Positions 1 through 64,000 of a stretch of DNA of 64,000 nt are shown here, in pieces. Under the pieces are notes generated by a model. It had not been told where the DNA came from. It searched no databases and was given only the letters and a program-made list of their open reading frames with translations. The first letter of the stretch is position 1, and every line of letters begins with the position of its first letter. The translations under genes were made by a program, and so were the position numbers. The stretch comes from Candidatus Polarisedimenticolaceae bacterium (GTDB lineage: Bacteria > Acidobacteriota > Polarisedimenticolia > Polarisedimenticolales > DASRJG01): NCBI GenBank assembly GCA_036275915.1, contig DASUCV010000014.1, positions 1 through 64,000 of the forward strand. The letters are read 5' to 3'.

Positions 1-43
1 TACCCCTCACACACTCCTCAACCTTGGGAGTGTGTGAGGGGTA
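1..43. repeat. Perfect inverted repeat at window edge
   Basis: The arms are 17 bases (1-17, reading TACCCCTCACACACTCC, and 27-43) around a 9-base spacer. The pairing is perfect. It lies at the window edge, so a longer element may continue to the left. The inner sequence differs from the GGGGACAG-ended palindromes elsewhere in this window. It precedes the phosphofructokinase promoter and could end transcription coming from the left; this role is inferred. Confidence 0.75.
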
Positions 44-101
44 GCACCCTTCTCTCTTGGGGTGACCTTCGTCTCTAGAAGAAAAAGCAGAATGTCCCCA
101 T

Positions 102-107
102 TAGAAT
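102..107 (+). promoter_or_regulatory. Likely -10 box for the phosphofructokinase gene
   Basis: TAGAAT lies 25 bases before the ATG at 133, with a ribosome binding site (AAAGGAG) between them. No clear -35 box is visible. The sequence just upstream (79-100) resembles, on the other strand, a solitary end of the GGGGACA repeat family. Confidence 0.4.
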
Positions 108-132
108 GTCCGGCCTTCGCAAAGGAGATCCG

Positions 133-1155
133 ATGGCGACCGTGGGGATCCTCACAGGGGGCGGCGACGCGCCGGGCTTGAACGCGGTGATTCGCGCCGT
201 CGTGCGCCGGTCGCTGCCGCGCGGTTACCGGATGCTCGGCCTCCGGCACGGCTGGAAGGGTCTCCTCGAGAAGGACACGGTGGAGCTCGATTCGCACGCC
301 GTCTCCGGCATCCTCCATCGCGGCGGCACGATCCTCGGCACGTCGCGGACGAACCCGTACAAGTCGCAGGACCAGGCGAAGAAGGCCGAGGAGAACTTCC
401 GCGCGCTGAAGCTCGACGCGCTCGTCGCGATCGGCGGGGAGGACACCCTCGGCGTCGCGGCCAAGCTGTCGGCCGCGGGGTTCCCCGTCGTCGGCGTGCC
501 GAAGACGATCGACAACGACCTGTCGGGCACCGACATGACGTTCGGGTTCGACACGGCGGTGGCGATCGCGACCGAGGCGATCGATCGCCTCCACTCGACC
601 GCCGAGTCGCACGACCGCGTCATCGTCTGCGAGGTCATGGGTCGCCACGCCGGGTGGATCGCCCTGCACGCGGGGATGGCGGGCGGCGCCGACTACACGC
701 TCGTCCCGGAGCGGCCGATCGATCTCGAGGCGGTGTGCGCCGCGATCCTGCGCCGCCGCGAGCGCGGACTGAACTTCTCGATCATCGTCGCCGCCGAAGG
801 GGCGGAGATGGCCGAAGGGGCGGTGACGAAGGACGCCGAGAAGGACGCCTTCGGCCACGTGAAGCTCGGCGGGATCGGCGCGCGGCTCGCCGAGGCGATC
901 GAGAGGAGGACCGGGTGCGAGACGAGGTCGGTCCAGCTCGGCCACGTGCAGCGCGGCGGCACGCCGACGGCGTTCGACCGCTGGCTCGGCTCGCGCTACG
1001 GCCTCCTCGCCGCCGACCTCGTCCACGAGAAGCGCTTCGGCATGATGGCGGCGTTCACGGGGGGCGAGTTCAAGGCCGTTCCGCTCGGCGTCGTCAAGGA
1101 CTTGAAGACCGTGCCCGCGGAGACGATCGACCTCGCCGCCGCCCTCTTCGCCTGA
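133..1155 (+). CDS. 6-phosphofructokinase, probably pyrophosphate-dependent
   Basis: Phosphorylates fructose 6-phosphate to fructose 1,6-bisphosphate in the cytoplasm (glycolysis). The 340-residue protein starts at the ATG at 133, which has AAAGGAG upstream. The phosphate-binding motif GGGDAPGLNAVIR is at residues 9-21, GGEDT at 101-105 and PKTIDNDL at 123-130. With this start the numbering matches the E. coli enzyme: residue 104 is Asp and 124 is Lys. That pair is typical of PPi-using enzymes, whereas ATP enzymes of the E. coli type have Gly at both. The reaction may therefore be reversible and PPi-driven. It is followed after 10 bases by galT, so the two are probably co-transcribed. The family is certain; the phosphoryl donor is inferred. 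Confidence 0.93.
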   Translation: MATVGILTGGGDAPGLNAVIRAVVRRSLPRGYRMLGLRHGWKGLLEKDTVELDSHAVSGILHRGGTILGTSRTNPYKSQDQAKKAEENFRALKLDALVAIGGEDTLGVAAKLSAAGFPVVGVPKTIDNDLSGTDMTFGFDTAVAIATEAIDRLHSTAESHDRVIVCEVMGRHAGWIALHAGMAGGADYTLVPERPIDLEAVCAAILRRRERGLNFSIIVAAEGAEMAEGAVTKDAEKDAFGHVKLGGIGARLAEAIERRTGCETRSVQLGHVQRGGTPTAFDRWLGSRYGLLAADLVHEKRFGMMAAFTGGEFKAVPLGVVKDLKTVPAETIDLAAALFA

Positions 1156-1165
1156 AGGAGAACGG

Positions 1166-2197
1166 ATGTCCGAGCTGCGTCACGACCCGCTGTCGAAGCG
1201 ATGGGTGATCATCGCGGGGGAGCGGAGCCGCCGCCCCGAGGACCTTTCCGCGCCGGAGGCGGCGCCTCACGACCGTGGCTTCTGCCCGTTCTGCCCCGGA
1301 AATGAGGACAAGACCCCTCCCGAGATCGCCGCGCGCCGCCCGAACGGGGGCCCGGCGAACGGCTCGGGATGGACGGTCCGGATCATCCCGAACAAGTACC
1401 CCGCGCTTTCCATCGAAGGCGACCTCGCACGGCAGGGGATGGGGCTCTACGACAAGATGCGCGGGGTCGGGGCGCACGAGGTCGTCGTCGAGTCGCCCCA
1501 GCACGACCTCCACGTCGCCGACATGGACCTACCGCAGCTCGAGGACGTGCTCGCGATGTGCCAGGACCGTATCCGCGACCTGGCGCGCGATCCGAGATTC
1601 AAATACGTCCTGCTCTTCAAGAACCACGGGGTGGCGGCGGGCGCGACGGTCGCGCACCCCCACATGCAGCTCATCGCGACGCCGGTGACCCCGCGCGCGA
1701 TCGCGGTCGAGCTCGAATCGGCCCGCGAGCACTTCCACCTGAAGGAGCGCTGCATCTTTTGCGACCTCATCCAGCAGGAGATCGACGCCCGCGAGCGGAT
1801 CGTCTCGATGGACGAGCATTTCGTCGTCATGACGCCGTTCGCCTCGCGCTTCCCCTTCGAGCTCCTCGTCATCCCGCGCCCGCACAATCACGCCTTCACC
1901 GACGAGCCGCGCGACCGCATGGCGGCCTTGGCGAGGACCCTGAAGGAGACACTGGCGCGCCTGAAGAGCGTCCTCCGGGATCCTCCCTACAATTTCGTCC
2001 TCCACGCCGCGCCGAACACCGACACCCTCGTCAGGCGGCGCCATTTCTGGGACACGCTCGCCTTCGATTTCCACTGGCACATCGAGATCCTGCCCCGCCT
2101 GACCCGCGTCGCCGGCTTCGAGTGGGGGACCGGCTTCTATGTGAACCCGACCGCTCCGGAAGAGGCCGCCGCTTTCCTTCGCGATGCCGTGATCTGA
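1166..2197 (+). CDS. galT: Galactose-1-phosphate uridylyltransferase (GalT)
   Basis: Transfers UMP between UDP-glucose and galactose 1-phosphate in the Leloir pathway. The 343-residue protein is of normal family length. It carries the zinc-binding CPFC at residues 40-43, the second Cys pair in CIFCDL (about 195), and the active-site HPHMQ at 164-168, where His166 is expected to carry the UMP. The C-terminal half repeats the HIT fold and contains HWHIEILPR. The start at 1166 has GAAGGAG just upstream. It sits 10 bases after phosphofructokinase. No galK or galE is in the window, so it may serve nucleotide-sugar supply rather than galactose catabolism. Related sugar-phosphate nucleotidylyltransferases share this fold. 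Confidence 0.88.
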   Translation: MSELRHDPLSKRWVIIAGERSRRPEDLSAPEAAPHDRGFCPFCPGNEDKTPPEIAARRPNGGPANGSGWTVRIIPNKYPALSIEGDLARQGMGLYDKMRGVGAHEVVVESPQHDLHVADMDLPQLEDVLAMCQDRIRDLARDPRFKYVLLFKNHGVAAGATVAHPHMQLIATPVTPRAIAVELESAREHFHLKERCIFCDLIQQEIDARERIVSMDEHFVVMTPFASRFPFELLVIPRPHNHAFTDEPRDRMAALARTLKETLARLKSVLRDPPYNFVLHAAPNTDTLVRRRHFWDTLAFDFHWHIEILPRLTRVAGFEWGTGFYVNPTAPEEAAAFLRDAVI

Positions 2198-2217
2198 GCG
2201 GGTGTCGCGGGTACAAT
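2189..2217 (+). promoter_or_regulatory. Probable promoter of the sensor kinase operon
   Basis: A near-consensus -10 box, TACAAT, is at 2212-2217. A weak -35 (GTGATC, 2189-2194) lies 17 bases upstream and overlaps the galT stop. The leader to the ATG at 2286 is about 60 bases and ends in a CAGGAGA ribosome binding site. Confidence 0.45.
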
Positions 2218-2285
2218 CGTAGCTTCCGCAGGAGGGGGATCAGCCGTGGCCGCTACCGGCGCGCGATCGACGCGCAGGAGAGGCG

Positions 2286-4079
2286 ATGGAGACCGGTCCG
2301 CAGCAGCTCGACGAGCATGCCCGCTTCGAGGCGTTCTTCCCCGGAAGCGCGGATGACTTCCTGCGGCTCCTCGGCGCGTGGTCGATCCCGTTCGCGCTCC
2401 TCGACGACCGCGGCGCGATCCTCTTCTGGAACCGAGGCGCCGCGCGCTTCTATGGGCGAGCCGAAGACGAGGTCCTGGGGCACCCGTTCGCGGAGATCGT
2501 CGCCGAGGTCGCGCGCGTGCCGCAGGCTCCGGTGCCGGGAGTCCGGACGCAGCGTTACGAGGCGTCGCACCGGAGGGCGTCGGGGGAAGATCTCGCCGTC
2601 ATCGTGACCCGTACCGAGCTGTCGGCCCCCGACGGCACGGAGGGCGCGTTCGTCCTCGTCACCGACCTGACCGCGAACAAGCGGCTCGAGCGCGGGCTCG
2701 CGCGCCGCGTCGCGCAGCTCTCGGTCATCCGCGAGATCGGCGAGTGCCTTCAGTCGGCGATGGGCCTCGAGCAGATCCTGAGGACGATCCTCGTCGGCGC
2801 CACGGCGAGCCAGGGCCTGAGGTTCAACCGCGCGTTCCTGCTGCTCGTCGACGAGCGCCGGGGCGAGCTGCGCGGGCGGGAGGCGATCGGTCCCGCCGAT
2901 GCCGGCGAGGCGCAGCGGATCTGGTCGCGCCTCGCGGCCTCCTCGCACACGCTCCGCGAGCTGGTCGATCAATTCGAGGGCGAGGTCGACGGCGCGCCGT
3001 CGCGGGTCCTGGCGATCGCGCGCCAGCTCGTCGCGAAGCTCGACGACGAGGACGCGTTCGTGATCCGGGCGCTCCGGCGCCACGCGACGACGCGGGTCGA
3101 GAGCGGCCGCGTGCTCGGCGTCGACGAGCCGGTCCCCGAGCGGATCACCCAGATTCTGGGCATCGACACCTTCGTCGCCGTCCCGCTGACCGCCGAGGGG
3201 AGGCCGGTCGGCCTCCTCCTCGCGGACAACGCGATCACGGGGCGCGGGATCGCCGGCGAGGACATCGCGATCCTCGAGCTCTTGGGCCTCCAGGCGGCGC
3301 ACGCGATCGAGAGGGCGCGCCTCACCGACGAGCTGGCGCGCCAGGTCGCCTCGCTCGCCGCCGCGACGCAGGAGCTCCGCCAGAACCAGGAGCGGATGGT
3401 CCTGAACGAGCGCCTCTCGGCGATCGGCGAGATGGCGGCCCACGTCGCGCACGAGATCCGGAACCCGCTCGTCGCGATCGGCGGCTTCGCCCGCTCGCTG
3501 CTCGAGCGCGCCCCGCGGGACCGCGAGACGACGGACGCCCTGGCGATCATCGTCGACGAGGTCCGGCGCCTCGAGTCGATCGTCCGCGACGTCCTCGACT
3601 TCTCGCGCCCCGCGTCGCCGAAGATCGCTCCGGTCGACATGAGCCGCCTCGTCCTCGAGGCCTACGAGCTGCTCCGCGGCGAGATGGATCACGCCGGGAT
3701 CCAGGCGTCGGTCGAGGACGCCGACGTGCCCGACGCGGCGGTCGACCGTGACCAGCTCTTCCAGGCGATCGTCAACCTGCTGAGGAACGCCGTCCACGCG
3801 ATGCCGCGCGGCGGCTCGATCCGGGTGCGCCTCCGCCGGTTCCCGCACGGCGTCGAGGTGGCGATCGCGGACACCGGCATCGGCATGTCGGAGGAGATCC
3901 AGGCGCACGCCCTGGAGCCGTTCTACACCACGAAGCACGACGGATCGGGTCTCGGCCTGACGATCGCGTCGCGCATCGTCCGGGACCATCACGGCGAGAT
4001 CCGGATCAAGAGCAAGGAAGGCGAGGGAACGACGGTCCTGCTGCGTCTCCCCGCCGTACCGGAGGGCGACGATGTCTAA
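2286..4079 (+). CDS. Soluble sensor histidine kinase (PAS-GAF-HisKA-HATPase)
   Basis: A 597-residue two-component sensor without membrane helices, so it should read a cytoplasmic signal. Domains in order: PAS (about 28-130), a linker coiled coil, GAF (about 150-345), HisKA dimerisation domain with AAHVAHEIRNP, in which His389 is the predicted phosphorylation site, and the HATPase domain with the N box around 497-505, G1 (DTGIGM) near 529 and G2 (GSGLGL) near 553. The start has CAGGAGAGG upstream. It overlaps the response regulator by 8 bases, and that gene overlaps glgC, so the signal probably concerns carbon or energy storage. The ligand of the PAS or GAF domain is not predictable from sequence. 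Confidence 0.92.
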   Translation: METGPQQLDEHARFEAFFPGSADDFLRLLGAWSIPFALLDDRGAILFWNRGAARFYGRAEDEVLGHPFAEIVAEVARVPQAPVPGVRTQRYEASHRRASGEDLAVIVTRTELSAPDGTEGAFVLVTDLTANKRLERGLARRVAQLSVIREIGECLQSAMGLEQILRTILVGATASQGLRFNRAFLLLVDERRGELRGREAIGPADAGEAQRIWSRLAASSHTLRELVDQFEGEVDGAPSRVLAIARQLVAKLDDEDAFVIRALRRHATTRVESGRVLGVDEPVPERITQILGIDTFVAVPLTAEGRPVGLLLADNAITGRGIAGEDIAILELLGLQAAHAIERARLTDELARQVASLAAATQELRQNQERMVLNERLSAIGEMAAHVAHEIRNPLVAIGGFARSLLERAPRDRETTDALAIIVDEVRRLESIVRDVLDFSRPASPKIAPVDMSRLVLEAYELLRGEMDHAGIQASVEDADVPDAAVDRDQLFQAIVNLLRNAVHAMPRGGSIRVRLRRFPHGVEVAIADTGIGMSEEIQAHALEPFYTTKHDGSGLGLTIASRIVRDHHGEIRIKSKEGEGTTVLLRLPAVPEGDDV

Positions 4080-4437
4080 GATTCTGGTCATCGAAGACGA
4101 GAAGAACTTGCGTATCCTGTACAAGCAGGACCTGGAGCGTGACGGGTTCGAGGTGGTGACCGCGGCGACGGCGCGGGAAGGACTGGCGATGATCGAGAGC
4201 GAGGAGCCCGATCTGGTCGTGATGGACATCCGCCTTCCGGGCATGGACGGCCTGGAGGCGATGAGCCATCTCCTCGACCGGCGGCCGAAGCTCCCGATCG
4301 TCCTCAACTCCGCCTACTCGTCCTACAAGGACAGCTTCATGAGCTGGTCGGCGGATGCGTACGTCGTCAAGTCGGCCGACACGGGGGATCTGCGCGCGCG
4401 CGTCCGAGAGCTCGTGACCGCGCGCGCCGGGGCTTGA
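4072..4437 (+). CDS. Stand-alone response regulator receiver
   Basis: A 121-residue CheY-like receiver domain with no output domain. The acidic pocket is DE at 9-10, the phospho-acceptor is Asp52 in VVMDIRLPG, and the conserved Lys is Lys100. It starts inside the last codons of the histidine kinase gene, so it is almost certainly that kinase's partner. Its stop (4435-4437) overlaps the glgC ATG by one base. With no DNA-binding domain it must act by protein contact or by passing phosphate on. Whether it touches GlgC or glycogen metabolism is only suggested by the operon. Confidence 0.93.
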   Translation: MSKILVIEDEKNLRILYKQDLERDGFEVVTAATAREGLAMIESEEPDLVVMDIRLPGMDGLEAMSHLLDRRPKLPIVLNSAYSSYKDSFMSWSADAYVVKSADTGDLRARVRELVTARAGA

Positions 4438-5681
4438 TGACGCATCGGCGGCGGACGATTCTGGGGGACGCGCTCGCGATCGTGATGGCCGGCGGCCAGG
4501 GCGAGCGCCTCTATCCGTTGACGCGCGACCGGGGGAAGCCCGCGGTGCCGTTCGGCGGCACCTACCGGGTCATCGACTTCACCCTGTCGAACTGCCTCAA
4601 CTCGGGGCTCCGGAAGATCTACGTCCTGACGCAGTACAAGTCGGGGAGCCTCGAGCGCCACGTCCGCATCGGCTGGGGGCCGCTCTTTTCCGACGAGCTG
4701 GACGAGTACATCCAGTGCGTCCCCCCGCAGCTCCGCATCGGCCAGCGCTGGTACCAGGGGACCGCCGACGCGGTCTACCAGAACGTCTACCTGCTCGAGC
4801 AGGAGCGGCCTCGCTACGTCCTTATCCTCTCCGGCGACCACGTCTACAAGATGGACTACGCCAAGCTCATCGAGTTCCACGAGGAGAAGGGCGCGATCGC
4901 GACCGTGGCCGCCGTCGAGGTGCCGGTCGGCGACGCGTCGTCGTTCGGCGTCATCGCCGTCGACGAGGAGAACCGCATCACGCGCTTCGAGGAGAAGCCC
5001 GCGACCCCGACGCCGGTCCCCGGACGGCCCGACACGGCGCTCGTCAACATGGGCGTCTACGTCTTCGACACCGACACGCTCGTCCGCGCGCTCGCCGCCG
5101 ACGCGCGCCAGGAGAGCCGGCACGACTTCGGCCACGACATCCTCCCCGGCCTCGTCCCCGGCGGCGGGCTCTTCGTCTACCCGTTCGTCGACGAGAACAA
5201 GAAGAGCGCGCGCTACTGGCGCGACATCGGCACGCTCGACTCGTACTACGAGGCGAGCATGGACCTCGTCGCCGTCGAGCCGGTGTTCAACCTCTACGAC
5301 AAGGAGTGGCCGATCCGCACGATGGCGCGCTACCTGCCCCCGGCGAAGACCGTCTTCGCCCAGGAGGAGCCCGGCGGCCGTCTCGGCATCGTGCTCGACT
5401 CGCTCGTCTCGGGCGGCGTCATCGTGAGCGGCGGACGCGTGGAGCGGTCGGTCCTCGGCCCCGAGGTCCGCGTCAACTCCTACGCCAAGGTCGCCGACTG
5501 TGTGCTCATGGACGGCGTCGACGTCGGCCGCCACGCACGGTTGACGAAGGCGATCGTCGACAAGGGCGTCCGCGTCCCGCCGCACTTCGTCGTCGGCGAG
5601 AACGCGGAGGACGACAAGAAGCGCTTCCAGGTGACACCGTCAGGCGTCGTCGTGATCCCGCGCGAAGCGCTTCTGGACTAA
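4437..5681 (+). CDS. glgC: Glucose-1-phosphate adenylyltransferase (GlgC)
   Basis: Makes ADP-glucose from glucose 1-phosphate and ATP, the committed step of bacterial glycogen synthesis. The 414-residue protein has the nucleotide-binding MAGGQGERLYPLT and RGKPAVPFGG near the N terminus, RWYQGTADAVYQN, the sugar-phosphate site FEEKP, and a C-terminal left-handed beta-helix. The ATG at 4437 is preferred because it gives a TGATG overlap with the response regulator; a TTG at 4434 is also in frame. Its stop codon TAA shares its last base with a 63-base palindromic repeat, which may end the operon. No glgA or glgB is nearby. Confidence 0.94.
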   Translation: MTHRRRTILGDALAIVMAGGQGERLYPLTRDRGKPAVPFGGTYRVIDFTLSNCLNSGLRKIYVLTQYKSGSLERHVRIGWGPLFSDELDEYIQCVPPQLRIGQRWYQGTADAVYQNVYLLEQERPRYVLILSGDHVYKMDYAKLIEFHEEKGAIATVAAVEVPVGDASSFGVIAVDEENRITRFEEKPATPTPVPGRPDTALVNMGVYVFDTDTLVRALAADARQESRHDFGHDILPGLVPGGGLFVYPFVDENKKSARYWRDIGTLDSYYEASMDLVAVEPVFNLYDKEWPIRTMARYLPPAKTVFAQEEPGGRLGIVLDSLVSGGVIVSGGRVERSVLGPEVRVNSYAKVADCVLMDGVDVGRHARLTKAIVDKGVRVPPHFVVGENAEDDKKRFQVTPSGVVVIPREALLD

Positions 5682-5743
5682 GAGGGGACAGCTTCCGAAA
5701 CTCCCTCCCTTACTTTGGGTGAGTTTCGGAAGCTGTCCCCTCT
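5681..5743. repeat. GGGGACAG palindrome, type A (glgC-trxB)
   Basis: The arms are 23 bases (5681-5703 and 5721-5743) around a 17-base spacer. The left arm starts AGAGGGGACAGCTTCCGAAA and the right arm is its exact complement. The last base of the glgC stop is the first base of the element. The RNA would fold into a strong hairpin, so termination or 3' end protection of the glgC transcript is plausible. The same arms recur at 16.68, 30.36 and 35.81 kb. Confidence 0.92.
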
Positions 5744-5750
5744 GCTCTGC

Positions 5751-5756
5751 TACCAT
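5751..5756 (+). promoter_or_regulatory. Likely -10 box for trxB
   Basis: TACCAT lies 28 bases before the ATG at 5785, with a GAGGAG ribosome binding site between. It begins 8 bases after the palindrome, which fits a fresh promoter downstream of a terminator-like element. Confidence 0.35.
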
Positions 5757-5784
5757 CCTCGGCCGGTCGCACCGAGGAGACCCC

Positions 5785-6729
5785 ATGGCGTTGCACGACG
5801 TCGTCATCATCGGATCCGGCCCCGCGGGCCTCACCGCGGCGCTCTACACGGCGCGCGCGAACCTGATGCCGGTCGTCGTCGAAGGGCTTCTCGCGGGCGG
5901 CCAGCTCATGCAGACGACCGAGGTCGAGAACTACCCCGGCTTCCCCGGCGGGATCATGGGCCCGGAGCTGATGGAAAAGTTCAAGCTCCAGGCCGCGCGC
6001 TTCGGCACGACGTTCATTCCGGGGGACGCCGAGAGCGTCGACTTCACCAAGCGCCCGTTCAAGATCGTCACCGAGAACGGCCCGATCGAAGCGAAGTCGG
6101 TCATCATCGCGACCGGCGCGTCACCGAAGACCCTCGACGTTCCCGGCGAGAAGGAGTACGCCGGCCGCGGCGTCTCGTACTGCGCGACCTGCGACGGCTT
6201 CTTCTTCCGCAACGAGGAGATCGTGGTCGTCGGCGGCGGCGACACCGCGATGGAAGAGGCGAACTTCCTCACACGCTTCGGCGCGCGAGTGACCGTCGTC
6301 CACCGGCGCGACAGCTTCCGCGCCTCGAAGATCATGGCCGAGCGCCTCCTCGCGAATCCGAAAGCTCGCGTCCTCTGGAACTCGGCGGTCGCCGAAGTCA
6401 AAGGCGACGGCAAGGTCGTCTCGACCGTCGCGGTGAAGAATCTGAAGACGGGTGAGGTCTCCGACGAACCGTGCAAGGGATTCTTCGTCGCGATCGGCCA
6501 CATGCCGAACACCGCGATCGTGAAGACGATCCTCCCGCTCGACGCCGAGGGCTACATCGAGCTCGACGGGCCGTCGTCCTACACGAACATCGAAGGTGTC
6601 TTCGCCGCCGGCGACGTGCACGACCACGTCTACCGCCAGGCCGTCACCGCCGCCGGCGCCGGCTGCCGTGCCGCGATCGATTGCGAGCGCTGGCTCGCCC
6701 ACGTGGCTGCGCACGCCGAGACGCGCTAG
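5785..6729 (+). CDS. trxB: Thioredoxin reductase (TrxB)
   Basis: A flavoenzyme that passes electrons from NADPH to thioredoxin. The 314-residue protein has the FAD-binding GSGPAGLTAA at 10-19, the redox CATC at 133-136, the NADPH-binding GGGDTAMEEA, the HRRDSFRAS motif that favours NADPH, and the C-terminal FAD motif VFAAGDV. The ATG at 5785 follows GAGGAG by a good distance; an in-frame extension to 5719 would start inside the palindrome and is rejected. No thioredoxin gene is next to it. It converges with an FAD oxidoreductase gene across a short perfect palindrome. Confidence 0.95.
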   Translation: MALHDVVIIGSGPAGLTAALYTARANLMPVVVEGLLAGGQLMQTTEVENYPGFPGGIMGPELMEKFKLQAARFGTTFIPGDAESVDFTKRPFKIVTENGPIEAKSVIIATGASPKTLDVPGEKEYAGRGVSYCATCDGFFFRNEEIVVVGGGDTAMEEANFLTRFGARVTVVHRRDSFRASKIMAERLLANPKARVLWNSAVAEVKGDGKVVSTVAVKNLKTGEVSDEPCKGFFVAIGHMPNTAIVKTILPLDAEGYIELDGPSSYTNIEGVFAAGDVHDHVYRQAVTAAGAGCRAAIDCERWLAHVAAHAETR

Positions 6730-6735
6730 GACGAA

Positions 6736-6753
6736 CGTACCACCGGTGGTACG
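6736..6753. terminator. 18-base palindrome between convergent genes
   Basis: A perfect palindrome, CGTACCACCGGTGGTACG, lies in the 33-base gap between the converging trxB and FAD oxidoreductase genes. It can form a hairpin on either transcript. There is no T-run on either side, so it is not a classical intrinsic terminator; a bidirectional stop or pause site is likely but inferred. Confidence 0.4.
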
Positions 6754-6762
6754 CGGGGTTTC

Positions 6763-7905
6763 CTACCGCGTGCGACTCGCGGCCACGAGCCGCGGCAGCG
6801 CGCGCGCTCCCAGCGCAGTTGAAAGAAACGACATCGCGAGCGAAGCCGGCAACGCGTGCTGGAAGAGCCGGCCGATGAGACGGGTGCGCCGGGTCGCCGG
6901 AGCGAAGGCTCGGTGCCAAACGCGTTCCCATCCCCGCGCCGCGACGTCGTTCAAACCTCCTCTGGCCGCTGCGTCGAGGACGAACGGGAGCGCCATCTCG
7001 GCGCCCAGAAGCGCGTGGGACATCCCTTCGCCCGAGAAGGGATCGACGGTTCCCGCCGCGTCGCCGACGAAGAGGGCGCCCGATGACGCGGCGCGACGCG
7101 TCCCGAAACGAAGGGGCCCGACGGTCTTCCATCCCGAGATCGGGGAGAGTCCGCGCAGGCGCTCGGCGAGCAGCGGATTCGTCATCATACGCTCGCGCAG
7201 GAGGCGATCGGGCTTGCCGCCCGAGCGATGGAGCGCGCGCACCGTCGCGATGAGCGCGAGGTTCAGGCGGCCGCCCTCCACGGGACCTAGGCCCGCGTAG
7301 CCGCCTTCGAAGACGAAGAGCTCGATGCGGCCGCCGAGACCGCTCGTGGCGTCGGGAAAATGAGCTTGGAACCCGAACCACGATCGCGACGTCGTCTTGA
7401 GCGGATCGCCGTGACGCGGATGAAGGGCGCGTTGAAGCACCGATCGCCTTCCATCCGCGGCGACGACGATCGGCGCCCGGTAGCGCCCACGCTTCGTCGT
7501 CACTCCGCTCACGCGTCCACCGTCGACGATCGGCGCGGTCACCGCAGTCTCCTCGTGAACGGCTGCGCCGCGAGCCGCTGCGGTCCGGAGAAGAAGCTCG
7601 TCCATGACGGCACGTGTGATGCCGATCCCGGACTGCGGAAGTGGTGACGACGCCGAGCGTCCCGCGGCGTCGGCGAGGAGGCACGCGCTCATCGCGGCCG
7701 CGCCGGCCTTCTCGATCGTGGGCAGCACGCCGAGGCGGTCGAGGACGGTGCAGCCCTCCGCCGAGAGGAACTCGCCGCACACCTTGTCGCGGGGGAAGCG
7801 CTCGCGCTCGAGGACGATGACGCGCGCGCCCTTCGCGGCGGCGAGGGCCGCGAGCGTGCTCCCCGCGGGGCCTCCGCCGACGACGAGGACGTCGGCGTCG
7901 CTCAC
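6763..7905 (-). CDS. FAD-dependent oxidoreductase, geranylgeranyl-reductase family
   Basis: A 380-residue flavoprotein related to geranylgeranyl reductases and FAD monooxygenases. It has the Rossmann motif VVGGGPAGSTLAA near residue 8, KVCGEFLS near 45, and the second FAD motif GDAAGTVDPFSGEG near 285. The start is a GTG at 7905 that overlaps the methyltransferase stop (GTGA), which implies coupled translation. The order ketosynthase, methyltransferase, FAD enzyme on one transcript suggests oxidation or reduction of a small polyketide or lipid product. The substrate is unknown. Confidence 0.82.
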   Translation of the reverse strand: MSDADVLVVGGGPAGSTLAALAAAKGARVIVLERERFPRDKVCGEFLSAEGCTVLDRLGVLPTIEKAGAAAMSACLLADAAGRSASSPLPQSGIGITRAVMDELLLRTAAARGAAVHEETAVTAPIVDGGRVSGVTTKRGRYRAPIVVAADGRRSVLQRALHPRHGDPLKTTSRSWFGFQAHFPDATSGLGGRIELFVFEGGYAGLGPVEGGRLNLALIATVRALHRSGGKPDRLLRERMMTNPLLAERLRGLSPISGWKTVGPLRFGTRRAASSGALFVGDAAGTVDPFSGEGMSHALLGAEMALPFVLDAAARGGLNDVAARGWERVWHRAFAPATRRTRLIGRLFQHALPASLAMSFLSTALGARALPRLVAASRTR

Positions 7906-8597
7906 GCGGGCACCTCGAGGAGGAGCCGGTACGGCCAGCGGTCGCGCACGGCGGCACGCTCGCCGCCGGCGTCCTTCGCGATCGCCGCCAGCTCGGCCTT
8001 CGTGAACCCGCGGAGCACCGACAGGGGCGCGTCGTGCACGAACATCGGGTGGCGCCGCGTCAGGCGCGCGCCGAGCCAGATGAACGCCCACGGAATGCCG
8101 TGGCGCTCGAGATCGTTCACGAGGACGGCGCGGCGCGCGATCCGCCGGAACTCGCGGATGAGACGGACGGCGTCGGCGTGGACGAAATGGTGGAGGAACA
8201 TCGACGCGGTGACGACGTCGAAGGCGCCGTCGGCGAACCCGGTCGCGAAGGCGTCGGCTTCGCGGATCGTGATCGAGGGCTCGCCGGCTGCGGCGCTCGC
8301 CGCCAGGGCCGCGGTCGATGGGTCGCGGTCGATCCCCACGATCTCGACGCGGCGGCCGAAACGCGCCGCGTCCTGGACGATCGCCATGGGGAGGTCGGCG
8401 CCGCCGGTGCCCACGTCGAGGATGCGCGTCGTGCCGTCGGCGCGCAGGTAGGGGCGCACGGCCTCGACGACGACGCGCGAGCCGCCGAGCCAACGGTTGA
8501 CCTTGCGGATGTCCGCGAGCGCGCCGGCGAGGTCTTCCTTGCGGTTGTCCGGGCGGTCCATCCACTCGGGGTCGTGACGCCGCGCGGGGACGAGCAC
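7902..8597 (-). CDS. SAM-dependent methyltransferase
   Basis: A 231-residue class I methyltransferase. The SAM-binding motif ILDVGTGGADLP is near residue 60, an acidic residue closing the second strand is in VGIDRDP near 88, and the post-motif FDVVTASMFLHHF near 130 is typical of small-molecule (UbiE-like) enzymes. The gene begins at a GTG only 7 bases after the ketosynthase stop and overlaps the FAD oxidoreductase start. It most likely methylates the product of this cluster. Confidence 0.82.
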   Translation of the reverse strand: MLVPARRHDPEWMDRPDNRKEDLAGALADIRKVNRWLGGSRVVVEAVRPYLRADGTTRILDVGTGGADLPMAIVQDAARFGRRVEIVGIDRDPSTAALAASAAAGEPSITIREADAFATGFADGAFDVVTASMFLHHFVHADAVRLIREFRRIARRAVLVNDLERHGIPWAFIWLGARLTRRHPMFVHDAPLSVLRGFTKAELAAIAKDAGGERAAVRDRWPYRLLLEVPA

Positions 8598-8604
8598 GGC
8601 GGGA

Positions 8605-9888
8605 TCAGGCGGCGTCGGCGCGGAGGACGAGGGCGGCGTTCTTCGAGCCGAAGCCGATGCAGTTGCAGAGCACCGTCTCGGCTCGCCGCTCGCGTCCGGC
8701 GCCGGGGATGACGTCGAGATCGCACTCGGGATCGGGGACCTCGCGGTTGATCGTCGGCGGCAGGAACGAGTCGCGCATCGCGAGGATCGACACGGCGACG
8801 CCGCCCGCGCCGCACGCCCCCTGCGGATGGCCGATCATCGACTTCAGACTCGAGGCGGGGATGTCCGCCGCGCGCGCGCCGAAGACGCGCTTGACCGCGC
8901 GCGTCTCGATGCGGTCGTTGAGCTGCGTCGACGTGCCGTGGAGGTTCAGGTAGTCGACGTCGGAGGGCCCGATGCCGGCGTCTTCGAGAGCGAGGTTCAT
9001 CGCGCGCGCGGGCTCCTCGCCGTTCTCGTCGAGGCGCACGCGGTGGAACGCCTCGCAGGTCGCGCCGTAGCCCAGGATCTCGGCGTAGACGCGGGCGCCG
9101 CGTGCGCGCGCGCGGTCGCGCTCCTCGAGGACGAGCATCCACGAGCCCTCGGCGAGGACGAAGCCGTCGCGGTCCTTCGAGAACGGACGCGAGGCGCGCG
9201 CCGGCTCGTCGTTCCACCCCGTCGACATGATCTTCATGAGGCAGAATCCGGTCACGATCCCCGGACCGATCGGCGAGTCGGAGCCGCCGACGAGCACGCG
9301 GTCGGAACGGCCGTAGCGGATGAGCGACATCGCGTGGCCGATCGCGTCGGTCGACGACGTGCAGCCGGTCGAGATGACGTGCGACGGGCCGCGCAGGGAG
9401 AACTTCATCGACAGCTCGCTCGACAGCGAGCCGGGCGTCGACGAGGGGATCGTGTAGAGGCTGACGCCCTTCGGGTCGTCGAGGTAGTACTGGCGGAACT
9501 GCCTCTCGATGAACTCGAGCCCCGCGCCCCCCGAGCCGATGACGACGCCGAAGCGGCGCCGCTCGGGCAGCTCCATCGCCAGCGGGTCGAGCCCCGCGTC
9601 CTCGAGCGCTTCGGACGACGCCTTGAGCGCGAGCGGCACGACGCGCGGCACGTGCTTGAGATCGTTCGATGAGAGGACGTCCGCGGGATCGAAGCCGTCG
9701 ACGATCCCGGCGATGCGTGTGGGCAGATGCGAGACGTCGAAGGCGGTGATCGGTTTGACGCCGCTCACACCTCCGCGCACGGCGGACCAGAAGGCCTCGC
9801 GGCCGACGCCGTTGGGAGAGACCGCGCCGATGCCCGTGACGACGACTCGGCGGCCCTGAACGGGACGCTCGCTCTCTGATGGGACCAT
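8605..9888 (-). CDS. Beta-ketoacyl-ACP synthase (FabF-like)
   Basis: Condenses an acyl chain with malonyl-ACP. The 427-residue protein has the complete triad: Cys176 in STGCTSSTDA, His317 in HGTSTQLND, and His354 in SMIGHPQGA, with Lys349 before it. Length and motifs match FabF-type enzymes. It heads a three-gene minus-strand operon with a methyltransferase and an FAD oxidoreductase and has no acyl carrier protein, fabG or fabD beside it. That context fits a specialised polyketide or aryl-lipid pathway better than housekeeping fatty acid synthesis. The ATG at 9888 has a TAGACT box 8 bases upstream and no clear ribosome binding site. Confidence 0.88.
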   Translation of the reverse strand: MVPSESERPVQGRRVVVTGIGAVSPNGVGREAFWSAVRGGVSGVKPITAFDVSHLPTRIAGIVDGFDPADVLSSNDLKHVPRVVPLALKASSEALEDAGLDPLAMELPERRRFGVVIGSGGAGLEFIERQFRQYYLDDPKGVSLYTIPSSTPGSLSSELSMKFSLRGPSHVISTGCTSSTDAIGHAMSLIRYGRSDRVLVGGSDSPIGPGIVTGFCLMKIMSTGWNDEPARASRPFSKDRDGFVLAEGSWMLVLEERDRARARGARVYAEILGYGATCEAFHRVRLDENGEEPARAMNLALEDAGIGPSDVDYLNLHGTSTQLNDRIETRAVKRVFGARAADIPASSLKSMIGHPQGACGAGGVAVSILAMRDSFLPPTINREVPDPECDLDVIPGAGRERRAETVLCNCIGFGSKNAALVLRADAA

Positions 9889-9896
9889 GCCGGGCC

Positions 9897-9902
9897 AGTC
9901 TA
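9897..9902 (-). promoter_or_regulatory. -10 box close to ketosynthase start
   Basis: On the minus strand TAGACT ends 8 bases before the ATG at 9888, overlapping the end of the upstream GT-C gene. The spacing predicts a transcript starting at or next to the start codon, as at several other genes here. Confidence 0.4.
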
Positions 9903-11186
9903 TCAGGGGTGCGGCGCCCCGTCCGTCAGGGCGCCGGCGCGCAGGAGCTTCAAGTTCACGGCGGCGCGGACGAAGCCGGGATCGAGCGCGAGTGCGTGCA
10001 CGAACGACGAGTCGGCGGAAATGGCGTCTCCCGCGAGCGCCTGCGCGTAGCCGAGGTTGCTCCACGCACGTGCGTTCTCCGGGCTCTTGCGGACGACGTC
10101 GCTCCAGAACGCCGTCTCGGACAGGTACACCTCGTTGCGCCGGGCCGTCGCCGTCCCCAGCACGATCGCGAGCGTCGCCGCGGCCGCGAGGCGCGCGCGA
10201 TCGGACGCGATCCTCGCCAGCGCGACGCCGAGGATCCACGCCGGCCCGATGAGCGCGACGTAGATCTCCCGGTCATTCACGACGTCGAAGCGCGGCAGGA
10301 ACGAGTTCGTCGGCGCGAGCCAGAGGAAGAACCAGAGGATGCCGAATGCGATTGCCGGACGGCGCCGGAGCGAGGCGATCCCGAGCGCGAGGAGGAGGAC
10401 GATCGCGATCCCCACGATCCACGAGCCCGTCGCAGGGAGTCGCGGATCCGCGTTCAGGAGATCGGGGCGGACCGCTTGGCGCGCGAGGTACGGGATCGCG
10501 ACCGATTGCGCGGCGAGGTTCGCGCCGATCGAGCGAATCGACATGCTCGTGGCGAGGAGGAGGCGATACGAGGGACTTGCGATGGCCGCGATGGCGGCGG
10601 CCACGACGATCGCGAGATGGGGGAGAAGTCGAGAGGCCCGTCCCGGGTTTCTGAAGCTGTCCCCTAGCACGATCGCCAGCGGGACGACGATGACGTACTC
10701 CTTCACGGCGAGGCCGAGCGCGAAGAGGAGAGGGGAGAGCACGTGCACGTGCCCGCGTTCCCAGGCGACGAGGCTTCCGAGCGCGAAGAGCGCGGCGAGC
10801 GAGGTCGATCGGCCAGACACGTACGTGACCGCCTCGGTCTGCACCGGGTCGAGCGCGAAGACGATCGCGGCGACCGCGGCGGCGAATTGGTTGCGCCGCT
10901 CCAGCAGCAGCCAGACCAGGACCGCGTTCGCCGCGTGGATCGCGACATTGAGAGCGTGGAACGAAGCGGGGCCGGAGCCGAGCGCGTTCTGGACGGCGAA
11001 CGAGAGCTTGAGGAGCGGACGGATGCCGGGCATCGACGCCGCCCACGCGGCGAGCCCGTGCACGCGCGGGTCGTGGACGATGACCGTCCAGTCGTCGAAC
11101 TGGAACGGGCCGGGAAGAGCGGTAGCGAAGGCGGCCGCGACCGCGGCGGCGAGGCACGCGGGGACGGCCCAGCGGGGAAGGCTCAG
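9903..11186 (-). CDS. GT-C type membrane protein (TMTC-like) with C-terminal TPR
   Basis: An integral membrane protein resembling the GT-C mannosyltransferase-like family that ends in tetratricopeptide repeats. Features: an acidic pair in FDDWTVIVHDPRV near the N terminus, DPVQTEAVTYVSGR after the first helices, about ten membrane helices, and a short TPR (ARAWSNLGYAQALAGDA). The first ATG/GTG in frame is at 11063, but that would cut off a signal-like helix and the acidic pair. A CTG at 11186, overlapping the previous stop as CTGA, restores both. A related protein is encoded at 23327-24976. A solitary half of the type A repeat lies in frame at 10645-10665. The sugar donor and acceptor are unknown. 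Confidence 0.7.
   Translation of the reverse strand: MSLPRWAVPACLAAAVAAAFATALPGPFQFDDWTVIVHDPRVHGLAAWAASMPGIRPLLKLSFAVQNALGSGPASFHALNVAIHAANAVLVWLLLERRNQFAAAVAAIVFALDPVQTEAVTYVSGRSTSLAALFALGSLVAWERGHVHVLSPLLFALGLAVKEYVIVVPLAIVLGDSFRNPGRASRLLPHLAIVVAAAIAAIASPSYRLLLATSMSIRSIGANLAAQSVAIPYLARQAVRPDLLNADPRLPATGSWIVGIAIVLLLALGIASLRRRPAIAFGILWFFLWLAPTNSFLPRFDVVNDREIYVALIGPAWILGVALARIASDRARLAAAATLAIVLGTATARRNEVYLSETAFWSDVVRKSPENARAWSNLGYAQALAGDAISADSSFVHALALDPGFVRAAVNLKLLRAGALTDGAPHP
10645..10665. repeat. Solitary half of type A repeat inside a coding region
   Basis: Twenty-one bases match the right arm of the type A palindrome (TTTCNGAAGCTGTCCCCT core) at 19 positions. No partner arm is near. On the minus strand it encodes GDSFRN, in a loop between membrane helices of the GT-C protein, without breaking the frame. 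Confidence 0.6.
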
Positions 11187-12142
11187 GGCCAGAGGCCCTT
11201 GAGCGCCTTCTTCGCCTTCTTGCCAGCCGACTCGGGCTTCTGGTCCTGGCCCTTGTCGGACTTGGCCGCTGTCATGACGTCCTTCGCGTAGGTTCCGCAG
11301 AACTGGCCGATCTCGGTCTGATAGAAGGTGGTGCCTTCACGTCCCGCGCACTCGGCCTTGGCGATCGCCGTCGTCTGCTCGGGGCAGTTCGGTCCGAGGA
11401 ACTTCAGGTCGCGCGGGTTCATCGCTTCGGTGCAGAGCTTCGCGTGGATGTCGTCGAGCTTGACCGCGCAGTAGGACGCGATGTCGGCCTTGCCGTAGGG
11501 CGCCCCCATCGTGTTCTGGGCGACGGCTGTGAAACCCTCGCGGGTCTGGATGCGGTCGCAGAAGGCGGTCTTCTGGGCCGGGTCGGTGCAGAAGCTGCCC
11601 GGCATCGTCATGTACATGAGGTTCGAGGTCTGGATCGCGGTCTGGCAGGTCTGCGTCTTGGCGTCCGTCATCTGCTGGTTCGCGGCAGCGGCCTGCGCCT
11701 CAGCGTGCGCGATCGTGGCCGCCTGCTTCTGCTTCGCGGCCGCGACGTCGCACTCCCCGATCTTCTTGCCCGAGAGCTTCATCGTCATGTCGCCCTGCTT
11801 GGCGTGGAACCTCATCGAGCCTTGATAGCTGTCGGGGCTCGTGCGCGTGATCTCGCCCTCGCCGGTCATCGACTCGGAGTCGCACTTGATCTTCCACGAC
11901 GTCTTGGTCGGCGTGTTGACGACGTCGTACATCGTGCAGCCGTGATCGTCGCCGCCGACCGGTGGCTTCGACCAGCCCCGGTCGGCGCAGACCTGCGCCG
12001 TGTGGGCCGGCATCGTCATGCCCTGCATCGACATCTCGGAGGTCGACTCCCAGAGGTCGCCCTTTTCGACGGGAGCGTCCGCCGCCGAAGCCGCGGCGGT
12101 TGCGAGCAGAAGTATGCCGGCGAGTGCGATCGCGCGCGTCAT
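11183..12142 (-). CDS. DUF3617 family secreted protein
   Basis: A 319-residue protein with a signal peptide (cleavage after about residue 21, ASAADA). The mature part begins with the DUF3617 pattern: GDLWESTSEMSMQGM, a Cys-containing VCADRGW, and KCDSESMTGEGEI. A middle Ala/Gln-rich coiled segment (about 140-165) and a Cys-rich C-terminal region follow, ending in a Lys-rich tail. Family members are periplasmic and of unknown function. It starts at an ATG with GGGGGAGGTGG upstream; that ribosome binding site can pair with a CCTCCCC just before it. The stop overlaps the likely CTG start of the GT-C gene. Confidence 0.75.
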   Translation of the reverse strand: MTRAIALAGILLLATAAASAADAPVEKGDLWESTSEMSMQGMTMPAHTAQVCADRGWSKPPVGGDDHGCTMYDVVNTPTKTSWKIKCDSESMTGEGEITRTSPDSYQGSMRFHAKQGDMTMKLSGKKIGECDVAAAKQKQAATIAHAEAQAAAANQQMTDAKTQTCQTAIQTSNLMYMTMPGSFCTDPAQKTAFCDRIQTREGFTAVAQNTMGAPYGKADIASYCAVKLDDIHAKLCTEAMNPRDLKFLGPNCPEQTTAIAKAECAGREGTTFYQTEIGQFCGTYAKDVMTAAKSDKGQDQKPESAGKKAKKALKGLWP

Positions 12143-12176
12143 GAGACCACCTCCCCCTGAGTTGGGGAGGATTCTA
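12143..12176 (-). promoter_or_regulatory. -10 box and hairpin-masked ribosome binding site
   Basis: On the minus strand a TAGAAT box (12171-12176) overlaps the ferredoxin stop. The leader that follows would start with CCTCCCC (12164-12170), which can pair with GGGGAGG (12150-12156), the ribosome binding site of the DUF3617 gene. This could limit translation. The pairing is seen in the sequence; control is inferred. Confidence 0.35.
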
Positions 12177-12431
12177 CTTGAAGTAGTCGGCGTTCTTCTG
12201 CGTGAAGTGCTTCCACTTCTCGGGGACGTTATCGGCCTCGAAGATCGCCTCGACAGGGCAGGCCGGCTCGCACGCGCCGCAGTCGATGCACTCGACCGGG
12301 TTGATGTAGAGCATCTCGGCGTTGGTGAAGGCGTCTTCCTTCTTGGTCGGGTGGATGCAATCGACCGGGCAGACGTCGACGCAGGCGCTGTCCTTGGTGC
12401 CGATGCACGGCTCGGTGATGACGAACGTCAT
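12174..12431 (-). CDS. 7Fe (3Fe-4S / 4Fe-4S) ferredoxin
   Basis: A small electron carrier of 85 residues. Eight cysteines occur at 9, 17, 21, 25, 48, 51, 54 and 58. The C-x7-C-x3-C-x3-C-P half followed by CIDCGACEPACP matches 7Fe ferredoxins: Cys9, 17 and 58 for the 3Fe cluster, and Cys21, 48, 51 and 54 for the 4Fe cluster. It lies 15 bases after phosphoglycerate mutase on the same strand, so the two are probably co-transcribed, although they have no obvious common pathway. Confidence 0.93.
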   Translation of the reverse strand: MTFVITEPCIGTKDSACVDVCPVDCIHPTKKEDAFTNAEMLYINPVECIDCGACEPACPVEAIFEADNVPEKWKHFTQKNADYFK

Positions 12432-12446
12432 GGACTCAGTCTCCCC

Positions 12447-13196
12447 TTACGACGACTTGCGGCCCTGATGGGCGACCGCCTCGGCCGCGCGCCTCGCCGC
12501 ATCCTCGTCGCCGAGATAGTAATGCCGGATGGGGGCCAGGCTCCCGTCCAGCTCGTAGACCAGTGGGATCCCCGTCGGGATGTTGAGCTCGACGATCTCC
12601 GCGTCCGAGACGCCGTCGAGATACTTCACGAGGGCGCGGAGCGAGTTCCCGTGGGCCGCGATCAGCACCTTGCGGCCGGCCGCGACCTGGGGCGCGATGA
12701 CGTCCTTCCACGCCGGCAGGAAGCGCTTCACCGTGTCGGCGAGCGACTCGGCGAGCGGGATCTCGGAGGCGGTGAGGGCGGCATAGCGCGGGTCGTTCCC
12801 GGGCCAGCGCGGGTCGCTCCGGGTCAACGCCGGCGGAGGCGTCGCGTAGCTCCGCCTCCAGATCTTGACCTGCTCGTCGCCGTACTTGGCCGCGGTCTCG
12901 GCCTTGTTCAGGCCCTGGAGCGCGCCGTAGTGACGCTCGTTCAGCCGCCAGTCGCGGTGGACCGGGATCCACATGAGGTCCATCGCGTCGAGCGTGAGCC
13001 AGAGGGTGCGGATCGCCCGCTTGAGGACCGAGGTGTAGGCGACGTCGAAGGTGTAGCCGCCGTCCCTCAGGAGCGCGGCGGCCCGCTTCGCCTCGTCGTA
13101 CCCCTGGGGCGAGAGATCGACGTCGGTCCATCCGGTGAACCGGTTCTCGAGGTTCCAGGAGCTCTGGCCGTGGCGAAGGAGGACGACCTTATGCAT
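12447..13196 (-). CDS. gpmA: 2,3-bisphosphoglycerate-dependent phosphoglycerate mutase
   Basis: Interconverts 3- and 2-phosphoglycerate in glycolysis. The 249-residue protein has the phosphohistidine motif [10 protein letters not shown] (His9), [13 protein letters not shown], the catalytic Glu in [14 protein letters not shown], the second active-site His in [11 protein letters not shown], and the cofactor-binding C-terminal region [12 protein letters not shown]. This is the full-length GpmA type rather than a short histidine phosphatase. The ATG at 13196 has a TACAAT box 9 bases upstream and no ribosome binding site. It fits the cluster of lower-glycolysis genes in this window. Confidence 0.95.
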
Positions 13197-13205
13197 GGGG
13201 CGCGC

Positions 13206-13211
13206 ATTGTA
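13206..13211 (-). promoter_or_regulatory. -10 box close to gpmA start
   Basis: TACAAT on the minus strand ends 9 bases before the ATG at 13196. No Shine-Dalgarno lies between. A leaderless or very short-leader transcript is predicted. Confidence 0.45.
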
Positions 13212-13224
13212 GCGCTTGGCGCCC

Positions 13225-14079
13225 CTACCACTGCCTCTCGTAGCCGACCCCCCAGCCTTGCGTCGCGGGGTCGTAGACGGGGGTGAGATGCCGGTACCAG
13301 TCGTCGCGCTGGGCGCCGTCTCGGGCCATGACCATCTCGCCCATGCTGTGGCCGAGCGTCGCCCCGACGAGGACGTCCGACGGGTAGTGCTGGCCGACGG
13401 CGATGCGCGCGAGGCCGATCAGGGTGGCGGTGCTGTACGCGACCCAGGGGACCCACTTGTGCGTGTCGTGGTACTGCTCGGCGAAGACCGTCGCGACCGA
13501 GAACGCGACCGCGGCATGGCCCGAGGGGAATGAGCCCGATCGAGGCTTGCCCCATTGGAAGAACGCCCCCGTGCTCTGGGGCCCGGGGCGGGTCCGCGCG
13601 GCGACCTCCTTGATGACGATCGTCCAGAGACCGACGTCCAGGATCGCCTCGCTGGACAGGCTCGCGGCCGAGGCCAGATCGTCGTTGCCCGCCTTGCGGG
13701 ACGCGAGATAGGTCACGCCGAGCATCGCGGCGACCACCGGCGCGTTCCCGAACGTCGTGAGATCGTGCGACGCGGAAATCTGCCAGGCGCTGCGGTCGCT
13801 GGCGAAGTCGCTCTGGCGGGTCGGGTCCAGGCCCCCGCCGTTGCCCTTCGAGTTCGCGCCGAGGAAGAGCCCGGCGAGGATCGGCGCGTAGAACTGCGGC
13901 CGGCGGACCTCGTTCGGGAGCCACTCCTTGAAGAGGAATTTCTGGTCGTAGGCGAACCGCTTGAAGAGATTCGTCCGCCAGTACGGGCGATCGGCCTCTT
14001 GAACGGGGTCCGCGGCCACGGCCGGCACGGCCGCCGCGATGGCGAGGAGGGCGGCGAGGAGGCCGGAGCGAACACGCAC
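13225..14079 (-). CDS. PAP2 family phosphatase, exported
   Basis: A 284-residue phosphatidic-acid-phosphatase type 2 protein with a signal peptide (cut after about residue 22, AVAAD). The three PAP2 motifs are present: KEVAARTRP (about 156), [11 protein letters not shown] (about 182) and [11 protein letters not shown] (about 223). It probably removes phosphate from a lipid such as undecaprenyl pyrophosphate or phosphatidate on the periplasmic side. The start is a GTG at 14079 with a TAGATT box 6 bases upstream. It is divergent from the DUF309-rnhB pair. Confidence 0.86.
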
Positions 14080-14085
14080 GTGGGG

Positions 14086-14091
14086 AATCTA
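14086..14091 (-). promoter_or_regulatory. -10 box close to PAP2 gene start
   Basis: TAGATT on the minus strand ends 6 bases before the GTG at 14079. Next to it is a short inverted repeat (AGGGT 14091-14095 with ACCCT 14100-14104) that could be an operator between the divergent genes. Confidence 0.4.
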
Positions 14092-14151
14092 GGGTCTTAA
14101 CCCTAACAGAAGCTAACGCAGGGCCCGGAGCCGCTGTAATCGGCCCGCGCG

Positions 14152-14157
14152 TAGAAT
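14152..14157 (+). promoter_or_regulatory. -10 box close to DUF309 gene start
   Basis: TAGAAT ends 7 bases before the ATG at 14165, and no ribosome binding site lies between. A leaderless transcript is predicted. Confidence 0.45.
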
Positions 14158-14164
14158 CGCGCCC

Positions 14165-14455
14165 ATGGCCGATCCGCCCATCGAGGAATTCGAGCGAGCC
14201 CTCGTTTCCGGCCGATTCTTCGAGGCGCACGAGATCATGGAGGATTACTGGATCGCCTATCGCGGTGACGATCGCGATTTTTATAAAGGACTGATCCAGT
14301 CCGCGGCCGCCCTCCACCACGCGGCCAGGGGAAACGCCGCGGGGGCGAGCCGCGTCGCCGCTCGCGCCCGCGCTTATCTCACCCCGTATGCGCCCCGTCA
14401 CGGCGGCGTCGACGTCGACACCCTCCTCGAGCGGCTCAAAAGGAGCGCGGCATGA
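14165..14455 (+). CDS. DUF309 domain protein
   Basis: A 96-residue helical protein. The family signature is clear: FFEAHEIMEDYW at about 18-29, then FYKGLIQSAAALHHAARGN at about 39-57. The conserved His and Glu residues suggest a metal-binding or enzymatic site, but DUF309 has no established activity. It overlaps rnhB by four bases (ATGA), so the two are translated together. The early ATG with a -10 box 7 bases upstream supports the start. Confidence 0.85.
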   Translation: MADPPIEEFERALVSGRFFEAHEIMEDYWIAYRGDDRDFYKGLIQSAAALHHAARGNAAGASRVAARARAYLTPYAPRHGGVDVDTLLERLKRSAA

Positions 14456-15090
14456 ACGCGCGTCTCGCCCGCAAGCTCGCGCGGCTGCTCACGCGCGAGC
14501 GGGAGCTGTGGGGTTCGGGAATCGAGCGCGTGGCCGGCGTCGACGAGGCGGGGGTCGGGCCGCTCGCGGGGCCGCTCGTCGCCGCCGCGGTCGTCTTCCC
14601 GCCGGGTGTCGGGATTCACGGCGTCGACGATTCGAAGAAGGTTCCCGCGGAGAAGCGGGCGGCCCTCGCCCTGGAGATCCGCAGGGCCGCCGCGTTCTTC
14701 GCGGTCGCGATCGTCGAGCCCGACGAGATCGACCGGATCAACGTCTACTGGGCGGGGCTCATCGCGATGGCGCGCGCGCTCGAATCGCTCCCCGAGGCGC
14801 CGCAGCACGTCCTCCTCGACGCGCGGCGCATCCCCGGGTGCAAGCTGCCGCAGGAGCCGATCGTCAAGGGCGACGCGAAGTGCCACGCGATCGCCGCCGC
14901 GTCGATCCTCGCCAAGACCGTCCGCGACGAGCTGATGGTCGGCTACGAGAGCACCTATCCCGGCTACGGGTTCGGCGCGCACAAGGGATACGGCACGGCC
15001 GGCCACCGTGACGCACTCAAGCGGCTCGGCCCGTGCCCCATCCACCGGCGGTCGTTCCTCCTCGTGCCGCCGCCGACCCTCTTCGACTGA
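14452..15090 (+). CDS. rnhB: Ribonuclease HII (RnhB)
   Basis: Cuts RNA in RNA-DNA hybrids and removes misincorporated ribonucleotides. The 212-residue protein has the N-terminal catalytic motif GVDEAGVGPLAGP (Asp30, Glu31), DDSKK near 62, the third acidic residue in LLDARRIPG near 122, KGDAKCHAIAAASILAK, and YGFGAHKGYGT. One oddity: the usual GRG that reads the ribonucleotide junction is GVG here (Val instead of Arg). Everything else looks intact. It is translationally coupled to DUF309 and followed by a GT-C gene 8 bases later. Confidence 0.92.
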   Translation: MNARLARKLARLLTRERELWGSGIERVAGVDEAGVGPLAGPLVAAAVVFPPGVGIHGVDDSKKVPAEKRAALALEIRRAAAFFAVAIVEPDEIDRINVYWAGLIAMARALESLPEAPQHVLLDARRIPGCKLPQEPIVKGDAKCHAIAAASILAKTVRDELMVGYESTYPGYGFGAHKGYGTAGHRDALKRLGPCPIHRRSFLLVPPPTLFD

Positions 15091-15098
15091 CCGGGACG

Positions 15099-16664
15099 AT
15101 GGACCGTCGATCCTTCCGCGCGGCCTGGCCCGCGCTCGTCCTCGCGGCGGCGGTGCTCCTGCCGTTCCTCGGGAAGGCCTACACGATCGACGACCCGCTC
15201 TTCCTTTACCAGGCGCGCCACGTCCTCGAGGACCCGCTCCACCCGACGGCGTTCGACGTGGTGTGGTCGCTCGAGCCGCACCGGATGTCGGCGCTCATGG
15301 CGAGCGGCCCCGGGATGGCCTACCTCCTCGTGCCCACGCTCCTCGCGGGCGGTGCCGAGTGGGTGGCCCATCTCACGCAGCTCCTCCTGCTCGCGCTCGC
15401 GATCGTCGCGACGGCGTCGTTGGCGTTGACGCTGGACGGTGACGAGACGCAGGCGCGCCGCGCGTCGTTGCTCCTCGCTGCGACCCCGGCCGTCCTCGGG
15501 ATGGCGGCCACCGCGATGCCCGACGTCGCGGCGATGGCGCTCGGGGTGCTCGGCCTCGAGCGGACCGCGGCGTTCGGCCGCGATGCGCGACGAGGACAGG
15601 CGGTCGTCGCCGCGCTGTACCTCGGGGCGGCGACACTCTGCCGCTCGCACCTCGCGGCGCTCGCGGTCGTCGCGTGGCTCCTGGGGCCGAACGATCGCCG
15701 CCGATGGATCGTCCCGGTCGCAGCGCTCCTCGCGGCCGCGGCGGCGTTCACGATCACGCGCGATCCGCAGTCCCACGCGGGTGCGGGCGCCGTCGCCGGC
15801 GCTGCGGCGACGTTCGTCTTCGCGCCCGCGGTGCTCCGCAATGTCGTCTCGTTCCCGGTGCACCTCGCGCTGGCCTTCCCGTTCGCGATTGCGTGGCTCC
15901 TCCTGTGCCCGATCGCGATCGTCAGGAGCCCGGTGCTCTACGTCGCCGGTGCCGGCGCCTGGGCGTACATCCGGCTGCATCCGGAAGTCGGCCCGCAGGT
16001 CGCGGCCATCGCCGCCGGACTCGGCGCGGCGGCGCTGTTCGATCTCGCTTGGCAAGCTTTCAAGAGACGGGATCGCATCGACGGCATGCTCGCCACGTGG
16101 TGCCTCACTCCGATCGCGGTCGTTCCGTACTTGCACCTTCCGTCCAAGTACCTCTTGGCGGCGGCACCCGCGATGGCGATCGCCGTGGCGCGGCAGAAGG
16201 GACGGCTTCCGAAACTCTCCCTGGCGGTGCCGGTCGTCTGCGGCACCCTCCTCGGTGTGCTCATCTTGCGTGCCGATGCGCGCTTCGCGGGGACGGGGCG
16301 CCGTGCCGCCGAGACGCTCGTCGCGCCGGCCGTGACATCCGGGAAGACCGTCTGGTTCAACGGACACTGGGGGTTCCAGTGGTACGCCGAGCGCGCGGGA
16401 GCGCGGCCGCTGACGCAAACGCCGCCGCACCCGCACTGGGGCGATCTCGTCATCGCGAGCGGTCACGCGGAAGGTGAGTTGATGGGTGCGATGCCGAACA
16501 AGCGCCTCGTCTCGTCTCTCGACGACACGCGCCCCGGGGGACGGATCATGAGCCGCGCGTGCGACGCCGGCTTTTTTTCGAACGGCTGGGGCTACCTCCC
16601 GTGGGCGTGGGGGAGCGATTCCGTCGATCGCTACGAGGTGTGGTCGATCGAACCGGGACAGTAA
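15099..16664 (+). CDS. GT-C family membrane glycosyltransferase-like protein
   Basis: A 521-residue multi-pass membrane protein. The first helix is followed by [14 protein letters not shown], the acidic luminal/periplasmic loop typical of lipid-linked sugar transferases (GT39/GT83 kind). About ten further helices and a soluble C-terminal domain (from about 400) follow. The substrate is not evident. The ATG at 15099 fits better than the upstream in-frame codon inside rnhB. Two repeat fragments touch this gene: a solitary type A half at 16197-16217, and a composite palindrome at the 3' end, so that the last residues (PGQ) and the stop are encoded by repeat sequence. Confidence 0.72.
16197..16217. 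repeat. Solitary half of type A repeat inside a coding region
   Basis: AAGGGACGGCTTCCGAAACT plus one further base matches the left arm of the type A palindrome at 19 of 21 positions. There is no partner arm nearby. It encodes KGRLPKL in frame, between two membrane helices of the GT-C protein. Confidence 0.55.
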
Positions 16665-16762
16665 CCAAGTTCTTCTTACACAGAGGGGACAGCTTCCGAA
16701 ACTCTGCACGTCGAGTTTTGGAAGGTGTCCCCTCTGTGTAAGAAAAACTTGGTTACTGTCCC
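16655..16762. repeat. Composite nested palindrome (type A inside type B)
   Basis: The outer arms are type B: GGGACAGTAACCAAGTTCTT on the left from 16655, with its complement ending at 16762. Inside them sits a type A palindrome (16682-16737), slightly decayed on its right arm (GAGTTTTGGAAGGTGTCCCC). The whole could fold into a very long hairpin. The stop codon of the upstream GT-C gene (16662-16664) lies within the left outer arm. It separates that gene from the sucC promoter. Confidence 0.9.
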
Positions 16763-16767
16763 CTAGC

Positions 16768-16796
16768 TCGACGCCTTTCGAGCGGCTTCCTATAAT
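16768..16796 (+). promoter_or_regulatory. Sigma-70 type promoter of sucCD
   Basis: A perfect TATAAT is at 16791-16796. A -35-like TCGACG (16768-16773, four of six matching TTGACA) is 17 bases upstream. The leader to the GTG at 16822 is about 20 bases and holds a GGAGGGA ribosome binding site. This is the strongest-looking promoter in the window, as expected for a TCA-cycle operon. Confidence 0.65.
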
Positions 16797-16821
16797 CCCC
16801 GGCCGCTCGAGGAGGGAAGCC

Positions 16822-18006
16822 GTGAAGATCCACGAGTATCAAGCCAAGGCGGTGCTGAAGCGGTTCGGCGTTCCGGTGCCGGAGGGCGCTCCGGCGAAAG
16901 ATGCCACGGAAGCCGGCGCGATCGCGGCGCGGCTCGGGACGCCGAAGGTCGTCGTCAAATCGCAGATCCACGCGGGCGGCCGCGGCAAGGGGCGGTTCAC
17001 GAGCGACTCGAAGCTCGGTGGCGTCGTCGTCACCGACGCCGCGAAGGCCGAGCAGGTCGCGAAGGCGATGCTCGGCAACGTCCTCGTCACGAAGCAGAGC
17101 GGCCCCGAGGGGCGGACGGTGCGGCGCGTCCTCGTCGAAGAGGGGATGCAGATCGTCGCCGAGTACTACCTCGCGCTCCTCTTGGACCGCGCGCTCCAGG
17201 CGCCGATCTTCATCGCGAGCGCCGAGGGTGGTACGGAGATCGAGGAGGTCGCCGCCGAGCGGCCGGAGGCGATCCTCAAGCTCGCGGTGTCGCCGGTCAC
17301 GGGGTTCCAGCCGTGGATGGGGCGCAAGCTCGCGTTCGGGCTCGGCCTCGGCGACCAGGCGGGGCCGTTCACGAAGCTCGCCGGCGCGCTCTACCAGGCG
17401 TTCCTCGGCACCGACGCGTCGATGATCGAGATCAACCCGCTCGTGAAGCTCGCCGACGGGCGCATCCTGGCGCTCGACGCGAAGGTGAGCTTCGATGACA
17501 ACGCGCTCTTCCGCCATCCCGAGATCAAGGAGCTGCGTGACCTCGACGAGGAGGATCCGCTCGAGGTCGAGGCGTCGAAGTTCGGCCTCAATTACATCAA
17601 GCTCGACGGCAACATCGCGTGCATGGTCAACGGCGCGGGGCTCGCCATGGGGACGATGGACATCATCAAGCACCACGGCGGCTCGCCGGCGAACTTCCTC
17701 GACGTCGGAGGCGGCGCGACGAAGGAGATGGTGACGAACGCGTTCCGCATCCTGCTCGCCGACGCCGAGGTCCGCGCCGTCCTCATCAACATCTTCGGCG
17801 GGATCATGCGCTGCGACGTCGTCGCGGAAGGGGTCGTCGCCGCGGCCAAGGACGTCGGCGTCAAGGTGCCGGTCGTCGTGCGGCTCGAGGGGACGAACGT
17901 CGAGCGCGGCCGCGAGATCCTGAAGGAGTCGGGGCTCGCGTTCCGCGTCGCCGACGGGATGCGCGACGCCGCCGAGAAGGCCGTCGCGGCCGCGGCGGGG
18001 AGGTAA
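16822..18006 (+). CDS. sucC: Succinyl-CoA synthetase, beta subunit
   Basis: The ATP-grasp subunit of ADP-forming succinate-CoA ligase, which makes ATP (or GTP) from succinyl-CoA in the TCA cycle. The 394-residue protein has [20 protein letters not shown], the nucleotide-binding [12 protein letters not shown] (about 46-57), EINPLV in the ATP-grasp core, and the C-terminal ligase motif GGGATKEMV with [10 protein letters not shown]. The start is a GTG at 16822 with GGAGGGA upstream. sucD follows after 2 bases. Confidence 0.97.
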
Positions 18007-18008
18007 CG

Positions 18009-18884
<876 letters not shown>

Positions 18885-18896
18885 CCAGGAGACGGG

Positions 18897-19313
18897 ATGA
18901 TGGAGCGGACGCTCGCGATCGTGAAGCCGGACGGGGTGAAGAACCGCGTCGCAGGGCAGGTGATCAGCCGCATCGAGAAGGAAGGGTTCCGGATCGTCGC
19001 GATGCGCCTGCACCACCTGTCGCGCGCGGAAGCCGAAGGGTTCTACGCCGTCCACCGCGAGCGCCCGTTCTTCAAGGACCTCGTCGCCTTCATGACCTCG
19101 GGTCCCGTGGTGCTCATGTGCCTCGAGCGTGACGGTGCGATCGTGCACTGGCGCGAGACGATGGGGGCGACCGACCCCGCCAAGGCCGCCGAGGGCACGA
19201 TCCGCAAGCAGCTCGCCACGAACATCGAGCAGAACACCGTCCACGGCTCGGACGCGCCGGCGACCGCGGCCTTCGAGCTGGGTTGGTTCTTCCGGGGAAG
19301 CGAACTCGGCTAG
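18897..19313 (+). CDS. ndk: Nucleoside diphosphate kinase
   Basis: Moves the gamma phosphate between nucleoside triphosphates. The 138-residue protein has [13 protein letters not shown] at the start, the GHixx-like [16 protein letters not shown] stretch, [18 protein letters not shown], and the catalytic His116 in NTVHGSDAP. Two ATG codons are adjacent (18897, 18900); CAGGAGA lies before them. It completes the sucC-sucD-ndk set. Confidence 0.97.
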
Positions 19314-19316
19314 ACT
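19311..19316 (+). promoter_or_regulatory. -10 box close to ABC exporter start
   Basis: TAGACT overlaps the ndk stop and ends 6 bases before the ATG at 19323, with no ribosome binding site between. A leaderless transcript for the exporter operon is predicted, although read-through from ndk is also possible. Confidence 0.45.
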
Positions 19317-19322
19317 CGCCGC

Positions 19323-21155
19323 ATGAAGGAATTGCGCCGGATCTTCGGCTACATGCGCCCGTATCTGGGGCGCATGGTCGGCGCCGCCGTGCTGCTCGCG
19401 ATCGCGGGCGCGCTCATGTCCGTCGTCCTCCTGACCCTCCAGCCGATCGTCGACGAGGTCTTCCTCGGCACCGCGCATCCGGTGGCGGCCGAGACGCACG
19501 GCCAGGCGCAGCACAAGTTCGACTTCCTCGACTCGGTCAAGAAGGCGCTCCCCAAGGAGCGCTTCCTCGAGTGGGCGAGGGACCGCGCCTACCTCGAGGT
19601 GCCGCTCCTCCTCGCCGCGATCGTCGGTCTCCAGGCGGTGTTCCTCTACTTCGGCCAGTACCTCGTCATGAAGGTCGGGACCTCGGTGATCCGCGATCTC
19701 AGGGCGGATCTCCACGAGGCGATCACCTACCAGTCGCTGCGCTTCTTCCAGGCCAACCCGACCGGCACGATCCTCTCGCGGATCCTCGCGGACGTCGCGC
19801 GGCTCCAGAAGGTGTCGACCGACGTCTTCGCCGACTTCGTCCGCGTCGGCGGGAGCATGCCGTTCACGATCGGCGCGGCGCTCCTCCTCGACTGGAAGCT
19901 GACTCTCGTGGCGATGATCGCGCTCCCGCTCCTCGCGTACCCGATGATCAAGCTGTCGAAGCGCCTGAGGAAAGCGTCGACGCGCAGCCAGGAGCGTCAG
20001 GGCGAGACGGCGAGCCTCCTCGCCGAGACCCTCGCCGGGGCGAAGGTCGTCCAGGGCTTCGTCATGGAGAAGTTCGAGATCGCGCGGTTCCGCGCGGCGC
20101 TCGACCGGATGCTGGCGGCCGATCTCAAGGCGGCGCGCGCGGTCGCGCTCGCCCCCGCGGTGATGCAGCTCTTCGGCGGGATCGCGGGTGGGCTGCTCTT
20201 CGCGTACGCCGGGCGGCAGGTCGCAAAGCAGAGGATCTCCGGCGGCGAAGTCACGACGATCCTTGCGCTCCTCGGCTACCTCTTCATGTCGATCCGGCGG
20301 ATGAACACGATCAACACCGAGGCGCAGCAGGCGGTCGCCGCGGCGCGCCGGATCTTCGACGTCATGGACCGCGAGCGCGAGATCCGCGACCTGCCCGGCT
20401 CGACGGTCCTGCCGGCGTTCACGCGCGAGATCCGGTTCGAGCGCGTCGACTTCGCCTACGACGCGGAGAAGGTGCTCGACGGGATCGACGTCGCGATCCG
20501 GCGCGGCGAGACGGTCGCGCTCGTCGGCACGTCCGGGTCGGGCAAGTCGACGATCGCGAACCTCGTGCCACGCTTCTACGACCCGACCGCGGGACGGCTC
20601 ACGATCGACGGCCACGACATCCGCAACGCGACCCTCGAATCGCTGCGAGGTCAGATCGGGCTCGTGACGCAGGAGACGGTGCTTTTCAACGACACCGTGC
20701 GCGCGAACATCGCCTACGGGCGCTCCGACATCCCCATGGAGCGGATCCTCGCCGCGGCGAAGGCGGCCCACGCCCACGAGTTCGTCGAGAACCTGCCCGA
20801 AGGCTACGACACCGTCCTCGGCGAGCGCGGGGCGCGCCTCTCGGTCGGTCAGCGGCAACGCCTGACGATCGCGCGCGCGCTCCTCAAGGACCCGCCGATC
20901 CTGATCCTCGACGAGGCCACGTCGGCGCTCGACTCGGAGTCCGAGCGGCTCGTGCAGGACGCCCTCGACGTGCTCATGAAGAACCGGACGTCGATCGTGA
21001 TCGCGCACCGGCTCGCGACGATCCGCCGCGCCGACCGCATCCTCGTGGTCGAGCGCGGGCGGATCGTGGAGGAGGGAAGCCACCGCGACCTTCTCGCGAA
21101 GGACGGCATCTACGCGCGTCTCCACGCCCTGCAGGTCGAGGGGTCCCCCGCGTGA
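19323..21155 (+). CDS. ABC exporter, MsbA-like (TMD-NBD fusion)
   Basis: A 610-residue half-transporter that works as a homodimer. The N-terminal six-helix domain (about 15-330) is followed by an ATPase domain with Walker A GTSGSGKST (about 401-409), Q-loop GLVTQETVLFND, signature LSVGQRQRL, Walker B ILILDEATSALD and switch IAHRLATI. Overall pattern and length match MsbA-type lipid A flippases. A charged loop around residues 55-85 between helices 1 and 2 is longer than in E. coli MsbA. The next gene, an ArnT-like glycosyltransferase, overlaps it by GTGA, which supports an envelope lipid role. Drug export cannot be excluded. Confidence 0.87.
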   Translation: MKELRRIFGYMRPYLGRMVGAAVLLAIAGALMSVVLLTLQPIVDEVFLGTAHPVAAETHGQAQHKFDFLDSVKKALPKERFLEWARDRAYLEVPLLLAAIVGLQAVFLYFGQYLVMKVGTSVIRDLRADLHEAITYQSLRFFQANPTGTILSRILADVARLQKVSTDVFADFVRVGGSMPFTIGAALLLDWKLTLVAMIALPLLAYPMIKLSKRLRKASTRSQERQGETASLLAETLAGAKVVQGFVMEKFEIARFRAALDRMLAADLKAARAVALAPAVMQLFGGIAGGLLFAYAGRQVAKQRISGGEVTTILALLGYLFMSIRRMNTINTEAQQAVAAARRIFDVMDREREIRDLPGSTVLPAFTREIRFERVDFAYDAEKVLDGIDVAIRRGETVALVGTSGSGKSTIANLVPRFYDPTAGRLTIDGHDIRNATLESLRGQIGLVTQETVLFNDTVRANIAYGRSDIPMERILAAAKAAHAHEFVENLPEGYDTVLGERGARLSVGQRQRLTIARALLKDPPILILDEATSALDSESERLVQDALDVLMKNRTSIVIAHRLATIRRADRILVVERGRIVEEGSHRDLLAKDGIYARLHALQVEGSPA

Positions 21156-22717
21156 CGGGCGCCGCGCGGCGCGACCTCCTTCTCCTCCTCGCCGGCTCGC
21201 TCCTCCTCTTCGGCGCCGCCCTCGGCGCTCACGACCTCTGGAACCCCAACGAGCCGATCTACGGCGAGGCGGTCAAGGAGATGCACGCGCGGGGCAGCCT
21301 CCTCGTGCCGTACGTGAACGGCCTGCCGTTCGGCGAGAAGCCGATCCTCTCGTTCTGGCTCGGGCTCGTCGCCTCGAGTCTCCTCGGCAGTGTGTCCGAG
21401 ACGTCGGTGCGGATGCCGTCGGTCCTCGCGGGAACGTCGATCGTGATCCTCACCTATCTTCTCGTCTTGCCTTACGCCGGGCGAGGTCGCGCGCTCGCCG
21501 CCGCGACCTTCACCCTGACGACGTATCAGGTCTGGTGGGTCTCGACGACGCTCCAGATGGACGTCCTCGTCGCCGCGGCGACGATCGGCGTGATCGTTCC
21601 GCTGACGCGTGTCCTCGACTTCGGCCTCGCGCCGTGGAAAGGGTGGTCGCTCGCCGGGCTCGCCGCCGGGCTCGGCTTCCTCGCGAAGGGGCCGGTCGCC
21701 TGGATCTGTCCGGCGCTCGTGATCGGCACCTACGCGGCGTTCTCGAGCAAGCTTCGAGCGTTGATGACGCCCGCCATCGCTCTCGGGGCCGCGGTCGCCT
21801 TCGTGATCGCGGTGCCGTGGTTCCTGGCGCTCGCGATGACAGGCCACGCGGACGTCCTCCACGAGGTGCTCATCCGGCAGAACTTCCAGCGGTTCACGAA
21901 CCCGTGGGACCACGTCGCGCCGTTCTGGTATTACGTTCCCTACGTCTTCATCGACATGGCGCCCTACGCCTTCTTCGCCGTCCTCGCCGTGCGGCTCCCG
22001 CGCGAGGACGACGGCGAGCGCCGCCTCGCGCGGCTCGCGTGGGTGTGGATCGCCGCCATCGTCGTGTTCTTCTCCTTCTCGAAGAGCAAGCGAGATCCCT
22101 ACATCGTCCCGATCGCTCCCGCGGTCGCGGTCCTCGCCATGGAAGTCCTCTCCGGGACGAGGCGCAGGCGCGCTGTCACCGCGATCGCGCTCACGCTGGC
22201 GGCGGGGCTCATCGGGGCCGGCCTTTACCTCTCGGCACGCGTCGCGCCGAAGTACCCGGATGCCACGACGACCGGACGATGGCTCGCGGCGACCGCCGTC
22301 ATCGGAGGCGTGTTCCTGGGCCTCAACGCCTTCCGCAATCGCCGGGTCGCGCTCGCACTCCCCGCCCTCTGCGCCGCGGTCTATCTCGTCGTCGCGGTCT
22401 TTGTCCTTCCCGCGCTCGACGTGTACAAGTCCGCGCGGCCCCTGACCGAGGCGATCGCCGCGATGGCCGGGGACTCCAAGGTCGCGTCGTACAACTTCTG
22501 GGAGTGGCGATCGGAGTACCGGTACTACCTCGACCGGCCGATCGAGAACCTGACGACGCTCGATGCGCTCCGCGAGGCGTGGTCGGCGCCGGAGCGCCTC
22601 GTCCTGCTCGTGGAAGGCAGCAGGCTCGCGATCGCGCGCACGGTGATCGGGGATCGCGCGCCGGCGCTCACACGCGCCGTCGGGTCGCAGACCCTCTACG
22701 TCTTCACGAACCGCTGA
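21152..22717 (+). CDS. ArnT-like GT-C glycosyltransferase
   Basis: A 521-residue membrane protein with a first helix followed by DLWNPNEPIYGEAVKEM, close to the pattern of lipid A aminoarabinose transferases (GT83) and related GT39 enzymes, where the Asp and Glu are catalytic. LPFGEKPILSFWLG follows, then about ten helices and a soluble end. It probably moves a sugar from a polyprenyl carrier onto an envelope lipid. The GTG start at 21152 overlaps the exporter stop. Its 3' end overlaps the convergent methyltransferase-like gene by 14 bases. Confidence 0.8.
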   Translation: MTGAARRDLLLLLAGSLLLFGAALGAHDLWNPNEPIYGEAVKEMHARGSLLVPYVNGLPFGEKPILSFWLGLVASSLLGSVSETSVRMPSVLAGTSIVILTYLLVLPYAGRGRALAAATFTLTTYQVWWVSTTLQMDVLVAAATIGVIVPLTRVLDFGLAPWKGWSLAGLAAGLGFLAKGPVAWICPALVIGTYAAFSSKLRALMTPAIALGAAVAFVIAVPWFLALAMTGHADVLHEVLIRQNFQRFTNPWDHVAPFWYYVPYVFIDMAPYAFFAVLAVRLPREDDGERRLARLAWVWIAAIVVFFSFSKSKRDPYIVPIAPAVAVLAMEVLSGTRRRRAVTAIALTLAAGLIGAGLYLSARVAPKYPDATTTGRWLAATAVIGGVFLGLNAFRNRRVALALPALCAAVYLVVAVFVLPALDVYKSARPLTEAIAAMAGDSKVASYNFWEWRSEYRYYLDRPIENLTTLDALREAWSAPERLVLLVEGSRLAIARTVIGDRAPALTRAVGSQTLYVFTNR

Positions 22718-23330
22718 CGGAGGGCGCCGGAGCCGCGACCGGAGCCGCCTCTTCGGGCGGCGGCAGGCGGTGCGAGCGGTAGAGCAGGAAGACCGACACC
22801 GCGAGGATCCCGACGACCATCCAGACCTCGCGATTCCGGAACATCCGATCGGACGACCAGCCGAGATTCGACGCGTTCTGGTATGGCCTGAGCGTCGGGA
22901 TGAGCGCGGGCACCGCCTTGAAATAGCGGTCGTAGGCGTCGCCGTGGATCGCGCGGAGGCGTGCCGGCTCGACGCGCTCCTTCCGCGGCATGTAGTAGCC
23001 GAGGAAGATCGCGTAGCCGATCGCGAGGAGGATCAGGTTGGCGAAGTACGGCAGCCGGCACATGATGCAGAGGCCGGTCATGATGAGCATGCGCCCGAGG
23101 TAGAGCGGGTTCCGTGTGTAGCGGTACGGCCCCGACGTGATCAGCTCCTTCGTCTTCAGGAGGTGGCCGGCGGCCCAGAAGCGGATCCCCTCGCCGATCG
23201 CCGCGATGACGAAGCCGAGCGCGACCTCGAACGGGCGCGGCCGGGCGAAGACGACGATCGTGACGATGAACGCGAACGTCGCGAGCAAACGCACGGCGCC
23301 GAGCGCTCGGTTGTAGTTTCCTTCGCTCAT
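22704..23330 (-). CDS. Isoprenylcysteine carboxyl methyltransferase (ICMT) family protein
   Basis: A 208-residue membrane protein with four or five helices. The family signature GPYRYTRNPLYLG is at about 87-99, and RVEPARLRAIHGDAYDRYFKAVP further on matches the SAM-binding end of ICMT/PEMT-type enzymes. Bacterial members methylate small lipids or are of unknown function; there is no prenylated protein to suggest the eukaryotic role. It is the last gene of a minus-strand operon (kinase, GT-C/TPR, this gene), overlapping the GT-C gene by ATGA. A Pro/Ala-rich tail follows the last helix. Confidence 0.78.
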   Translation of the reverse strand: MSEGNYNRALGAVRLLATFAFIVTIVVFARPRPFEVALGFVIAAIGEGIRFWAAGHLLKTKELITSGPYRYTRNPLYLGRMLIMTGLCIMCRLPYFANLILLAIGYAIFLGYYMPRKERVEPARLRAIHGDAYDRYFKAVPALIPTLRPYQNASNLGWSSDRMFRNREVWMVVGILAVSVFLLYRSHRLPPPEEAAPVAAPAPSVSGS

Positions 23331-24976
23331 CGGGGATCGCGAGGATAGCCTACGCGCCGCGCGAGGTCGAGATTCGCCTGCGCGCGGGCGAAGCCGGGCC
23401 GGAGCTTGACGGCGCGCTCGAGGAGGGGGATCGCCTCCGCCGTGCGCCCGGCGCGCGCGAGGAGGGTCCCGGCGTCACAGAGGATGTCGGGATCGTCGGG
23501 CCGCAGTCGCGCGGCCTCGACGGCGGGCGCGACCGCCTCGTCGAACCGTCCCGTCGCGATCAGGTCGCGGACGAGGTGGACCCGGAGGTCGGCGTCGCCG
23601 GGCCGGTCGGGCGCGGCGAGCGTCAGTGTCGCGGCCGCCTCCGCGGGCTTCCCCTGGAGCTCCTGGAGATACCCGAGATTCGCACGCGCGCCGGCGTGAT
23701 CGGGCTTGAGCGCCAGGACGCGCGCGAACGCCGCGGCGGCCTCGTCGTTCCTTCCCTTCTCGGCGAGGAGGATCCCGAGGTTGTTGTGCGCGATCCACGC
23801 CGACGGGTTTCTCGCGATCGTGTCGCGCCAGAGCGTCTCCTCGTCGCGGTACGCCGTCGCCCGGACGGCGGTGAGGGAGGCGAGCGCGACGACGAGCGCC
23901 GCGGCGGCTTGAAGCGTCCAGCGTCGCTTGGCGAGAAACGCGGCGAAGAGAACGATCGGGGCGATGCTGGCGAGATACTGGAAGTGATCGGCGACGAACG
24001 CATAGCGCATCGGGTAGACGTCGAAGAAGCCGAGCGCGGGTGCGAGCGTCACGACGAAGAAGGCGAGCGCGGCGAACGCACCACGCGAGAGGCGCCGGCA
24101 GAGGACGAACGCCGCGCCGACCCCCACGATCCAGATCCAGGCGAGGATCGACGTCGCGTCGATCGTCCACCGCGGGTAGATGAAGATCAGCGGATACGGC
24201 CAGACGAGCTTCGCGAGATAGAACCAGACGATGCGCCCCGAGAGCGCGAGGCGCCCCAGGAGCGACAGCTCCCATTCCGCTCCGCTCGCGCCGACCTGCG
24301 TGCGCTCGAGGTGGTGCGTGATCCCGCCGAAGAGCGCGCCGAGCGCGAGCAGGGGAGCGAGCCACAGGGCGGCACGCCGCTCGACCGTTCCCGTCTTCCA
24401 CCACAGCACGATCGCCATCGCGACCGGCCAACTCGCGGTGACCGTCTTCGAGAGCAGGGCGCAGGCGAACAACAGAGCCGCGAAGAGAGGACGCGCATCA
24501 CCCCGCTCGCGTCCGAGCGCCCACCCGAGGAAGAGCCGCGACGCGCCGAGGTAGAGCACGCCCGACAGCGCGTTCTTCAGCTCGGACACCCACGCGACCG
24601 ACTCGACGTGCACGGGGTGCACGCCGAAGATTGCCGCGGCGAGGAAGGCGCCGGGAATCTCGAGAAGAACCAGGATGCGAAAGAGGAGCACCGCCGAGAG
24701 AGCGTGGAGCAGCACGTTGACGAGGTGGTAGCCGGCGGGCGCGAACCCCCACAGCGCATGCTCGAGCCAGAACACGGTGTGCGTGAGCGGGTAGTACTGC
24801 GGCGTGGCGTCAAGCGTAATCCACGCGGCCGCCAAGCCGTGAGGCGCGGTCAACACCGCGTTCGCCGTCACGTGACGGTCGTCGTCCCAGACGTACCCCG
24901 CCGAGAGCACCGGGAGATACGCGGCGACGACGAGCGCGACGAGCCCCGCCGCGAGCCAGCGATCGCGCGTGCTCAC
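23327..24976 (-). CDS. GT-C type membrane protein with TPR tail (TMTC-like)
   Basis: A 549-residue protein: a first helix, the acidic YVWDDDRHVTANAVL loop, HPVHVESVAWVSELKN (a TMTC-family hallmark), about eleven helices, then four to five TPR units from about residue 390 to the end. It resembles sugar transferases that use polyprenyl-phosphate sugars; TPRs suggest a protein acceptor or partner. The GTG at 24976 is chosen because it overlaps the kinase stop (GTGA); a GTG at 25003 is possible. It is a relative of the protein encoded at 9903-11186. Confidence 0.78.
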   Translation of the reverse strand: MSTRDRWLAAGLVALVVAAYLPVLSAGYVWDDDRHVTANAVLTAPHGLAAAWITLDATPQYYPLTHTVFWLEHALWGFAPAGYHLVNVLLHALSAVLLFRILVLLEIPGAFLAAAIFGVHPVHVESVAWVSELKNALSGVLYLGASRLFLGWALGRERGDARPLFAALLFACALLSKTVTASWPVAMAIVLWWKTGTVERRAALWLAPLLALGALFGGITHHLERTQVGASGAEWELSLLGRLALSGRIVWFYLAKLVWPYPLIFIYPRWTIDATSILAWIWIVGVGAAFVLCRRLSRGAFAALAFFVVTLAPALGFFDVYPMRYAFVADHFQYLASIAPIVLFAAFLAKRRWTLQAAAALVVALASLTAVRATAYRDEETLWRDTIARNPSAWIAHNNLGILLAEKGRNDEAAAAFARVLALKPDHAGARANLGYLQELQGKPAEAAATLTLAAPDRPGDADLRVHLVRDLIATGRFDEAVAPAVEAARLRPDDPDILCDAGTLLARAGRTAEAIPLLERAVKLRPGFARAQANLDLARRVGYPRDPR

Positions 24977-25620
24977 CGCGAGCGCCCGCGTATAACGTCC
25001 CACGCGCCCTTGATCCGCCGCCCGATCCCCCAGAGCCGCACCGCGCCCGGATCGACACCGGCGAGCGCCTCGTGCTCGGGACGGCCGGTGAAGCGCGCCC
25101 GCATGCGCGCCGCGGCGAGGCGATCTTGCGCGGCGAACCGCGCGAAGAGGGACCGACGGATCGGACCCGGCGACTCGCCAAGCACGTACGCGGCGGCGAG
25201 ATCGACGACGTGCACCTCGCCCTCGGGCGAGACGAGCACGTCACGGTGGTGAAGGTCCGCGATCGCGACGCCGCGCGCGTGGAGTCCCGAAAGGATCGTG
25301 TCGAGACGGTCGAACACCGCATCCTCGGCCTCTGGGAATGACGACAGCGGCGCGGCCTCGACCCAAGCGGTAGCCAAGGCGAACGGTCCACGGCGCCCGA
25401 GGAATGGAACGAGACCCGGAGCGCCCGCCGCCGCTGAATAGGCCCGGCACTCGCGCCGCACGAACATGCGCCCCAAGGTTTGCCTGACGAGGAGCGGACG
25501 CGTGCCGAAGTCCTTGAGCGCGATCGTCTCCCCCGAGGCGAGACGGTAGACGCAGAGGTCGGCTTTCGAGAGGTTGCGTCCGGGGAGCTTGCGCAGGAGC
25601 GTTCCGTCCCCGTCCCGCAT
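24973..25620 (-). CDS. Small kinase of the WaaP/RIO-like type, altered catalytic loop
   Basis: A 215-residue protein with a minimal kinase core. IALKDF holds the ATP-binding Lys (about 35), HARGVAIADLHHRDVLV is the catalytic loop, and VHVVDLAAA takes the place of DFG. The usual catalytic-loop His and metal-binding Asn are replaced (Ala-Asp-Leu and Asp). It is related to LPS heptose/Kdo kinases. The ATG at 25620 is preferred to a TTG at 25662. It heads a three-gene envelope operon and is divergent from a second kinase of the same family, so a duplication is likely. It may be active on a sugar or be a pseudokinase. Confidence 0.65.
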   Translation of the reverse strand: MRDGDGTLLRKLPGRNLSKADLCVYRLASGETIALKDFGTRPLLVRQTLGRMFVRRECRAYSAAAGAPGLVPFLGRRGPFALATAWVEAAPLSSFPEAEDAVFDRLDTILSGLHARGVAIADLHHRDVLVSPEGEVHVVDLAAAYVLGESPGPIRRSLFARFAAQDRLAAARMRARFTGRPEHEALAGVDPGAVRLWGIGRRIKGAWDVIRGRSR

Positions 25621-25680
25621 GCTAGACTCCGCGTCGACCCGCGGCTCCGTAACTCGTTTCAATCGTTGAGATAACCCAAG

Positions 25681-26367
25681 TTGACGGCTTCGAGGTCGCC
25701 CAACATACCACGGTGCCCGACGAGGGACGAGATCGACACCGCCCCGCGGCAGTCGATCGTCGCCGGCACCGGAGGCAAGGCCGACGTCTTCTCGATCCCG
25801 GTCGACGGCGTGCGCGTCCTCGTCAAGGACTTCCGGCCCCGCGGCTTCGTCGCGCGCCAGCTCGGCCGCTTCCAGATCGGACGCGAATCGGCCGCCTATG
25901 CGACCCTCACAGGAATGGCCGGCGTCCCCGCCTTCGCCGGCCGCATCGACGCCTACGCGCTCGCGATCGAGTTCATCGAGGCCGAGCGCCTAGCGTTCGC
26001 CGAGGTCCGCCCCGCCGACGGTCCAACCTTGATCGCGAAGCTCCGCACGATCGTCGACGACCTCCACGCGCGCGGCATCATCCACAACGACCTGCGCGGC
26101 CGCGAGAACGTGCTCCTCACGAAGGACGGAAACCTCGTCGTCATCGACTTCGCCGCCGCGGTGCACCTGACACCAGGCGGTCTCACTCACCGGCTCTTCT
26201 TTCGCTTCCTCTCGATGGCCGACGAGGCCGCGTTCCTCAAGTGGAAGGGGATGATCGCCCCCGGCTCGTACACGAGCGAAGACGTCGCCTTCCTCGCGCG
26301 CTTCGAGCGCTGGCGCGCGCTCTGGCCGTTCAACCCCAAGCGCCGCAAGAGCGCGAGGGCCGCATGA
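25681..26367 (+). CDS. Small kinase of the WaaP/RIO-like type
   Basis: A 228-residue kinase-like protein. A Gly-rich segment GTGGKADVF (about 29-37), VLVKDFRPR with the ATP Lys, a canonical HNDLRGRENVLL catalytic loop and VVIDFAAA (DFG equivalent) are all present, so activity is likely. It is a relative of the divergent kinase 60 bases away but has kept the catalytic residues. No ATG or GTG fits; TTG at 25681 is the only good start. It overlaps the GT2 gene by ATGA. Phosphorylation of a membrane-proximal sugar or lipid is the best guess. Confidence 0.68.
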   Translation: MTASRSPNIPRCPTRDEIDTAPRQSIVAGTGGKADVFSIPVDGVRVLVKDFRPRGFVARQLGRFQIGRESAAYATLTGMAGVPAFAGRIDAYALAIEFIEAERLAFAEVRPADGPTLIAKLRTIVDDLHARGIIHNDLRGRENVLLTKDGNLVVIDFAAAVHLTPGGLTHRLFFRFLSMADEAAFLKWKGMIAPGSYTSEDVAFLARFERWRALWPFNPKRRKSARAA

Positions 26368-27080
26368 CGCCCGAAGTCTCCGTCGTCGCTCCGGTCTACA
26401 ACGAGATCGAAAGCCTCGACGCCTTCGTCGACGAGCTCCTCGGCGTGATGCGGCCCACCGGGATCCCGTTCGAGATCGTGCTCGTCGACGACGGCAGCAA
26501 GGACGGCTCGGCGGAGAAGATCGCCGACCTCGCGCGCCGCAACCCCGAAGTGCGCGGCATTCACTTCAAGGCGAACCGCGGACAGACCGCAGCGTTCGAC
26601 GCCGGCTTCAAGAACGCGCGCGGCAACGTCGTCGTCACGATCGACGCCGACATGCAAAACGACCCGAACGACATTCCGAAGCTGCTCACGGCGCTCGACG
26701 GCCACGACGCCGCCGTCGGCTACCGCGCCACGCGCCGCGACGACGCCGTGCGGCGACTGTCATCGAAGATCGCGAACGGGATCAGGAACCGCCTCTCCGG
26801 CGACGACATCATCGACACCGGCTGCTCGCTCAAAGCGTTCCGCGCCTCGGCGCTCGCACCGATCAAGCTCTACACCGGCATGCACCGCTTCCTCCCGACC
26901 CTCGTCAAGATCGAAGGCGGCACCGTCGTCCAGGTCCCCGTCGGCCACCGCCCGCGCCTCCAGGGAACAAGCAAGTACGGCGTCTGGAACCGCGTCTTTC
27001 GCGCCTTCGTCGATCTCCTCGCGGTGCGCTGGATGAAGAAGCGGCACCTCGGGTATGAGATTGCGAAGAGGGAACCGTAG
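26364..27080 (+). CDS. GT2 family glycosyltransferase (DPM/ArnC-like)
   Basis: A 238-residue GT-A enzyme that most likely charges polyprenyl phosphate with a sugar. Motifs: VVAPVYNEIESLDAF at the start, VDDGSKDGS (about 39-47), the metal-binding DAD in VTIDADMQNDP (about 93-100), and DTGCSLKAFRAS. The C-terminal helices that anchor some family members are absent. Coupled to the upstream kinase (ATGA), it may make the lipid-linked sugar used by the GT-C enzymes nearby. Confidence 0.87.
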   Translation: MTPEVSVVAPVYNEIESLDAFVDELLGVMRPTGIPFEIVLVDDGSKDGSAEKIADLARRNPEVRGIHFKANRGQTAAFDAGFKNARGNVVVTIDADMQNDPNDIPKLLTALDGHDAAVGYRATRRDDAVRRLSSKIANGIRNRLSGDDIIDTGCSLKAFRASALAPIKLYTGMHRFLPTLVKIEGGTVVQVPVGHRPRLQGTSKYGVWNRVFRAFVDLLAVRWMKKRHLGYEIAKREP

Positions 27081-27124
27081 CAACCGTGAATCGCGTCCAT
27101 TGCTCCAGTGGCTCGGCCGGCCAA

Positions 27125-27130
27125 TATTGT
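27125..27130 (+). promoter_or_regulatory. -10 box close to start of an orphan gene
   Basis: TATTGT ends 7 bases before the ATG at 27138 in an AT-richer patch. No ribosome binding site is present. It supports the ATG rather than the in-frame GTG at 27108. Confidence 0.35.
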
Positions 27131-27137
27131 TTATTCC

Positions 27138-27470
27138 ATGATCTGGTGGCAGCGTGTTCTTAATCGGATGTATGGCGAGCGCGTCTACATGCAAGATGGC
27201 ACTCGGATCATCTACTTTCCGAGAGAGAGCCTCTTGCGATACATCGTGCCCGATCGGCCGAGCCAGTTCATGACCCGTCGCCCCAAGGCCGCCGTTTGGA
27301 TCCCACTCTCCTACAGTCCCGAGTCAAAGCAACTTCACGTTCTGATTGACGCCGTGAAGGAATGGGAAATCCCCGCGGGCCAAGAGGTCTCTCAATCCGA
27401 ACTGGATGACTTGCGAAGCAAGCTCAAGATCTATGTAGGATCTGCTTCCAATCGATTTGCAATGACGTAG
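27138..27470 (+). CDS. Hypothetical protein, lower GC
   Basis: A 110-residue protein I do not recognise. It starts MIWWQRVLNRMYGERVYMQDG and is rich in aromatic and basic residues, with no signal peptide or membrane helix. The C-terminal part is hydrophilic and probably helical (SQSELDDLRSKLKIYV). Codon use is clearly less GC-rich than in neighbouring genes. With the next gene it forms a roughly 1 kb patch that looks acquired. Nothing nearby suggests a function. Confidence 0.55.
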   Translation: MIWWQRVLNRMYGERVYMQDGTRIIYFPRESLLRYIVPDRPSQFMTRRPKAAVWIPLSYSPESKQLHVLIDAVKEWEIPAGQEVSQSELDDLRSKLKIYVGSASNRFAMT

Positions 27471-27535
27471 CGCAAGTCGCGCCGCGTGCTGCGCCAACGA
27501 ATGTTTCACTGCCAACTTCTTCGATGTGAGATGCC

Positions 27536-28138
27536 ATGAGATCGCTGTTGTGGCTGCTGTGCGCGGCCCTTGCGACGAGTACATGCAGCGGCGAAACGCT
27601 CAGGCCTTCGACCCAGCGAGACTGGACATTCCCATTTGCCGACGGTCCGGTCATTGTCCGGCTCACATCGACACCTAGTGTCGAGGATGGGGCGGCGGTT
27701 TACACCGTTCAGCTCATCGCGGGAAAGGCTGCGCCCAGCGTTACCGATGAGGCCGCATTCTTGGCGGATGTGACGGCCGCGATGGGGCACGAAGGAATGT
27801 CTCCGACCAGAATCGTCTTGATCGTCTTGGAAATACGAGAGCCGGATGTGAGCAAACGGCTCTCGATCGCTGCGTACAGTTCAAAGGAGTGGCGCGACGC
27901 GACGCCCTCTGAGTCCGGGGCGGTGGTTGCCAAACTGCTGAATTCGATACACGCCTACGAGTCCTTCAATGTCTTGTTGCGGCGTTACGGAGTGGCGGTT
28001 GAGGTCGCTCACGCCGAGCACATTTCGACGGTGCGTGCGGAGCAACTTGGGCTAAAACCCAATGGCATCGCTGCACTTCCTTCGACTGCGACGTTGGAGC
28101 TTGTGGCGCGACGAGAGCCGGCCCGACCTGTTCCCTGA
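27536..28138 (+). CDS. Hypothetical exported protein, lower GC
   Basis: A 200-residue protein with a hydrophobic N terminus ending LATSTCSGE, which looks like a signal peptide; the Cys is not in a canonical lipobox. The rest has no motif I recognise. Codon use is less GC-rich than the surroundings. It is followed by a hairpin (28142-28165) and converges with the VWA protein gene. The start ATG at 27536 has GTGAGAT upstream, only a weak ribosome binding site. Confidence 0.6.
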   Translation: MRSLLWLLCAALATSTCSGETLRPSTQRDWTFPFADGPVIVRLTSTPSVEDGAAVYTVQLIAGKAAPSVTDEAAFLADVTAAMGHEGMSPTRIVLIVLEIREPDVSKRLSIAAYSSKEWRDATPSESGAVVAKLLNSIHAYESFNVLLRRYGVAVEVAHAEHISTVRAEQLGLKPNGIAALPSTATLELVARREPARPVP

Positions 28139-28141
28139 AAA

Positions 28142-28165
28142 CTCGTCCGCTTGAATACGGACGAG
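28142..28165. terminator. Hairpin between convergent genes
   Basis: A perfect 8-bp stem (CTCGTCCG 28142-28149 with CGGACGAG 28158-28165) and an 8-base loop lie just after the stop of the orphan gene and before the end of the VWA gene. No T-run follows. It probably ends transcription on one or both strands. Confidence 0.4.
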
Positions 28166-28185
28166 AGCGGTCCAGTCGGCGAAAC

Positions 28186-29460
28186 CTACTGCCCCCCCAC
28201 GCCCGCCTTCTTCCTCGACGGAATCGGCAGATCCGACGGCGCGTAGTAGCCCTTGCGGTTCGTCATGGTCACGCCGGGGCGCGCAGCGGTGACCTTGATT
28301 CCGCGCCACGAACCGTCGTGCCTCGGATCGTCGGAGGTGTACGCGAGCATGTACTGGTGCCGGAGGTCGTCGGCGACCTGCTCGAAGCTCCGGCGGAGCT
28401 GGCCCGCGCCGGGGGAGAAGACGCTCGTGCCGCCGGTCGCGTCGGCGAAGCCGCGAAGGATCGTGACGAGCGGCTTTCGGCCGTAGAAGTCGAGCTCCTC
28501 GGCGCGCGCGGTCGGGTTGTTGTCGAGCGCCTTCGCGTCGCGCGCGATCGACTTGCCGACGCCGATCGCGAAGACCATGACCTCGTTCCGTAACGCGCGC
28601 TCCTGCGCCTCTTCGGCGGTGTGAAGGCTGCCTGGCTCGAGGCCGTTGTCCGCCTCGTCGCGGCCGTCGGAGAGGACGACCATGACGCGGCGCCCTTCAA
28701 ACTGCGAGAGGCGGTCCGAGGCCTTCACGATCGCGTCGTAGAGCGCGGTGCCGCCCTTGGCCTGGACGCTCTTCACCGCGGCCTCGAGCTCGCCGACGTT
28801 CGACGTCAGGTCTTGCAGGATGTTGACCTTGTCGGAGAAGGCGATGACGAGGCCTTCGTCACCGGGCTGCACGATCTTGAGGAATTCGTCGGCGGCCGTC
28901 ACGGCGGACTTGAGCTTCTCGCCTTCCATGCTGAGCGAGGTGTCGAGGACGATCGCGACGCGCAACGGGCGGCGATCGGCCGAGAAGCGGTCGAGCTTTT
29001 GCGGGCGATCGTTCTCGAAGATGTGGAAGTCTTCTTGCTTGAGGTCGGTGACGTACTTGCCGCCGGTGTCGCGCGCGATCGCGTAGACGTTGACGAGCGC
29101 GACCTCCTCGGTCTCGTTGACCTGGAGGCGGCTCGTCTCGACCGTTGTCTGGATGACCGTGCCGTCGGCGAATGCGGCCGTAGCCTCCAGCGTGTGGCCT
29201 TTCGAGCCGTCGCCGAAATCCCAGGTGAAGACCCAGGGTGGGGAGGTCTTCTCTCCGGCCGGGGCGTTGTCGACGAAGAGGGAGACCCTCATCACGGCGA
29301 CGCCGTTCGGCGGGGTGACGGCCAGCTCCACCTTCGACGGACCGATCAACGTCTGATGGCGGCGGGGGGAGACGAACTTGAGCGAGGAGGGCTGGTCCTG
29401 CGAGAGCGCCGGGGCGGTGAGGGCGAGCGCGATCGTCAGTGCGAGGCACCCGGCCTTCAT
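28186..29460 (-). CDS. VWFA-related (acidobacterial type) secreted protein
   Basis: A 424-residue exported protein: signal peptide (cut near residue 20), a beta-sandwich region (about 27-105), then a von Willebrand A domain (about 160-390). The metal-site motif is DTSLSM near 172, with VVLSDGRDEADN as the second metal-binding segment. This architecture, with the LVNVYAIARDTGGKYVTDLKQEDF lead-in cut to its core DTGGKYVTDL, is common in Acidobacteriota and supports the assignment of the host. Role unknown; adhesion or envelope assembly is usual for VWA proteins. It starts 4 bases after the PEP-synthase-like gene, with GGGAGG upstream. Confidence 0.85.
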   Translation of the reverse strand: MKAGCLALTIALALTAPALSQDQPSSLKFVSPRRHQTLIGPSKVELAVTPPNGVAVMRVSLFVDNAPAGEKTSPPWVFTWDFGDGSKGHTLEATAAFADGTVIQTTVETSRLQVNETEEVALVNVYAIARDTGGKYVTDLKQEDFHIFENDRPQKLDRFSADRRPLRVAIVLDTSLSMEGEKLKSAVTAADEFLKIVQPGDEGLVIAFSDKVNILQDLTSNVGELEAAVKSVQAKGGTALYDAIVKASDRLSQFEGRRVMVVLSDGRDEADNGLEPGSLHTAEEAQERALRNEVMVFAIGVGKSIARDAKALDNNPTARAEELDFYGRKPLVTILRGFADATGGTSVFSPGAGQLRRSFEQVADDLRHQYMLAYTSDDPRHDGSWRGIKVTAARPGVTMTNRKGYYAPSDLPIPSRKKAGVGGQ

Positions 29461-29464
29461 CCCG

Positions 29465-30727
29465 TCATCCTCCCGGCCGCGAGACGGTGCGGCGTACTTG
29501 GAAGACCACTAGGTTACCGGAATCGTCGAAACCCCACTCGACGATCCGTCCCGGACCGAGCGTACGGGCAGCGGCCGCCAGTGTTTCCAACTGGTCGGTC
29601 GTGAGGCTGGGGCGGCCCCGCAGCTCATCGGGGAGCGGCTCTTCGATCGTCCCGGGGTGGTTCGGATCGAGGACGATCCAGGTCGCAGCAGGCACGATCT
29701 CGGAGGAGAGGATTTCTCCGGTCGATGCTCGGAGCCGGAAGAGGTCGCCGGCGACTTCGCCTTGTGCGATCGCCTCGCCGAGCCCCCACGCGGCGTTGAC
29801 GGTGACGGTATCTCCGTCCGTCTCGAATACGCCGGATGGGCTCGTCGGGACGACCGCCTGGACGAGGACGGCTTGGCAGGCGGCCGAGGGGAATCCTCCG
29901 AGGTAGGCGATGGCGCGCTCGTTCCACAGGGACGCCCAGGTCGCGCGGACCGATGAGACGAGCGAGGCGGGAGAGACACCGAGACGGGAATCGAAGAGGC
30001 CGGCCAGCGTTCCCTGCGGGCCGTCCTCGATCGTCGCCGACGAGCGGACGGCGAGGCGTGAGGCCGAGAGCTCACGGGAGGCGGCTTCGATCGAGTTGCG
30101 AACGTCGCCGGGAACGGGGCTCGCGAGGATCGCGGCGCGGGCGTGCCGGGAGTCGCTCGCGCGGCGAAGCTTTTCGTCGACCTCGCCTTCGATGTGCCGT
30201 CGGTAGGCAGCCGCGGTGACGACGAAGCCGGATGGGACGCGGCACTGGTTCATGACGGCGGAGAGGCCTGCGGCCTTTCCGCCGACGTCTTGGCGCGCGA
30301 GCCCGGGAGCGAGGGGGACGACGAATCTCGGGTCGATCGGCCCCGGGGGCGATGAGGGAAGAGGGGACAGCTTCCGAAACTCCGGGGTTCGAGTTTCGGA
30401 AGCTGTCCCCTCTGCGCCGTCGCCGATCACGACCACGCCGCGCGTGCCGTCGACGACCACGAAGGCTCCCTCGACGAGGAGGTCGAGCCGCGGCAACCCA
30501 ACCGACGGCTTGCCCAGCTCGCGCGAGAGAAGGCCGACGTGCGAGAGGGGAGGCGCCATACCGGTGATCGTGCCGGCGGCGGCGACGATCCGCGGCACGT
30601 CGTCGGGGACCGCGCGCTCGGCGACGAGGATCGCGCCTTCCGCTTCCCGAGGCGTCAGGTCGGGCCGGTTCCGGACGATGCGGCCGCGCGCGACGCCGGG
30701 CGCGATCGCCCTTCCTGCGAGCTTCAT
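29465..30727 (-). CDS. PEP-synthase-like protein with swapped domain order
   Basis: A 420-residue protein that has the two mobile parts of PEP synthases in reversed order and lacks the PEP-binding barrel. The N-terminal part (1-105) is the swivelling His domain; its motif is APPLSHVGLLSRELGKPSVG, with the catalytic His conserved. The C-terminal part (about 135-420) is the ATP-binding domain: GGKAAGLSAVM, VPSGFVVT, and LAVRSSATIEDGPQGTLAGLF. A type A palindrome of 54 bases lies in frame in the linker (about residues 105-122). It may phosphorylate a small molecule, as rifampicin phosphotransferase does, or be a partner subunit. The start has TAGTCT 6 bases upstream. Confidence 0.75.
   Translation of the reverse strand: MKLAGRAIAPGVARGRIVRNRPDLTPREAEGAILVAERAVPDDVPRIVAAAGTITGMAPPLSHVGLLSRELGKPSVGLPRLDLLVEGAFVVVDGTRGVVVIGDGAEGTASETRTPEFRKLSPLPSSPPGPIDPRFVVPLAPGLARQDVGGKAAGLSAVMNQCRVPSGFVVTAAAYRRHIEGEVDEKLRRASDSRHARAAILASPVPGDVRNSIEAASRELSASRLAVRSSATIEDGPQGTLAGLFDSRLGVSPASLVSSVRATWASLWNERAIAYLGGFPSAACQAVLVQAVVPTSPSGVFETDGDTVTVNAAWGLGEAIAQGEVAGDLFRLRASTGEILSSEIVPAATWIVLDPNHPGTIEEPLPDELRGRPSLTTDQLETLAAAARTLGPGRIVEWGFDDSGNLVVFQVRRTVSRPGG
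30360..30413. repeat. GGGGACAG palindrome, type A, in frame inside a gene
   Basis: Perfect 23-base arms (30360-30382, 30391-30413) flank an 8-base spacer, 54 bases in total, exactly 18 codons. The element lies wholly within the PEP-synthase-like gene and does not break its frame; the host protein reads [18 protein letters not shown] there. It falls between two domains. This is the only full palindrome of the family inside a gene here. Confidence 0.93.
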
Positions 30728-30731
30728 CCGA

Positions 30732-31820
30732 TCAGACTACAGGAGAGACCCCCGGATCGATCGCGGGCGGCGCGGCCGGAGGCGCCGGCGGCCGCACGAC
30801 GACGAGGGGCGGGCTCCGCCGCGTGCCGACGCGCGTCAAGATCAACGCACCGAACGCCACGATCTCGATCAGGAACCACAGCAGGATTCCGAAGCAGGGG
30901 ACGAGCCGGAGGAGGGCGAAGGGTGCCCAGCCGAGGACGAGCGCGCCGACGAGGCTCATGTCGCGCCCGAACGCGCGGCCGATGCGGAAGCCGACCTGGT
31001 GGAAGACGCCGCACATCGCGAGCCACTTGAGGACCGTGAAGACGAGGTAGAGGAGCGCCGCGACGGGGATGCCGATGATCGTCACCGCGAGGAACAGCTC
31101 GATCATCGCGAAGAGCATGTAGCCGATGAGGCCGGCGAGGATCGCGGTGAAGAGCCGGACGGGGATCTCCTCGCTGATGAGCTTGATCCGGTCGGGGACG
31201 ATCGCGGCGAGGAGCAGCGCGCACACGAAGAACAGGAAGAGGAAGAGGAGCTTGACCCAGAGGAAGAGCCCGCGGAGCAGGCTCGATCCGAGGGCGCCGG
31301 CGCCGCTCAGGCCACCGTCGAGGAACGGCAGCGGGACCTTGGTGACCTGGCCGTTCACCGTGGCGCCGTTCCGCTCGAACGAGCCGCCGACGTGGACGAG
31401 ATCGCCTTCGATGAGGGTCGAGGAGGCGAGCTTCGTCGGGGACATGACGCTGACGACGTTGCCCGACACGCTCCCCGAGACGTCGAGCGTGCCCATGACG
31501 ACCGTCACGCTGCCGCTGACGTGCCCTTCGATCTTCGCGTGGCCCATGACGCAGACGACGTCGCCGCTGTAGTCCTCGTCGGGGCCGATCGTGACGTCCT
31601 CGTTGTAGCCGCCGCGATCGCCGCCGCCGTGGGTGTGGCGGCGATGGGAGTCGGAGGGCGGCTCGGGCGCGTCCGGCACGACCGGCGTCGCGGGGACCGA
31701 CTTCGTCTCGGCGGGCGGAGCGGGAGCGGGCTGCGGGGCCGGCGGCTTCGCCGGGGAAGACGTGGCGCTCAGGAGGACGGCGAGGGCGCCGGCGAGGGCG
31801 AGCCGCGGGACGAGGGTCAT
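30732..31820 (-). CDS. Bactofilin-like repeat protein with membrane domain
   Basis: A 362-residue protein: signal peptide or first helix (1-24), a Pro-rich stretch, then a polymer-forming beta-helix segment with repeating units (GDVVCVMGHAKIEGHVSG and SGSVSGNVVSVMSPTKL, about 85-155) like those of bactofilins. The C-terminal half has four or more membrane helices (about 185-330) and a Pro-rich tail. It is the last gene of a sigma factor operon and overlaps the gene before it by ATGA. The combination suggests an envelope-stress or cell-shape role; a sensor function is inferred. Confidence 0.7.
   Translation of the reverse strand: MTLVPRLALAGALAVLLSATSSPAKPPAPQPAPAPPAETKSVPATPVVPDAPEPPSDSHRRHTHGGGDRGGYNEDVTIGPDEDYSGDVVCVMGHAKIEGHVSGSVTVVMGTLDVSGSVSGNVVSVMSPTKLASSTLIEGDLVHVGGSFERNGATVNGQVTKVPLPFLDGGLSGAGALGSSLLRGLFLWVKLLFLFLFFVCALLLAAIVPDRIKLISEEIPVRLFTAILAGLIGYMLFAMIELFLAVTIIGIPVAALLYLVFTVLKWLAMCGVFHQVGFRIGRAFGRDMSLVGALVLGWAPFALLRLVPCFGILLWFLIEIVAFGALILTRVGTRRSPPLVVVRPPAPPAAPPAIDPGVSPVV
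30734..30739 (-). promoter_or_regulatory. -10 box close to PEP-synthase-like gene start
   Basis: TAGTCT on the minus strand ends 6 bases before the ATG at 30727, within the last codons of the bactofilin-like gene. No ribosome binding site lies between. A leaderless start is predicted. Confidence 0.4.
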
Positions 31821-32320
31821 GCCTGCTCCTTCTGGCGTGCGAAGCGGAGATCGCGTCCGACGACCCAGAGCGAGAACGCCGCCATCGCCGCGATCGCGGC
31901 GGTGAGGGTGAGCTGAGCCAGCGGACGGAACGCGGCGAGCGGCCGCGCGAGGGTCTGAAGGGCGGCGAGCAGCGTGGTGAGCGCGTGCGACCACTGCTGC
32001 GCCATCGTCTCCGCCGGGCGCGAGAGCTTGGCTGCGGTGTCGGCGGTGATCGCCGTCGTCTTCGAGACCTCGACGACGACCTGGTCGAGCGACGGGCCGT
32101 GCCAGAGGGCCGACGCGAGGAGCGCGACCCCGGCGAGCGCGGCGGCGATCGCCCAGCGGACGAGCTCCGCGCGGTGCTGCGGCCCGGCCTCGGCGATCCG
32201 CATCATGACGGCGTCGGCGACGTCGACCTCGAAGGGCGCGGGCGCGCCCGCGCCCTCGAGCGACTCCCTGAGGAGCGCGTCGAGCGCATCGTCGTTCCGG
32301 AGATCGATCGGCTCTCTCAC
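31817..32320 (-). CDS. Membrane protein, likely anti-sigma partner
   Basis: A 167-residue protein with an acidic, helical cytoplasmic N terminus (1-55), a membrane helix (about 63-82), a probable periplasmic helical segment, and a second helix near 135-155. No zinc-binding anti-sigma motif (HxxxCxxC) is seen. It is sandwiched between an ECF sigma gene and a bactofilin-like gene, overlapping both (GTGA and ATGA). The position and topology are those of an anti-sigma factor; sequence alone does not prove it. The GTG at 32320 is the coupled start. Confidence 0.6.
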   Translation of the reverse strand: MREPIDLRNDDALDALLRESLEGAGAPAPFEVDVADAVMMRIAEAGPQHRAELVRWAIAAALAGVALLASALWHGPSLDQVVVEVSKTTAITADTAAKLSRPAETMAQQWSHALTTLLAALQTLARPLAAFRPLAQLTLTAAIAAMAAFSLWVVGRDLRFARQKEQA

Positions 32321-32913
32321 TTGAAGTGCTCCGGGTTCCGGTGGACCAGGATCTTCTTGAGGGCCTCGCGGCCGCGCATGAGGCGCGTCTTCACGGTCCC
32401 CTCGGGGACGCCCAGGACCCGCGCGGTCTCGTCGACCTTCAGGCCCTCGACGTAGACCAGATGCATGACCTCGCGGTAACGATCGTCGATGTCGGCGAGC
32501 GCCGACCTCACGAGCGACTGCCGCTCGTCCGATTCCATGTCGTCTTCCGCGCCGGGGGTACGGTCGACGACCTGCTCGGGCATCTCGGTACGTCCGCGCT
32601 CCTTCTTCATGCGGCGGGAGCGATCGACGACGTGGTTGGCGGTGAGCTTGTAGAGCCAGGTCGAGAAGGCGTGATCCGGACGGAATTGGTGGAGATTCCG
32701 GTACACCTTGAAGAAGACCTCGCTCACCACGTCCTCCGTGTCTTCGCGGCGGCATCCCGACCGCCAGGCGATCCCGGCCACCAGGTTCTGGTACCGGGTG
32801 ACGAGATCGCGGAATCGCTCGGTTTTTCCGGCGAGGACGGCCTGAACGGCCCTTAGATCCTCGGCGGCCCGCTCGTCCGCGGTCTCGCCCGACGCCTGGG
32901 TGTAACGCTCCAT
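32317..32913 (-). CDS. ECF-type RNA polymerase sigma factor
   Basis: A 198-residue sigma factor with region 2 (about 25-95; DVVSEVFFKVYRN, FSTWLYKLTANHVVD) and region 4 (about 135-190; YREVMHLVYVEGLKVDETA, VPEGTVKTRLMRGREAL), separated by a short linker. Region 3 is missing, as in the ECF group. It is the first gene of the sigma, membrane protein, bactofilin-like operon. The putative membrane partner next to it would hold it at the membrane until a signal arrives. Confidence 0.93.
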   Translation of the reverse strand: MERYTQASGETADERAAEDLRAVQAVLAGKTERFRDLVTRYQNLVAGIAWRSGCRREDTEDVVSEVFFKVYRNLHQFRPDHAFSTWLYKLTANHVVDRSRRMKKERGRTEMPEQVVDRTPGAEDDMESDERQSLVRSALADIDDRYREVMHLVYVEGLKVDETARVLGVPEGTVKTRLMRGREALKKILVHRNPEHFK

Positions 32914-32967
32914 TTACTCGAAGGTTCCCAAGACTTCAGAACCCCGTTGAGGTTCTGGCGCGCAGAG

Positions 32968-32973
32968 TACACT
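32968..32973 (+). promoter_or_regulatory. -10 box close to DUF971 gene start
   Basis: TACACT ends 11 bases before the ATG at 32985. A TTGAGG (32947-32952) lies 15 bases upstream as a possible -35. No ribosome binding site is visible. It would drive the DUF971-GAPDH-GAPDH operon. Confidence 0.45.
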
Positions 32974-32984
32974 AGCGAATCCCG

Positions 32985-33341
32985 ATGAACGCAGATCCCA
33001 AGTCGTTCAAGCCAAGGAACATCGCCGTCTTCGGCCGCGAGCTGGCCCTGGCGTGGGCCGACGGCCACGAGTCGTATCTCCCCTTCGACGACCTGCGCCG
33101 CGCCTGTCCCTGCGCCATGTGCCGCGGAACGCACGAGCCGGCGGCGGCCCCCGACCCGCTCCGGATCGTGAAGGCTCCCGTCGCGGGGCAGGTCGCGATC
33201 GCCAAGCTCGTCCCGGTCGGATCGTACGCCGTCCAGATCGTCTGGAGCGACGGCCACGACACGGGGATCTACGCGTTCGAGTCGCTCCGGGAGGCCTGTC
33301 CCTGCCCCGATTGCCGCCGCCGCAACGGAGGAGCGTCGTGA
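32985..33341 (+). CDS. DUF971 (GBBH-like N-terminal) protein
   Basis: A 118-residue protein with the DUF971 pattern: LALAWADGHESYLPFDDLR, the Cys cluster CPCAMC, a central VPVGSYAVQIVWSDGHDTGIY, and a second Cys cluster CPCPDC near the end. The Cys groups suggest zinc or iron binding; in some bacteria members take part in iron-sulfur protein maturation. It overlaps the first GAPDH gene (GTGA) and is in one operon with both GAPDH genes. Its exact role here is unknown. Confidence 0.88.
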   Translation: MNADPKSFKPRNIAVFGRELALAWADGHESYLPFDDLRRACPCAMCRGTHEPAAAPDPLRIVKAPVAGQVAIAKLVPVGSYAVQIVWSDGHDTGIYAFESLREACPCPDCRRRNGGAS

Positions 33342-34369
33342 CCACTCGCATCGGTCTCATGGGCTTCGGCCGCATCGGCCGCAACGTCTTCAAGATCCTG
33401 CACGACCGCGACGATCTGCAGGTCGCGGCGATCGTCGACATCGCGGAGCCGCAGGCGCTCGAGTACCTGCTCAAGTACGACACGGTGCACGGCCGCTTCG
33501 AAGCGCCGGTGTGGGTCAAGGGGGATGCGCTCTACGCGCGCGGCCGCGCGATCCGCCTCCTCCACGAGAAGGCGCCGGGCGACGTCGACTGGGCCGCGCT
33601 CGGCGTCGACATCGTCGTCGAGGCGACCGGCAAGTATCGAACGCGCGCGCTCCTCCAGAAGCACCTCGACCGCGGGGCGAAGCGCGTCGTCCTCACGGTG
33701 CCGCCGCGCGATGACCTCGACGCGCTCGTCGTGATGGGCGTGAACGACGACGTCCTCACCCCCGACGTGCGCCTCGTGAGCAACGCCTCGTGCACCGCGA
33801 ACGCGCTCGCCCCGATCTGCAAGATCCTGGACGACGCGTTCGGGATCGAGCGCGGCTTCATGACGACGGTGCACGCCTACACGAACGACCAGCGCCTGGC
33901 CGACGTCCCCCACGACGAGATCCGACGCTCGCGCGCCGCGGCGGAGAACATCATCCCGACGACGACGTTCTCGCCGCAGGTCGTCGAGTCGATCCTCCCG
34001 CAGCTCAAGGGCAAGCTCGACGGCATGGCGCTCAACGTGCCGGTCCCCGACGGCTCGACCGTCGACCTCGTGACCTGGATGAAGACTTCGGTGACGGCGG
34101 AGACGGTCAACGAGGTCGTCCGCTCCGCCTCCGCGACGACGTTCAAGGGGATCGTCGAGTACACCGACCAGCCGGTGGTCTCGAGCGACGTCGTCGGCAA
34201 CGACCACTCGGCGGTGTTCGACGGGCTCTCCACCTTCGTGCTCGGCGACACGATGCTGAAGACGATCACCTGGTACGACAACGGGTGGGGCTACGCGCGG
34301 CGCGTCACCGAGCTGATCGCGCGCCTCGCGGCGCTCGAAGCGGTCCCGGCGGAGAGGGTCGGACGATGA
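33338..34369 (+). CDS. Glyceraldehyde-3-phosphate dehydrogenase paralogue 1 (divergent)
   Basis: A 343-residue GAPDH-family enzyme. NAD-binding GFGRIGR is at 9-15, catalytic Cys152 in SNASCTANALAP, and His179 in TTVHAYTNDQ. It departs from the consensus where phosphate and cofactor bind: SCTTNC has become SCTANA, the usual STGAA after NIIPT reads TTFSP, and WYDNEWGYS reads WYDNGWGYA. The cofactor or substrate may therefore differ (for example another aldehyde phosphate or NADP). The GTG at 33338 overlaps DUF971; the stop overlaps the second GAPDH (ATGA). Confidence 0.85.
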   Translation: MTTRIGLMGFGRIGRNVFKILHDRDDLQVAAIVDIAEPQALEYLLKYDTVHGRFEAPVWVKGDALYARGRAIRLLHEKAPGDVDWAALGVDIVVEATGKYRTRALLQKHLDRGAKRVVLTVPPRDDLDALVVMGVNDDVLTPDVRLVSNASCTANALAPICKILDDAFGIERGFMTTVHAYTNDQRLADVPHDEIRRSRAAAENIIPTTTFSPQVVESILPQLKGKLDGMALNVPVPDGSTVDLVTWMKTSVTAETVNEVVRSASATTFKGIVEYTDQPVVSSDVVGNDHSAVFDGLSTFVLGDTMLKTITWYDNGWGYARRVTELIARLAALEAVPAERVGR

Positions 34370-35373
34370 CGAAGCCCAAGGTCGCGATCAACGGGTTCGG
34401 GCGGATCGGGCGCGCCGTCTTCCGCATCCTCGCCGGCCGGGACGACGTCGACGTCGTCGCCATCAACGACATCTCGCCGAAGGAGACCCTCGCGTACCTC
34501 ACGCGCTTCGACACCGTGTTCGGCCGGTTCCCCGGCGACGTCACGATCGAGGGGAGCACGATGCACGCGGGCACGCAGTCCGTACGCATGCTCGAGGAGA
34601 AGGACCCGGCGAAGCTCCCGTGGAAGGCGCTCGGCATCGACGTCGTCATCGAGGCGACCGGAAAGTTCCGCAAGAAGGACGAGTGCATGAAGCACGTCGA
34701 GGCGGGCGCGGCGCGCGTCATCCTCACCGTGCCGGCCAAGGACGAGGTCGACGCGATGGTCGTCGTCGGCGTGAACGACGGGGTCTTGAGGAAGGAGCAC
34801 CGCATCGTCTCGGCCGCGAGCTGCACGACGAACTGCCTGGCGCCTGTCGCGAAGGTGCTCCACGAGGCGTTCGGCCTCAAGAGGGGACTCATCACGACCG
34901 TCCACGCCTACACGAACGACCAGCGCCTCGCCGACGTCCCGCACAAAGATCTCCGGCGCTCGCGCGCGGCGAACGAGAACATCATCCCGACGACGACCGG
35001 CGCCGCGAGGGCGGTGGGGAAGGTGCTGCCCGAGCTGAAGGGCAAGCTCGACGGGATCGCGATGCGCGTGCCGGTGCCCGACGGCTCGACCGTCGATCTC
35101 GTCGCCGAGCTCGAGCGGGACGCCACGCCGCAGCAGATCAACGACGCCGTTCGCGCGGCCGCTTCGAAGCCTCCGCTCGCCGGGATCCTCGCCTACTGCG
35201 ATCAGCCGATCGTCTCCTCGGACATCATCCAGGACTCCCACTCGGCGACGTTCGACTCTCTCTGCACGCGCTCCCTCGGCGGCCGCTACGTGAAGACGAT
35301 CGCCTGGTACGACAACGAGTGGGGCTATTCGTGCCGGGTCGTCGACCTGATCGGCCGCCTCGCGGCGCTATGA
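34366..35373 (+). CDS. gap: Glyceraldehyde-3-phosphate dehydrogenase (classical)
   Basis: The glycolytic NAD-dependent enzyme. The 335-residue protein has INGFGRIGR at 8-16, Asp35 in AINDIS (which favours NAD), catalytic Cys153 in ASCTTNCLAP, His180 in TTVHAYTND, NIIPTTTGAARAV for phosphate binding, and WYDNEWGYS. All key residues are consensus. It is translated in overlap with a divergent paralogue, so both are made together. The structured RNA at 35385 starts 12 bases after its stop. Confidence 0.95.
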   Translation: MTKPKVAINGFGRIGRAVFRILAGRDDVDVVAINDISPKETLAYLTRFDTVFGRFPGDVTIEGSTMHAGTQSVRMLEEKDPAKLPWKALGIDVVIEATGKFRKKDECMKHVEAGAARVILTVPAKDEVDAMVVVGVNDGVLRKEHRIVSAASCTTNCLAPVAKVLHEAFGLKRGLITTVHAYTNDQRLADVPHKDLRRSRAANENIIPTTTGAARAVGKVLPELKGKLDGIAMRVPVPDGSTVDLVAELERDATPQQINDAVRAAASKPPLAGILAYCDQPIVSSDIIQDSHSATFDSLCTRSLGGRYVKTIAWYDNEWGYSCRVVDLIGRLAAL

Positions 35374-35384
35374 CACGGCGTGGG

Positions 35385-35602
35385 GGTTGCCGCGCCCGGG
35401 TTTCCCCGGTAACTTGAACGCGTCATCCGGAGCGGCCCGCCTGCTTTTGGCGGGTCCGGCAACCTGGGAGGGCATCCCAAGGTGCCAACCCCGCGGTCGT
35501 TGCGCGGGGGATGCGGGCCGAGGCCGAAGGGCCGAGGCCAAACAAGTGCCCGGCGCGGAGGACCCGCGCTCTCCGGGTGTCTTCCTCGTGGGAGGAGGCA
35601 CC
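35385..35602 (+). ncRNA. Large structured RNA upstream of a miniprotein
   Basis: About 218 bases fold into nested, exact helices. Domain 1 is closed by GGTTGCCG (35385-35392) with CGGCAACC (35457-35464). It holds hairpins CCGGG/CCCGG (35396-35409) and CCCGCC/GGCGGG (35436-35454). A linking hairpin TGGGA/TCCCA is at 35465-35479. Domain 2 is closed by GGTGCC (35481-35486) with GGCACC (35597-35602). It holds CCCCGCG/CGCGGGG (35489-35509), a GGCCGAGGCC pair with tandem G-A mismatches (35516-35539), CCCGG/CCGGG with an inner CGCGG/CCGCG (35549-35577), and TCCTC/GAGGA (35583-35596). ACTTG (35412-35416) can form a pseudoknot with CAAGT (35543-35547). The last helix covers the ribosome binding site of the following gene. 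The layout recalls HEARO/IscB-associated RNAs, but no IscB is present. Confidence 0.72.
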
Positions 35603-35604
35603 AC

Positions 35605-35802
35605 ATGCACCCCGATCATCACCTCTGGCGGAACGGCAGGCTCTTCTGGGTCGCCTTCACCGTCCACCTTCCGGGTTGGCGGAAGGAGCGGGTCCGACGT
35701 TCGCTCGGGACCGACGACGTCGCCGAGGCACGCCGCCGCCGCGACGTTCTCTTCGCGCACCTCGCGGGACAACCCGATCTGACGCTCTCGCTGCGCTACT
35801 AG
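35605..35802 (+). CDS. 65-residue miniprotein resembling an integrase arm-binding domain
   Basis: A very small basic protein. It has GRLFWVAFTVH (strand 1), KERVRRSLGTDD (strand 2 and turn) and VAEARRRRDVLFAHLAG (helix), the pattern of the N-terminal arm-type DNA-binding domain of tyrosine recombinases. The catalytic domain is absent. It starts 2 bases after the structured RNA; its ribosome binding site GGAGGAGG (35591-35598) is the 3' strand of the last two helices of that RNA. A type A palindrome follows its stop. It may bind DNA or its own leader RNA. It could also be a relic of an integrase. Confidence 0.6.
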   Translation: MHPDHHLWRNGRLFWVAFTVHLPGWRKERVRRSLGTDDVAEARRRRDVLFAHLAGQPDLTLSLRY

Positions 35803-35808
35803 GATTTG

Positions 35809-35862
35809 AGAGGGGACAGCTTCCGAAACTCGTACTTCAGAGTTTCGGAAGCTGTCCCCTCT
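35809..35862. repeat. GGGGACAG palindrome, type A (miniprotein-ttcA)
   Basis: Perfect 23-base arms (35809-35831 and 35840-35862) flank an 8-base spacer. It fills the gap between the convergent miniprotein and TtcA-like genes, ending 2 bases before the latter's stop. A two-way terminator role is plausible. Confidence 0.92.
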
Positions 35863-35864
35863 GA

Positions 35865-36719
35865 CTAGCGACGGTCGGGGTAGTCGGCGGCCTTCGCGGC
35901 CCACGCCTCCGCGACCTCGCGGTCGAGGAGGTGGCTCGGGCGGACGTTCCCCAGCGCGGCGAGCATCACCGAGCGCACGTTCGGGATGCGGCGCTCGAGA
36001 TCGGCGAGGAGCGCCGCGACGGCGTCGCGCTTGAGGTTCGCCTGCGAGCCGCAGAGGTTGCACGGGACGATGGGATAACCCGCCGCCCCTGCCCAGGCGG
36101 CGATGTCGTCCTCTGCGCACTCGATGAGCGGACGGATGACCTCGAACTTGTCGTCGTTCGTGGTGTAGATCGGCGGCATCGCCTGGAGGCGCCCCGCGTA
36201 GAGGAGGTTCAGGAGGAACGTCTCGAGCGCGTCGTCGCGATGATGCCCAAGGGCGATCTTGTTGCAGCCGAGCCGCTCCGCGGCGGAGTACATGATCCCG
36301 CGACGCAAGCGCGAGCAGAGGCGGCAGTAGGTGCGCCCGCCGCCGTGCTCCTCGGCATCGGCCAGGACCGCGCTGTAGGTGTCCTCCCGGTGGATTTCGA
36401 ATGGGACGCCCGACGCCTGGAGCCACGCACGAAGCGCGGTACCGTCGTAGCCGGGCTGCGCCTGGTCGAGATGGAACGCCACCAGCGTGAACTTCACCGG
36501 CGACTTCCGCCGCGCCTCCTCCAGGAGGTCGAGCATCGTGTAACTGTCCTTGCCGCCGGAGACGGCGACGAGGACGCGATCGCCTTCGCGGAGGAGCGCG
36601 TGCTCGTGAATCGTCTTCGCGACGGTGCGGGCGAGATCGGTGCGGAGGCGCTCCGGCGGCTTCGCCTCACGCGCGGCGCGATAGCCCTCGGGGACGATCG
36701 TCAGGAGGTCGAGCGACAT
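35865..36719 (-). CDS. TtcA-like tRNA 2-thiolation protein
   Basis: A 284-residue PP-loop ATPase. SGGKDS is at 54-59, the first Cys pair CRLC at 132-135, GHHRDDALETFLLNLLY (about 159-175), and the second Cys pair CNLC at 220-223. Three of these Cys normally hold an iron-sulfur cluster in TtcA, which makes 2-thiocytidine at position 32 of tRNA. The start at 36719 lies 2 bases after the proS stop, so both tRNA-related genes form one operon. Other TtcA/TtuA relatives modify uridine 54; the sequence fits TtcA better. Confidence 0.85.
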   Translation of the reverse strand: MSLDLLTIVPEGYRAAREAKPPERLRTDLARTVAKTIHEHALLREGDRVLVAVSGGKDSYTMLDLLEEARRKSPVKFTLVAFHLDQAQPGYDGTALRAWLQASGVPFEIHREDTYSAVLADAEEHGGGRTYCRLCSRLRRGIMYSAAERLGCNKIALGHHRDDALETFLLNLLYAGRLQAMPPIYTTNDDKFEVIRPLIECAEDDIAAWAGAAGYPIVPCNLCGSQANLKRDAVAALLADLERRIPNVRSVMLAALGNVRPSHLLDREVAEAWAAKAADYPDRR

Positions 36720-36721
36720 CG

Positions 36722-38218
<1,497 letters not shown>

Positions 38219-38254
38219 TCATCCTTGCGACGCTTGTCGCAGGACGAAGCGCGG

Positions 38255-38260
38255 ATTATA
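38255..38260 (-). promoter_or_regulatory. -10 box of proS
   Basis: A perfect TATAAT on the minus strand, 51 bases before the proS ATG. The -35 is poor (TGGAAC, 18 bases upstream). It lies where an extended CPBP reading frame would run on the other strand, which argues for the later start of that gene. Confidence 0.5.
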
Positions 38261-38299
38261 GGAGGCGGGTCGCCGGAGGTTCCACCTCGCGGCGCTTTC

Positions 38300-38908
38300 G
38301 TGCGCTTCCTGCTCGGCGAAGCGGCGTGGCTCCTGGCCGCCTTCGCGGTGACCGTGCTCGTCGCCCAGGCGCTCCAGGCCTTGGGCGACGGCTGGGCCGA
38401 TGCGGCACCCGGAGCGGCGCTCTTCGGGCTTCACGGCCTCATCGGCATCCACGTGCTCCGCGCGAACGCGCGCTCGATCGCCGCCTGGCTCGCGGTGCGC
38501 GGCAAGGACCTCGCGTGGGGCGCCGCCGGCGGCGCACTCCTGCTCGCGTTCAACGTCGTCTACGGCAAGCTCCTCGACACCGCCGGCGTCACGCCGCCGG
38601 ACATGGTGGCGCTCCTCCGCGAGCTCCTCCCCATGCCGGCGCTCATCCTCTGGGCGGGCTTCCTGGCTCCGGTCGTCGAGGAGATGTACTTCCGGGGACG
38701 TCTCACCGAAGCGTTCGACGGACGCGTCGGCCCGCGGTGGTCCGGCGTCATCACCTCGGCGGCGTTCGCCGCGATCCACGGCATCCCGGTCTTCATTCCG
38801 GCATATCTGGTGTTCGCGGCGGTTCTCTTGGGGCTCCGCCGCAAGACCGGCGGCCTCATCGCGCCGATCGTCGCGCACGTCATCAACAACACCGCTGCGC
38901 TGGTATGA
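38300..38908 (+). CDS. CPBP (CAAX-like) family membrane protease
   Basis: A membrane protein of about 202 residues from the GTG at 38300. CPBP motifs: EEMYFRGRL (EExxxR), FAAIHG, and HVINN. Four to five helices surround them. Bacterial members process peptides or act in immunity and membrane homeostasis. An in-frame ATG at 38216 exists, but the intervening codons are unlike the rest of the gene (many A/T third positions) and cover the proS promoter. The stop TGA (38906-38908) shares its last base with a type B palindrome. Confidence 0.8.
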   Translation: MRFLLGEAAWLLAAFAVTVLVAQALQALGDGWADAAPGAALFGLHGLIGIHVLRANARSIAAWLAVRGKDLAWGAAGGALLLAFNVVYGKLLDTAGVTPPDMVALLRELLPMPALILWAGFLAPVVEEMYFRGRLTEAFDGRVGPRWSGVITSAAFAAIHGIPVFIPAYLVFAAVLLGLRRKTGGLIAPIVAHVINNTAALV

Positions 38909-38978
38909 AGGGGACAGTAACCAAGTTTTTCTTACACGCAGAGTTCGCGTGTAAGAAAAACTTGGTTACTGTCCCCTT
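38908..38978. repeat. GGGGACAG palindrome, type B
   Basis: Perfect 32-base arms (38908-38939 and 38947-38978) flank a 7-base spacer; the left arm starts AAGGGGACAGTAACCAAGTT. It fits exactly between two convergent genes: its first base is the last of the CPBP stop, and its last two bases belong to the pcm stop. It would form a very stable hairpin on both strands. Confidence 0.95.
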
Positions 38979-39600
38979 ACCGTAACGGCACGAACCTCAC
39001 CGGCAGAACGCTCTCGCGATGGAAGCCGTCCGTGCGTCGCGTGACGACGAGGAGATCTTGCGTGGCGCCGCCGACGGGGATCACCAGGCGGCCTTCGATG
39101 GCGAGCTGATCGAGGAGAGCCTCCGGGATCGCGCGCGGCGCGGCGGTGACGACGATCGCCTCGAACGGTGCCTCCTCGGGCCAGCCCGCGGAGCCGTCGC
39201 CGACGCGAAGGCGCGCGTTCGTCATGCCGAGCGATGCGAGGGTCTCCGCCGCGCGTGACGACAGCTCGGGCTCGAGCTCGATGCTCCACACGGAGGCGCC
39301 GCAGGCGTCGAGGATGGCGGCCTGGTAGCCGCAGCCGGTGCCGACCTCGAGGATGCGCGAGCCGGCATGCGGGCGCGCGAGCGCGGTCATCAGCGCGACG
39401 ACGAACGGTTGCGAGATCGTCTGGCCGAGGCCGATCGCGACGGGGCCGTCGGAATAAGCGATGAGCTGCTCGGTCTCGGGAACGAAGAGGTGGCGCGGCA
39501 CCGTGCGCATCGCTTCCAGCACCGCGGGGTCCTGGACGCCCCGGGCGGCGATCTGCGCCTCCACCATCCGTTCCCGCTCTTCTCGGCGGTCGTCGTCCAT
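38977..39600 (-). CDS. pcm: Protein-L-isoaspartate O-methyltransferase
   Basis: Repairs damaged aspartyl residues by methylation with SAM. The 207-residue protein has RDVLEAMRTVPRHLFVP-type N terminus (VLEAMRTVPRHLFVP), YSDGPVAIGLGQTISQP, the SAM motif ILEVGTGCGYQAAIL (about 83-97), and the C-terminal LVIPVGG. Its stop codon is partly formed by the neighbouring palindrome. It is divergent from the patatin gene and shares a compact promoter region with it. Confidence 0.93.
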   Translation of the reverse strand: MDDDRREERERMVEAQIAARGVQDPAVLEAMRTVPRHLFVPETEQLIAYSDGPVAIGLGQTISQPFVVALMTALARPHAGSRILEVGTGCGYQAAILDACGASVWSIELEPELSSRAAETLASLGMTNARLRVGDGSAGWPEEAPFEAIVVTAAPRAIPEALLDQLAIEGRLVIPVGGATQDLLVVTRRTDGFHRESVLPVRFVPLR

Positions 39601-39627
39601 CCCCCTCGACGCCTCCCAGCCGGGAGC

Positions 39628-39635
39628 ATTATCTT
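39628..39635. promoter_or_regulatory. Overlapping divergent -10 boxes (pcm and patatin)
   Basis: On the plus strand TATCTT (39630-39635) ends 6 bases before the patatin GTG at 39642. On the minus strand GATAAT (39628-39633) points to pcm. The two overlap, so the polymerases would compete. The patatin transcript would be leaderless; the pcm leader is about 20 bases. Confidence 0.4.
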
Positions 39636-39641
39636 CCCCCG

Positions 39642-40610
39642 GTGCTTCCCCCGTGGAAACTGAAGGTCGGGCTCGCCCTGGGAGGGGGGGCGGCCCGGGG
39701 CATGGCCCACATCGGCGTCCTCCGCGCCCTCGTGCGCGAGGGGATTCCCATCGACATCATCACGGGGACGAGCATGGGGGCGGTGATCGGCGGCGCGTAC
39801 GCGGCGCTCGGCGACATCGGCGAGGTCGAGCGGCGCATGCAGGGCCTCCTCGGGAGCGAGGAGTTCCGCAAGAACCGCGTCTCGTTCCTCCGCGAGACGA
39901 AACAGAAGCGGGGCGGCCTCGTCTTCTCGGTCAAGAATCTCATCCGGCGCGGGATCGTCTACGGCATGTCGACGATGCGCCCGTCGCTCATCTCCGCGGA
40001 GGAGTTCGCGCGCAACCTCGGGCGCATCCTCCCCGACGTCGAGATCTCGACGACGCCGATCCGCTTCGCCGCCTCCGCGGTCGATCTCGAGATGGCGCAC
40101 GAGGTCGTCCTCTGCCACGGGAAGCTGCGCGACGTCGCGGCGGCGAGCGCGGCGATCCCCGGCATCCTCCCGCCGCGGCGCTTGAACGGCCGCCTCCTCA
40201 TCGACGGCGGCTGGGTCGACAAGATTCCCGTGCTCCCCGCGTTCCGCCTCGGCGCCGACGTGGTCATCGGCGTCGACATCTCGGCCGACCTCGAGGACGC
40301 GAAGCGCTACGCGCGCGGCATCGACGTCGTCATGAGGGCGAACACGATCAAGGATGCGGTGATGACCGGGCTGCACCGGCGCCTCGCCGACGTCCTCATC
40401 GAGCCGGCGGTGCGGAAGATCCACTGGGCCGACTTCGACGCGGCGGCGTTCTGCATCGCGGCGGGCGACCGGGCCGCGACCGCCGCGGCGGGCAGCATCC
40501 GCGAGCTGCTCCACCACGAGCGGTTCCGCTCGATCATGCGGCCGCCGCTCGGGAAGAGGCTGGCGCAGCGCTACCTCGCCTCGTCCGATCTTCACGTGTC
40601 GGTCGAATGA
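39642..40610 (+). CDS. Patatin-like phospholipase
   Basis: A 322-residue lipid acyl hydrolase. The oxyanion motif GGGAARGMAHIG is at about 14-25, the nucleophile Ser in GTSMG at about 42-46, and the catalytic Asp in DGG at about 188-190. This is the RssA/YchK-like bacterial patatin group. It starts at a GTG with a -10 box 6 bases upstream. The AsmA-like gene overlaps its end (ATGA) and mpl follows, so a role in envelope lipid turnover is likely. Confidence 0.88.
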   Translation: MLPPWKLKVGLALGGGAARGMAHIGVLRALVREGIPIDIITGTSMGAVIGGAYAALGDIGEVERRMQGLLGSEEFRKNRVSFLRETKQKRGGLVFSVKNLIRRGIVYGMSTMRPSLISAEEFARNLGRILPDVEISTTPIRFAASAVDLEMAHEVVLCHGKLRDVAAASAAIPGILPPRRLNGRLLIDGGWVDKIPVLPAFRLGADVVIGVDISADLEDAKRYARGIDVVMRANTIKDAVMTGLHRRLADVLIEPAVRKIHWADFDAAAFCIAAGDRAATAAAGSIRELLHHERFRSIMRPPLGKRLAQRYLASSDLHVSVE

Positions 40611-42166
40611 GATTGCGCCGGCCGCTCCTCGGGTGCGCCGCGATCGCGCTGATCGTCTTCGTGGCCGCGGCGATCGTGCTGCCCCGGCTCGTCGACGCCG
40701 ACGCGCTGCGCGCGCGCGCGGAGGCGGAGCTCTCGAAGAGCCTTGGCCGGAAGGTCTCGCTCGGGACGACGCGCCTCACGCTCTGGACTGGGCTCGCGCT
40801 CAGCGCGGACAAATTCCGCGTCGGAGAGCCGCTGTCCGGCTCCGCGGCCGGCGTGCCGCTCGTCGAGGCGGGAGCGACGTCGGTGCACGTGGCCTTCCTG
40901 CCGCTTCTCCACAGGGAGGTCGACGCGAAGTCGATCACCGTCGAGCACGCCGCGATCCTCCGGGACGGCAAGCCTCTGCTCTCCGACCTCTCGCTCTCCA
41001 GCACGCTTCACCTGGCTCCCGACGGATCGATCGACGCGGCTGGGAAAGCGACGGCGAAGGTCGATCTGCTGCCGGCAAAGCCGACGCTCGACGCACGCTT
41101 CGCCGTCGCCTTCGCGAACGGTGCGCTCGCGATCCGCTCGGCGGACGCCGAGATCGCCGGCGCGCACGTCGGCGCCCAAGGAACGATCGACGGCGTGAGC
41201 ACGCCGCAGCCTCACGCGAAGCTCGACCTCAGCGCCGACCTCGGGAAGTCCAAGCTCTCGGGGCCGCTCGACGCGACGTTCGGCCCGCAGCCGGCCGGGC
41301 GCTTCGATCTCCACGCCGATCGGCTCGACCTCGCCGAGCTGGCGGACTTCCCGTCGAAGCTCGCCGGGACGGCGCCGCCCGCGGTGCCGTCCGGGGTCGC
41401 GATGACGGCGGTCCACGCCGTGATGACGATGAACGCCGGGGAGGTCCGCCTCGACGACGCGTCGTTCCAGGCGTTCGGCGGCGAGGGGCGGGGGACCGTG
41501 AGCGCGCATCCGTTCGACGCGGAGCGGGCGTTCGCCGTCGATCAGGCGGTCAGCCGCGTCTCGATCGGCGCGCTCATCGCGGCATTGGCGCCCGCGCAGA
41601 AGGGGAGCGTCGAGGGAACCGCGGCGCTGAAGGTGGCGCTGCACGGACGTGCCGGCGAGAAGGCGCTCCTGCCGACCGTCTCGGGCCCGGGCCACGTCGA
41701 GATCACGAACGGCACGATCAAGAGCGTCGGTGTCATTCAGCAGGTCATGAAGCTCCTCGAGGTCGCGGGGGCCAAGGGGATCGCGAAGAGCGACACCCCG
41801 TTCGATCGCCTGAGCGCCGACTTCGACGTCGTGTCGGGCACGGCGACGACGAAGAACCTCGAGTTCCGCTCGGCCGATCTCGACGCCGACGGCGCCGGCA
41901 CCGTCGGCCTCGGTGGGGCGCTCCACCTCGACGTGCTCGGCTCGTTCTCGAAGGCGGTCTCGGATCAGCTCGTCGCGAAGACGCCGGCGCTCTCGATCCG
42001 CGTCAACGGCGAGGGGCGGCTCACCGTCCCGCTGCAGATCCGCGGGACCGCGCAGGCGCCGAAGGTCCAGCTCGATGTCGACAAGGTGCTCCGCGAAGGG
42101 GTCGTCAAGGAGTTGAAGAAAGAGGGAACGAAGAACCTCCTGAAGAAGCTCTTCGGGGGAAAGTGA
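40607..42166 (+). CDS. AsmA-like envelope protein
   Basis: A 519-residue protein with one N-terminal membrane helix (about 9-28) followed by a long beta-rich region typical of AsmA/TamB-type lipid-transfer proteins (LGRKVSLGTTRLTLWTGLAL near 46-65; the C-terminal AsmA_2-like repeat with GGALHLDVLGSF). It ends in a Lys-rich tail. Such proteins span the periplasm and carry phospholipids between membranes. It overlaps patatin at its start and nearly touches mpl at its end. Confidence 0.78.
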   Translation: MRLRRPLLGCAAIALIVFVAAAIVLPRLVDADALRARAEAELSKSLGRKVSLGTTRLTLWTGLALSADKFRVGEPLSGSAAGVPLVEAGATSVHVAFLPLLHREVDAKSITVEHAAILRDGKPLLSDLSLSSTLHLAPDGSIDAAGKATAKVDLLPAKPTLDARFAVAFANGALAIRSADAEIAGAHVGAQGTIDGVSTPQPHAKLDLSADLGKSKLSGPLDATFGPQPAGRFDLHADRLDLAELADFPSKLAGTAPPAVPSGVAMTAVHAVMTMNAGEVRLDDASFQAFGGEGRGTVSAHPFDAERAFAVDQAVSRVSIGALIAALAPAQKGSVEGTAALKVALHGRAGEKALLPTVSGPGHVEITNGTIKSVGVIQQVMKLLEVAGAKGIAKSDTPFDRLSADFDVVSGTATTKNLEFRSADLDADGAGTVGLGGALHLDVLGSFSKAVSDQLVAKTPALSIRVNGEGRLTVPLQIRGTAQAPKVQLDVDKVLREGVVKELKKEGTKNLLKKLFGGK

Positions 42167-42177
42167 CGGGAGGATCC

Positions 42178-43590
42178 GTGGCGAAGGAGCACGTTCATCT
42201 CATCGGGATCGGCGGGACCGGGATGGCGGGGGCCGCCGGACTCTTCGAGCAGTCGGGGTGCCGGGTCACCGGATCGGACGGCCCGCTCTATCCGCCGACG
42301 TCGACGATCCTCGCCGGTATGGGGATCGAGGTCTTCGAGGGATACGACGCCGCCCATCTCACGCCGGCCCCGGACCTCGTCGTCGTCGGGAACGCGGTGA
42401 GCCGCGGGAACCCCGAGGCCGAGGAGATGCTCGACCGCCGCCTGCCGCACCTCTCGATGGCGGCCGCGATCGAGCAGCGCTTCCTCGCCGGACGCCACTC
42501 GATCGTCGTCGCCGGCACGCACGGAAAGACGACGACGACGGCGATGCTCGCGTGGGTGCTCCACAACGCCGGGCGGAACCCCGGATTCCTGATCGGCGGC
42601 CTGCCGATGGACTTCGATGCGTCGTACCACCTCGGGAAGGGGCCGGCGTTCGTCATCGAGGGGGACGAGTACGACACCGCCTTCTTCGACAAGGGCCCGA
42701 AGTTCATGCACTACCGCCCCGACACCGCGCTCATCGGAACCGTCGAGTACGACCACGCCGACATCTACCGCGACGAGGAAGAGGTCCGCCGTGTCTTCCG
42801 ATGGCTCACGAACATCGTGCCGCGGCGCGGCCTGCTCGTGCGTCACGAGGACTGCCGCACGACGGTCGACGTGACGTCGCACGCGCAGGCGCGCATCGAG
42901 GGCTACGGCCTGTCGAGCGGCAACTGGCGCGCGTCGGCGATCGAGCACACGCAAGGCGGCACGCGGTTCCGCGTGACGCGCGACGGCCTCGACTTCGCGC
43001 AGATCGCGATGCCGCTCGCCGGCGAGTACAACGTCAGGAACGCGCTCGCCGTGATCGCCGCCGCGACCGAGCAGGGGCTCGGCGCGCGCGAGATCGCGTC
43101 GGGGCTCCGGTCGTTCCGCGGCGTGCGCCGGCGCATGGAGGTGAAGGGCGAGGCGGGCGGAGTCCTCGTCCTCGACGATTTCGCGCACCACCCGACGGCG
43201 ATCGCGGAAACCTTGCGCGCGGTGAAGCAGCGCTATCGCGGACGGCGCGTGTGGGCGGTCCTCGAGCCGCGCTCGTGGTCGCTCCGCCGCAACGTCTTCC
43301 AGGCGCGGCTCGCCGAGGCGTTCGACGATGCGGACGAGGTCGTGCTCGCCGAGGTCTTCGGCGCCGATCAGCTCGCGCCCGCCGAGCGCCTCGATCCCGG
43401 CCGCCTCGTCGGCGATCTCGCCGCGCGCGGACGCCCCGCGCGATTCCTCCCCGGCGTCGACGCGATCGTCGGCTACCTGCAAGAGCATCTGAGGTCCGGC
43501 GACGTCGTCGCGGTCCTCTCGAACGGCGGCTTCGGAGGCATCCACGGAAAGCTCCTGGATGCGCTCGAGCTTCGCGCCGCGAGGAAGTGA
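42178..43590 (+). CDS. mpl: UDP-N-acetylmuramate:tripeptide ligase (Mpl)
   Basis: Reattaches recycled cell-wall tripeptide (L-Ala-gamma-D-Glu-meso-Dap) to UDP-MurNAc. The 470-residue Mur ligase has HLIGIGGTGMAGAAGLF at the start, the P-loop AGTHGKTTTTAML (about 113-125), EGDEYDTAFFDKGPKF typical of Mpl, and DDFAHHPTAI (about 334). It indicates a diderm wall with Dap. A GTG at 42178 with GGAGGA upstream is used; a GTG at 42163 that overlaps the AsmA-like stop is the alternative. Confidence 0.93.
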   Translation: MAKEHVHLIGIGGTGMAGAAGLFEQSGCRVTGSDGPLYPPTSTILAGMGIEVFEGYDAAHLTPAPDLVVVGNAVSRGNPEAEEMLDRRLPHLSMAAAIEQRFLAGRHSIVVAGTHGKTTTTAMLAWVLHNAGRNPGFLIGGLPMDFDASYHLGKGPAFVIEGDEYDTAFFDKGPKFMHYRPDTALIGTVEYDHADIYRDEEEVRRVFRWLTNIVPRRGLLVRHEDCRTTVDVTSHAQARIEGYGLSSGNWRASAIEHTQGGTRFRVTRDGLDFAQIAMPLAGEYNVRNALAVIAAATEQGLGAREIASGLRSFRGVRRRMEVKGEAGGVLVLDDFAHHPTAIAETLRAVKQRYRGRRVWAVLEPRSWSLRRNVFQARLAEAFDDADEVVLAEVFGADQLAPAERLDPGRLVGDLAARGRPARFLPGVDAIVGYLQEHLRSGDVVAVLSNGGFGGIHGKLLDALELRAARK

Positions 43591-43626
43591 AAAGAAAACG
43601 AGCCGGCGACCCTACGTCGCCGGCTC
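43590..43626 (-). terminator. Rho-independent terminator of the FecR-type gene
   Basis: A perfect 11-bp stem (GAGCCGGCGAC 43600-43610 with GTCGCCGGCTC 43616-43626) and 5-base loop. On the minus strand it is followed by GTTTTCTTTTC, a proper T-rich tail, so it ends the 43679-45691 gene. On the plus strand no T-run follows, so for mpl it can only act as a hairpin. Confidence 0.8.
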
Positions 43627-43678
43627 GGGCCGGACCCCGTGTGAGGGGGGGCGGGGGACGGCCGATCCTATCGAATGG

Positions 43679-45691
43679 TCAGTGGTGCTTGTCGTTGCCG
43701 CCGCCGTGTCCCTGATTCGGATGCGCCTGGCCTCCACCGCCCTGACGCTCCGGCTGAGGCCGCGGCTGGGGACGCTGGGGCTGAGGCTGCGCGCGCTGCG
43801 GTTGCGGCTGAGGCCGCGGCTCGAACCGCTGCGGCTGCTGCTGTGGACGAGGCGGGTCGACCCGTTGCTGCGGCTGCGGGCGCTGCGGCTCGAAGCGCTG
43901 CGGCTGCTGCCGCTGCGGCATCGCCTGCTCGCGCGACGGGACCGGCACGAACGCGTTCCTCCGCTCGGTCTGCGGCGCGATCTCCTGCGGCCGCGTCTCG
44001 CGCGGGCGGGACATGCGCTGGTAGAGGTCGCGCACGCCGTCGGTTCCGGTCGGCCGCCGGTCGAGGCCGCCATTCGGGGCGGCGTGCGAGCGCGGAGCGG
44101 TATCCGACTCCTCGAAGACGCGGCGCTGCGGCGTCCGTGACGGTGCCGCGCCACGCGGGTCTTCCAGGATGCGGCGCGGACGCGCCCACGGGTCGTTCCC
44201 GTTCCCGTTGAACGTGCGCGACCCGTTCGACGGCGCCTGAGGCCGCGCGAACGACGGCTGAGTCACCGCCGCGCGCGGGCTCACCGGACGCTGGGGCTCC
44301 GAACGGACGATGTCCCGGCGGATGTCGTTCATCGTTCGCGACGGCCGCGAGCGGAGCGCGGTCTCGTCGAGAGGCCGCATCCGGCCCGACCGGTCGAGCG
44401 CCGTTTCCTGGAACGCCTTCTGCTGCAGCTCGCGCGATCCGGCGAAGTGGCGCGGATCGACGCGCGGCGGATTGGTCACGACGTTCGCGTGGCGCAGGTC
44501 GTTCGGCGGAATCGATCCGATCGGCACCGCGTACCGGTGAACGTTCGACGCGTAGACGTTGTTGTAGTTGACGAACGTCCAGCTGCCCGGGCCGTAGTAG
44601 CCATACGCGTAGGCCCCGCCGGCGCACCCCGGGTGGCCCCAGTAGTCGAGCGGCGCCCAGCCGACGTACGCCGAGCCCCACGACCACGAGACCCAGGCAC
44701 CCGCGAACACGTCGCCGGGGATCCAGGACCAGCCGTAGCTCGGAACCCACTGCCAGTTGCCGTAGTGGTAAGGCGCCCAGCCCCACGGCTCACTGGAAAC
44801 CCAGAAGTAGCCGCCGGGACCGTAGTTCCAGTAGCCGCTCCCGTACGGCTGCCAGCCCGAGGGAACGCCGCTCGGCGTCCAGACGTTGCCGTAGGTCGGA
44901 ACGTTGTTCCACGAGCCGTAGGTCGACAGCTCGTTGTAATAGGGCTGCACTTCCTGCGGGACCTGGCCCTGGTCGGGTTGGCCGCCCTGGGCCATCTGCT
45001 CGTTCGGACGGTAGGCCGCGTCGCGCGTCGCGCACCAGCGGTCGAACCCGTCGCTCGCGAAGGAGGTGTGAGGCTGCGGCTCCGCCGGGGCGGACCCCTG
45101 CGCCACCGACGTGCCCGTCCCGCCGCGGACGAGGACCGAGCTCTCGTTGCCGACGACTTCCGCGACGCCGCGGAGCGCGTTCACGCGGGTGCCGCCGCGC
45201 CGGTCGGCGTCGATCCGCACGTCGCCTTCTTCGAGCACGTAGATCGAGGCGTCGCGCGTGTCGATGCGGAACTCGTCCTTGCCGTTCCCGCGGTGGGCGA
45301 TCCGAAGGACGCCGCCCTGAAGCACGAGGACGCTGTTGTCCTGATACTTCGCGCCGGGCTCCGGAAGGGCCTGGAAGGCGACTTCGGTCCCGTGGTCGAG
45401 CCGCAGCAGCGTGCCGTCGGCGAGCTGGACCTCGGCGCGACCGTCGCTGCGGAGCGTGTCGCCGGGGAAGATCGGTGCGTTGACTCCGGCCCGGTCGCCC
45501 GAGTCGGTGTTGCCGTCGGCGCGCACGATCGTGGCGCCGCCCTCCTCGAACCGGATGCGGCCGTAGTCGCCGTTCAAGTAGTCGTCGGAGTACGCCTGGG
45601 GCTGGGGGTCGTCCGATTGCGCGAACGCGGGGACGGCCAACCCGAGCATCAGGGTCAGGGCCGCTGCCATCGTGCGTGTCGCGGTTCTCAT
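43679..45691 (-). CDS. FecR-domain / DUF6600 exported protein with Pro-Gln-Arg tail
   Basis: A 670-residue secreted protein: signal peptide (cut after about residue 25, PAFAQ), a FecR-like beta domain (about 45-190), a Trp/Tyr/Gly-rich DUF6600 region with repeated GxW units (about 255-370; WGWAPYHYGNW, WVSWSWGSAYVGWAPL), then a long disordered tail in which Pro, Gln and Arg dominate (about 560-660) and a His-rich end. Probably an envelope or matrix protein. The start ATG at 45691 has GGGAGGA upstream. A clear terminator follows it. Confidence 0.82.
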   Translation of the reverse strand: MRTATRTMAAALTLMLGLAVPAFAQSDDPQPQAYSDDYLNGDYGRIRFEEGGATIVRADGNTDSGDRAGVNAPIFPGDTLRSDGRAEVQLADGTLLRLDHGTEVAFQALPEPGAKYQDNSVLVLQGGVLRIAHRGNGKDEFRIDTRDASIYVLEEGDVRIDADRRGGTRVNALRGVAEVVGNESSVLVRGGTGTSVAQGSAPAEPQPHTSFASDGFDRWCATRDAAYRPNEQMAQGGQPDQGQVPQEVQPYYNELSTYGSWNNVPTYGNVWTPSGVPSGWQPYGSGYWNYGPGGYFWVSSEPWGWAPYHYGNWQWVPSYGWSWIPGDVFAGAWVSWSWGSAYVGWAPLDYWGHPGCAGGAYAYGYYGPGSWTFVNYNNVYASNVHRYAVPIGSIPPNDLRHANVVTNPPRVDPRHFAGSRELQQKAFQETALDRSGRMRPLDETALRSRPSRTMNDIRRDIVRSEPQRPVSPRAAVTQPSFARPQAPSNGSRTFNGNGNDPWARPRRILEDPRGAAPSRTPQRRVFEESDTAPRSHAAPNGGLDRRPTGTDGVRDLYQRMSRPRETRPQEIAPQTERRNAFVPVPSREQAMPQRQQPQRFEPQRPQPQQRVDPPRPQQQPQRFEPRPQPQPQRAQPQPQRPQPRPQPERQGGGGQAHPNQGHGGGNDKHH

Positions 45692-45840
45692 GGTCGTTGG
45701 TCCTCCCGACACCCTGGTGCATTGCACCCGACGTGCCACGGGGACGGTCATCGAAAACGCCGCCGTTCCGGTCGAACCGGCCGAACCTGTCCTCCGGCGC
45801 CCCTGCGAGTGTCCTGACGAGCGGACGGCGGCCCCGCGTG

Positions 45841-45870
45841 TTGACGGCCTTTCGAAGCGGATGGTACCGT
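45841..45870 (+). promoter_or_regulatory. Promoter close to the def start
   Basis: TTGACG (45841-45846) as -35 and TACCGT (45865-45870) as -10 are 18 bases apart. The -10 ends 6 bases before the def ATG with no ribosome binding site between, so a leaderless def-fmt-rsmB message is predicted. Confidence 0.5.
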
Positions 45871-45876
45871 CGCCCC

Positions 45877-46419
45877 ATGGCGCTCCGGCCCATCGTCTTG
45901 TATCCCGATCCGGTCCTCCTGACTCCGACCGAGCGCGTGGAGACGATCGACGACGAGGTGAAGGCGCTCGTCCGCGACATGGTCGACACGATGTACGCCG
46001 CCCCAGGGATCGGGCTCGCGGCGAATCAGGTCGGGGTCGCGAAGCGGCTCTGCATCGTGGACCTCTCGGTCGGCGATACGCCGGGGGAGCTTCGGGTGTT
46101 CATCAATCCGCGGGTCGTCGAGGCGACCGGGGCCGAGACCGCCGAGGAGGGGTGCCTGTCGTTCCCCGACATCCACCTCGACATCGAGCGGCCGAAGAAC
46201 GCGACGATCGAGGCCGAGGACCTCGAGGGTAAGACGTTCCGCGTCTCCGCCGACGGCCTCCTGGCGCGGGCGATGCAGCACGAGATCGAGCACCTCGAAG
46301 GGCGCGTGTTCCTCATGAACCTCTCGCCGCTCAAGCGCGAGCTGGTGAAGCGGCAGATCAAGAAGCGGATCAAGGCGGGGGACTGGACGATGACGTTCGA
46401 GCGCCCGCCCGTGCCGTGA
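45877..46419 (+). CDS. def: Peptide deformylase
   Basis: Removes the formyl group from new proteins. The 180-residue metalloenzyme has GIGLAANQVG (44-53), EEGCLSFP with metal-binding Cys93, and QHEIEHLEG with His135, Glu136 and His139; the usual Asp before the second His is Glu. It overlaps fmt by GTGA, so the enzymes that add and remove formyl groups are made together. Confidence 0.96.
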   Translation: MALRPIVLYPDPVLLTPTERVETIDDEVKALVRDMVDTMYAAPGIGLAANQVGVAKRLCIVDLSVGDTPGELRVFINPRVVEATGAETAEEGCLSFPDIHLDIERPKNATIEAEDLEGKTFRVSADGLLARAMQHEIEHLEGRVFLMNLSPLKRELVKRQIKKRIKAGDWTMTFERPPVP

Positions 46420-47357
46420 GGGTCGCGTTCTTCGGGACCCCGGAGACGGCGGTCCCCACCCTGGATGCGCTCCTCCGGCACGGCGTCGACGTCGCCCTCG
46501 TCGTGACCCGCGCCGATCGCCCGGTGGGCCGCTCCCGCACGCCGCGGCCTCCCGCGGTGAAGGTGCGCGCCGGCGAGGTGGGGCTCCCGGTCGTGCAGCC
46601 CGAGTCGGTCAAGGATCCGGCGTTTGCCGCCGCGCTCGAGGCGGCGGCCCCCGACGCGCTCGTCGTCGTCGCCTACGGACGCCTGCTTCCGCAGGGTGTC
46701 CTCGACGCGGCGCCTCATGGAGCGATCAACGTTCATTTCTCGATGCTCCCGGCGCTCCGCGGGGCGGCTCCGGTCGCGTGGGCGCTGGCGCGCGGGGCGC
46801 GCGAGACCGGGGTCTCTACGTTCCGCCTCGACCGCGGGCTCGACACCGGCGACGTCCTCCTTCAGGAGGCTGTGCCGATCCTCCCGCGCGAGCACGCCCC
46901 GGCGCTCCTCGCGCGTCTCGCGGTGACCGGGGCGGAACTCCTCGTACGGACGCTCGATGGGCTCGCGGCGGGCACGATCGTTCCGCACCCCCAGGACGGC
47001 GCGCGCGCGACGTACGCCCCGATCCTGACGCGCGGCGACGGCGCGTGGGATCCGGGGTGGACCGCGGCCGACCTCGAGGGGCGCGTCCGAGGCTTCGATC
47101 CGTGGCCCGGCGTCTGGTCCCGCTGCGCCGGCCGCCGCCTCCGCCTCGCCGGTGCCGTTGCGCTCGACGGCGACCTCAGCGACGCCCCCGCCGGCACGCT
47201 CCTCGACGCGCTCCGGCTCGCGTGCGCGGACGGCACGGTGGCCGCGCTCGAGGCGGTCCAGTTCGAGGGGCGGCGCGTCGTGACGGCACGCGAGGCCGCC
47301 GCGGGACGGCAGCTCGCGCCGGGGGATCGTCTTGAGCGTATCGAACCCGCGGCGTGA
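46416..47357 (+). CDS. fmt: Methionyl-tRNA formyltransferase
   Basis: Formylates the initiator tRNA with 10-formyl-THF. The 313-residue protein has VAFFGTPETAVPTLDAL at the start, VVVAYGRLLPQGVLD, and the formyl-transfer motif INVHFSMLPALRGAAPVAWAL (core HFSMLPALRGAAP; Asn, His and the later Asp in LDTGDVLLQ are catalytic). The C-terminal tRNA-binding domain begins near 205. GTG start at 46416, in overlap with def. It overlaps rsmB by 26 bases. Confidence 0.95.
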   Translation: MRVAFFGTPETAVPTLDALLRHGVDVALVVTRADRPVGRSRTPRPPAVKVRAGEVGLPVVQPESVKDPAFAAALEAAAPDALVVVAYGRLLPQGVLDAAPHGAINVHFSMLPALRGAAPVAWALARGARETGVSTFRLDRGLDTGDVLLQEAVPILPREHAPALLARLAVTGAELLVRTLDGLAAGTIVPHPQDGARATYAPILTRGDGAWDPGWTAADLEGRVRGFDPWPGVWSRCAGRRLRLAGAVALDGDLSDAPAGTLLDALRLACADGTVAALEAVQFEGRRVVTAREAAAGRQLAPGDRLERIEPAA

Positions 47358-48612
47358 GGCGTACCGGATCCTGAGGCGCGTCGAGGAGGCGGGCGCGTTC
47401 GCGTCGGCGCTCCTCGAGAGCCGGCCTCCCTCCCGCGATCAGCGCGATGCGGCGCTCGTGACCGAGATCGTCCTCGGCGTTCTCCGCCGGCGTGCGGTCA
47501 TCGACCACGCCGTCGCGCGCGTCGCCTCGCGCCCGATCGACGGGATCGAGCCGGCGGTGAGGGAAGCGCTCCGCGTCGGGACCTACTCGATTCTCTTCCT
47601 CGATCGCGTGCCCGACTTCGCCGCCGTGGACACCGCGGTGACGCTCGTCAAGGAGGCCGGTCACGCGAAGGCCGCGGGGTTCGTCAACGGCGTGCTGCGC
47701 CGCGTCGCGAGGGAAGGCGAGGCGCTCCTTCCGCCGGCGCCCGTTCGAGGAGACGCGGCGGCGCTCGCCCTCTACCGGTCGCACCCGGCCTGGTGGGTCG
47801 AGCGCCTCGTCCGGAGGCTCGGCTGGGAGGAAGCCGATGCTCTTCTCGCCGCGGACAACGAGCCCGCGGCGACGACGCTCGCGCCGCGGGGACCCGGACT
47901 GGCCGAAGCGCTCGCGCGCGAGGGCGTCGTCACCGAGCCGTGCGCCGAGGTCCCCGGCGCGCTCCGCGTCACGAGCGGCGTGCCCCAGCAGACGGAGGCG
48001 TTCCGCGCCGGCGCGTTCTGGATGCAGGACGAAGCGTCCCAGCGCGTCGTGCGCCTCTTCGGCGATCGTGTCGGGCCGCGCGTGGCCGACGTCTGCGCCG
48101 CCCCCGGGGGGAAGTCGCTCGGCCTCGCCGCACGCCTCGCGAAGGGCGGCGTCGTCGTCGCGCTCGATCGCCATGCGCACCGGCTGCGACGCGTCGTCGC
48201 GAACGCCGGGCGCGTCGGCGTCACGTCGATCGTGACCGTCGCGGCCGACATGACGCGGGAGGCGCCGCTCGCCGGGACGTTCGACGACGTCCTCGTCGAT
48301 GCGCCGTGCAGCGGGACCGGCACCCTCCGTCGCCATCCGGAGATCCGCTGGCGCCTGCGGCCGGACGATCTCCCCGTGCTCGCCGCGCGCCAGCGCAAGA
48401 TCCTCGCCTCGGCCGCCGCGCTTGTCCGCCCCGGCGGGCGGCTCGGCTATGCCGTCTGCTCGCTCGAGCCCGAGGAGGGGGAGGAGGTCGTCGCGTCGTT
48501 CCTCGACGCGCACCCGGCCTTCTCCAGGACCGGCGAGATCCTCCGCACGAGCCCCGCGCATGCGCCGCAGGACGGCTTCTACGCGGTTCTCCTGACGCGG
48601 CGTTCGGAGTGA
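47332..48612 (+). CDS. rsmB: 16S rRNA (cytosine-967-C5) methyltransferase
   Basis: Methylates C967 of 16S rRNA. The 426-residue protein has the N-terminal NusB-like RNA-binding domain (about 6-140) and the SAM domain with VADVCAAPGGKSLGLAARL (about 250), VDAPCSGTGTLRRHPEIRW with one catalytic Cys, and YAVCSLEPEEGE with the other. It starts at a TTG inside fmt. def-fmt-rsmB is a common gene order in bacteria. Confidence 0.93.
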   Translation: MSVSNPRREAYRILRRVEEAGAFASALLESRPPSRDQRDAALVTEIVLGVLRRRAVIDHAVARVASRPIDGIEPAVREALRVGTYSILFLDRVPDFAAVDTAVTLVKEAGHAKAAGFVNGVLRRVAREGEALLPPAPVRGDAAALALYRSHPAWWVERLVRRLGWEEADALLAADNEPAATTLAPRGPGLAEALAREGVVTEPCAEVPGALRVTSGVPQQTEAFRAGAFWMQDEASQRVVRLFGDRVGPRVADVCAAPGGKSLGLAARLAKGGVVVALDRHAHRLRRVVANAGRVGVTSIVTVAADMTREAPLAGTFDDVLVDAPCSGTGTLRRHPEIRWRLRPDDLPVLAARQRKILASAAALVRPGGRLGYAVCSLEPEEGEEVVASFLDAHPAFSRTGEILRTSPAHAPQDGFYAVLLTRRSE

Positions 48613-48615
48613 AGG

Positions 48616-48621
48616 TAGGAT
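48616..48621 (+). promoter_or_regulatory. Possible -10 box of lemA
   Basis: TAGGAT lies just after the rsmB stop and 21 bases before the lemA ATG, with a CGGAGG ribosome binding site between. A -35 is not clear. Confidence 0.3.
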
Positions 48622-48642
48622 GCGCCCTCGCGGAGGTCTCTC

Positions 48643-49245
48643 ATGAAGCGGATGTTGGGCTGCGGGATCGTCGCTCTGGTCCTCGTCGTGGTGGTCGGCG
48701 CCGTGTTCTTCTGGGGCGTCGGCATCAGCAACGGGCTCATCGCCCGCCAGGTCGCGGTCGACGGGGCCTGGGCTCAGGTCGAGAACGTCTACCAGCGGCG
48801 GGCCGACCTCATCCCGAACCTCGTCGAGACGGTCAAGGGGGCGTCGAACTTCGAGAAGTCGACCCTCCAGGCGGTCATCGACGCGCGTGCGAAGGCGACG
48901 CAGATGGTCGTCACGCCGGAGGTCGTCAACGACCCGGCGAAGTTCCAGCAGTTCCAGAAGGTCCAGGGCGAGCTGTCCGGCGCGCTCTCGCGCCTCCTCG
49001 CGGTCGCGGAGAACTACCCCGACCTCAAGGCGAACCAGAACTACCTCGAGCTGCAATCGCAGATCGAGGGGACGGAGAACCGCATCGCGCAGGAGCGGCA
49101 GCGGTTCAACACCGCCGTCACCGACTACAACACCGCCATCCGCGTCTTCCCGGCCTCGCTCATCGCGAGCCTCCGCGGGTTCAAGGCGAAGGAGTTCTTC
49201 CAGGCCGATTCGGGGAGCGAGAAGGCCCCGCAGGTGAAGTTCTGA
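48643..49245 (+). CDS. LemA family protein
   Basis: A 200-residue protein with one N-terminal membrane helix (about 6-26) and a four-helix coiled domain outside the membrane. Family marks: VENVYQRRADLIPNLVETVKG (core RRADLIPNLVETVKG), NYLELQSQIEGTENRIA, and YNTAIRVFPASLIA. LemA proteins are commonly linked with TPM-domain proteins, as here. The next gene overlaps the stop as CTGA. Confidence 0.92.
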   Translation: MKRMLGCGIVALVLVVVVGAVFFWGVGISNGLIARQVAVDGAWAQVENVYQRRADLIPNLVETVKGASNFEKSTLQAVIDARAKATQMVVTPEVVNDPAKFQQFQKVQGELSGALSRLLAVAENYPDLKANQNYLELQSQIEGTENRIAQERQRFNTAVTDYNTAIRVFPASLIASLRGFKAKEFFQADSGSEKAPQVKF

Positions 49246-50036
49246 TCCGAGCGCTCCGCGGCTTCCTCGCCGCCTCGATCGCGCTCCTCGCGGCGGGGGC
49301 GGCCCTCGGCTTCGACGTTCCCGCGAAGCCCGCGGCGCGCGTCAACGACTACGCCGGCGTCCTCTCCGCCGACACGGAACGGACGCTTGGCGAGCGCCTC
49401 GCCTCGTTCGAGCAGCAGACGTCGAACCAGATCGTCGTGGCGACGATCCCGTCGCTCGACGGCGCCGTGATCGAGGACGTCGCCGTCAAGACGTTCGAGC
49501 GATGGGGGCTCGGCCAGAAGGGGACGAACAACGGTGTCCTCCTCCTCATCGCCGTCAAGGACCACCGCGCCCGCATCGAGGTCGGTTACGGCCTCGAGGA
49601 CAAGCTGACCGACGCGCTCTCGCGCCGCATCCTCGAGACCCACCTGTTCCCGGCGCTCCGCGGGGGCGACTGGGACGGCGGCGTCACCGCGACCGTCGAC
49701 GCGATCGTCGCGGTCACGCAGGGCACGTACGTCGCCAAGGCGCCCCCTCCGCGGAGGCGCGGCTCGTCGTGGTGGGTTCCGCTCATTCCGTTCGGGATCC
49801 TGGTGATCTTCATCATCATCGCGTCTCAGAGCGGCCGAGGCATCTCCGGCAGGGGACGCCGCAACGTCTTCCGCACAGGCCCGTTCTGGTGGGGAGGCGG
49901 CGGGTTTGGCGGAGGCGGGGGAGGCTGGGGCGGAGGCGGCTGGAGCGGCGGCGGTGGTGGCGGCGGGGGAGGCTTCGGCGGATTCTCCGGCGGAGGCGGG
50001 ATGTCGGGGGGTGGAGGCGCGTCGGGATCATGGTGA
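49242..50036 (+). CDS. TPM domain protein with Gly-rich tail (YgcG-like)
   Basis: A 264-residue protein: signal peptide (IRALRGFLAASIALLAAGA), a TPM domain (about 30-165; VNDYAGVLSADTERTLGERL, QKGTNNGVLLLIAVKD, EVGYGLEDKLTDALS), a membrane helix (about 180-200), and a tail of Gly with scattered Trp/Phe/Ser. No ATG, GTG or TTG in frame precedes the signal peptide; the only sensible start is a CTG at 49242 overlapping the lemA stop. It works with LemA, probably in envelope stress or quality control. Confidence 0.82.
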   Translation: MIRALRGFLAASIALLAAGAALGFDVPAKPAARVNDYAGVLSADTERTLGERLASFEQQTSNQIVVATIPSLDGAVIEDVAVKTFERWGLGQKGTNNGVLLLIAVKDHRARIEVGYGLEDKLTDALSRRILETHLFPALRGGDWDGGVTATVDAIVAVTQGTYVAKAPPPRRRGSSWWVPLIPFGILVIFIIIASQSGRGISGRGRRNVFRTGPFWWGGGGFGGGGGGWGGGGWSGGGGGGGGGFGGFSGGGGMSGGGGASGSW

Positions 50037-50040
50037 CGCG

Positions 50041-50469
50041 ATGACGGCCCTCCTCGCTCCGGCCGACGAGCACCGGATCGTCGAGGCGATCCGCGCCGCG
50101 GAGTCTCGGACCTCGGGCGAGATCCACGTGCACCTCGAGCGCCGCTCCGGCGGACGGCCTCTCGAGGCCGCGCGCCGCTGGTTCGTCCGCCTCCGGATGG
50201 ACCGAACACGCGAGCGGAACGGCATCCTGTTCTACGTCGCGGTCGACGAGCGTCTCTTCGCCGTCGTCGGCGACGCCGGCATCCACGAGCGCGTCGGCGT
50301 CGCGTTCTGGGAGTCGCTGCGCGACGTCCTGGCGGGATCGTTCGCCGCGGGTGATCACGCAGGAGGTCTCGTCCGCGCCATCGGCGAGGCCGGGAAGCAG
50401 CTGGCGGAGCACTTCCCCCGTCGCGGCGACGACGAGAACGAATTGCCCGACGAGGTGTCGACCTCATGA
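50041..50469 (+). CDS. Small TPM domain protein
   Basis: A 142-residue TPM-type protein without signal peptide or membrane helix. EHRIVEAIRAAESRTSGEIHVH is its opening (core AIRAAESRTSGEIHVH), then RNGILFYVAVDERLFAVVGD and an acidic end. Such short versions often follow a longer TPM protein and LemA, as here. It starts 4 bases after the previous stop and overlaps the PASTA gene by ATGA. Confidence 0.85.
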   Translation: MTALLAPADEHRIVEAIRAAESRTSGEIHVHLERRSGGRPLEAARRWFVRLRMDRTRERNGILFYVAVDERLFAVVGDAGIHERVGVAFWESLRDVLAGSFAAGDHAGGLVRAIGEAGKQLAEHFPRRGDDENELPDEVSTS

Positions 50470-51194
50470 GCTGGCGAAGGGCCGCCCGGATCGGGGCGTG
50501 GATCGCCGGCAGCGCGGCGGTCGCGGGCGCCGTCGGCCTCACGTCGTTCTGCGTCGCGTTCCGCGCGGATCGCCGCAGCAGCGTGCTCGAGGTGCCGGAC
50601 TGGAGCGGCAAGCCGCGCGCGGATGCGGCGGAAGAGGCGGCGGCGCTCGGGCTCGGCTTCGAGGTCGGCGAGGAGCGGCACGACCCGGCGGTATCGCCGG
50701 GGCGCGTCCTGTCACAGGAGCCGGCGGCGAAGACGAGCGTGAGGCGCGGGCGCGTCATCCGCGTCGTCGTGAGCCTCGGCGGCGAGACCCTGAGCGTTCC
50801 CACGGTCGTCGGCACACCCGCGCGCCAGGCGGATCTCGAGATCCGGCGCCAGGGCCTCTCCTCCGGATTCGAGACGCGCGTCCACGACGCCTCGGTACCG
50901 GCGGGCAAGGTCATGGATCAATTCCCGGCGGCCGGCGCGCTCGCGACATCGGGGGAGCGGGTCGATCGTCTGGTCTCCGACGGCGAGCGGCCGAAGGTCT
51001 GGATCATGCCGGACCTCCGGGGCCGCTCGTTGCGCGCCGCGCAGGAATGGATCACCCTGTGCGGGTTTCGCTCGGGGGCGGTCGCGCGCGAGCCGGCGGC
51101 GGACCGCGAGCCCGGGACGGTGCTCCGCCAGCGGCCGCTTCCGGGATGGCCGGTGGCGAAGTCGGACACCGTCCAGCTCACCGTGGCGAACTAG
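50466..51194 (+). CDS. PASTA domain membrane protein
   Basis: A 242-residue protein with one N-terminal membrane helix (about 8-32) and three PASTA repeats outside (about 40-105, 108-172, 175-241; VPDWSGKPRADAAEEA, VPTVVGTPARQADLEI, MPDLRGRSLRAAQEW). PASTA repeats bind muropeptides or beta-lactams in Ser/Thr kinases and penicillin-binding proteins, but neither module is attached here. It lies between the TPM genes and rpe; a cell-wall sensing or scaffold role is inferred. Confidence 0.87.
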   Translation: MSWRRAARIGAWIAGSAAVAGAVGLTSFCVAFRADRRSSVLEVPDWSGKPRADAAEEAAALGLGFEVGEERHDPAVSPGRVLSQEPAAKTSVRRGRVIRVVVSLGGETLSVPTVVGTPARQADLEIRRQGLSSGFETRVHDASVPAGKVMDQFPAAGALATSGERVDRLVSDGERPKVWIMPDLRGRSLRAAQEWITLCGFRSGAVAREPAADREPGTVLRQRPLPGWPVAKSDTVQLTVAN

Positions 51195-51205
51195 GAGACG
51201 AGATC

Positions 51206-51889
51206 TTGGGCGCCGTCATCGCACCGTCGATCCTGTCGGCCGATTTCTCGCGCCTCGGCGCGGAGATCAAAGACGCCGAGGCCGGCGGCGCCGCGATGAT
51301 CCACGTCGACGTCATGGACGGCCACTTCGTTCCGAACATCACGATCGGGCCGGCGGTGACGAAGGCGGTACGGCGCGTCACGCAGCTCCCGGTCGATTGC
51401 CACCTGATGATCGAGGAGCCCGACCGTTACATCGACGCCTTCGCCGAGGCCGGAGCCGACATGATCTCGGTCCACGTCGAGGTCGCGCGGCATCTCGAGC
51501 GCACCGTGCGCGCGATCCAGGCCGCGGGGCGGAAGGCCGGCGTCGTCCTGAACCCGGCGACGCCCCTCGACTCCCTCACCGAGATCCTGCCGGCGGCCGA
51601 CTTCGTCCTGCTCATGTCGGTCAACCCCGGCTTCGGCGGCCAGCAGCTCATCCGGCCGGTTCTCGACAAGGTCCGGCGCCTCCGCGCGTGGATCGATCGC
51701 GAAGGTCTCGCCACGCGGATCGAGATCGACGGCGGGGTGACTCTCGAGAACGTCGACGAGGTCGCGGCGACCGGCGTCGACATGATCGTCGCCGGCTCGG
51801 CGATCTTCGGCACGACGGACGCGAGGGGCGCGACGTCGGCGCTCGTCCGGCGGGCCGCCGCCGTCGCGGAGCAGGCGCGCCGTGTCTGA
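51206..51889 (+). CDS. rpe: Ribulose-phosphate 3-epimerase
   Basis: Interconverts ribulose 5-phosphate and xylulose 5-phosphate in the pentose phosphate path. The 227-residue TIM barrel has IAPSILSADFSRLG (Ser, Asp), HVDVMDGHFVPNITIGP with metal-binding His and Asp, CHLMIEEP, LLMSVNPGFGGQ, IEIDGGV and VAGSAIF. The start is a TTG at 51206 with AGGAGA upstream, giving MGAVIAPSIL. It overlaps the thioesterase gene by 8 bases. Confidence 0.95.
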   Translation: MGAVIAPSILSADFSRLGAEIKDAEAGGAAMIHVDVMDGHFVPNITIGPAVTKAVRRVTQLPVDCHLMIEEPDRYIDAFAEAGADMISVHVEVARHLERTVRAIQAAGRKAGVVLNPATPLDSLTEILPAADFVLLMSVNPGFGGQQLIRPVLDKVRRLRAWIDREGLATRIEIDGGVTLENVDEVAATGVDMIVAGSAIFGTTDARGATSALVRRAAAVAEQARRV

Positions 51890-52310
51890 GACGACCGCCG
51901 CCCCGATCCGCGTTTCGATCACCGGAACACGCGTCCGCTACCCCGAGACCGACCGGATGGGGATCGCGCACCACACGCACTACTTCGTCTGGTTCGAGCT
52001 GGGCCGCACCGAGCTCATGCGCGAGGCCGGATGCGCCTACGGCGCCCTCGAGGACGACGACGAGGTCTTCTTCCCCGTCATCGAGGCGGGCGCGGCCTAC
52101 AAGGCGTCGGCGCGCTACGACGAGCGGATCGAGATCGAGACCCGCCTGACGGCGGCCGAAGGAGCCCGCGTGCGATTCGAGTACGCCGTGCGGCGCGCCG
52201 GTGACGGCACGCTCCTCGCGACCGGGTTCACGGTCCACGCCGCGTGCGGCCCCGACGGCCGTCCGATGAGGATCCCCGAGTCGGTGCGGGCGCGGCTGGG
52301 GAGTGCATGA
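51882..52310 (+). CDS. Acyl-CoA thioesterase, YbgC-like hotdog fold
   Basis: A 142-residue 4-hydroxybenzoyl-CoA-thioesterase-type enzyme. The signature RYPETDRMGIAHHTHYFVWFE (core YPETDRMGIAHHTHYF) holds the catalytic Asp and a His-rich stretch. Such enzymes hydrolyse short or medium acyl-CoAs; in Proteobacteria ybgC belongs to the tol-pal cluster, and here the next gene is bamD, another outer-membrane gene. Starts at a GTG and overlaps both neighbours. Confidence 0.85.
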   Translation: MSETTAAPIRVSITGTRVRYPETDRMGIAHHTHYFVWFELGRTELMREAGCAYGALEDDDEVFFPVIEAGAAYKASARYDERIEIETRLTAAEGARVRFEYAVRRAGDGTLLATGFTVHAACGPDGRPMRIPESVRARLGSA

Positions 52311-53107
52311 CGAGACGAACGATCGCCTGCGTCATGCTCGCTTCGATTGCGATCACAGGGTGCGCCGGCAAGAAAAAGAAGGCCCAGTCGACGGCGGAGG
52401 TCTTGACCGCGGAGCAGACCCTCGCCCGCGCCGACGACGCGATGGCGCGCCATCAGCTCCGCAAGGCGAAGAACCTTCTCCAGGGGATCCAGTTCACGCA
52501 GGCCGAGCGTCCGACGTACGAGCCGCTCGTCCGTCTCGGCCTCGCGGACGCGACGTACTACCTCGGCGACGATCTCTCGCTCATCGAGGCGCGCTCCAAG
52601 TACCTCGATTTCGTGACCCTCTACGCCGATCACCCGCGCGCGCCTTACGCGCAGTTCCAGGCGGGCATGTGCTCGGTGAAGCAGATCTACACGGCGGCGC
52701 GCGACCAGGCGCAGACCCGGGTGGCGATCGACGACTTCGCGGAGATCGACAAGCGCTGGCCGCAGTCGCCGTACGGCCGCGCCGCGCGCCAGTTCGTCGG
52801 CAAGGGCCAGGACGTGCTCGCCGAGCACGAGTTCGTCGTCGGCACCTTCTACCGCACGAAACAGGCGTACGCCGCGGCGGCTCAGCGTTTCAAGCATCTG
52901 CTCGAGACCTATCCGACCTACCGCGCGAAGGACAAGGTTTACTACTGGCTCGGATGGACCATGACCCATGCCAGCGATACCGCGGGCGGCCGCGTGTGGC
53001 TCGATCAGGTCATGAACGAGTACCCGCGCAGCAAATACGCCTCGATGGCCCAGAAGCTCCTCGCCGACGAAGCGAAGCAGGACGCGAAGAAGCCGAAGAC
53101 GGAATAG
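52307..53107 (+). CDS. BamD-like outer membrane assembly lipoprotein
   Basis: A 266-residue lipoprotein with lipobox AITGC (Cys19) and five TPR-like helical pairs, the layout of BamD, part of the beta-barrel assembly machine. It shows QAERPTYEPLVRLGLADATYYL, YPTYRAKDKVYYWLGW and a final YPRSKYASMAQKLL. A Lys-rich end is unusual but harmless. It points to a diderm cell. Another YfiO/CpoB-like TPR lipoprotein is the alternative. It ends 1 base from a convergent gene. Confidence 0.82.
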   Translation: MTRRTIACVMLASIAITGCAGKKKKAQSTAEVLTAEQTLARADDAMARHQLRKAKNLLQGIQFTQAERPTYEPLVRLGLADATYYLGDDLSLIEARSKYLDFVTLYADHPRAPYAQFQAGMCSVKQIYTAARDQAQTRVAIDDFAEIDKRWPQSPYGRAARQFVGKGQDVLAEHEFVVGTFYRTKQAYAAAAQRFKHLLETYPTYRAKDKVYYWLGWTMTHASDTAGGRVWLDQVMNEYPRSKYASMAQKLLADEAKQDAKKPKTE

Positions 53108-53108
53108 G

Positions 53109-53978
53109 TCAGAACAACCGGTCGTGCGCCGTCTTCGTGATCGCGGCGAGGCCGGGATACGCCGCGACAAGCTCCGGCGGCACCTCCGGCACGACCCCCT
53201 GGATGAGATGCTTGAGCTGGAGCGCGTTCGCGAGCGCCTGCCCGCGGAAGTGATTGTTCGCGATCGCGTAGACGGCGTGCGCGGACCGGCTCATGCCGCG
53301 TGCCGTCTCCGCGAGCGGCCCGAGCTCGCTCTCGGCGTAGAGGTAGTCGTAACGCGCGTCGCGGCCCGCGTCCTCGGCAAACCAGTTCGCCGCGTTCCGT
53401 CCGTGCAGGCGCAGGTACCCGACTTCCGAGGTCACGCGGGGCCGCGGGGGTGCCGTGCTCGACATCCGCGGCTGATCGACGACGCACCATCCGGCGCCGA
53501 GGCGGTGAATCCACGCGGCGGCGGCATCGTCGTCCCACGAGACATGGCGCGTCTCGACGACGACCGGCCAGCCGGACGCGGCGTCGACGAGGCGGCCGAC
53601 CCTCCCGCGATTGGTTTCCGTCCAGTGGAAGGACTGCGGGAACTGGACGAGCAGCGCACCGAGGAGACCCGACGCGCGCAGCGGGGCCAATCCCTCGAAC
53701 GTCGGCCTTACGACGGCCGCCGCGTCGTCCCACGGCTCGTGCGTCCACGCGCGGTGCGCCTTCGCGGTGAAGCGGAAGCCGGACCGCTTCGCGCCGCGCT
53801 TCGCCCACGACTCGGCGGTCTTCGGCGACGCGGGGCGGTAGAACGTGCTGTTGATCTCGACGACGTCGACGAACCGCGCGAGCCACGACAGACGGTCGAA
53901 GCCGCGATGCGCGGTGGCGGGATAGGCGATCCCGGCCCAATCGGGATAGTCCCAGCCCGCGACGCCGACGTAGGTCAC
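53109..53978 (-). CDS. DUF72 family protein
   Basis: A 289-residue TIM-barrel protein of the DUF72 (YecE) family: VGVAGWDYPDWAG at the start, EINSTFYRPASPKTAESW (about 40-57), FTAKAHRAWTHE, LLVQFPQSFHWTE, and a conserved LRLHGRNAANWF end. The family has no proved function; its barrel resembles sugar-phosphate isomerases and endonuclease IV. It overlaps panE by ATGA as the last gene of a three-gene set. Confidence 0.9.
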   Translation of the reverse strand: MTYVGVAGWDYPDWAGIAYPATAHRGFDRLSWLARFVDVVEINSTFYRPASPKTAESWAKRGAKRSGFRFTAKAHRAWTHEPWDDAAAVVRPTFEGLAPLRASGLLGALLVQFPQSFHWTETNRGRVGRLVDAASGWPVVVETRHVSWDDDAAAAWIHRLGAGWCVVDQPRMSSTAPPRPRVTSEVGYLRLHGRNAANWFAEDAGRDARYDYLYAESELGPLAETARGMSRSAHAVYAIANNHFRGQALANALQLKHLIQGVVPEVPPELVAAYPGLAAITKTAHDRLF

Positions 53979-54901
53979 CCCATGCGGGCGGCCGCCTCCT
54001 TCGGCGCGAGCTTCGCGTAGATCCGGTCGTGGACGGGCGTCTCGATGCCGAGCGCGTCTCCGATCCGGACGACCGCGCCCGTCCAGTCGTCGAGCTCCGA
54101 GGGCCGGCCGGCGGCGATATCGCGCTGCAGCGAGGACGTTCCCGAGGGAGAAAGTCCGGAGACGAAGGCGAGCGCCGACGCCACGGCATCGTCGGGGAGC
54201 GCGACCCCACGCGCGCGGCCAAGCTCGAAGATCTCGCGCATCGCCCCCTCGAGCATCGCCCAGAGCTCGGGGCTACCGCGCATCGTGCCGAGATCGGCGT
54301 CGGCGAAGGCGCCGACGCCGCCGACCGGTACGACGAAGAGGAACTTCTGCCACAGCGCGACGTGGATGTCCTTGGGGATCTCGGCGGAGATTCCGGCATC
54401 GCGGAACGCCTGACGCAGGCGGCGCGTGCGCGCACGCACACGGCCGTCGAGCTCGCCGAATCGGATGAAGTTCGTGGAGCCGACGCTCACGATCCGCCCG
54501 GGGCCGTCGACGCGGGTGATCGTGCCGCAGAGCCCGCCCATGACGCGGTCGAGGCCGAGCGCCGAGGTGAGGCGGTCGACGGTCTCGACACCGTTCTGGA
54601 GCGGGACGACGACGGCGCGCCGGCCGAGGACCGGCGCGAGCCCTGCGGCGACGGCGGCGACCTGCCACGACTTCACGCCGAGGATCACGACCTGCGCGTC
54701 CCGGATGGAAGCGAGGTCGTCGGTGGCGTCCTTCGGCCTCACGACGGTCGTCGCATCGTCGGTGACGAGCGTGAGACCGCGATCGCGGATCGCCGCCAGA
54801 TGCGCGCCGCGCGCGATGAAGACGACGTCGTGGCCCGCCTGCGCGAGACGCGCGCCGAAGTACCCTCCCGCGCCGCCCACGCCGACGACCGCGATGCTCA
54901 T
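53975..54901 (-). CDS. panE: 2-dehydropantoate 2-reductase (ketopantoate reductase)
   Basis: NADPH-dependent reduction of ketopantoate in CoA synthesis. The 308-residue protein has VVGVGGAGGYFGARLAQAG (the Rossmann core GVGGAGGYFGARL), VILGVKSWQV, PLQNGVETVDRL, and the catalytic Lys in LWQKFLFVVPVGG near 190, followed by the family's SSLQRDIAAGRPSELD. ApbA/PanE family membership is clear; some paralogues act on other keto acids. Confidence 0.87.
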   Translation of the reverse strand: MSIAVVGVGGAGGYFGARLAQAGHDVVFIARGAHLAAIRDRGLTLVTDDATTVVRPKDATDDLASIRDAQVVILGVKSWQVAAVAAGLAPVLGRRAVVVPLQNGVETVDRLTSALGLDRVMGGLCGTITRVDGPGRIVSVGSTNFIRFGELDGRVRARTRRLRQAFRDAGISAEIPKDIHVALWQKFLFVVPVGGVGAFADADLGTMRGSPELWAMLEGAMREIFELGRARGVALPDDAVASALAFVSGLSPSGTSSLQRDIAAGRPSELDDWTGAVVRIGDALGIETPVHDRIYAKLAPKEAAARMG

Positions 54902-54908
54902 CGCGCGC

Positions 54909-55694
54909 TCAGAACCGGAGCGACAGGCAGCTGAGGCCGCCGTCCATCTTCTGGAACTCCGACATGTCGAGGGCGACGACCTCGAGGCCGGCCGCCTCGA
55001 CCGCGCGCCTCGTCTTCAGGAATCCGCCGGCGAGCAGCACACGGCCGCCGATGGCGACGGCGTTCGCGGCATACGTCTCGTCATCGGGCACCGTGACCCT
55101 CTCGTACCCCTCGAACGCCGGATCCCGGGCGAGCGCGTCGACGGCGAGCAGGCGCCGACCGCCGAGCCACGCCATGCCGCTCTTGAGGTGGAGGAGCCCG
55201 TCCGCTCGCCGCACGTCCGCGATCCGCACCGCGAACCCCTGGCGCGCCAGGATCTCGCCGAGCTGGCGCGCGCCCTCCTCGTCCGTGCGCGACGAGAGGC
55301 CGATGAAGAACGTCTCGCCCGCCGCGCAGACATCGCCGCCGTCGACCGAGCCGGGTGCCTCGATCGCTCCGGCGATCGGGACGCACGACGCGATGGTGCT
55401 CCGGAGCGAGGCGACCTCGCCGGCGCGGCTCTTCGCCCCCGGCCGCATGAGGACGGCGCCTCCCGGCGTCATGACGGCGACGTCCTCGACGAACGTCGCG
55501 TCGGGGAATGCCGCGTCGGGCGCCGCGGTCACGACCGCCACACCATGGTGCGCGAGCGCCCCGGCGTAGCGTCCGTGCTGCTCGAGCGCGCGGGCGAAGT
55601 CGGGCGCGCCGAGCCCCGCCGTCGTCAGGCCGTCGGCGAAGTTCGGCGTGGGAGGACGGACGATGGCATTTTTGAAGACCGGTTCGCTCTTCAT
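54909..55694 (-). CDS. Dimethylarginine dimethylaminohydrolase / amidinotransferase family
   Basis: A 261-residue guanidine-modifying enzyme. The pattern fits DDAH: FVEDVAVM (acidic pair), DGGDV (about 126-130), LHLKSGMAWL with the catalytic His (about 165), and the nucleophile Cys near the end in DGGLSCLSLRF. It would hydrolyse methylated arginines to citrulline, or a similar compound. The ATG at 55694 is chosen; an extension upstream would run into the divergent acyl-CoA synthetase gene. It heads an operon with panE and DUF72. Confidence 0.82.
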   Translation of the reverse strand: MKSEPVFKNAIVRPPTPNFADGLTTAGLGAPDFARALEQHGRYAGALAHHGVAVVTAAPDAAFPDATFVEDVAVMTPGGAVLMRPGAKSRAGEVASLRSTIASCVPIAGAIEAPGSVDGGDVCAAGETFFIGLSSRTDEEGARQLGEILARQGFAVRIADVRRADGLLHLKSGMAWLGGRRLLAVDALARDPAFEGYERVTVPDDETYAANAVAIGGRVLLAGGFLKTRRAVEAAGLEVVALDMSEFQKMDGGLSCLSLRF

Positions 55695-55722
55695 CAGGAG
55701 CGAAGGATAGCGCCGCTCTTGG

Positions 55723-55728
55723 TATCGT
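55723..55728 (+). promoter_or_regulatory. -10 box close to the acyl-CoA synthetase start
   Basis: TATCGT ends 9 bases before the ATG at 55738. No ribosome binding site is visible in the short gap. A short-leader or leaderless transcript is predicted. Confidence 0.35.
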
Positions 55729-55737
55729 ACGCCGCTC

Positions 55738-57855
55738 ATGGCGAAAACCGACCGTCCCTCGCTCGATCCGATCTTCCGCCCGCGCTCGGTCGCGGTGATC
55801 GGCGCCTCGCGCCGCCCGCACACGATCGGCCGCGAGATCCTCGCCAACCTCGCGGGGTTCGAGTTCACGGGGCCGGTCTATCCGGTCAATCCAGGCGCGA
55901 CGTCGATCCACTCGATCCCGTGCTATCCGTCGATCGGCGCCATCCCCGGTCCCGTCGATCTCGCGATCGTCACCGTTCCGAAGGAAAAGGTCCTCGAGGT
56001 CGTCCACGCTTGCGGCCGGAAGAAGGTCGGCGGCCTCGTCGTCATCACGGCGGGCTTCAAGGAGATCGGCGGCGACGGGCGCTCGCTCGAGGCGGCGCTC
56101 AAGGCGGCGGTGCGGAAGTACCGGATGCGGATGGTCGGCCCGAACTGCATGGGCGTCGTCAACACCGAGGAGAACGTCCGCTTGAACGCCACGTTCGCGG
56201 CGACCGTCCCGGTGCGCGGGAACGTCGGCTTCGTCTCGCAGTCGGGCGCGCTCGGCGAGGCGATCCTCGCCGACGCCGCCGACAACGGTCTCGGCGTCGC
56301 GATGTTCGTCTCGATGGGGAACAAGACCGACGTCTCCGGCAACGACCTCCTCGAGTACTGGGAGGACAATCCGGACGTCCAGGCGATCCTCATGTACCTC
56401 GAGTCGTTCGGCAACCCGCGGCGGTTCACGACGATCGCGCGCCGCATCACGCGCAAGAAGCCGATCGTCGCCGTGAAGGCGGGCCGGACGGCGCGCGGGG
56501 CGCAGGCGGCTTCGTCGCACACCGGCTCGATCGTCGCGCTCGACACCGCCACCGACACGCTCCTCGAGCAGTGCGGAGTGCTCCGCGTCTCGTCGATGGA
56601 GGAGATGATCTCGCTCGCGCAGGCACTCGCCAATCAGCCGGTCCCGAAGGGCGGCCGCATCGCGATCGTGACGAACGCGGGCGGCCCGGGGATCCTCTGC
56701 ACCGACGCCCTCATCGGGGCGGGCCTCACGCTCGCCGAGCTCGCGCCGAAGACCCGGAAGGCGCTCGCCAAGGCGCTGCCGCCGGAGGCGTCGACCGCGA
56801 ACCCGGTCGACATGATCGCGTCGGCGGACGCCGCGCGTTATCGCGCGGCGCTCGACCTCGTGAAGAAGGATCCCGGCGTCGACGGGATCGTCGCGATCTT
56901 CGTCTCGCCGATCATGATCGACGCCTACGAGGTCGCGGGCGCGATCGCGATGGCCGCCGACGGCACGAAGCCGGTGCTCTCGGTCTTCATGGGCAAGCAG
57001 CGGAGCGCGGAAGGGGTCGCGTGGCTGCGCGACCGGCGCGTGCCGGTTTACCGGTTCCCCGAGGATGCCGCCGCGGCGATGGTCGGCCTCGCCCGCTACC
57101 GCGAGCTGCGCGACCGCCCGGCCGGTAAGACGGTGAGGTACAAGGCGGAGCCGCGTCGCGCGAAGAAGGCGATCGCCACCGCTCGCCGCGCGGGCCGCAC
57201 GATGCTCGCCGCCGACGAGGTGCGCGAGGTTCTCACCGCGTACGGCCTGGCGCTGGCGCCATCGGCGCTCGCCTCCTCGGCCGGCGAGGCGATCGACGCC
57301 GCGCAGGAGTTCGGCTACCCGGTCGTTTTGAAGGCGTCGTCGGCCCGCATCTCGCACAAGTCGGACGTCGGCGGCGTCAAGGTCGATCTCAGGAACGCGG
57401 ACGAGGTGGGCCAGGCGTACCGCGATCTCGTCGGCCGCCTCCGCAAGGCCGACCCGAAGATCCGTGTACAGGTCCAGCCGATGATCACGGGCGGCCGCGA
57501 GACGATCCTCGGCATGACGCGCGACCCTCAGTTCGGGCCGGTCCTCATGTTCGGTCTCGGCGGCATCTTCGTCGAGGTCATGAAGGACGTCGCGATCCGC
57601 ATCCACCCGCTCACCGACGTGACCGCGCGCGGGATGATCGAGCGCATCAAGGGCTTCCCGCTCCTCGCCGGCGCGCGCGGCGACGTTCCGGTCGACCTCG
57701 CCTTCCTCGAGGAGTCGCTCCTCCGCCTCTCCCAGCTCGTCGGCGACCTCGAAGACGACCTCGCCGAGCTCGACCTCAACCCGCTCATCGTGACGAGCGA
57801 CCGCAAGCGCTCGTTCATCGTCGACGCGAGGATCGCGCTGACCGCGAAAAGCTAG
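55738..57855 (+). CDS. ADP-forming acetyl/acyl-CoA synthetase, alpha-beta fusion
   Basis: Couples acyl-CoA hydrolysis to ATP formation (acid + ATP from acyl-CoA + ADP + Pi). The 705-residue protein joins the alpha part (CoA-binding, about 10-140; succinyl-CoA-ligase-like, 150-460; the phospho-His is in SSHTGSIVALD near 261) with a beta ATP-grasp part (about 480-700; VLKASSARISHKSDVGGVKVDL core KASSARISHKSD, and ELDLNPL). No acetyltransferase (GNAT) domain is attached, unlike bacterial Pat proteins. It would allow ATP to be made from acetyl-CoA, as in archaea. Confidence 0.9.
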   Translation: MAKTDRPSLDPIFRPRSVAVIGASRRPHTIGREILANLAGFEFTGPVYPVNPGATSIHSIPCYPSIGAIPGPVDLAIVTVPKEKVLEVVHACGRKKVGGLVVITAGFKEIGGDGRSLEAALKAAVRKYRMRMVGPNCMGVVNTEENVRLNATFAATVPVRGNVGFVSQSGALGEAILADAADNGLGVAMFVSMGNKTDVSGNDLLEYWEDNPDVQAILMYLESFGNPRRFTTIARRITRKKPIVAVKAGRTARGAQAASSHTGSIVALDTATDTLLEQCGVLRVSSMEEMISLAQALANQPVPKGGRIAIVTNAGGPGILCTDALIGAGLTLAELAPKTRKALAKALPPEASTANPVDMIASADAARYRAALDLVKKDPGVDGIVAIFVSPIMIDAYEVAGAIAMAADGTKPVLSVFMGKQRSAEGVAWLRDRRVPVYRFPEDAAAAMVGLARYRELRDRPAGKTVRYKAEPRRAKKAIATARRAGRTMLAADEVREVLTAYGLALAPSALASSAGEAIDAAQEFGYPVVLKASSARISHKSDVGGVKVDLRNADEVGQAYRDLVGRLRKADPKIRVQVQPMITGGRETILGMTRDPQFGPVLMFGLGGIFVEVMKDVAIRIHPLTDVTARGMIERIKGFPLLAGARGDVPVDLAFLEESLLRLSQLVGDLEDDLAELDLNPLIVTSDRKRSFIVDARIALTAKS

Positions 57856-57939
57856 GGTTGAGCCGGCGCCGTTCTAGGCCGAAGCGGGGTTTTCCGCTTA
57901 AACTCGTGCGGTCCTCATGCGGGGACCGGTGGGCTCGGG

Positions 57940-58716
57940 ATGGCATGGATCCGGGAGGCGATCGGCGCGCTCGTCGACATCGACGGCACGCTCGTCGACG
58001 TGGGGCGCGGAGCGGTGCCCGGCGCGGCGGCGTTCCTCGACCGGCTCCACGCCAGGGCCCTCCCGTACAAGATCTGCAGCAATACGTCGCGGCGGTCGCG
58101 CGCCGACGTCGTGCGCGCGCTCGCGGACGACGGCCTGCGGGTGCGCGCCGGTGACATCGTGCTCCCCGCGCTCCTCGCGAGGCGCACGATCCTCGACTCG
58201 GGCGCGCACCGCGCGCAGCTCCTCGTTCCCGAAGCGTGCGTCGCGGATTTCGCGGGGATCGAAGCGGTCGAGGAGGGAGGGGATTGGGTCGTCGTCGGCG
58301 ACCTCGGGCGAGGGTTCACCGCCGACCGTCTCGACCCGGCGTTCCGCGCGCTTCGCGACGGAGCGCGCCTCCTCGCGCTGCACCGGAACCTCTCGTGGTA
58401 CGCGGGGCCCGAGCGGGGATGGGTGCTCGACGCGGGGGCCTACGTGGCGGCGCTCGAGCAGGCGAGCGGTGCCGCGGCAATCGTCGTCGGGAAGCCGGCC
58501 CGCGCGTTCTTCGACCTGGCGCTCGCCGATCTCGGCCTGCCGGCCGCGGACGTCGTCATGATCGGGGACAGCATCGAGAACGATTGCGTCGGGGCGGCGG
58601 CGGCCGGCTGCCGGACCTGCGTCGTACGCGGCACCGCGTTTCGCGCAGAGACCCTCGCCGCTTCTCCGGTCCGCCCCGACGTCGTCGTCGATTCGGTCGA
58701 CGACCTCACACCCTGA
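57940..58716 (+). CDS. HAD-superfamily phosphatase, NagD/PGP type
   Basis: A 258-residue HAD hydrolase with a type IIA cap. Motif I DIDGTLVD (about 13-20), motif II CSNTSRRSR (about 46-54), motif III Lys in VVGKPARAFF (about 184) and motif IV MIGDSIENDCVGA (about 207) are complete. Relatives remove phosphate from phosphoglycolate, ribonucleotides or phospholysine. Upstream (57882-57899) is a small AAGCGG/CCGCTT hairpin followed by a TAAACT box at 57899-57904. Confidence 0.87.
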   Translation: MAWIREAIGALVDIDGTLVDVGRGAVPGAAAFLDRLHARALPYKICSNTSRRSRADVVRALADDGLRVRAGDIVLPALLARRTILDSGAHRAQLLVPEACVADFAGIEAVEEGGDWVVVGDLGRGFTADRLDPAFRALRDGARLLALHRNLSWYAGPERGWVLDAGAYVAALEQASGAAAIVVGKPARAFFDLALADLGLPAADVVMIGDSIENDCVGAAAAGCRTCVVRGTAFRAETLAASPVRPDVVVDSVDDLTP

Positions 58717-58719
58717 GGA

Positions 58720-59211
58720 TCAGAAACCGATTCCCACGCTGACGTGCGGCAGGTTGAGGCCGATCCCGAAGTGGGGGCCGCCGTAAGGGGCCGGACCGTA
58801 GTACGGAGCCGGCGGATAGGCCGGCGCCGGCGCGTAATACGGCGCGTAGTAGCCGCCGTAGTAGGCCGGCGGCGCGACGACGACCGGGCCGTAGTACGGC
58901 GCGTAGTAGCCACCGTAGTAGCCGCCGTGCACGTGATAGCCGCCGCCGTAGTAGCCGTGGGAGTGGCCGTAGCCGCCGCCGTAATAGGCGCCGCCCGTGT
59001 GATAGCCGCCACCGCCGTGGTAGCCGCCACCGCCACCACCGTGCCAGCCACCGCCACCGCCACCACCGCCGTGATAGCCGCCACCACCGTGATAGCCGCC
59101 GCGCCCCTGGGCTGCCGAAGCCGAGGACGCCGACATGCCGAGCACGAGCGCCGGGATCGCCAAGGCCGCGGCGAAGCGGAGCAGACGAGAGTGAATGGAT
59201 CGAGCGTACAT
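58720..59211 (-). CDS. Gly/Tyr/His-rich exported protein
   Basis: A 163-residue protein with a signal peptide (cut after about residue 34, ASSASAAQ). The rest is low complexity: GGYHGGG units (about 38-75), then GGYYGGYYAPYYGP repeats, Pro-rich stretches and a short end, HVSVGIGF. Such proteins coat surfaces or bind metals via His. The start at 59211 has GGAGGA upstream. The repeated codons explain the run of CCGCC triplets on the plus strand. No function can be assigned. Confidence 0.72.
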   Translation of the reverse strand: MYARSIHSRLLRFAAALAIPALVLGMSASSASAAQGRGGYHGGGGYHGGGGGGGGWHGGGGGGYHGGGGYHTGGAYYGGGYGHSHGYYGGGYHVHGGYYGGYYAPYYGPVVVAPPAYYGGYYAPYYAPAPAYPPAPYYGPAPYGGPHFGIGLNLPHVSVGIGF

Positions 59212-59332
59212 CTCAGTCCTCCACGTTGATTTCCGCGGAAACCGATTGCGAGGTCCGGGCCAAGACCGGGAATCCGGAAGAACGCCCCTTTTCACGGAGC
59301 GGTCCGCTGCCGAGGACGCGGCGCTGTCCTCC

Positions 59333-60994
59333 TCAGTGGGCGAGGACCCAATCCGCGATCGCCTGGATGACGGCGGGGTCGACGTTTCCCGGGATCCCAT
59401 ACTCGGCGCCGGTCGACTCCTTCTGGACCTTCATGAAGAGGTGGTTGAGGCCGGGGAAGCTCCGGTAGGTCACGCGGCCGCCGTCGGTGCCCACCTTCTG
59501 CTGAAGGGCGCCGAAGTCGAGGTCCTTCCGGACCTGGATGTCCGCATCGCCCTGGAGGACGAGGACCGGGACCTTCACACTCTGGACCATCGCGGGTACG
59601 TCGAGCGCCATGACCTCGCGCCAGTACGCCGGAGGCGCCCCCATGAACGCGGGCGTGTCGGTCTTCGAGGCGTCGCGGATCGCGGTGAAGCGTTCGCGGA
59701 GGTCGGCGACGGTGGCGTCGATCTCCTCGTCGGTGCGGCCGGTCAGCTTCGCGCCGTAGCGGGTCTGGTCGATGACGAGCTCGTCGATGGGGCGCACCGC
59801 GGGCGCGAGCATGACGACGCCGCGGACCGCGGGGTCGATCGCGGCGACGTGCGGCGCGACCGAAGCTCCCTCGGAGTGGCCGAGGACGAAGACGCGCTTG
59901 GGATCGACCCCGGGCGTCGCGCGGAGCTGCGCGAGAGCGACCTGCGCGTCGTCGTAGTACTCCTCCTTGAGCTGGATCGTCCCCAGCTTCGCCGGATCGC
60001 GCACGGCGAAGGTGCGCTTGTCGAAGCGCAAGCTCGCGATCCCGCGCGACGCGAGGCCGCGCGCGATGTCCTGGAACGGCTTGTTCGGCCCGATCGTCTC
60101 GTCGCCGTCGTGCGCGCCGGAGCCCGAGAGGAAGACGATGCCGGCGACCGGCTTCTCCGACTTCGGAACGGTGAGGACGGCGGGAAGCGCGCCGGCGGCG
60201 CTCTTGACCGTCGTCTCCGTCTCGCCGGCGGGACGCGCCGTCGCCGCGGCCGCGGCGGCCGCCGGCTCGTACCCCTTCCGGCGGAGGACGAAGTTCTGGA
60301 TCGCGACCGTCGCCTGGAGGAGCGCGCCGTCCGAGGCGCGTGCGATGAGCTCCTCGCGCACGTTCGCGATCGTGAGCGCGTAGCTGCGCGTCGCCACCGT
60401 CTTTCCCGCGAGCTTGCCGGAGCCGTCGGGACCGCGGTGGACGGTGGCCGGAAACGCCTGGAGGGCCTGCGGCACGACCGCGGTGATCGCCTTCTCCTGA
60501 TCGGCGCCGAGCCCTTCGAGGCTGCGCGTCAGCACGTCGAGATGGGAGCCGAAGTTGTTGTCGAGAAGGTACGTGGGGCCCTTGGCGTCGATCGTCTCGC
60601 TCTTCGCCGGCTCGGCGGCGCCGAGGGGGGTCACCGAGAGCGTGAACTTGTCGCCCGCCGGTGCAGCCTTGAAGACGAGCTGCTGGCCCTGCGCGTCGAG
60701 GCTCAGCTCGTAACTTTTGAGGCGGCCATCCTTCGCGAGCAGCGCCGATTGCGTGAGCTTGCCCTCGCCGCCGCCGGGAGGGGTGACCGTGAGCGTGCTC
60801 GTCAGCGTCTGCTGCTCCCCGCCGGCGACGCGCCGGGCCTCCTCGGTGCCGATGGCCGTTCCCTTCATGAGGAGCTCGAAGACTTCGGGGGCCGGTGCGG
60901 CCGGCTTCGCCGGTGCCGGTGTCGCCGCCGCGCTCGCAAACGGGACGGCGATCGAGCAGACGGCGAGCGCGAAGACGAACGAGCGAAGTGTCAT
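59333..60994 (-). CDS. Exported alpha/beta hydrolase (serine hydrolase)
   Basis: A 553-residue secreted enzyme: signal peptide (cut near residue 22), an N-terminal beta region (about 35-235) and a C-terminal alpha/beta hydrolase (about 255-553). The nucleophile is in VLGHSEGASVAPH, the Asp in LVLQGDADIQV, and the His in GLNHLFMKV. It looks like a peptidase S9/acyl hydrolase relative; the substrate is unknown. A TACACT box with GGGAGG before the ATG is present. Confidence 0.83.
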   Translation of the reverse strand: MTLRSFVFALAVCSIAVPFASAAATPAPAKPAAPAPEVFELLMKGTAIGTEEARRVAGGEQQTLTSTLTVTPPGGGEGKLTQSALLAKDGRLKSYELSLDAQGQQLVFKAAPAGDKFTLSVTPLGAAEPAKSETIDAKGPTYLLDNNFGSHLDVLTRSLEGLGADQEKAITAVVPQALQAFPATVHRGPDGSGKLAGKTVATRSYALTIANVREELIARASDGALLQATVAIQNFVLRRKGYEPAAAAAAATARPAGETETTVKSAAGALPAVLTVPKSEKPVAGIVFLSGSGAHDGDETIGPNKPFQDIARGLASRGIASLRFDKRTFAVRDPAKLGTIQLKEEYYDDAQVALAQLRATPGVDPKRVFVLGHSEGASVAPHVAAIDPAVRGVVMLAPAVRPIDELVIDQTRYGAKLTGRTDEEIDATVADLRERFTAIRDASKTDTPAFMGAPPAYWREVMALDVPAMVQSVKVPVLVLQGDADIQVRKDLDFGALQQKVGTDGGRVTYRSFPGLNHLFMKVQKESTGAEYGIPGNVDPAVIQAIADWVLAH

Positions 60995-61011
60995 CGGAGC
61001 CTCCCGGCGCC

Positions 61012-61041
61012 AGTGTACCAAGCGCCCCGCCACGCTAAACT
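61012..61041. promoter_or_regulatory. Divergent -10 boxes (hydrolase and LptM-like gene)
   Basis: On the minus strand TACACT (61012-61017) points to the hydrolase, with a GGGAGG leader. On the plus strand TAAACT (61036-61041) ends 6 bases before the ATG at 61048 with no ribosome binding site, so the LptM-dapF message should be leaderless. Confidence 0.45.
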
Positions 61042-61047
61042 GCCGCC

Positions 61048-62130
61048 ATGCGGCGGATCGCTTCCTCATGGGCCTCCTTCGCGGCCGCCGCGTCTGTGGT
61101 GGTCGCCGGCGCGTGCGGCAAGACCGGGCCGCTCCGGCCTCCGACGCCGCGCGGCCCACGCGCCCCGGGAGCGGTGGAGGCACGGCAGTTCGGGAGCGGC
61201 GTCGAGGTGGCGTTCACCGTCCCTCAGCCGATGGGCAAGGACCCGGCGCAGCAGGTGGCGCGCACGGAGATCCTCCGCGTCGACTATCCGAAGGGTGTGA
61301 CGGCGGCGAACGACCCCGACGCGTTCCGCTTCCGCGGCACCGTCGTCGCGGAGGTGGGCGCCGACGTCGCCAAGCCCGGCGCGCGCATCGTCGTCCCCGA
61401 CCCGACGGTGAGCGCCCTCGCCGATCACGGCATCGGGTGGACCCTCCGCTACGGTGTCCGCGTCCGCGACCACCGCGACCGGCCGTCGCCCCTCGTCGTC
61501 GCGCAGGACCTGCCGGTCGTGGGCCCGGTCGAGCCGCCGACCGGGCTGAAGGGCGAAGCGACGGCCGACGGCGTTCGCTTGAGCTGGCAAGCGCCGCAAC
61601 CTGGAGCCGCCGATGCCACGTTCAACGTCTATCGCGGGCCGTCCGACGGACTCCTCTCCGAGCGGCCCGTGAACCTGAAGCCGCTCACGACGCTGACCTA
61701 CCTCGACCCGACGGTGACGAGCGGCAAGGTCTACAAGTACATCGTGCGGACGGTGGCCGCGACGGCGCCGCCGTACCGCGAGAGCGTCTCCTCCCAGCCG
61801 GCGGTCGTCGACGCCTCGGACAAGTTCGCTCCCAAGGCCCCGACCGGTCTCGTCGCGGTGCAGGAGGGAAAGGCGATGCGCCTCCTGTGGAACCCGGGCT
61901 CGGAGCCCGACCTCGACGGGTACTACGTCTACCGGAGCGTCGGCGACGGCGGATGGACGAAGCTGAGCGATCTCGTGCACCAGCCCTCGTACCTCGATGC
62001 GGCGGTCGAGCCCGGGATGAAGGTGCGCTACCGCGTCACCGCGGTCGATCGCGCCACTCCGCCGAACGAGAGCGAGCCCTCCGCCGTGTCCGAGCAGACG
62101 GTTGCCGCCGAGCCCGCGGGGGCACCGTGA
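61048..62130 (+). CDS. Lipoprotein with LptM-like start and fibronectin type III domains
   Basis: A 360-residue protein. The signal peptide ends in VAGAC (Cys23 lipidated), and the following CGKTGPLRPP closely resembles CGxKGPLYxP of LptM (YifL), a small lipoprotein that helps assemble the LPS transporter LptD. Two or three fibronectin-III-type beta domains follow (about 130-250, 260-345; FNVYRGPSDGLLSE, YYVYRSVGDGGW). The next gene is dapF, the same neighbour as yifL in Proteobacteria. The LptM-type role is inferred from the motif and position. Confidence 0.72.
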   Translation: MRRIASSWASFAAAASVVVAGACGKTGPLRPPTPRGPRAPGAVEARQFGSGVEVAFTVPQPMGKDPAQQVARTEILRVDYPKGVTAANDPDAFRFRGTVVAEVGADVAKPGARIVVPDPTVSALADHGIGWTLRYGVRVRDHRDRPSPLVVAQDLPVVGPVEPPTGLKGEATADGVRLSWQAPQPGAADATFNVYRGPSDGLLSERPVNLKPLTTLTYLDPTVTSGKVYKYIVRTVAATAPPYRESVSSQPAVVDASDKFAPKAPTGLVAVQEGKAMRLLWNPGSEPDLDGYYVYRSVGDGGWTKLSDLVHQPSYLDAAVEPGMKVRYRVTAVDRATPPNESEPSAVSEQTVAAEPAGAP

Positions 62131-62951
62131 GCCATGGGGTCCCGTTCGCGAAAATGTCCGGAGCCGGGAACGACTTCGTCGTGCTCGACGCGTCCACGTG
62201 GGGCTCGATCACGGACCGGGTGTCCTGGGTGCGGCGGGTCTGCCGCCGCGGGCTGTCCGTGGGATCGGACGGCGTCCTCGTCGTCGGGCCCGAGGACGGC
62301 GGTGTCCGGGTCGTCTTCTTCAATCCCGACGGAGGCGAGGCGTTCTGCGGCAACGGATCACGCTGCGCGGCTCGCTTCGCGGCGGCGCGTGGGATGGCGC
62401 CCCGGTCGATGACCCTCGCGACGTACGCCGGTGCCGTCGCGGCTGAAGTGGACGGCGATCGCGTGCGCCTGGTGTTGCCGCCTCCCGTCGATCAAGGCGA
62501 GATCGTGTTGCGCGATGCCGAAGGGTCGGCGCACCGCGCGCGGCTCATCGTGGCCGGCGTGCCGCACGTCGTCCTCCGGGTCGAGGGCCTCGACAGGTGG
62601 CCGCTCGCGCGGATCGCGCCGGCGCTCAGGCGCGACCCGTCGCTCGGGCCGGCGGGAGCCAACATCGATGCCGTCGAAACGGAGAGCGGCGGGGCGGTCC
62701 GTGTCCGCACGTGGGAGCGCGGCGTGGAAGGCGAGACGCTGGCGTGCGGCTCGGGAGCGGTCGCGAGCGCGCTTCTCGCGCGGATCCAGGGGGCGGGGGA
62801 ACGGGTCACCGTCGTTCCGCGGAGCGGGATCCCCCTCGTCGTCGAGCTTCCGGGCGATCCGCGGCGGCCGTCGTCGGCGATCCTCATCGGTGACGCGCGC
62901 TTCGTCTTCGAGGGCGCGTTGTCGGAGGAAGGGCTCGGGCCTCCCCCGTGA
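62127..62951 (+). CDS. dapF: Diaminopimelate epimerase
   Basis: Turns LL-diaminopimelate into the meso form for lysine and peptidoglycan. The 274-residue protein has FAKMSGAGNDFVVLD at the start, the first catalytic Cys in FCGNGSRCAAR (about 74), and the second in ETLACGSGAVA (about 210). It starts at a GTG overlapping the lipoprotein stop and itself overlaps the next gene. It fits with mpl, as both serve a Dap-type cell wall. Confidence 0.95.
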   Translation: MSHGVPFAKMSGAGNDFVVLDASTWGSITDRVSWVRRVCRRGLSVGSDGVLVVGPEDGGVRVVFFNPDGGEAFCGNGSRCAARFAAARGMAPRSMTLATYAGAVAAEVDGDRVRLVLPPPVDQGEIVLRDAEGSAHRARLIVAGVPHVVLRVEGLDRWPLARIAPALRRDPSLGPAGANIDAVETESGGAVRVRTWERGVEGETLACGSGAVASALLARIQGAGERVTVVPRSGIPLVVELPGDPRRPSSAILIGDARFVFEGALSEEGLGPPP

Positions 62952-63187
62952 AACCGGCCTCGCGGCTCAGGAAGGTCCTCGACTGGACCCTCGGCCTCGG
63001 GCTCATCGCTCTCGGCATCGTCGGTCTCGTGCTCCCCGGCCTGCAGGGGATCCTCCTGATCCTCGCGGGGCTCGCGGTCCTGAGCAGTCACAGCCCCAGG
63101 GCGAGGCGTCTTCTCGACATGCTCAAGGCGAAGGTCAAGGCGGCGAAGGACCGCGTGACCAGAAACAAGGGGACAGGCACTAGTTAG
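62948..63187 (+). CDS. Small membrane protein, PGPGW-like
   Basis: A 79-residue protein with two close membrane helices (about 14-48) around LPGLQGILLILAGLAVLS, resembling small PGPGW-type proteins of unknown function, and a basic end. Starts at a GTG overlapping dapF. Its last residues, KGTGTS, and its stop come from a solitary repeat end (63167-63186), so the original C terminus may have been altered by that insertion. Confidence 0.65.
   Translation: MKPASRLRKVLDWTLGLGLIALGIVGLVLPGLQGILLILAGLAVLSSHSPRARRLLDMLKAKVKAAKDRVTRNKGTGTS
63167..63186. repeat. Solitary end of a GGGGACAG repeat (type C)
   Basis: AAGGGGACAGGCACTAGTTA starts as the type A and B elements do but then differs. No matching second arm is found nearby. 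It overlaps the last codons of the small membrane protein and lies between it and a convergent gene. Confidence 0.45.
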
Positions 63188-63193
63188 GTTGTT

Positions 63194-64000
63194 TCAGTCC
63201 GGCAGCCCGCGGCGCTTGCGGTCGGCGAGCGTCTCGTCGAACGCCTGCGTCACGATCGTGCGCGCGAACGACGGCTTGGCGGCCGGGTCGAACCGTTGCG
63301 CGAGGCCGGGGTCCGCAAGGACGCGATCGACGATGTCCTTCTGCGGCACGAGATCGGTGAACGCTTCCTGCACGCGGCCGCGCGTCCACGCGAGCGTGTC
63401 GCGCATCGTGCGTGCTGCGGCGACGTCCTGCGCCGGCCCCCTCGTCGGGACGAGGAACTTGAGATCGTCGCGTACGAGATCGTTCAAGGCACCGATCCAT
63501 CCGCGGATGTCGGAGTCCTTGCCGTAGGGGTTGCGATCGCCGACCAGCAAGCCGCCGATCGCCATGATCCCCGTCCCCGGGAACTCGACCCAGAGGTCGC
63601 CACGAGAGTGCGCGTGCGGCAGCGGATAGAGCAAAACCTTCCGTACCGGGTCGTCGAGCGTGAACGGCCCCGCCGCGTAGAGGACCGGAAGGACGCGCTT
63701 CGGCTCCTCCCAGCCGCTCGGATCGGCGGCGCGCGCGCGGAACTCGGCGCCAACGTCGAAATCCTTGTCCTCGAGGCTCGCCCGCGCGCTCGCCGAGGCG
63801 ACGACGAGCGTCTCCGGCGGGAACGCCGACGCGCCGCCGCACGCCTCCTGGTGCGGATGCGTGAGGACGAGGTAGCGGACCGGCTTCTTGAGGTCGGTCG
63901 CGATCGCGGCGAGGAGCGCCTTCGCCGCCGCGGGCGTCGGCTGCGCATCGATGACGAGGAGGCCGTCCGCGCGCTCGACGACGATCGAGTTGGTGCCCTC
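63194..64000 (-). CDS. Metallo-beta-lactamase fold hydrolase (partial)
   Basis: The open frame runs from the window end to the stop at 63194; the N terminus is outside. The visible 268 residues hold LLVIDAQPTPAAAK, THPHQEACGG in the place of the THxHxDH metal motif, and LPHAHSRGDLWVEFPGTG in the place of the second metal ligand. The Asp and last His of the first motif are replaced by Glu and Ala, so the site binds one metal at most or uses other ligands. It resembles SoxH-like MBL proteins. Substrate unknown. Confidence 0.8.
   Translation of the reverse strand, partial: EGTNSIVVERADGLLVIDAQPTPAAAKALLAAIATDLKKPVRYLVLTHPHQEACGGASAFPPETLVVASASARASLEDKDFDVGAEFRARAADPSGWEEPKRVLPVLYAAGPFTLDDPVRKVLLYPLPHAHSRGDLWVEFPGTGIMAIGGLLVGDRNPYGKDSDIRGWIGALNDLVRDDLKFLVPTRGPAQDVAAARTMRDTLAWTRGRVQEAFTDLVPQKDIVDRVLADPGLAQRFDPAAKPSFARTIVTQAFDETLADRKRRGLPD

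Follow-up and report, generated by a model that had tools for sequence, protein, structure and literature searches.

A probable SAM-I/IV riboswitch and a conserved promoter motif accompany a family of small, predicted DNA-binding proteins

Why does a strongly folded RNA run into the start of a 65-residue open reading frame (ORF) between gap and ttcA, and what might the RNA and the small protein do together? The question is raised by one locus of the window, that is, the whole stretch of 64,000 nucleotides analysed here. A first-pass annotation had described a structured RNA beginning at 35385 and left three options: control of the miniprotein by an RNA switch, a miniprotein that binds its own leader RNA, or a relative of the HEARO/OMEGA-type RNAs. 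It had also named homologous RNAs, homologous miniproteins, and covarying base pairs in other genomes as the things to look for, and all of these were found. A conserved DNA motif (35369-35377) lies outside the interval that it covered. The features of the locus are as follows.

35369-35377, + strand: DNA motif TATGACACG (consensus TATGACACR), sharing bases with the stop codon of gap; the proposed miniprotein site
35387-35392, + strand: -35-like hexamer TTGCCG, proposed because relatives conserve a TTGC 9-10 nt behind the motif
35410-35415, + strand: -10-like hexamer TAACTT after a 17-nt spacer, proposed from positional conservation in relatives
35420-35555, + strand: putative SAM-I/IV-class riboswitch aptamer, from the match to covariance model R1 (104 bits, the window copy being one of the 14 sequences used to build R1), relatives above the RF01725 cut-off, covariation, and the SAM pocket
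35424-35427 with 35510-35513, + strand: aptamer helix P1
35432-35441 with 35449-35457, + strand: aptamer helix P2
35458-35468 with 35476-35486, + strand: aptamer helix P3
35489-35495 with 35503-35509, + strand: aptamer helix P4
35516-35539, + strand: aptamer helix P5
35470-35474, + strand: pseudoknot strand GGGCA in the P3 loop, partner of 35548-35552
35548-35552, + strand: 3' pseudoknot strand UGCCC, partner of 35470-35474
35553-35569, + strand: hairpin GCGCGG/CCGCGC in the stretch from pseudoknot to platform, from the minimum-free-energy structure
35576-35602, + strand: ribosome binding site (RBS) hairpin of the expression platform, conserved and covarying, with the RBS (35591-35598) inside
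35605-35802, + strand: ORF of the 65-residue miniprotein, predicted arm-type/AP2-like fold (strands at residues 7-10, 13-22, and 26-33, helix at 39-54)

Proposed promoter and 5' boundary of the RNA

The folding described for the interval between gap and the ORF holds for its greater part: 35418-35607 has a folding energy of -108.1 kcal/mol (z = -3.3), which none of 200 dinucleotide shuffles matched, and the fold of 35385-35602 reaches z = -2.8 against shuffles. The first part, from 35385 to about 35418, had been taken as a 5' domain of the RNA; it aligns instead with a promoter in relatives, where a TTGC-type -35 element, a spacer of 16-18 nt, and a -10-like hexamer follow one another and the aptamer comes about 9 nt later. 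This assignment is drawn from conserved position, since no promoter is called when the 35385-35418 region is scanned with the plain sigma-70 consensus, and the transcript is expected to start near 35420. A pseudoknot suggested earlier between 35412-35416 and 35543-35547 would use the -10 element and is not supported; the conserved pseudoknot pairs 35470-35474 with 35548-35552.

Assignment of the RNA to a riboswitch class

At the gathering level, Rfam gives no match in the whole window, and at a relaxed threshold the window's best match is sub-threshold (SAM, RF00162, 23.8 bits). Among ten loci tested, RF01725 was the best Rfam match for 8 RNAs; its cut-off of 41.1 bits was passed by two relatives (L011 with 42.2 bits and L045 with 41.3 bits), while six more scored 32.9-39.5. 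The first option, an RNA switch, is supported, and the switch can be given a class name, SAM-I/IV. Covariance model R1, built from 14 sequences, detects the RNA in most miniprotein loci examined, and a second model, R2, also detects it upstream of held-out Opitutae loci. In an alignment of 52 RNAs, 94.6% of the cells are paired, 23 of the 30 pairs show compensatory change, and the covariation score is 0.588 versus 0.176 after shuffling (0 of 500). That alignment was fitted to the structure; 14 sequences aligned independently with MAFFT gave 93% paired and, for covariation, again 0 of 500.

Across the 52 RNAs, P2 is unsplit by an internal loop (96% paired, with compensatory change in each of its 8 pairs) and P4 is present (77% paired). 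The nucleotides that contact SAM are 6-8, 11-12, 44-47, 57-59, and 87 in SAM-I numbering (PMC6890682), and these positions are identical in 51-52 of the 52 RNAs, save for one that covaries with its pairing partner. The pseudoknot is 98.6% paired in 14 close relatives, with compensatory A-U/G-C changes, and a complement of at least 5 nt occurs in 44 of 46 non-Opitutae loci (43% by shuffling) and one of at least 6 nt in 28 of 46 (12% by shuffling). The undivided P2, the P4 helix, and the P3-loop pseudoknot argue for SAM-I/IV rather than SAM-I or SAM-IV, and on this comparative evidence the RNA is almost certainly a divergent member of that known class.

With the SAM-I/IV riboswitch (RF01725; Weinberg et al. 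2010, PMC2864571; features per PMC6890682) the RNA shares P1, an uninterrupted P2, P3 with the SAM core, P4, P5, the pseudoknot that joins the P3 loop to the strand following P5, and a place upstream of metK in related genomes. It differs in that the window copy lies below the Rfam cut-off and has CGGA as J1/2, that the pseudoknot is absent in an Opitutae subgroup, and that the usual target gene in the present set encodes an uncharacterised DNA-binding-like miniprotein. The duplex of GGCCGAGGCC with GGCCGAGGCC and its tandem G.A pairs, pointed out at first sight, does exist as P5 of the window, but the sequence of P5 differs in relatives. No signal for the P3-loop pseudoknot was detected in 18 Opitutae-type loci, and the ligand affinity of these RNAs is uncertain. 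The Opitutae riboswitches (L044, L046, L077, L090, L097, and others) form a subgroup with CATCACGAG as J1/2 and no detectable P3-loop pseudoknot.

Expression platform, predicted ligand, and genes behind the RNA

Two types of expression platform stand behind the aptamer. In Acidobacteria, Planctomycetota, and Deltaproteobacteria, a hairpin (GGUGUCUUC/GAAGACACC) with the Shine-Dalgarno sequence precedes the start codon. The RBS of the window had been described as folded away, and it does lie inside the hairpin at 35576-35602, which is conserved and covarying in 18 relatives (U-A/C-G and C-G/U-A exchanges occur, and on average 8.6 of the 9 pairs are retained). In many Verrucomicrobia, the ORF is separated from the pseudoknot strand by an intrinsic terminator, and terminator hairpins with U-tracts were identified at 18 loci (Verrucomicrobia, Lentisphaerae, viral). 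Two platform types behind one aptamer, and before one gene family, are a riboswitch signature, and the RNA very probably controls the synthesis of the miniprotein. By analogy with known SAM riboswitches, SAM would turn the gene off. One contig filed as viral (L105, IMGVR_UViG_3300037781_000208) carries the whole module, with motif, terminator riboswitch, and miniprotein.

Among the 199 relatives searched with R1, the RNA was found directly upstream of metK (L114, L115, L116, and L118 in genomes G031, G023, G193, and G106) and of a metH-like/homocysteine-methyltransferase gene (L117, genome G054), the gene names at these loci being read from the translated sequence. SAM is, with high confidence, the predicted ligand. 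A protein search of the 199 related genomes gave no miniprotein match in the five genomes with the RNA on a metK or metH-like gene. In the window's genome, the miniprotein leader is the sole R1 match, a SAM-I riboswitch is absent, and metK lies at another place with no such RNA in front. At L125 and L244, the RNA directly precedes an AAA+ gene, with no miniprotein. At L126 and L119, the ORFs that follow the riboswitch are small (about 60-75 codons) and unrelated.

At most loci, the window included, the miniprotein gene stands alone, with no close co-directional gene behind it (in the window, ttcA follows on the opposite strand). Elsewhere metK comes next behind it, or genes for MoxR-like AAA+, VWA/DUF2201-like, and divergent MetK proteins. 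From these operon contexts, and from the RNA placed directly on the AAA+ gene in L125 and L244, we conclude that the miniprotein belongs to the SAM regulon. SAM-I/IV operons combining the MoxR-like AAA+, VWA/DUF2201-like, and divergent S-adenosylmethionine synthetase genes, with or without the miniprotein, were seen at L087, L096, L059, L084, L049, L030, L014/L047, L100, L125, and L244.

The miniprotein family and its predicted fold

Besides the window's own copy, the search of the 199 related genomes returned six clear miniprotein relatives, all of them with a similar RNA upstream. A protein-pattern scan of public genomes gave 196 miniprotein-encoding sites, of which 80 were kept, and the family spreads over at least five phyla (Acidobacteria, Planctomycetota, Verrucomicrobia, Lentisphaerae, and Deltaproteobacteria). 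W15, R29, R31, L34, T36, A42, and R46 are invariant over the 80 aligned members, and the pooled pN/pS of close pairs is 0.09, indicating strong purifying selection. Judged by this conservation, the 65-residue ORF is a real gene, as had been supposed. The same values bear on the idea that the ORF is a regulatory leader peptide of metK/MoxR operons with no protein function of its own, which would suit those loci where it lies directly before metK or a MoxR-like AAA+ gene, with overlapping ends in L014 and L076. However, most loci, including that of the window, have no close co-directional gene behind the ORF, and selection of this strength on residues invariant over 80 members makes a mere leader peptide very improbable.

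No NCBIfam family matches the miniprotein. In Pfam, 69 of the 80 members match DUF6538 weakly (E ≤ 0.01) and 2 of the 80 match Arm-DNA-bind_3; the window protein scores 21.8 bits against DUF6538, below the cut-off of 27, and has no other Pfam domain and, up to the stop at 35802, no recombinase catalytic domain (R...H-R...Y) in frame. Two members match an integrase family weakly in PHROGs, PADLOC gave no match, and neither the PDB sequence search (nothing relevant) nor a Foldseek search of the model against the PDB (nothing significant) added a relative. The AlphaFold2 model (pLDDT 79) is a three-stranded sheet with a helix. When compared by VIA-align with solved structures, its best DNA-binding fits, at modest Z, are the arm-type domains of the HPI and HAI7 integrases (3jtz, Z 4.4; 3ju0, Z 4.2; rmsd 2.1-2.3 Å over 50 residues, 22% identity), with AP2 domains (1gcc, 6sy0) close behind at Z 3.6-4.0. 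The likeness to an arm-binding domain noticed at first therefore stands as a similar predicted fold, and we do not file the miniprotein as a member of the arm-type domain families.

The miniprotein has in common with the arm-type domains of tyrosine recombinases (HPI, HAI7; DUF6538, Arm-DNA-bind_3) the three-stranded sheet with one helix and an SLGT...EAR..RD signature; unlike them, it is free-standing, with 50-110 residues and no core-binding or catalytic domain, starts with a conserved HHLWxNxxxWW, and scores below the Pfam cut-off. The predicted sheet-helix arrangement also resembles AP2/ERF domains, although the Z is low, no sequence relation is shown, and the miniprotein is bacterial. On the modelled fold, it is probably a DNA-binding protein. 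This fold, together with the one module copy on the viral-filed contig, could also recall a decayed tyrosine-recombinase mobile element or a HEARO/OMEGA-type guide RNA, the third of the initial options. Against such an origin, HEARO gives no match at E ≤ 10, the RNA has a SAM-clan core with an invariant pocket, the gene downstream is the miniprotein and then ttcA, no recombinase catalytic domain is in frame, and the metK context recurs, so that its probability is close to nil.

A conserved DNA motif in front of the proposed promoter

At 62 of 66 miniprotein loci, the sequence TATGACAC(R), that is, TATGACAC(A/G), stands a short way before the promoter with at least 7 of 8 matches, counted within a 52-nt interval per locus, versus 2 of 507 control windows further upstream. 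Seven of seven new miniprotein loci, fetched independently by the RNA model alone, carry the motif as well, some with 1-2 changes. It is missing from nine RNA-only loci (L244, L251, L119, L114-L118, and L125), with L126 as an exception, where the motif precedes a second riboswitch with no miniprotein directly downstream, in a genome that does have a miniprotein. L013 and L041, where the miniprotein is followed by metK, have no motif. With L126 counted, the association is 69 of 73 versus 1 of 10 (Fisher p = 2e-8, kinship uncorrected). L074 and L104 each have one motif copy in reverse orientation. The distances from motif to aptamer cluster at 54-57, 66-68, 76-79, and 88-89, in steps of about 11 bp (best-fitting periods 10.5-11.2 bp), a helical phasing that is partly confounded by lineage. 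At L057 (upstream of 283), the usual motif region has given way to a CRISPR-like array, with GTCGCCGCCTTCACGGGCGGCGCGGATTGAAAC as its repeat, that stops shortly before the riboswitch.

The second option, a miniprotein bound to its own leader RNA, has no support: what goes along with the miniprotein gene is a DNA motif and not an RNA element. Domains of the AP2/ERF type act as monomers on short asymmetric sites. The short asymmetric site and its helical phasing would fit a DNA-binding domain acting as a monomer in contact with RNA polymerase, for which the miniprotein is the natural candidate; that it binds TATGACACR itself is a reading towards which the sequence comparison leans slightly. Alternatively, TATGACACR could be the site of another regulator of the promoter, the miniprotein acting elsewhere (DNA sites, the nucleoid, or a MetK, MoxR, or VWA partner). 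The tie between protein and motif is indirect, L013 and L041 keep the miniprotein without the motif, and the metK promoters of an Opitutae clade carry a related TATGACRYA block by palindromes that could be an ArsR/SahR-type site. Yet, from phylum to phylum, the motif goes with the miniprotein gene, and RNA-only loci lack it, which would be unusual for an unrelated regulator, and an asymmetric site of about 9 bp suits a monomeric arm-type domain, and we regard this alternative as rather unlikely.

The motif searches brought out no regulon beyond the miniprotein's own gene. Genome-wide, TATGACACA is not enriched over the reversed control in 13 genomes, the window's genome has no other promoter-like ATGACACR-N8-11-TTG site, and a search for ATGACAC-N8-11-TTG in 8 genomes gave mainly coding matches on inspection. 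A site at the promoter of an Opitutae TonB receptor is not claimed, as it varies like a -10 element in 18 relatives. Upstream of unlinked metK genes, TATGACGCA occurs in G203, G204, and G090; the relatives of G204 include a miniprotein clade with TATGAC[AG][CT]A at a constant place of the metK promoter, but G210, in which no miniprotein was found, has it too (strict test, p = 0.13). The TATGAC-type sites at metK promoters are thus confounded and serve as a lead only.

The Opitutae metK promoters (L253, L256, L263-L277, L281, and L289-L290) share a conserved block, TATGAC[AG][CT]ATCTTCCTATCnGGATACTT...CTTGCC, about 107 nt before the conserved MetK start region, in which the TATGAC motif may be joined to an ArsR/SahR-type palindrome. 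In the Verrucomicrobia loci L255, L258, L260, and L261, an apparent ArsR-family (SahR-like) gene, recognised by eye from the sequence, is divergent from metK.

Proposed regulatory module

We consider it likely that the locus is a two-input module, in which a SAM-I/IV riboswitch is joined to a miniprotein whose probable binding site is the TATGACACR in front of its own promoter. When SAM is plentiful, ligand binding would stabilise P1, P3, and the P3-loop pseudoknot; the platform (the RBS hairpin here, a terminator in many Verrucomicrobia) would stay closed, and little miniprotein would be produced. When SAM is scarce, the miniprotein would be made, probably bind the asymmetric 9-bp site upstream of its own promoter, and regulate its own transcription. 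Of the possible roles, activation appears the most likely, because the site shifts in helical-turn steps, and we propose activation rather than repression tentatively, at slightly below even confidence. Methionine/SAM genes such as metK could be further targets.

As a more speculative extension, which we think possible and rather doubtful, the miniprotein would found a class of minimal activators, a single arm-type domain released from tyrosine recombinases and working from TATGACACR at helically phased positions, and the module would be a SAM-gated, self-activating relay that replaces direct control of metK by the riboswitch in several lineages. The relay is suggested by the five genomes of the window's phylum in which the RNA stands on a metK or metH-like gene and no miniprotein match is found. 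Riboswitches upstream of regulator genes are known, where a metabolite-sensing RNA gates a trans-acting factor; the present case differs from them in that a conserved DNA site marks the promoter of the factor, which is itself a minimal domain.

In the literature that could be searched, which excluded most subscription papers and the 2010 description's supplement, we found no link of DUF6538, MoxR, or the miniprotein to SAM riboswitches and no description of a module of riboswitch, miniprotein, and DNA site. As far as found, the miniprotein family and its linked DNA site are undescribed. What is new is a gene family that accompanies a known RNA class across at least five phyla, plus a sharply conserved DNA motif, and the RNA and the miniprotein together have the look of a regulatory module that is widespread and has gone unrecognised, with metK, MoxR-like AAA+, VWA/DUF2201-like proteins, and divergent MetK as candidate partners. 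If the model is true, the control of a pathway by its metabolite riboswitch would gain a third layer in the form of a tiny DNA-binding protein, and the case would show how a recombinase's DNA-reading part can turn into a free regulator.

Neighboring genes and repeats

Directly upstream of the module, at about 33330-35373, the window has a tandem of two glyceraldehyde-3-phosphate dehydrogenase genes that differ from each other and whose ends overlap. The matches to miRNA and Pyrobac-1 families in the relaxed Rfam search were discarded as chance or as due to the palindrome at 35806-35864. This near-perfect palindrome (AGAGGGGACAGCTTCCGAAA..., about 55 bp) occurs in the window also at 30360-30413; it lies outside the module, is a dispersed repeat of the genome with 80 matches (both orientations), and looks like a REP/MITE-type element.
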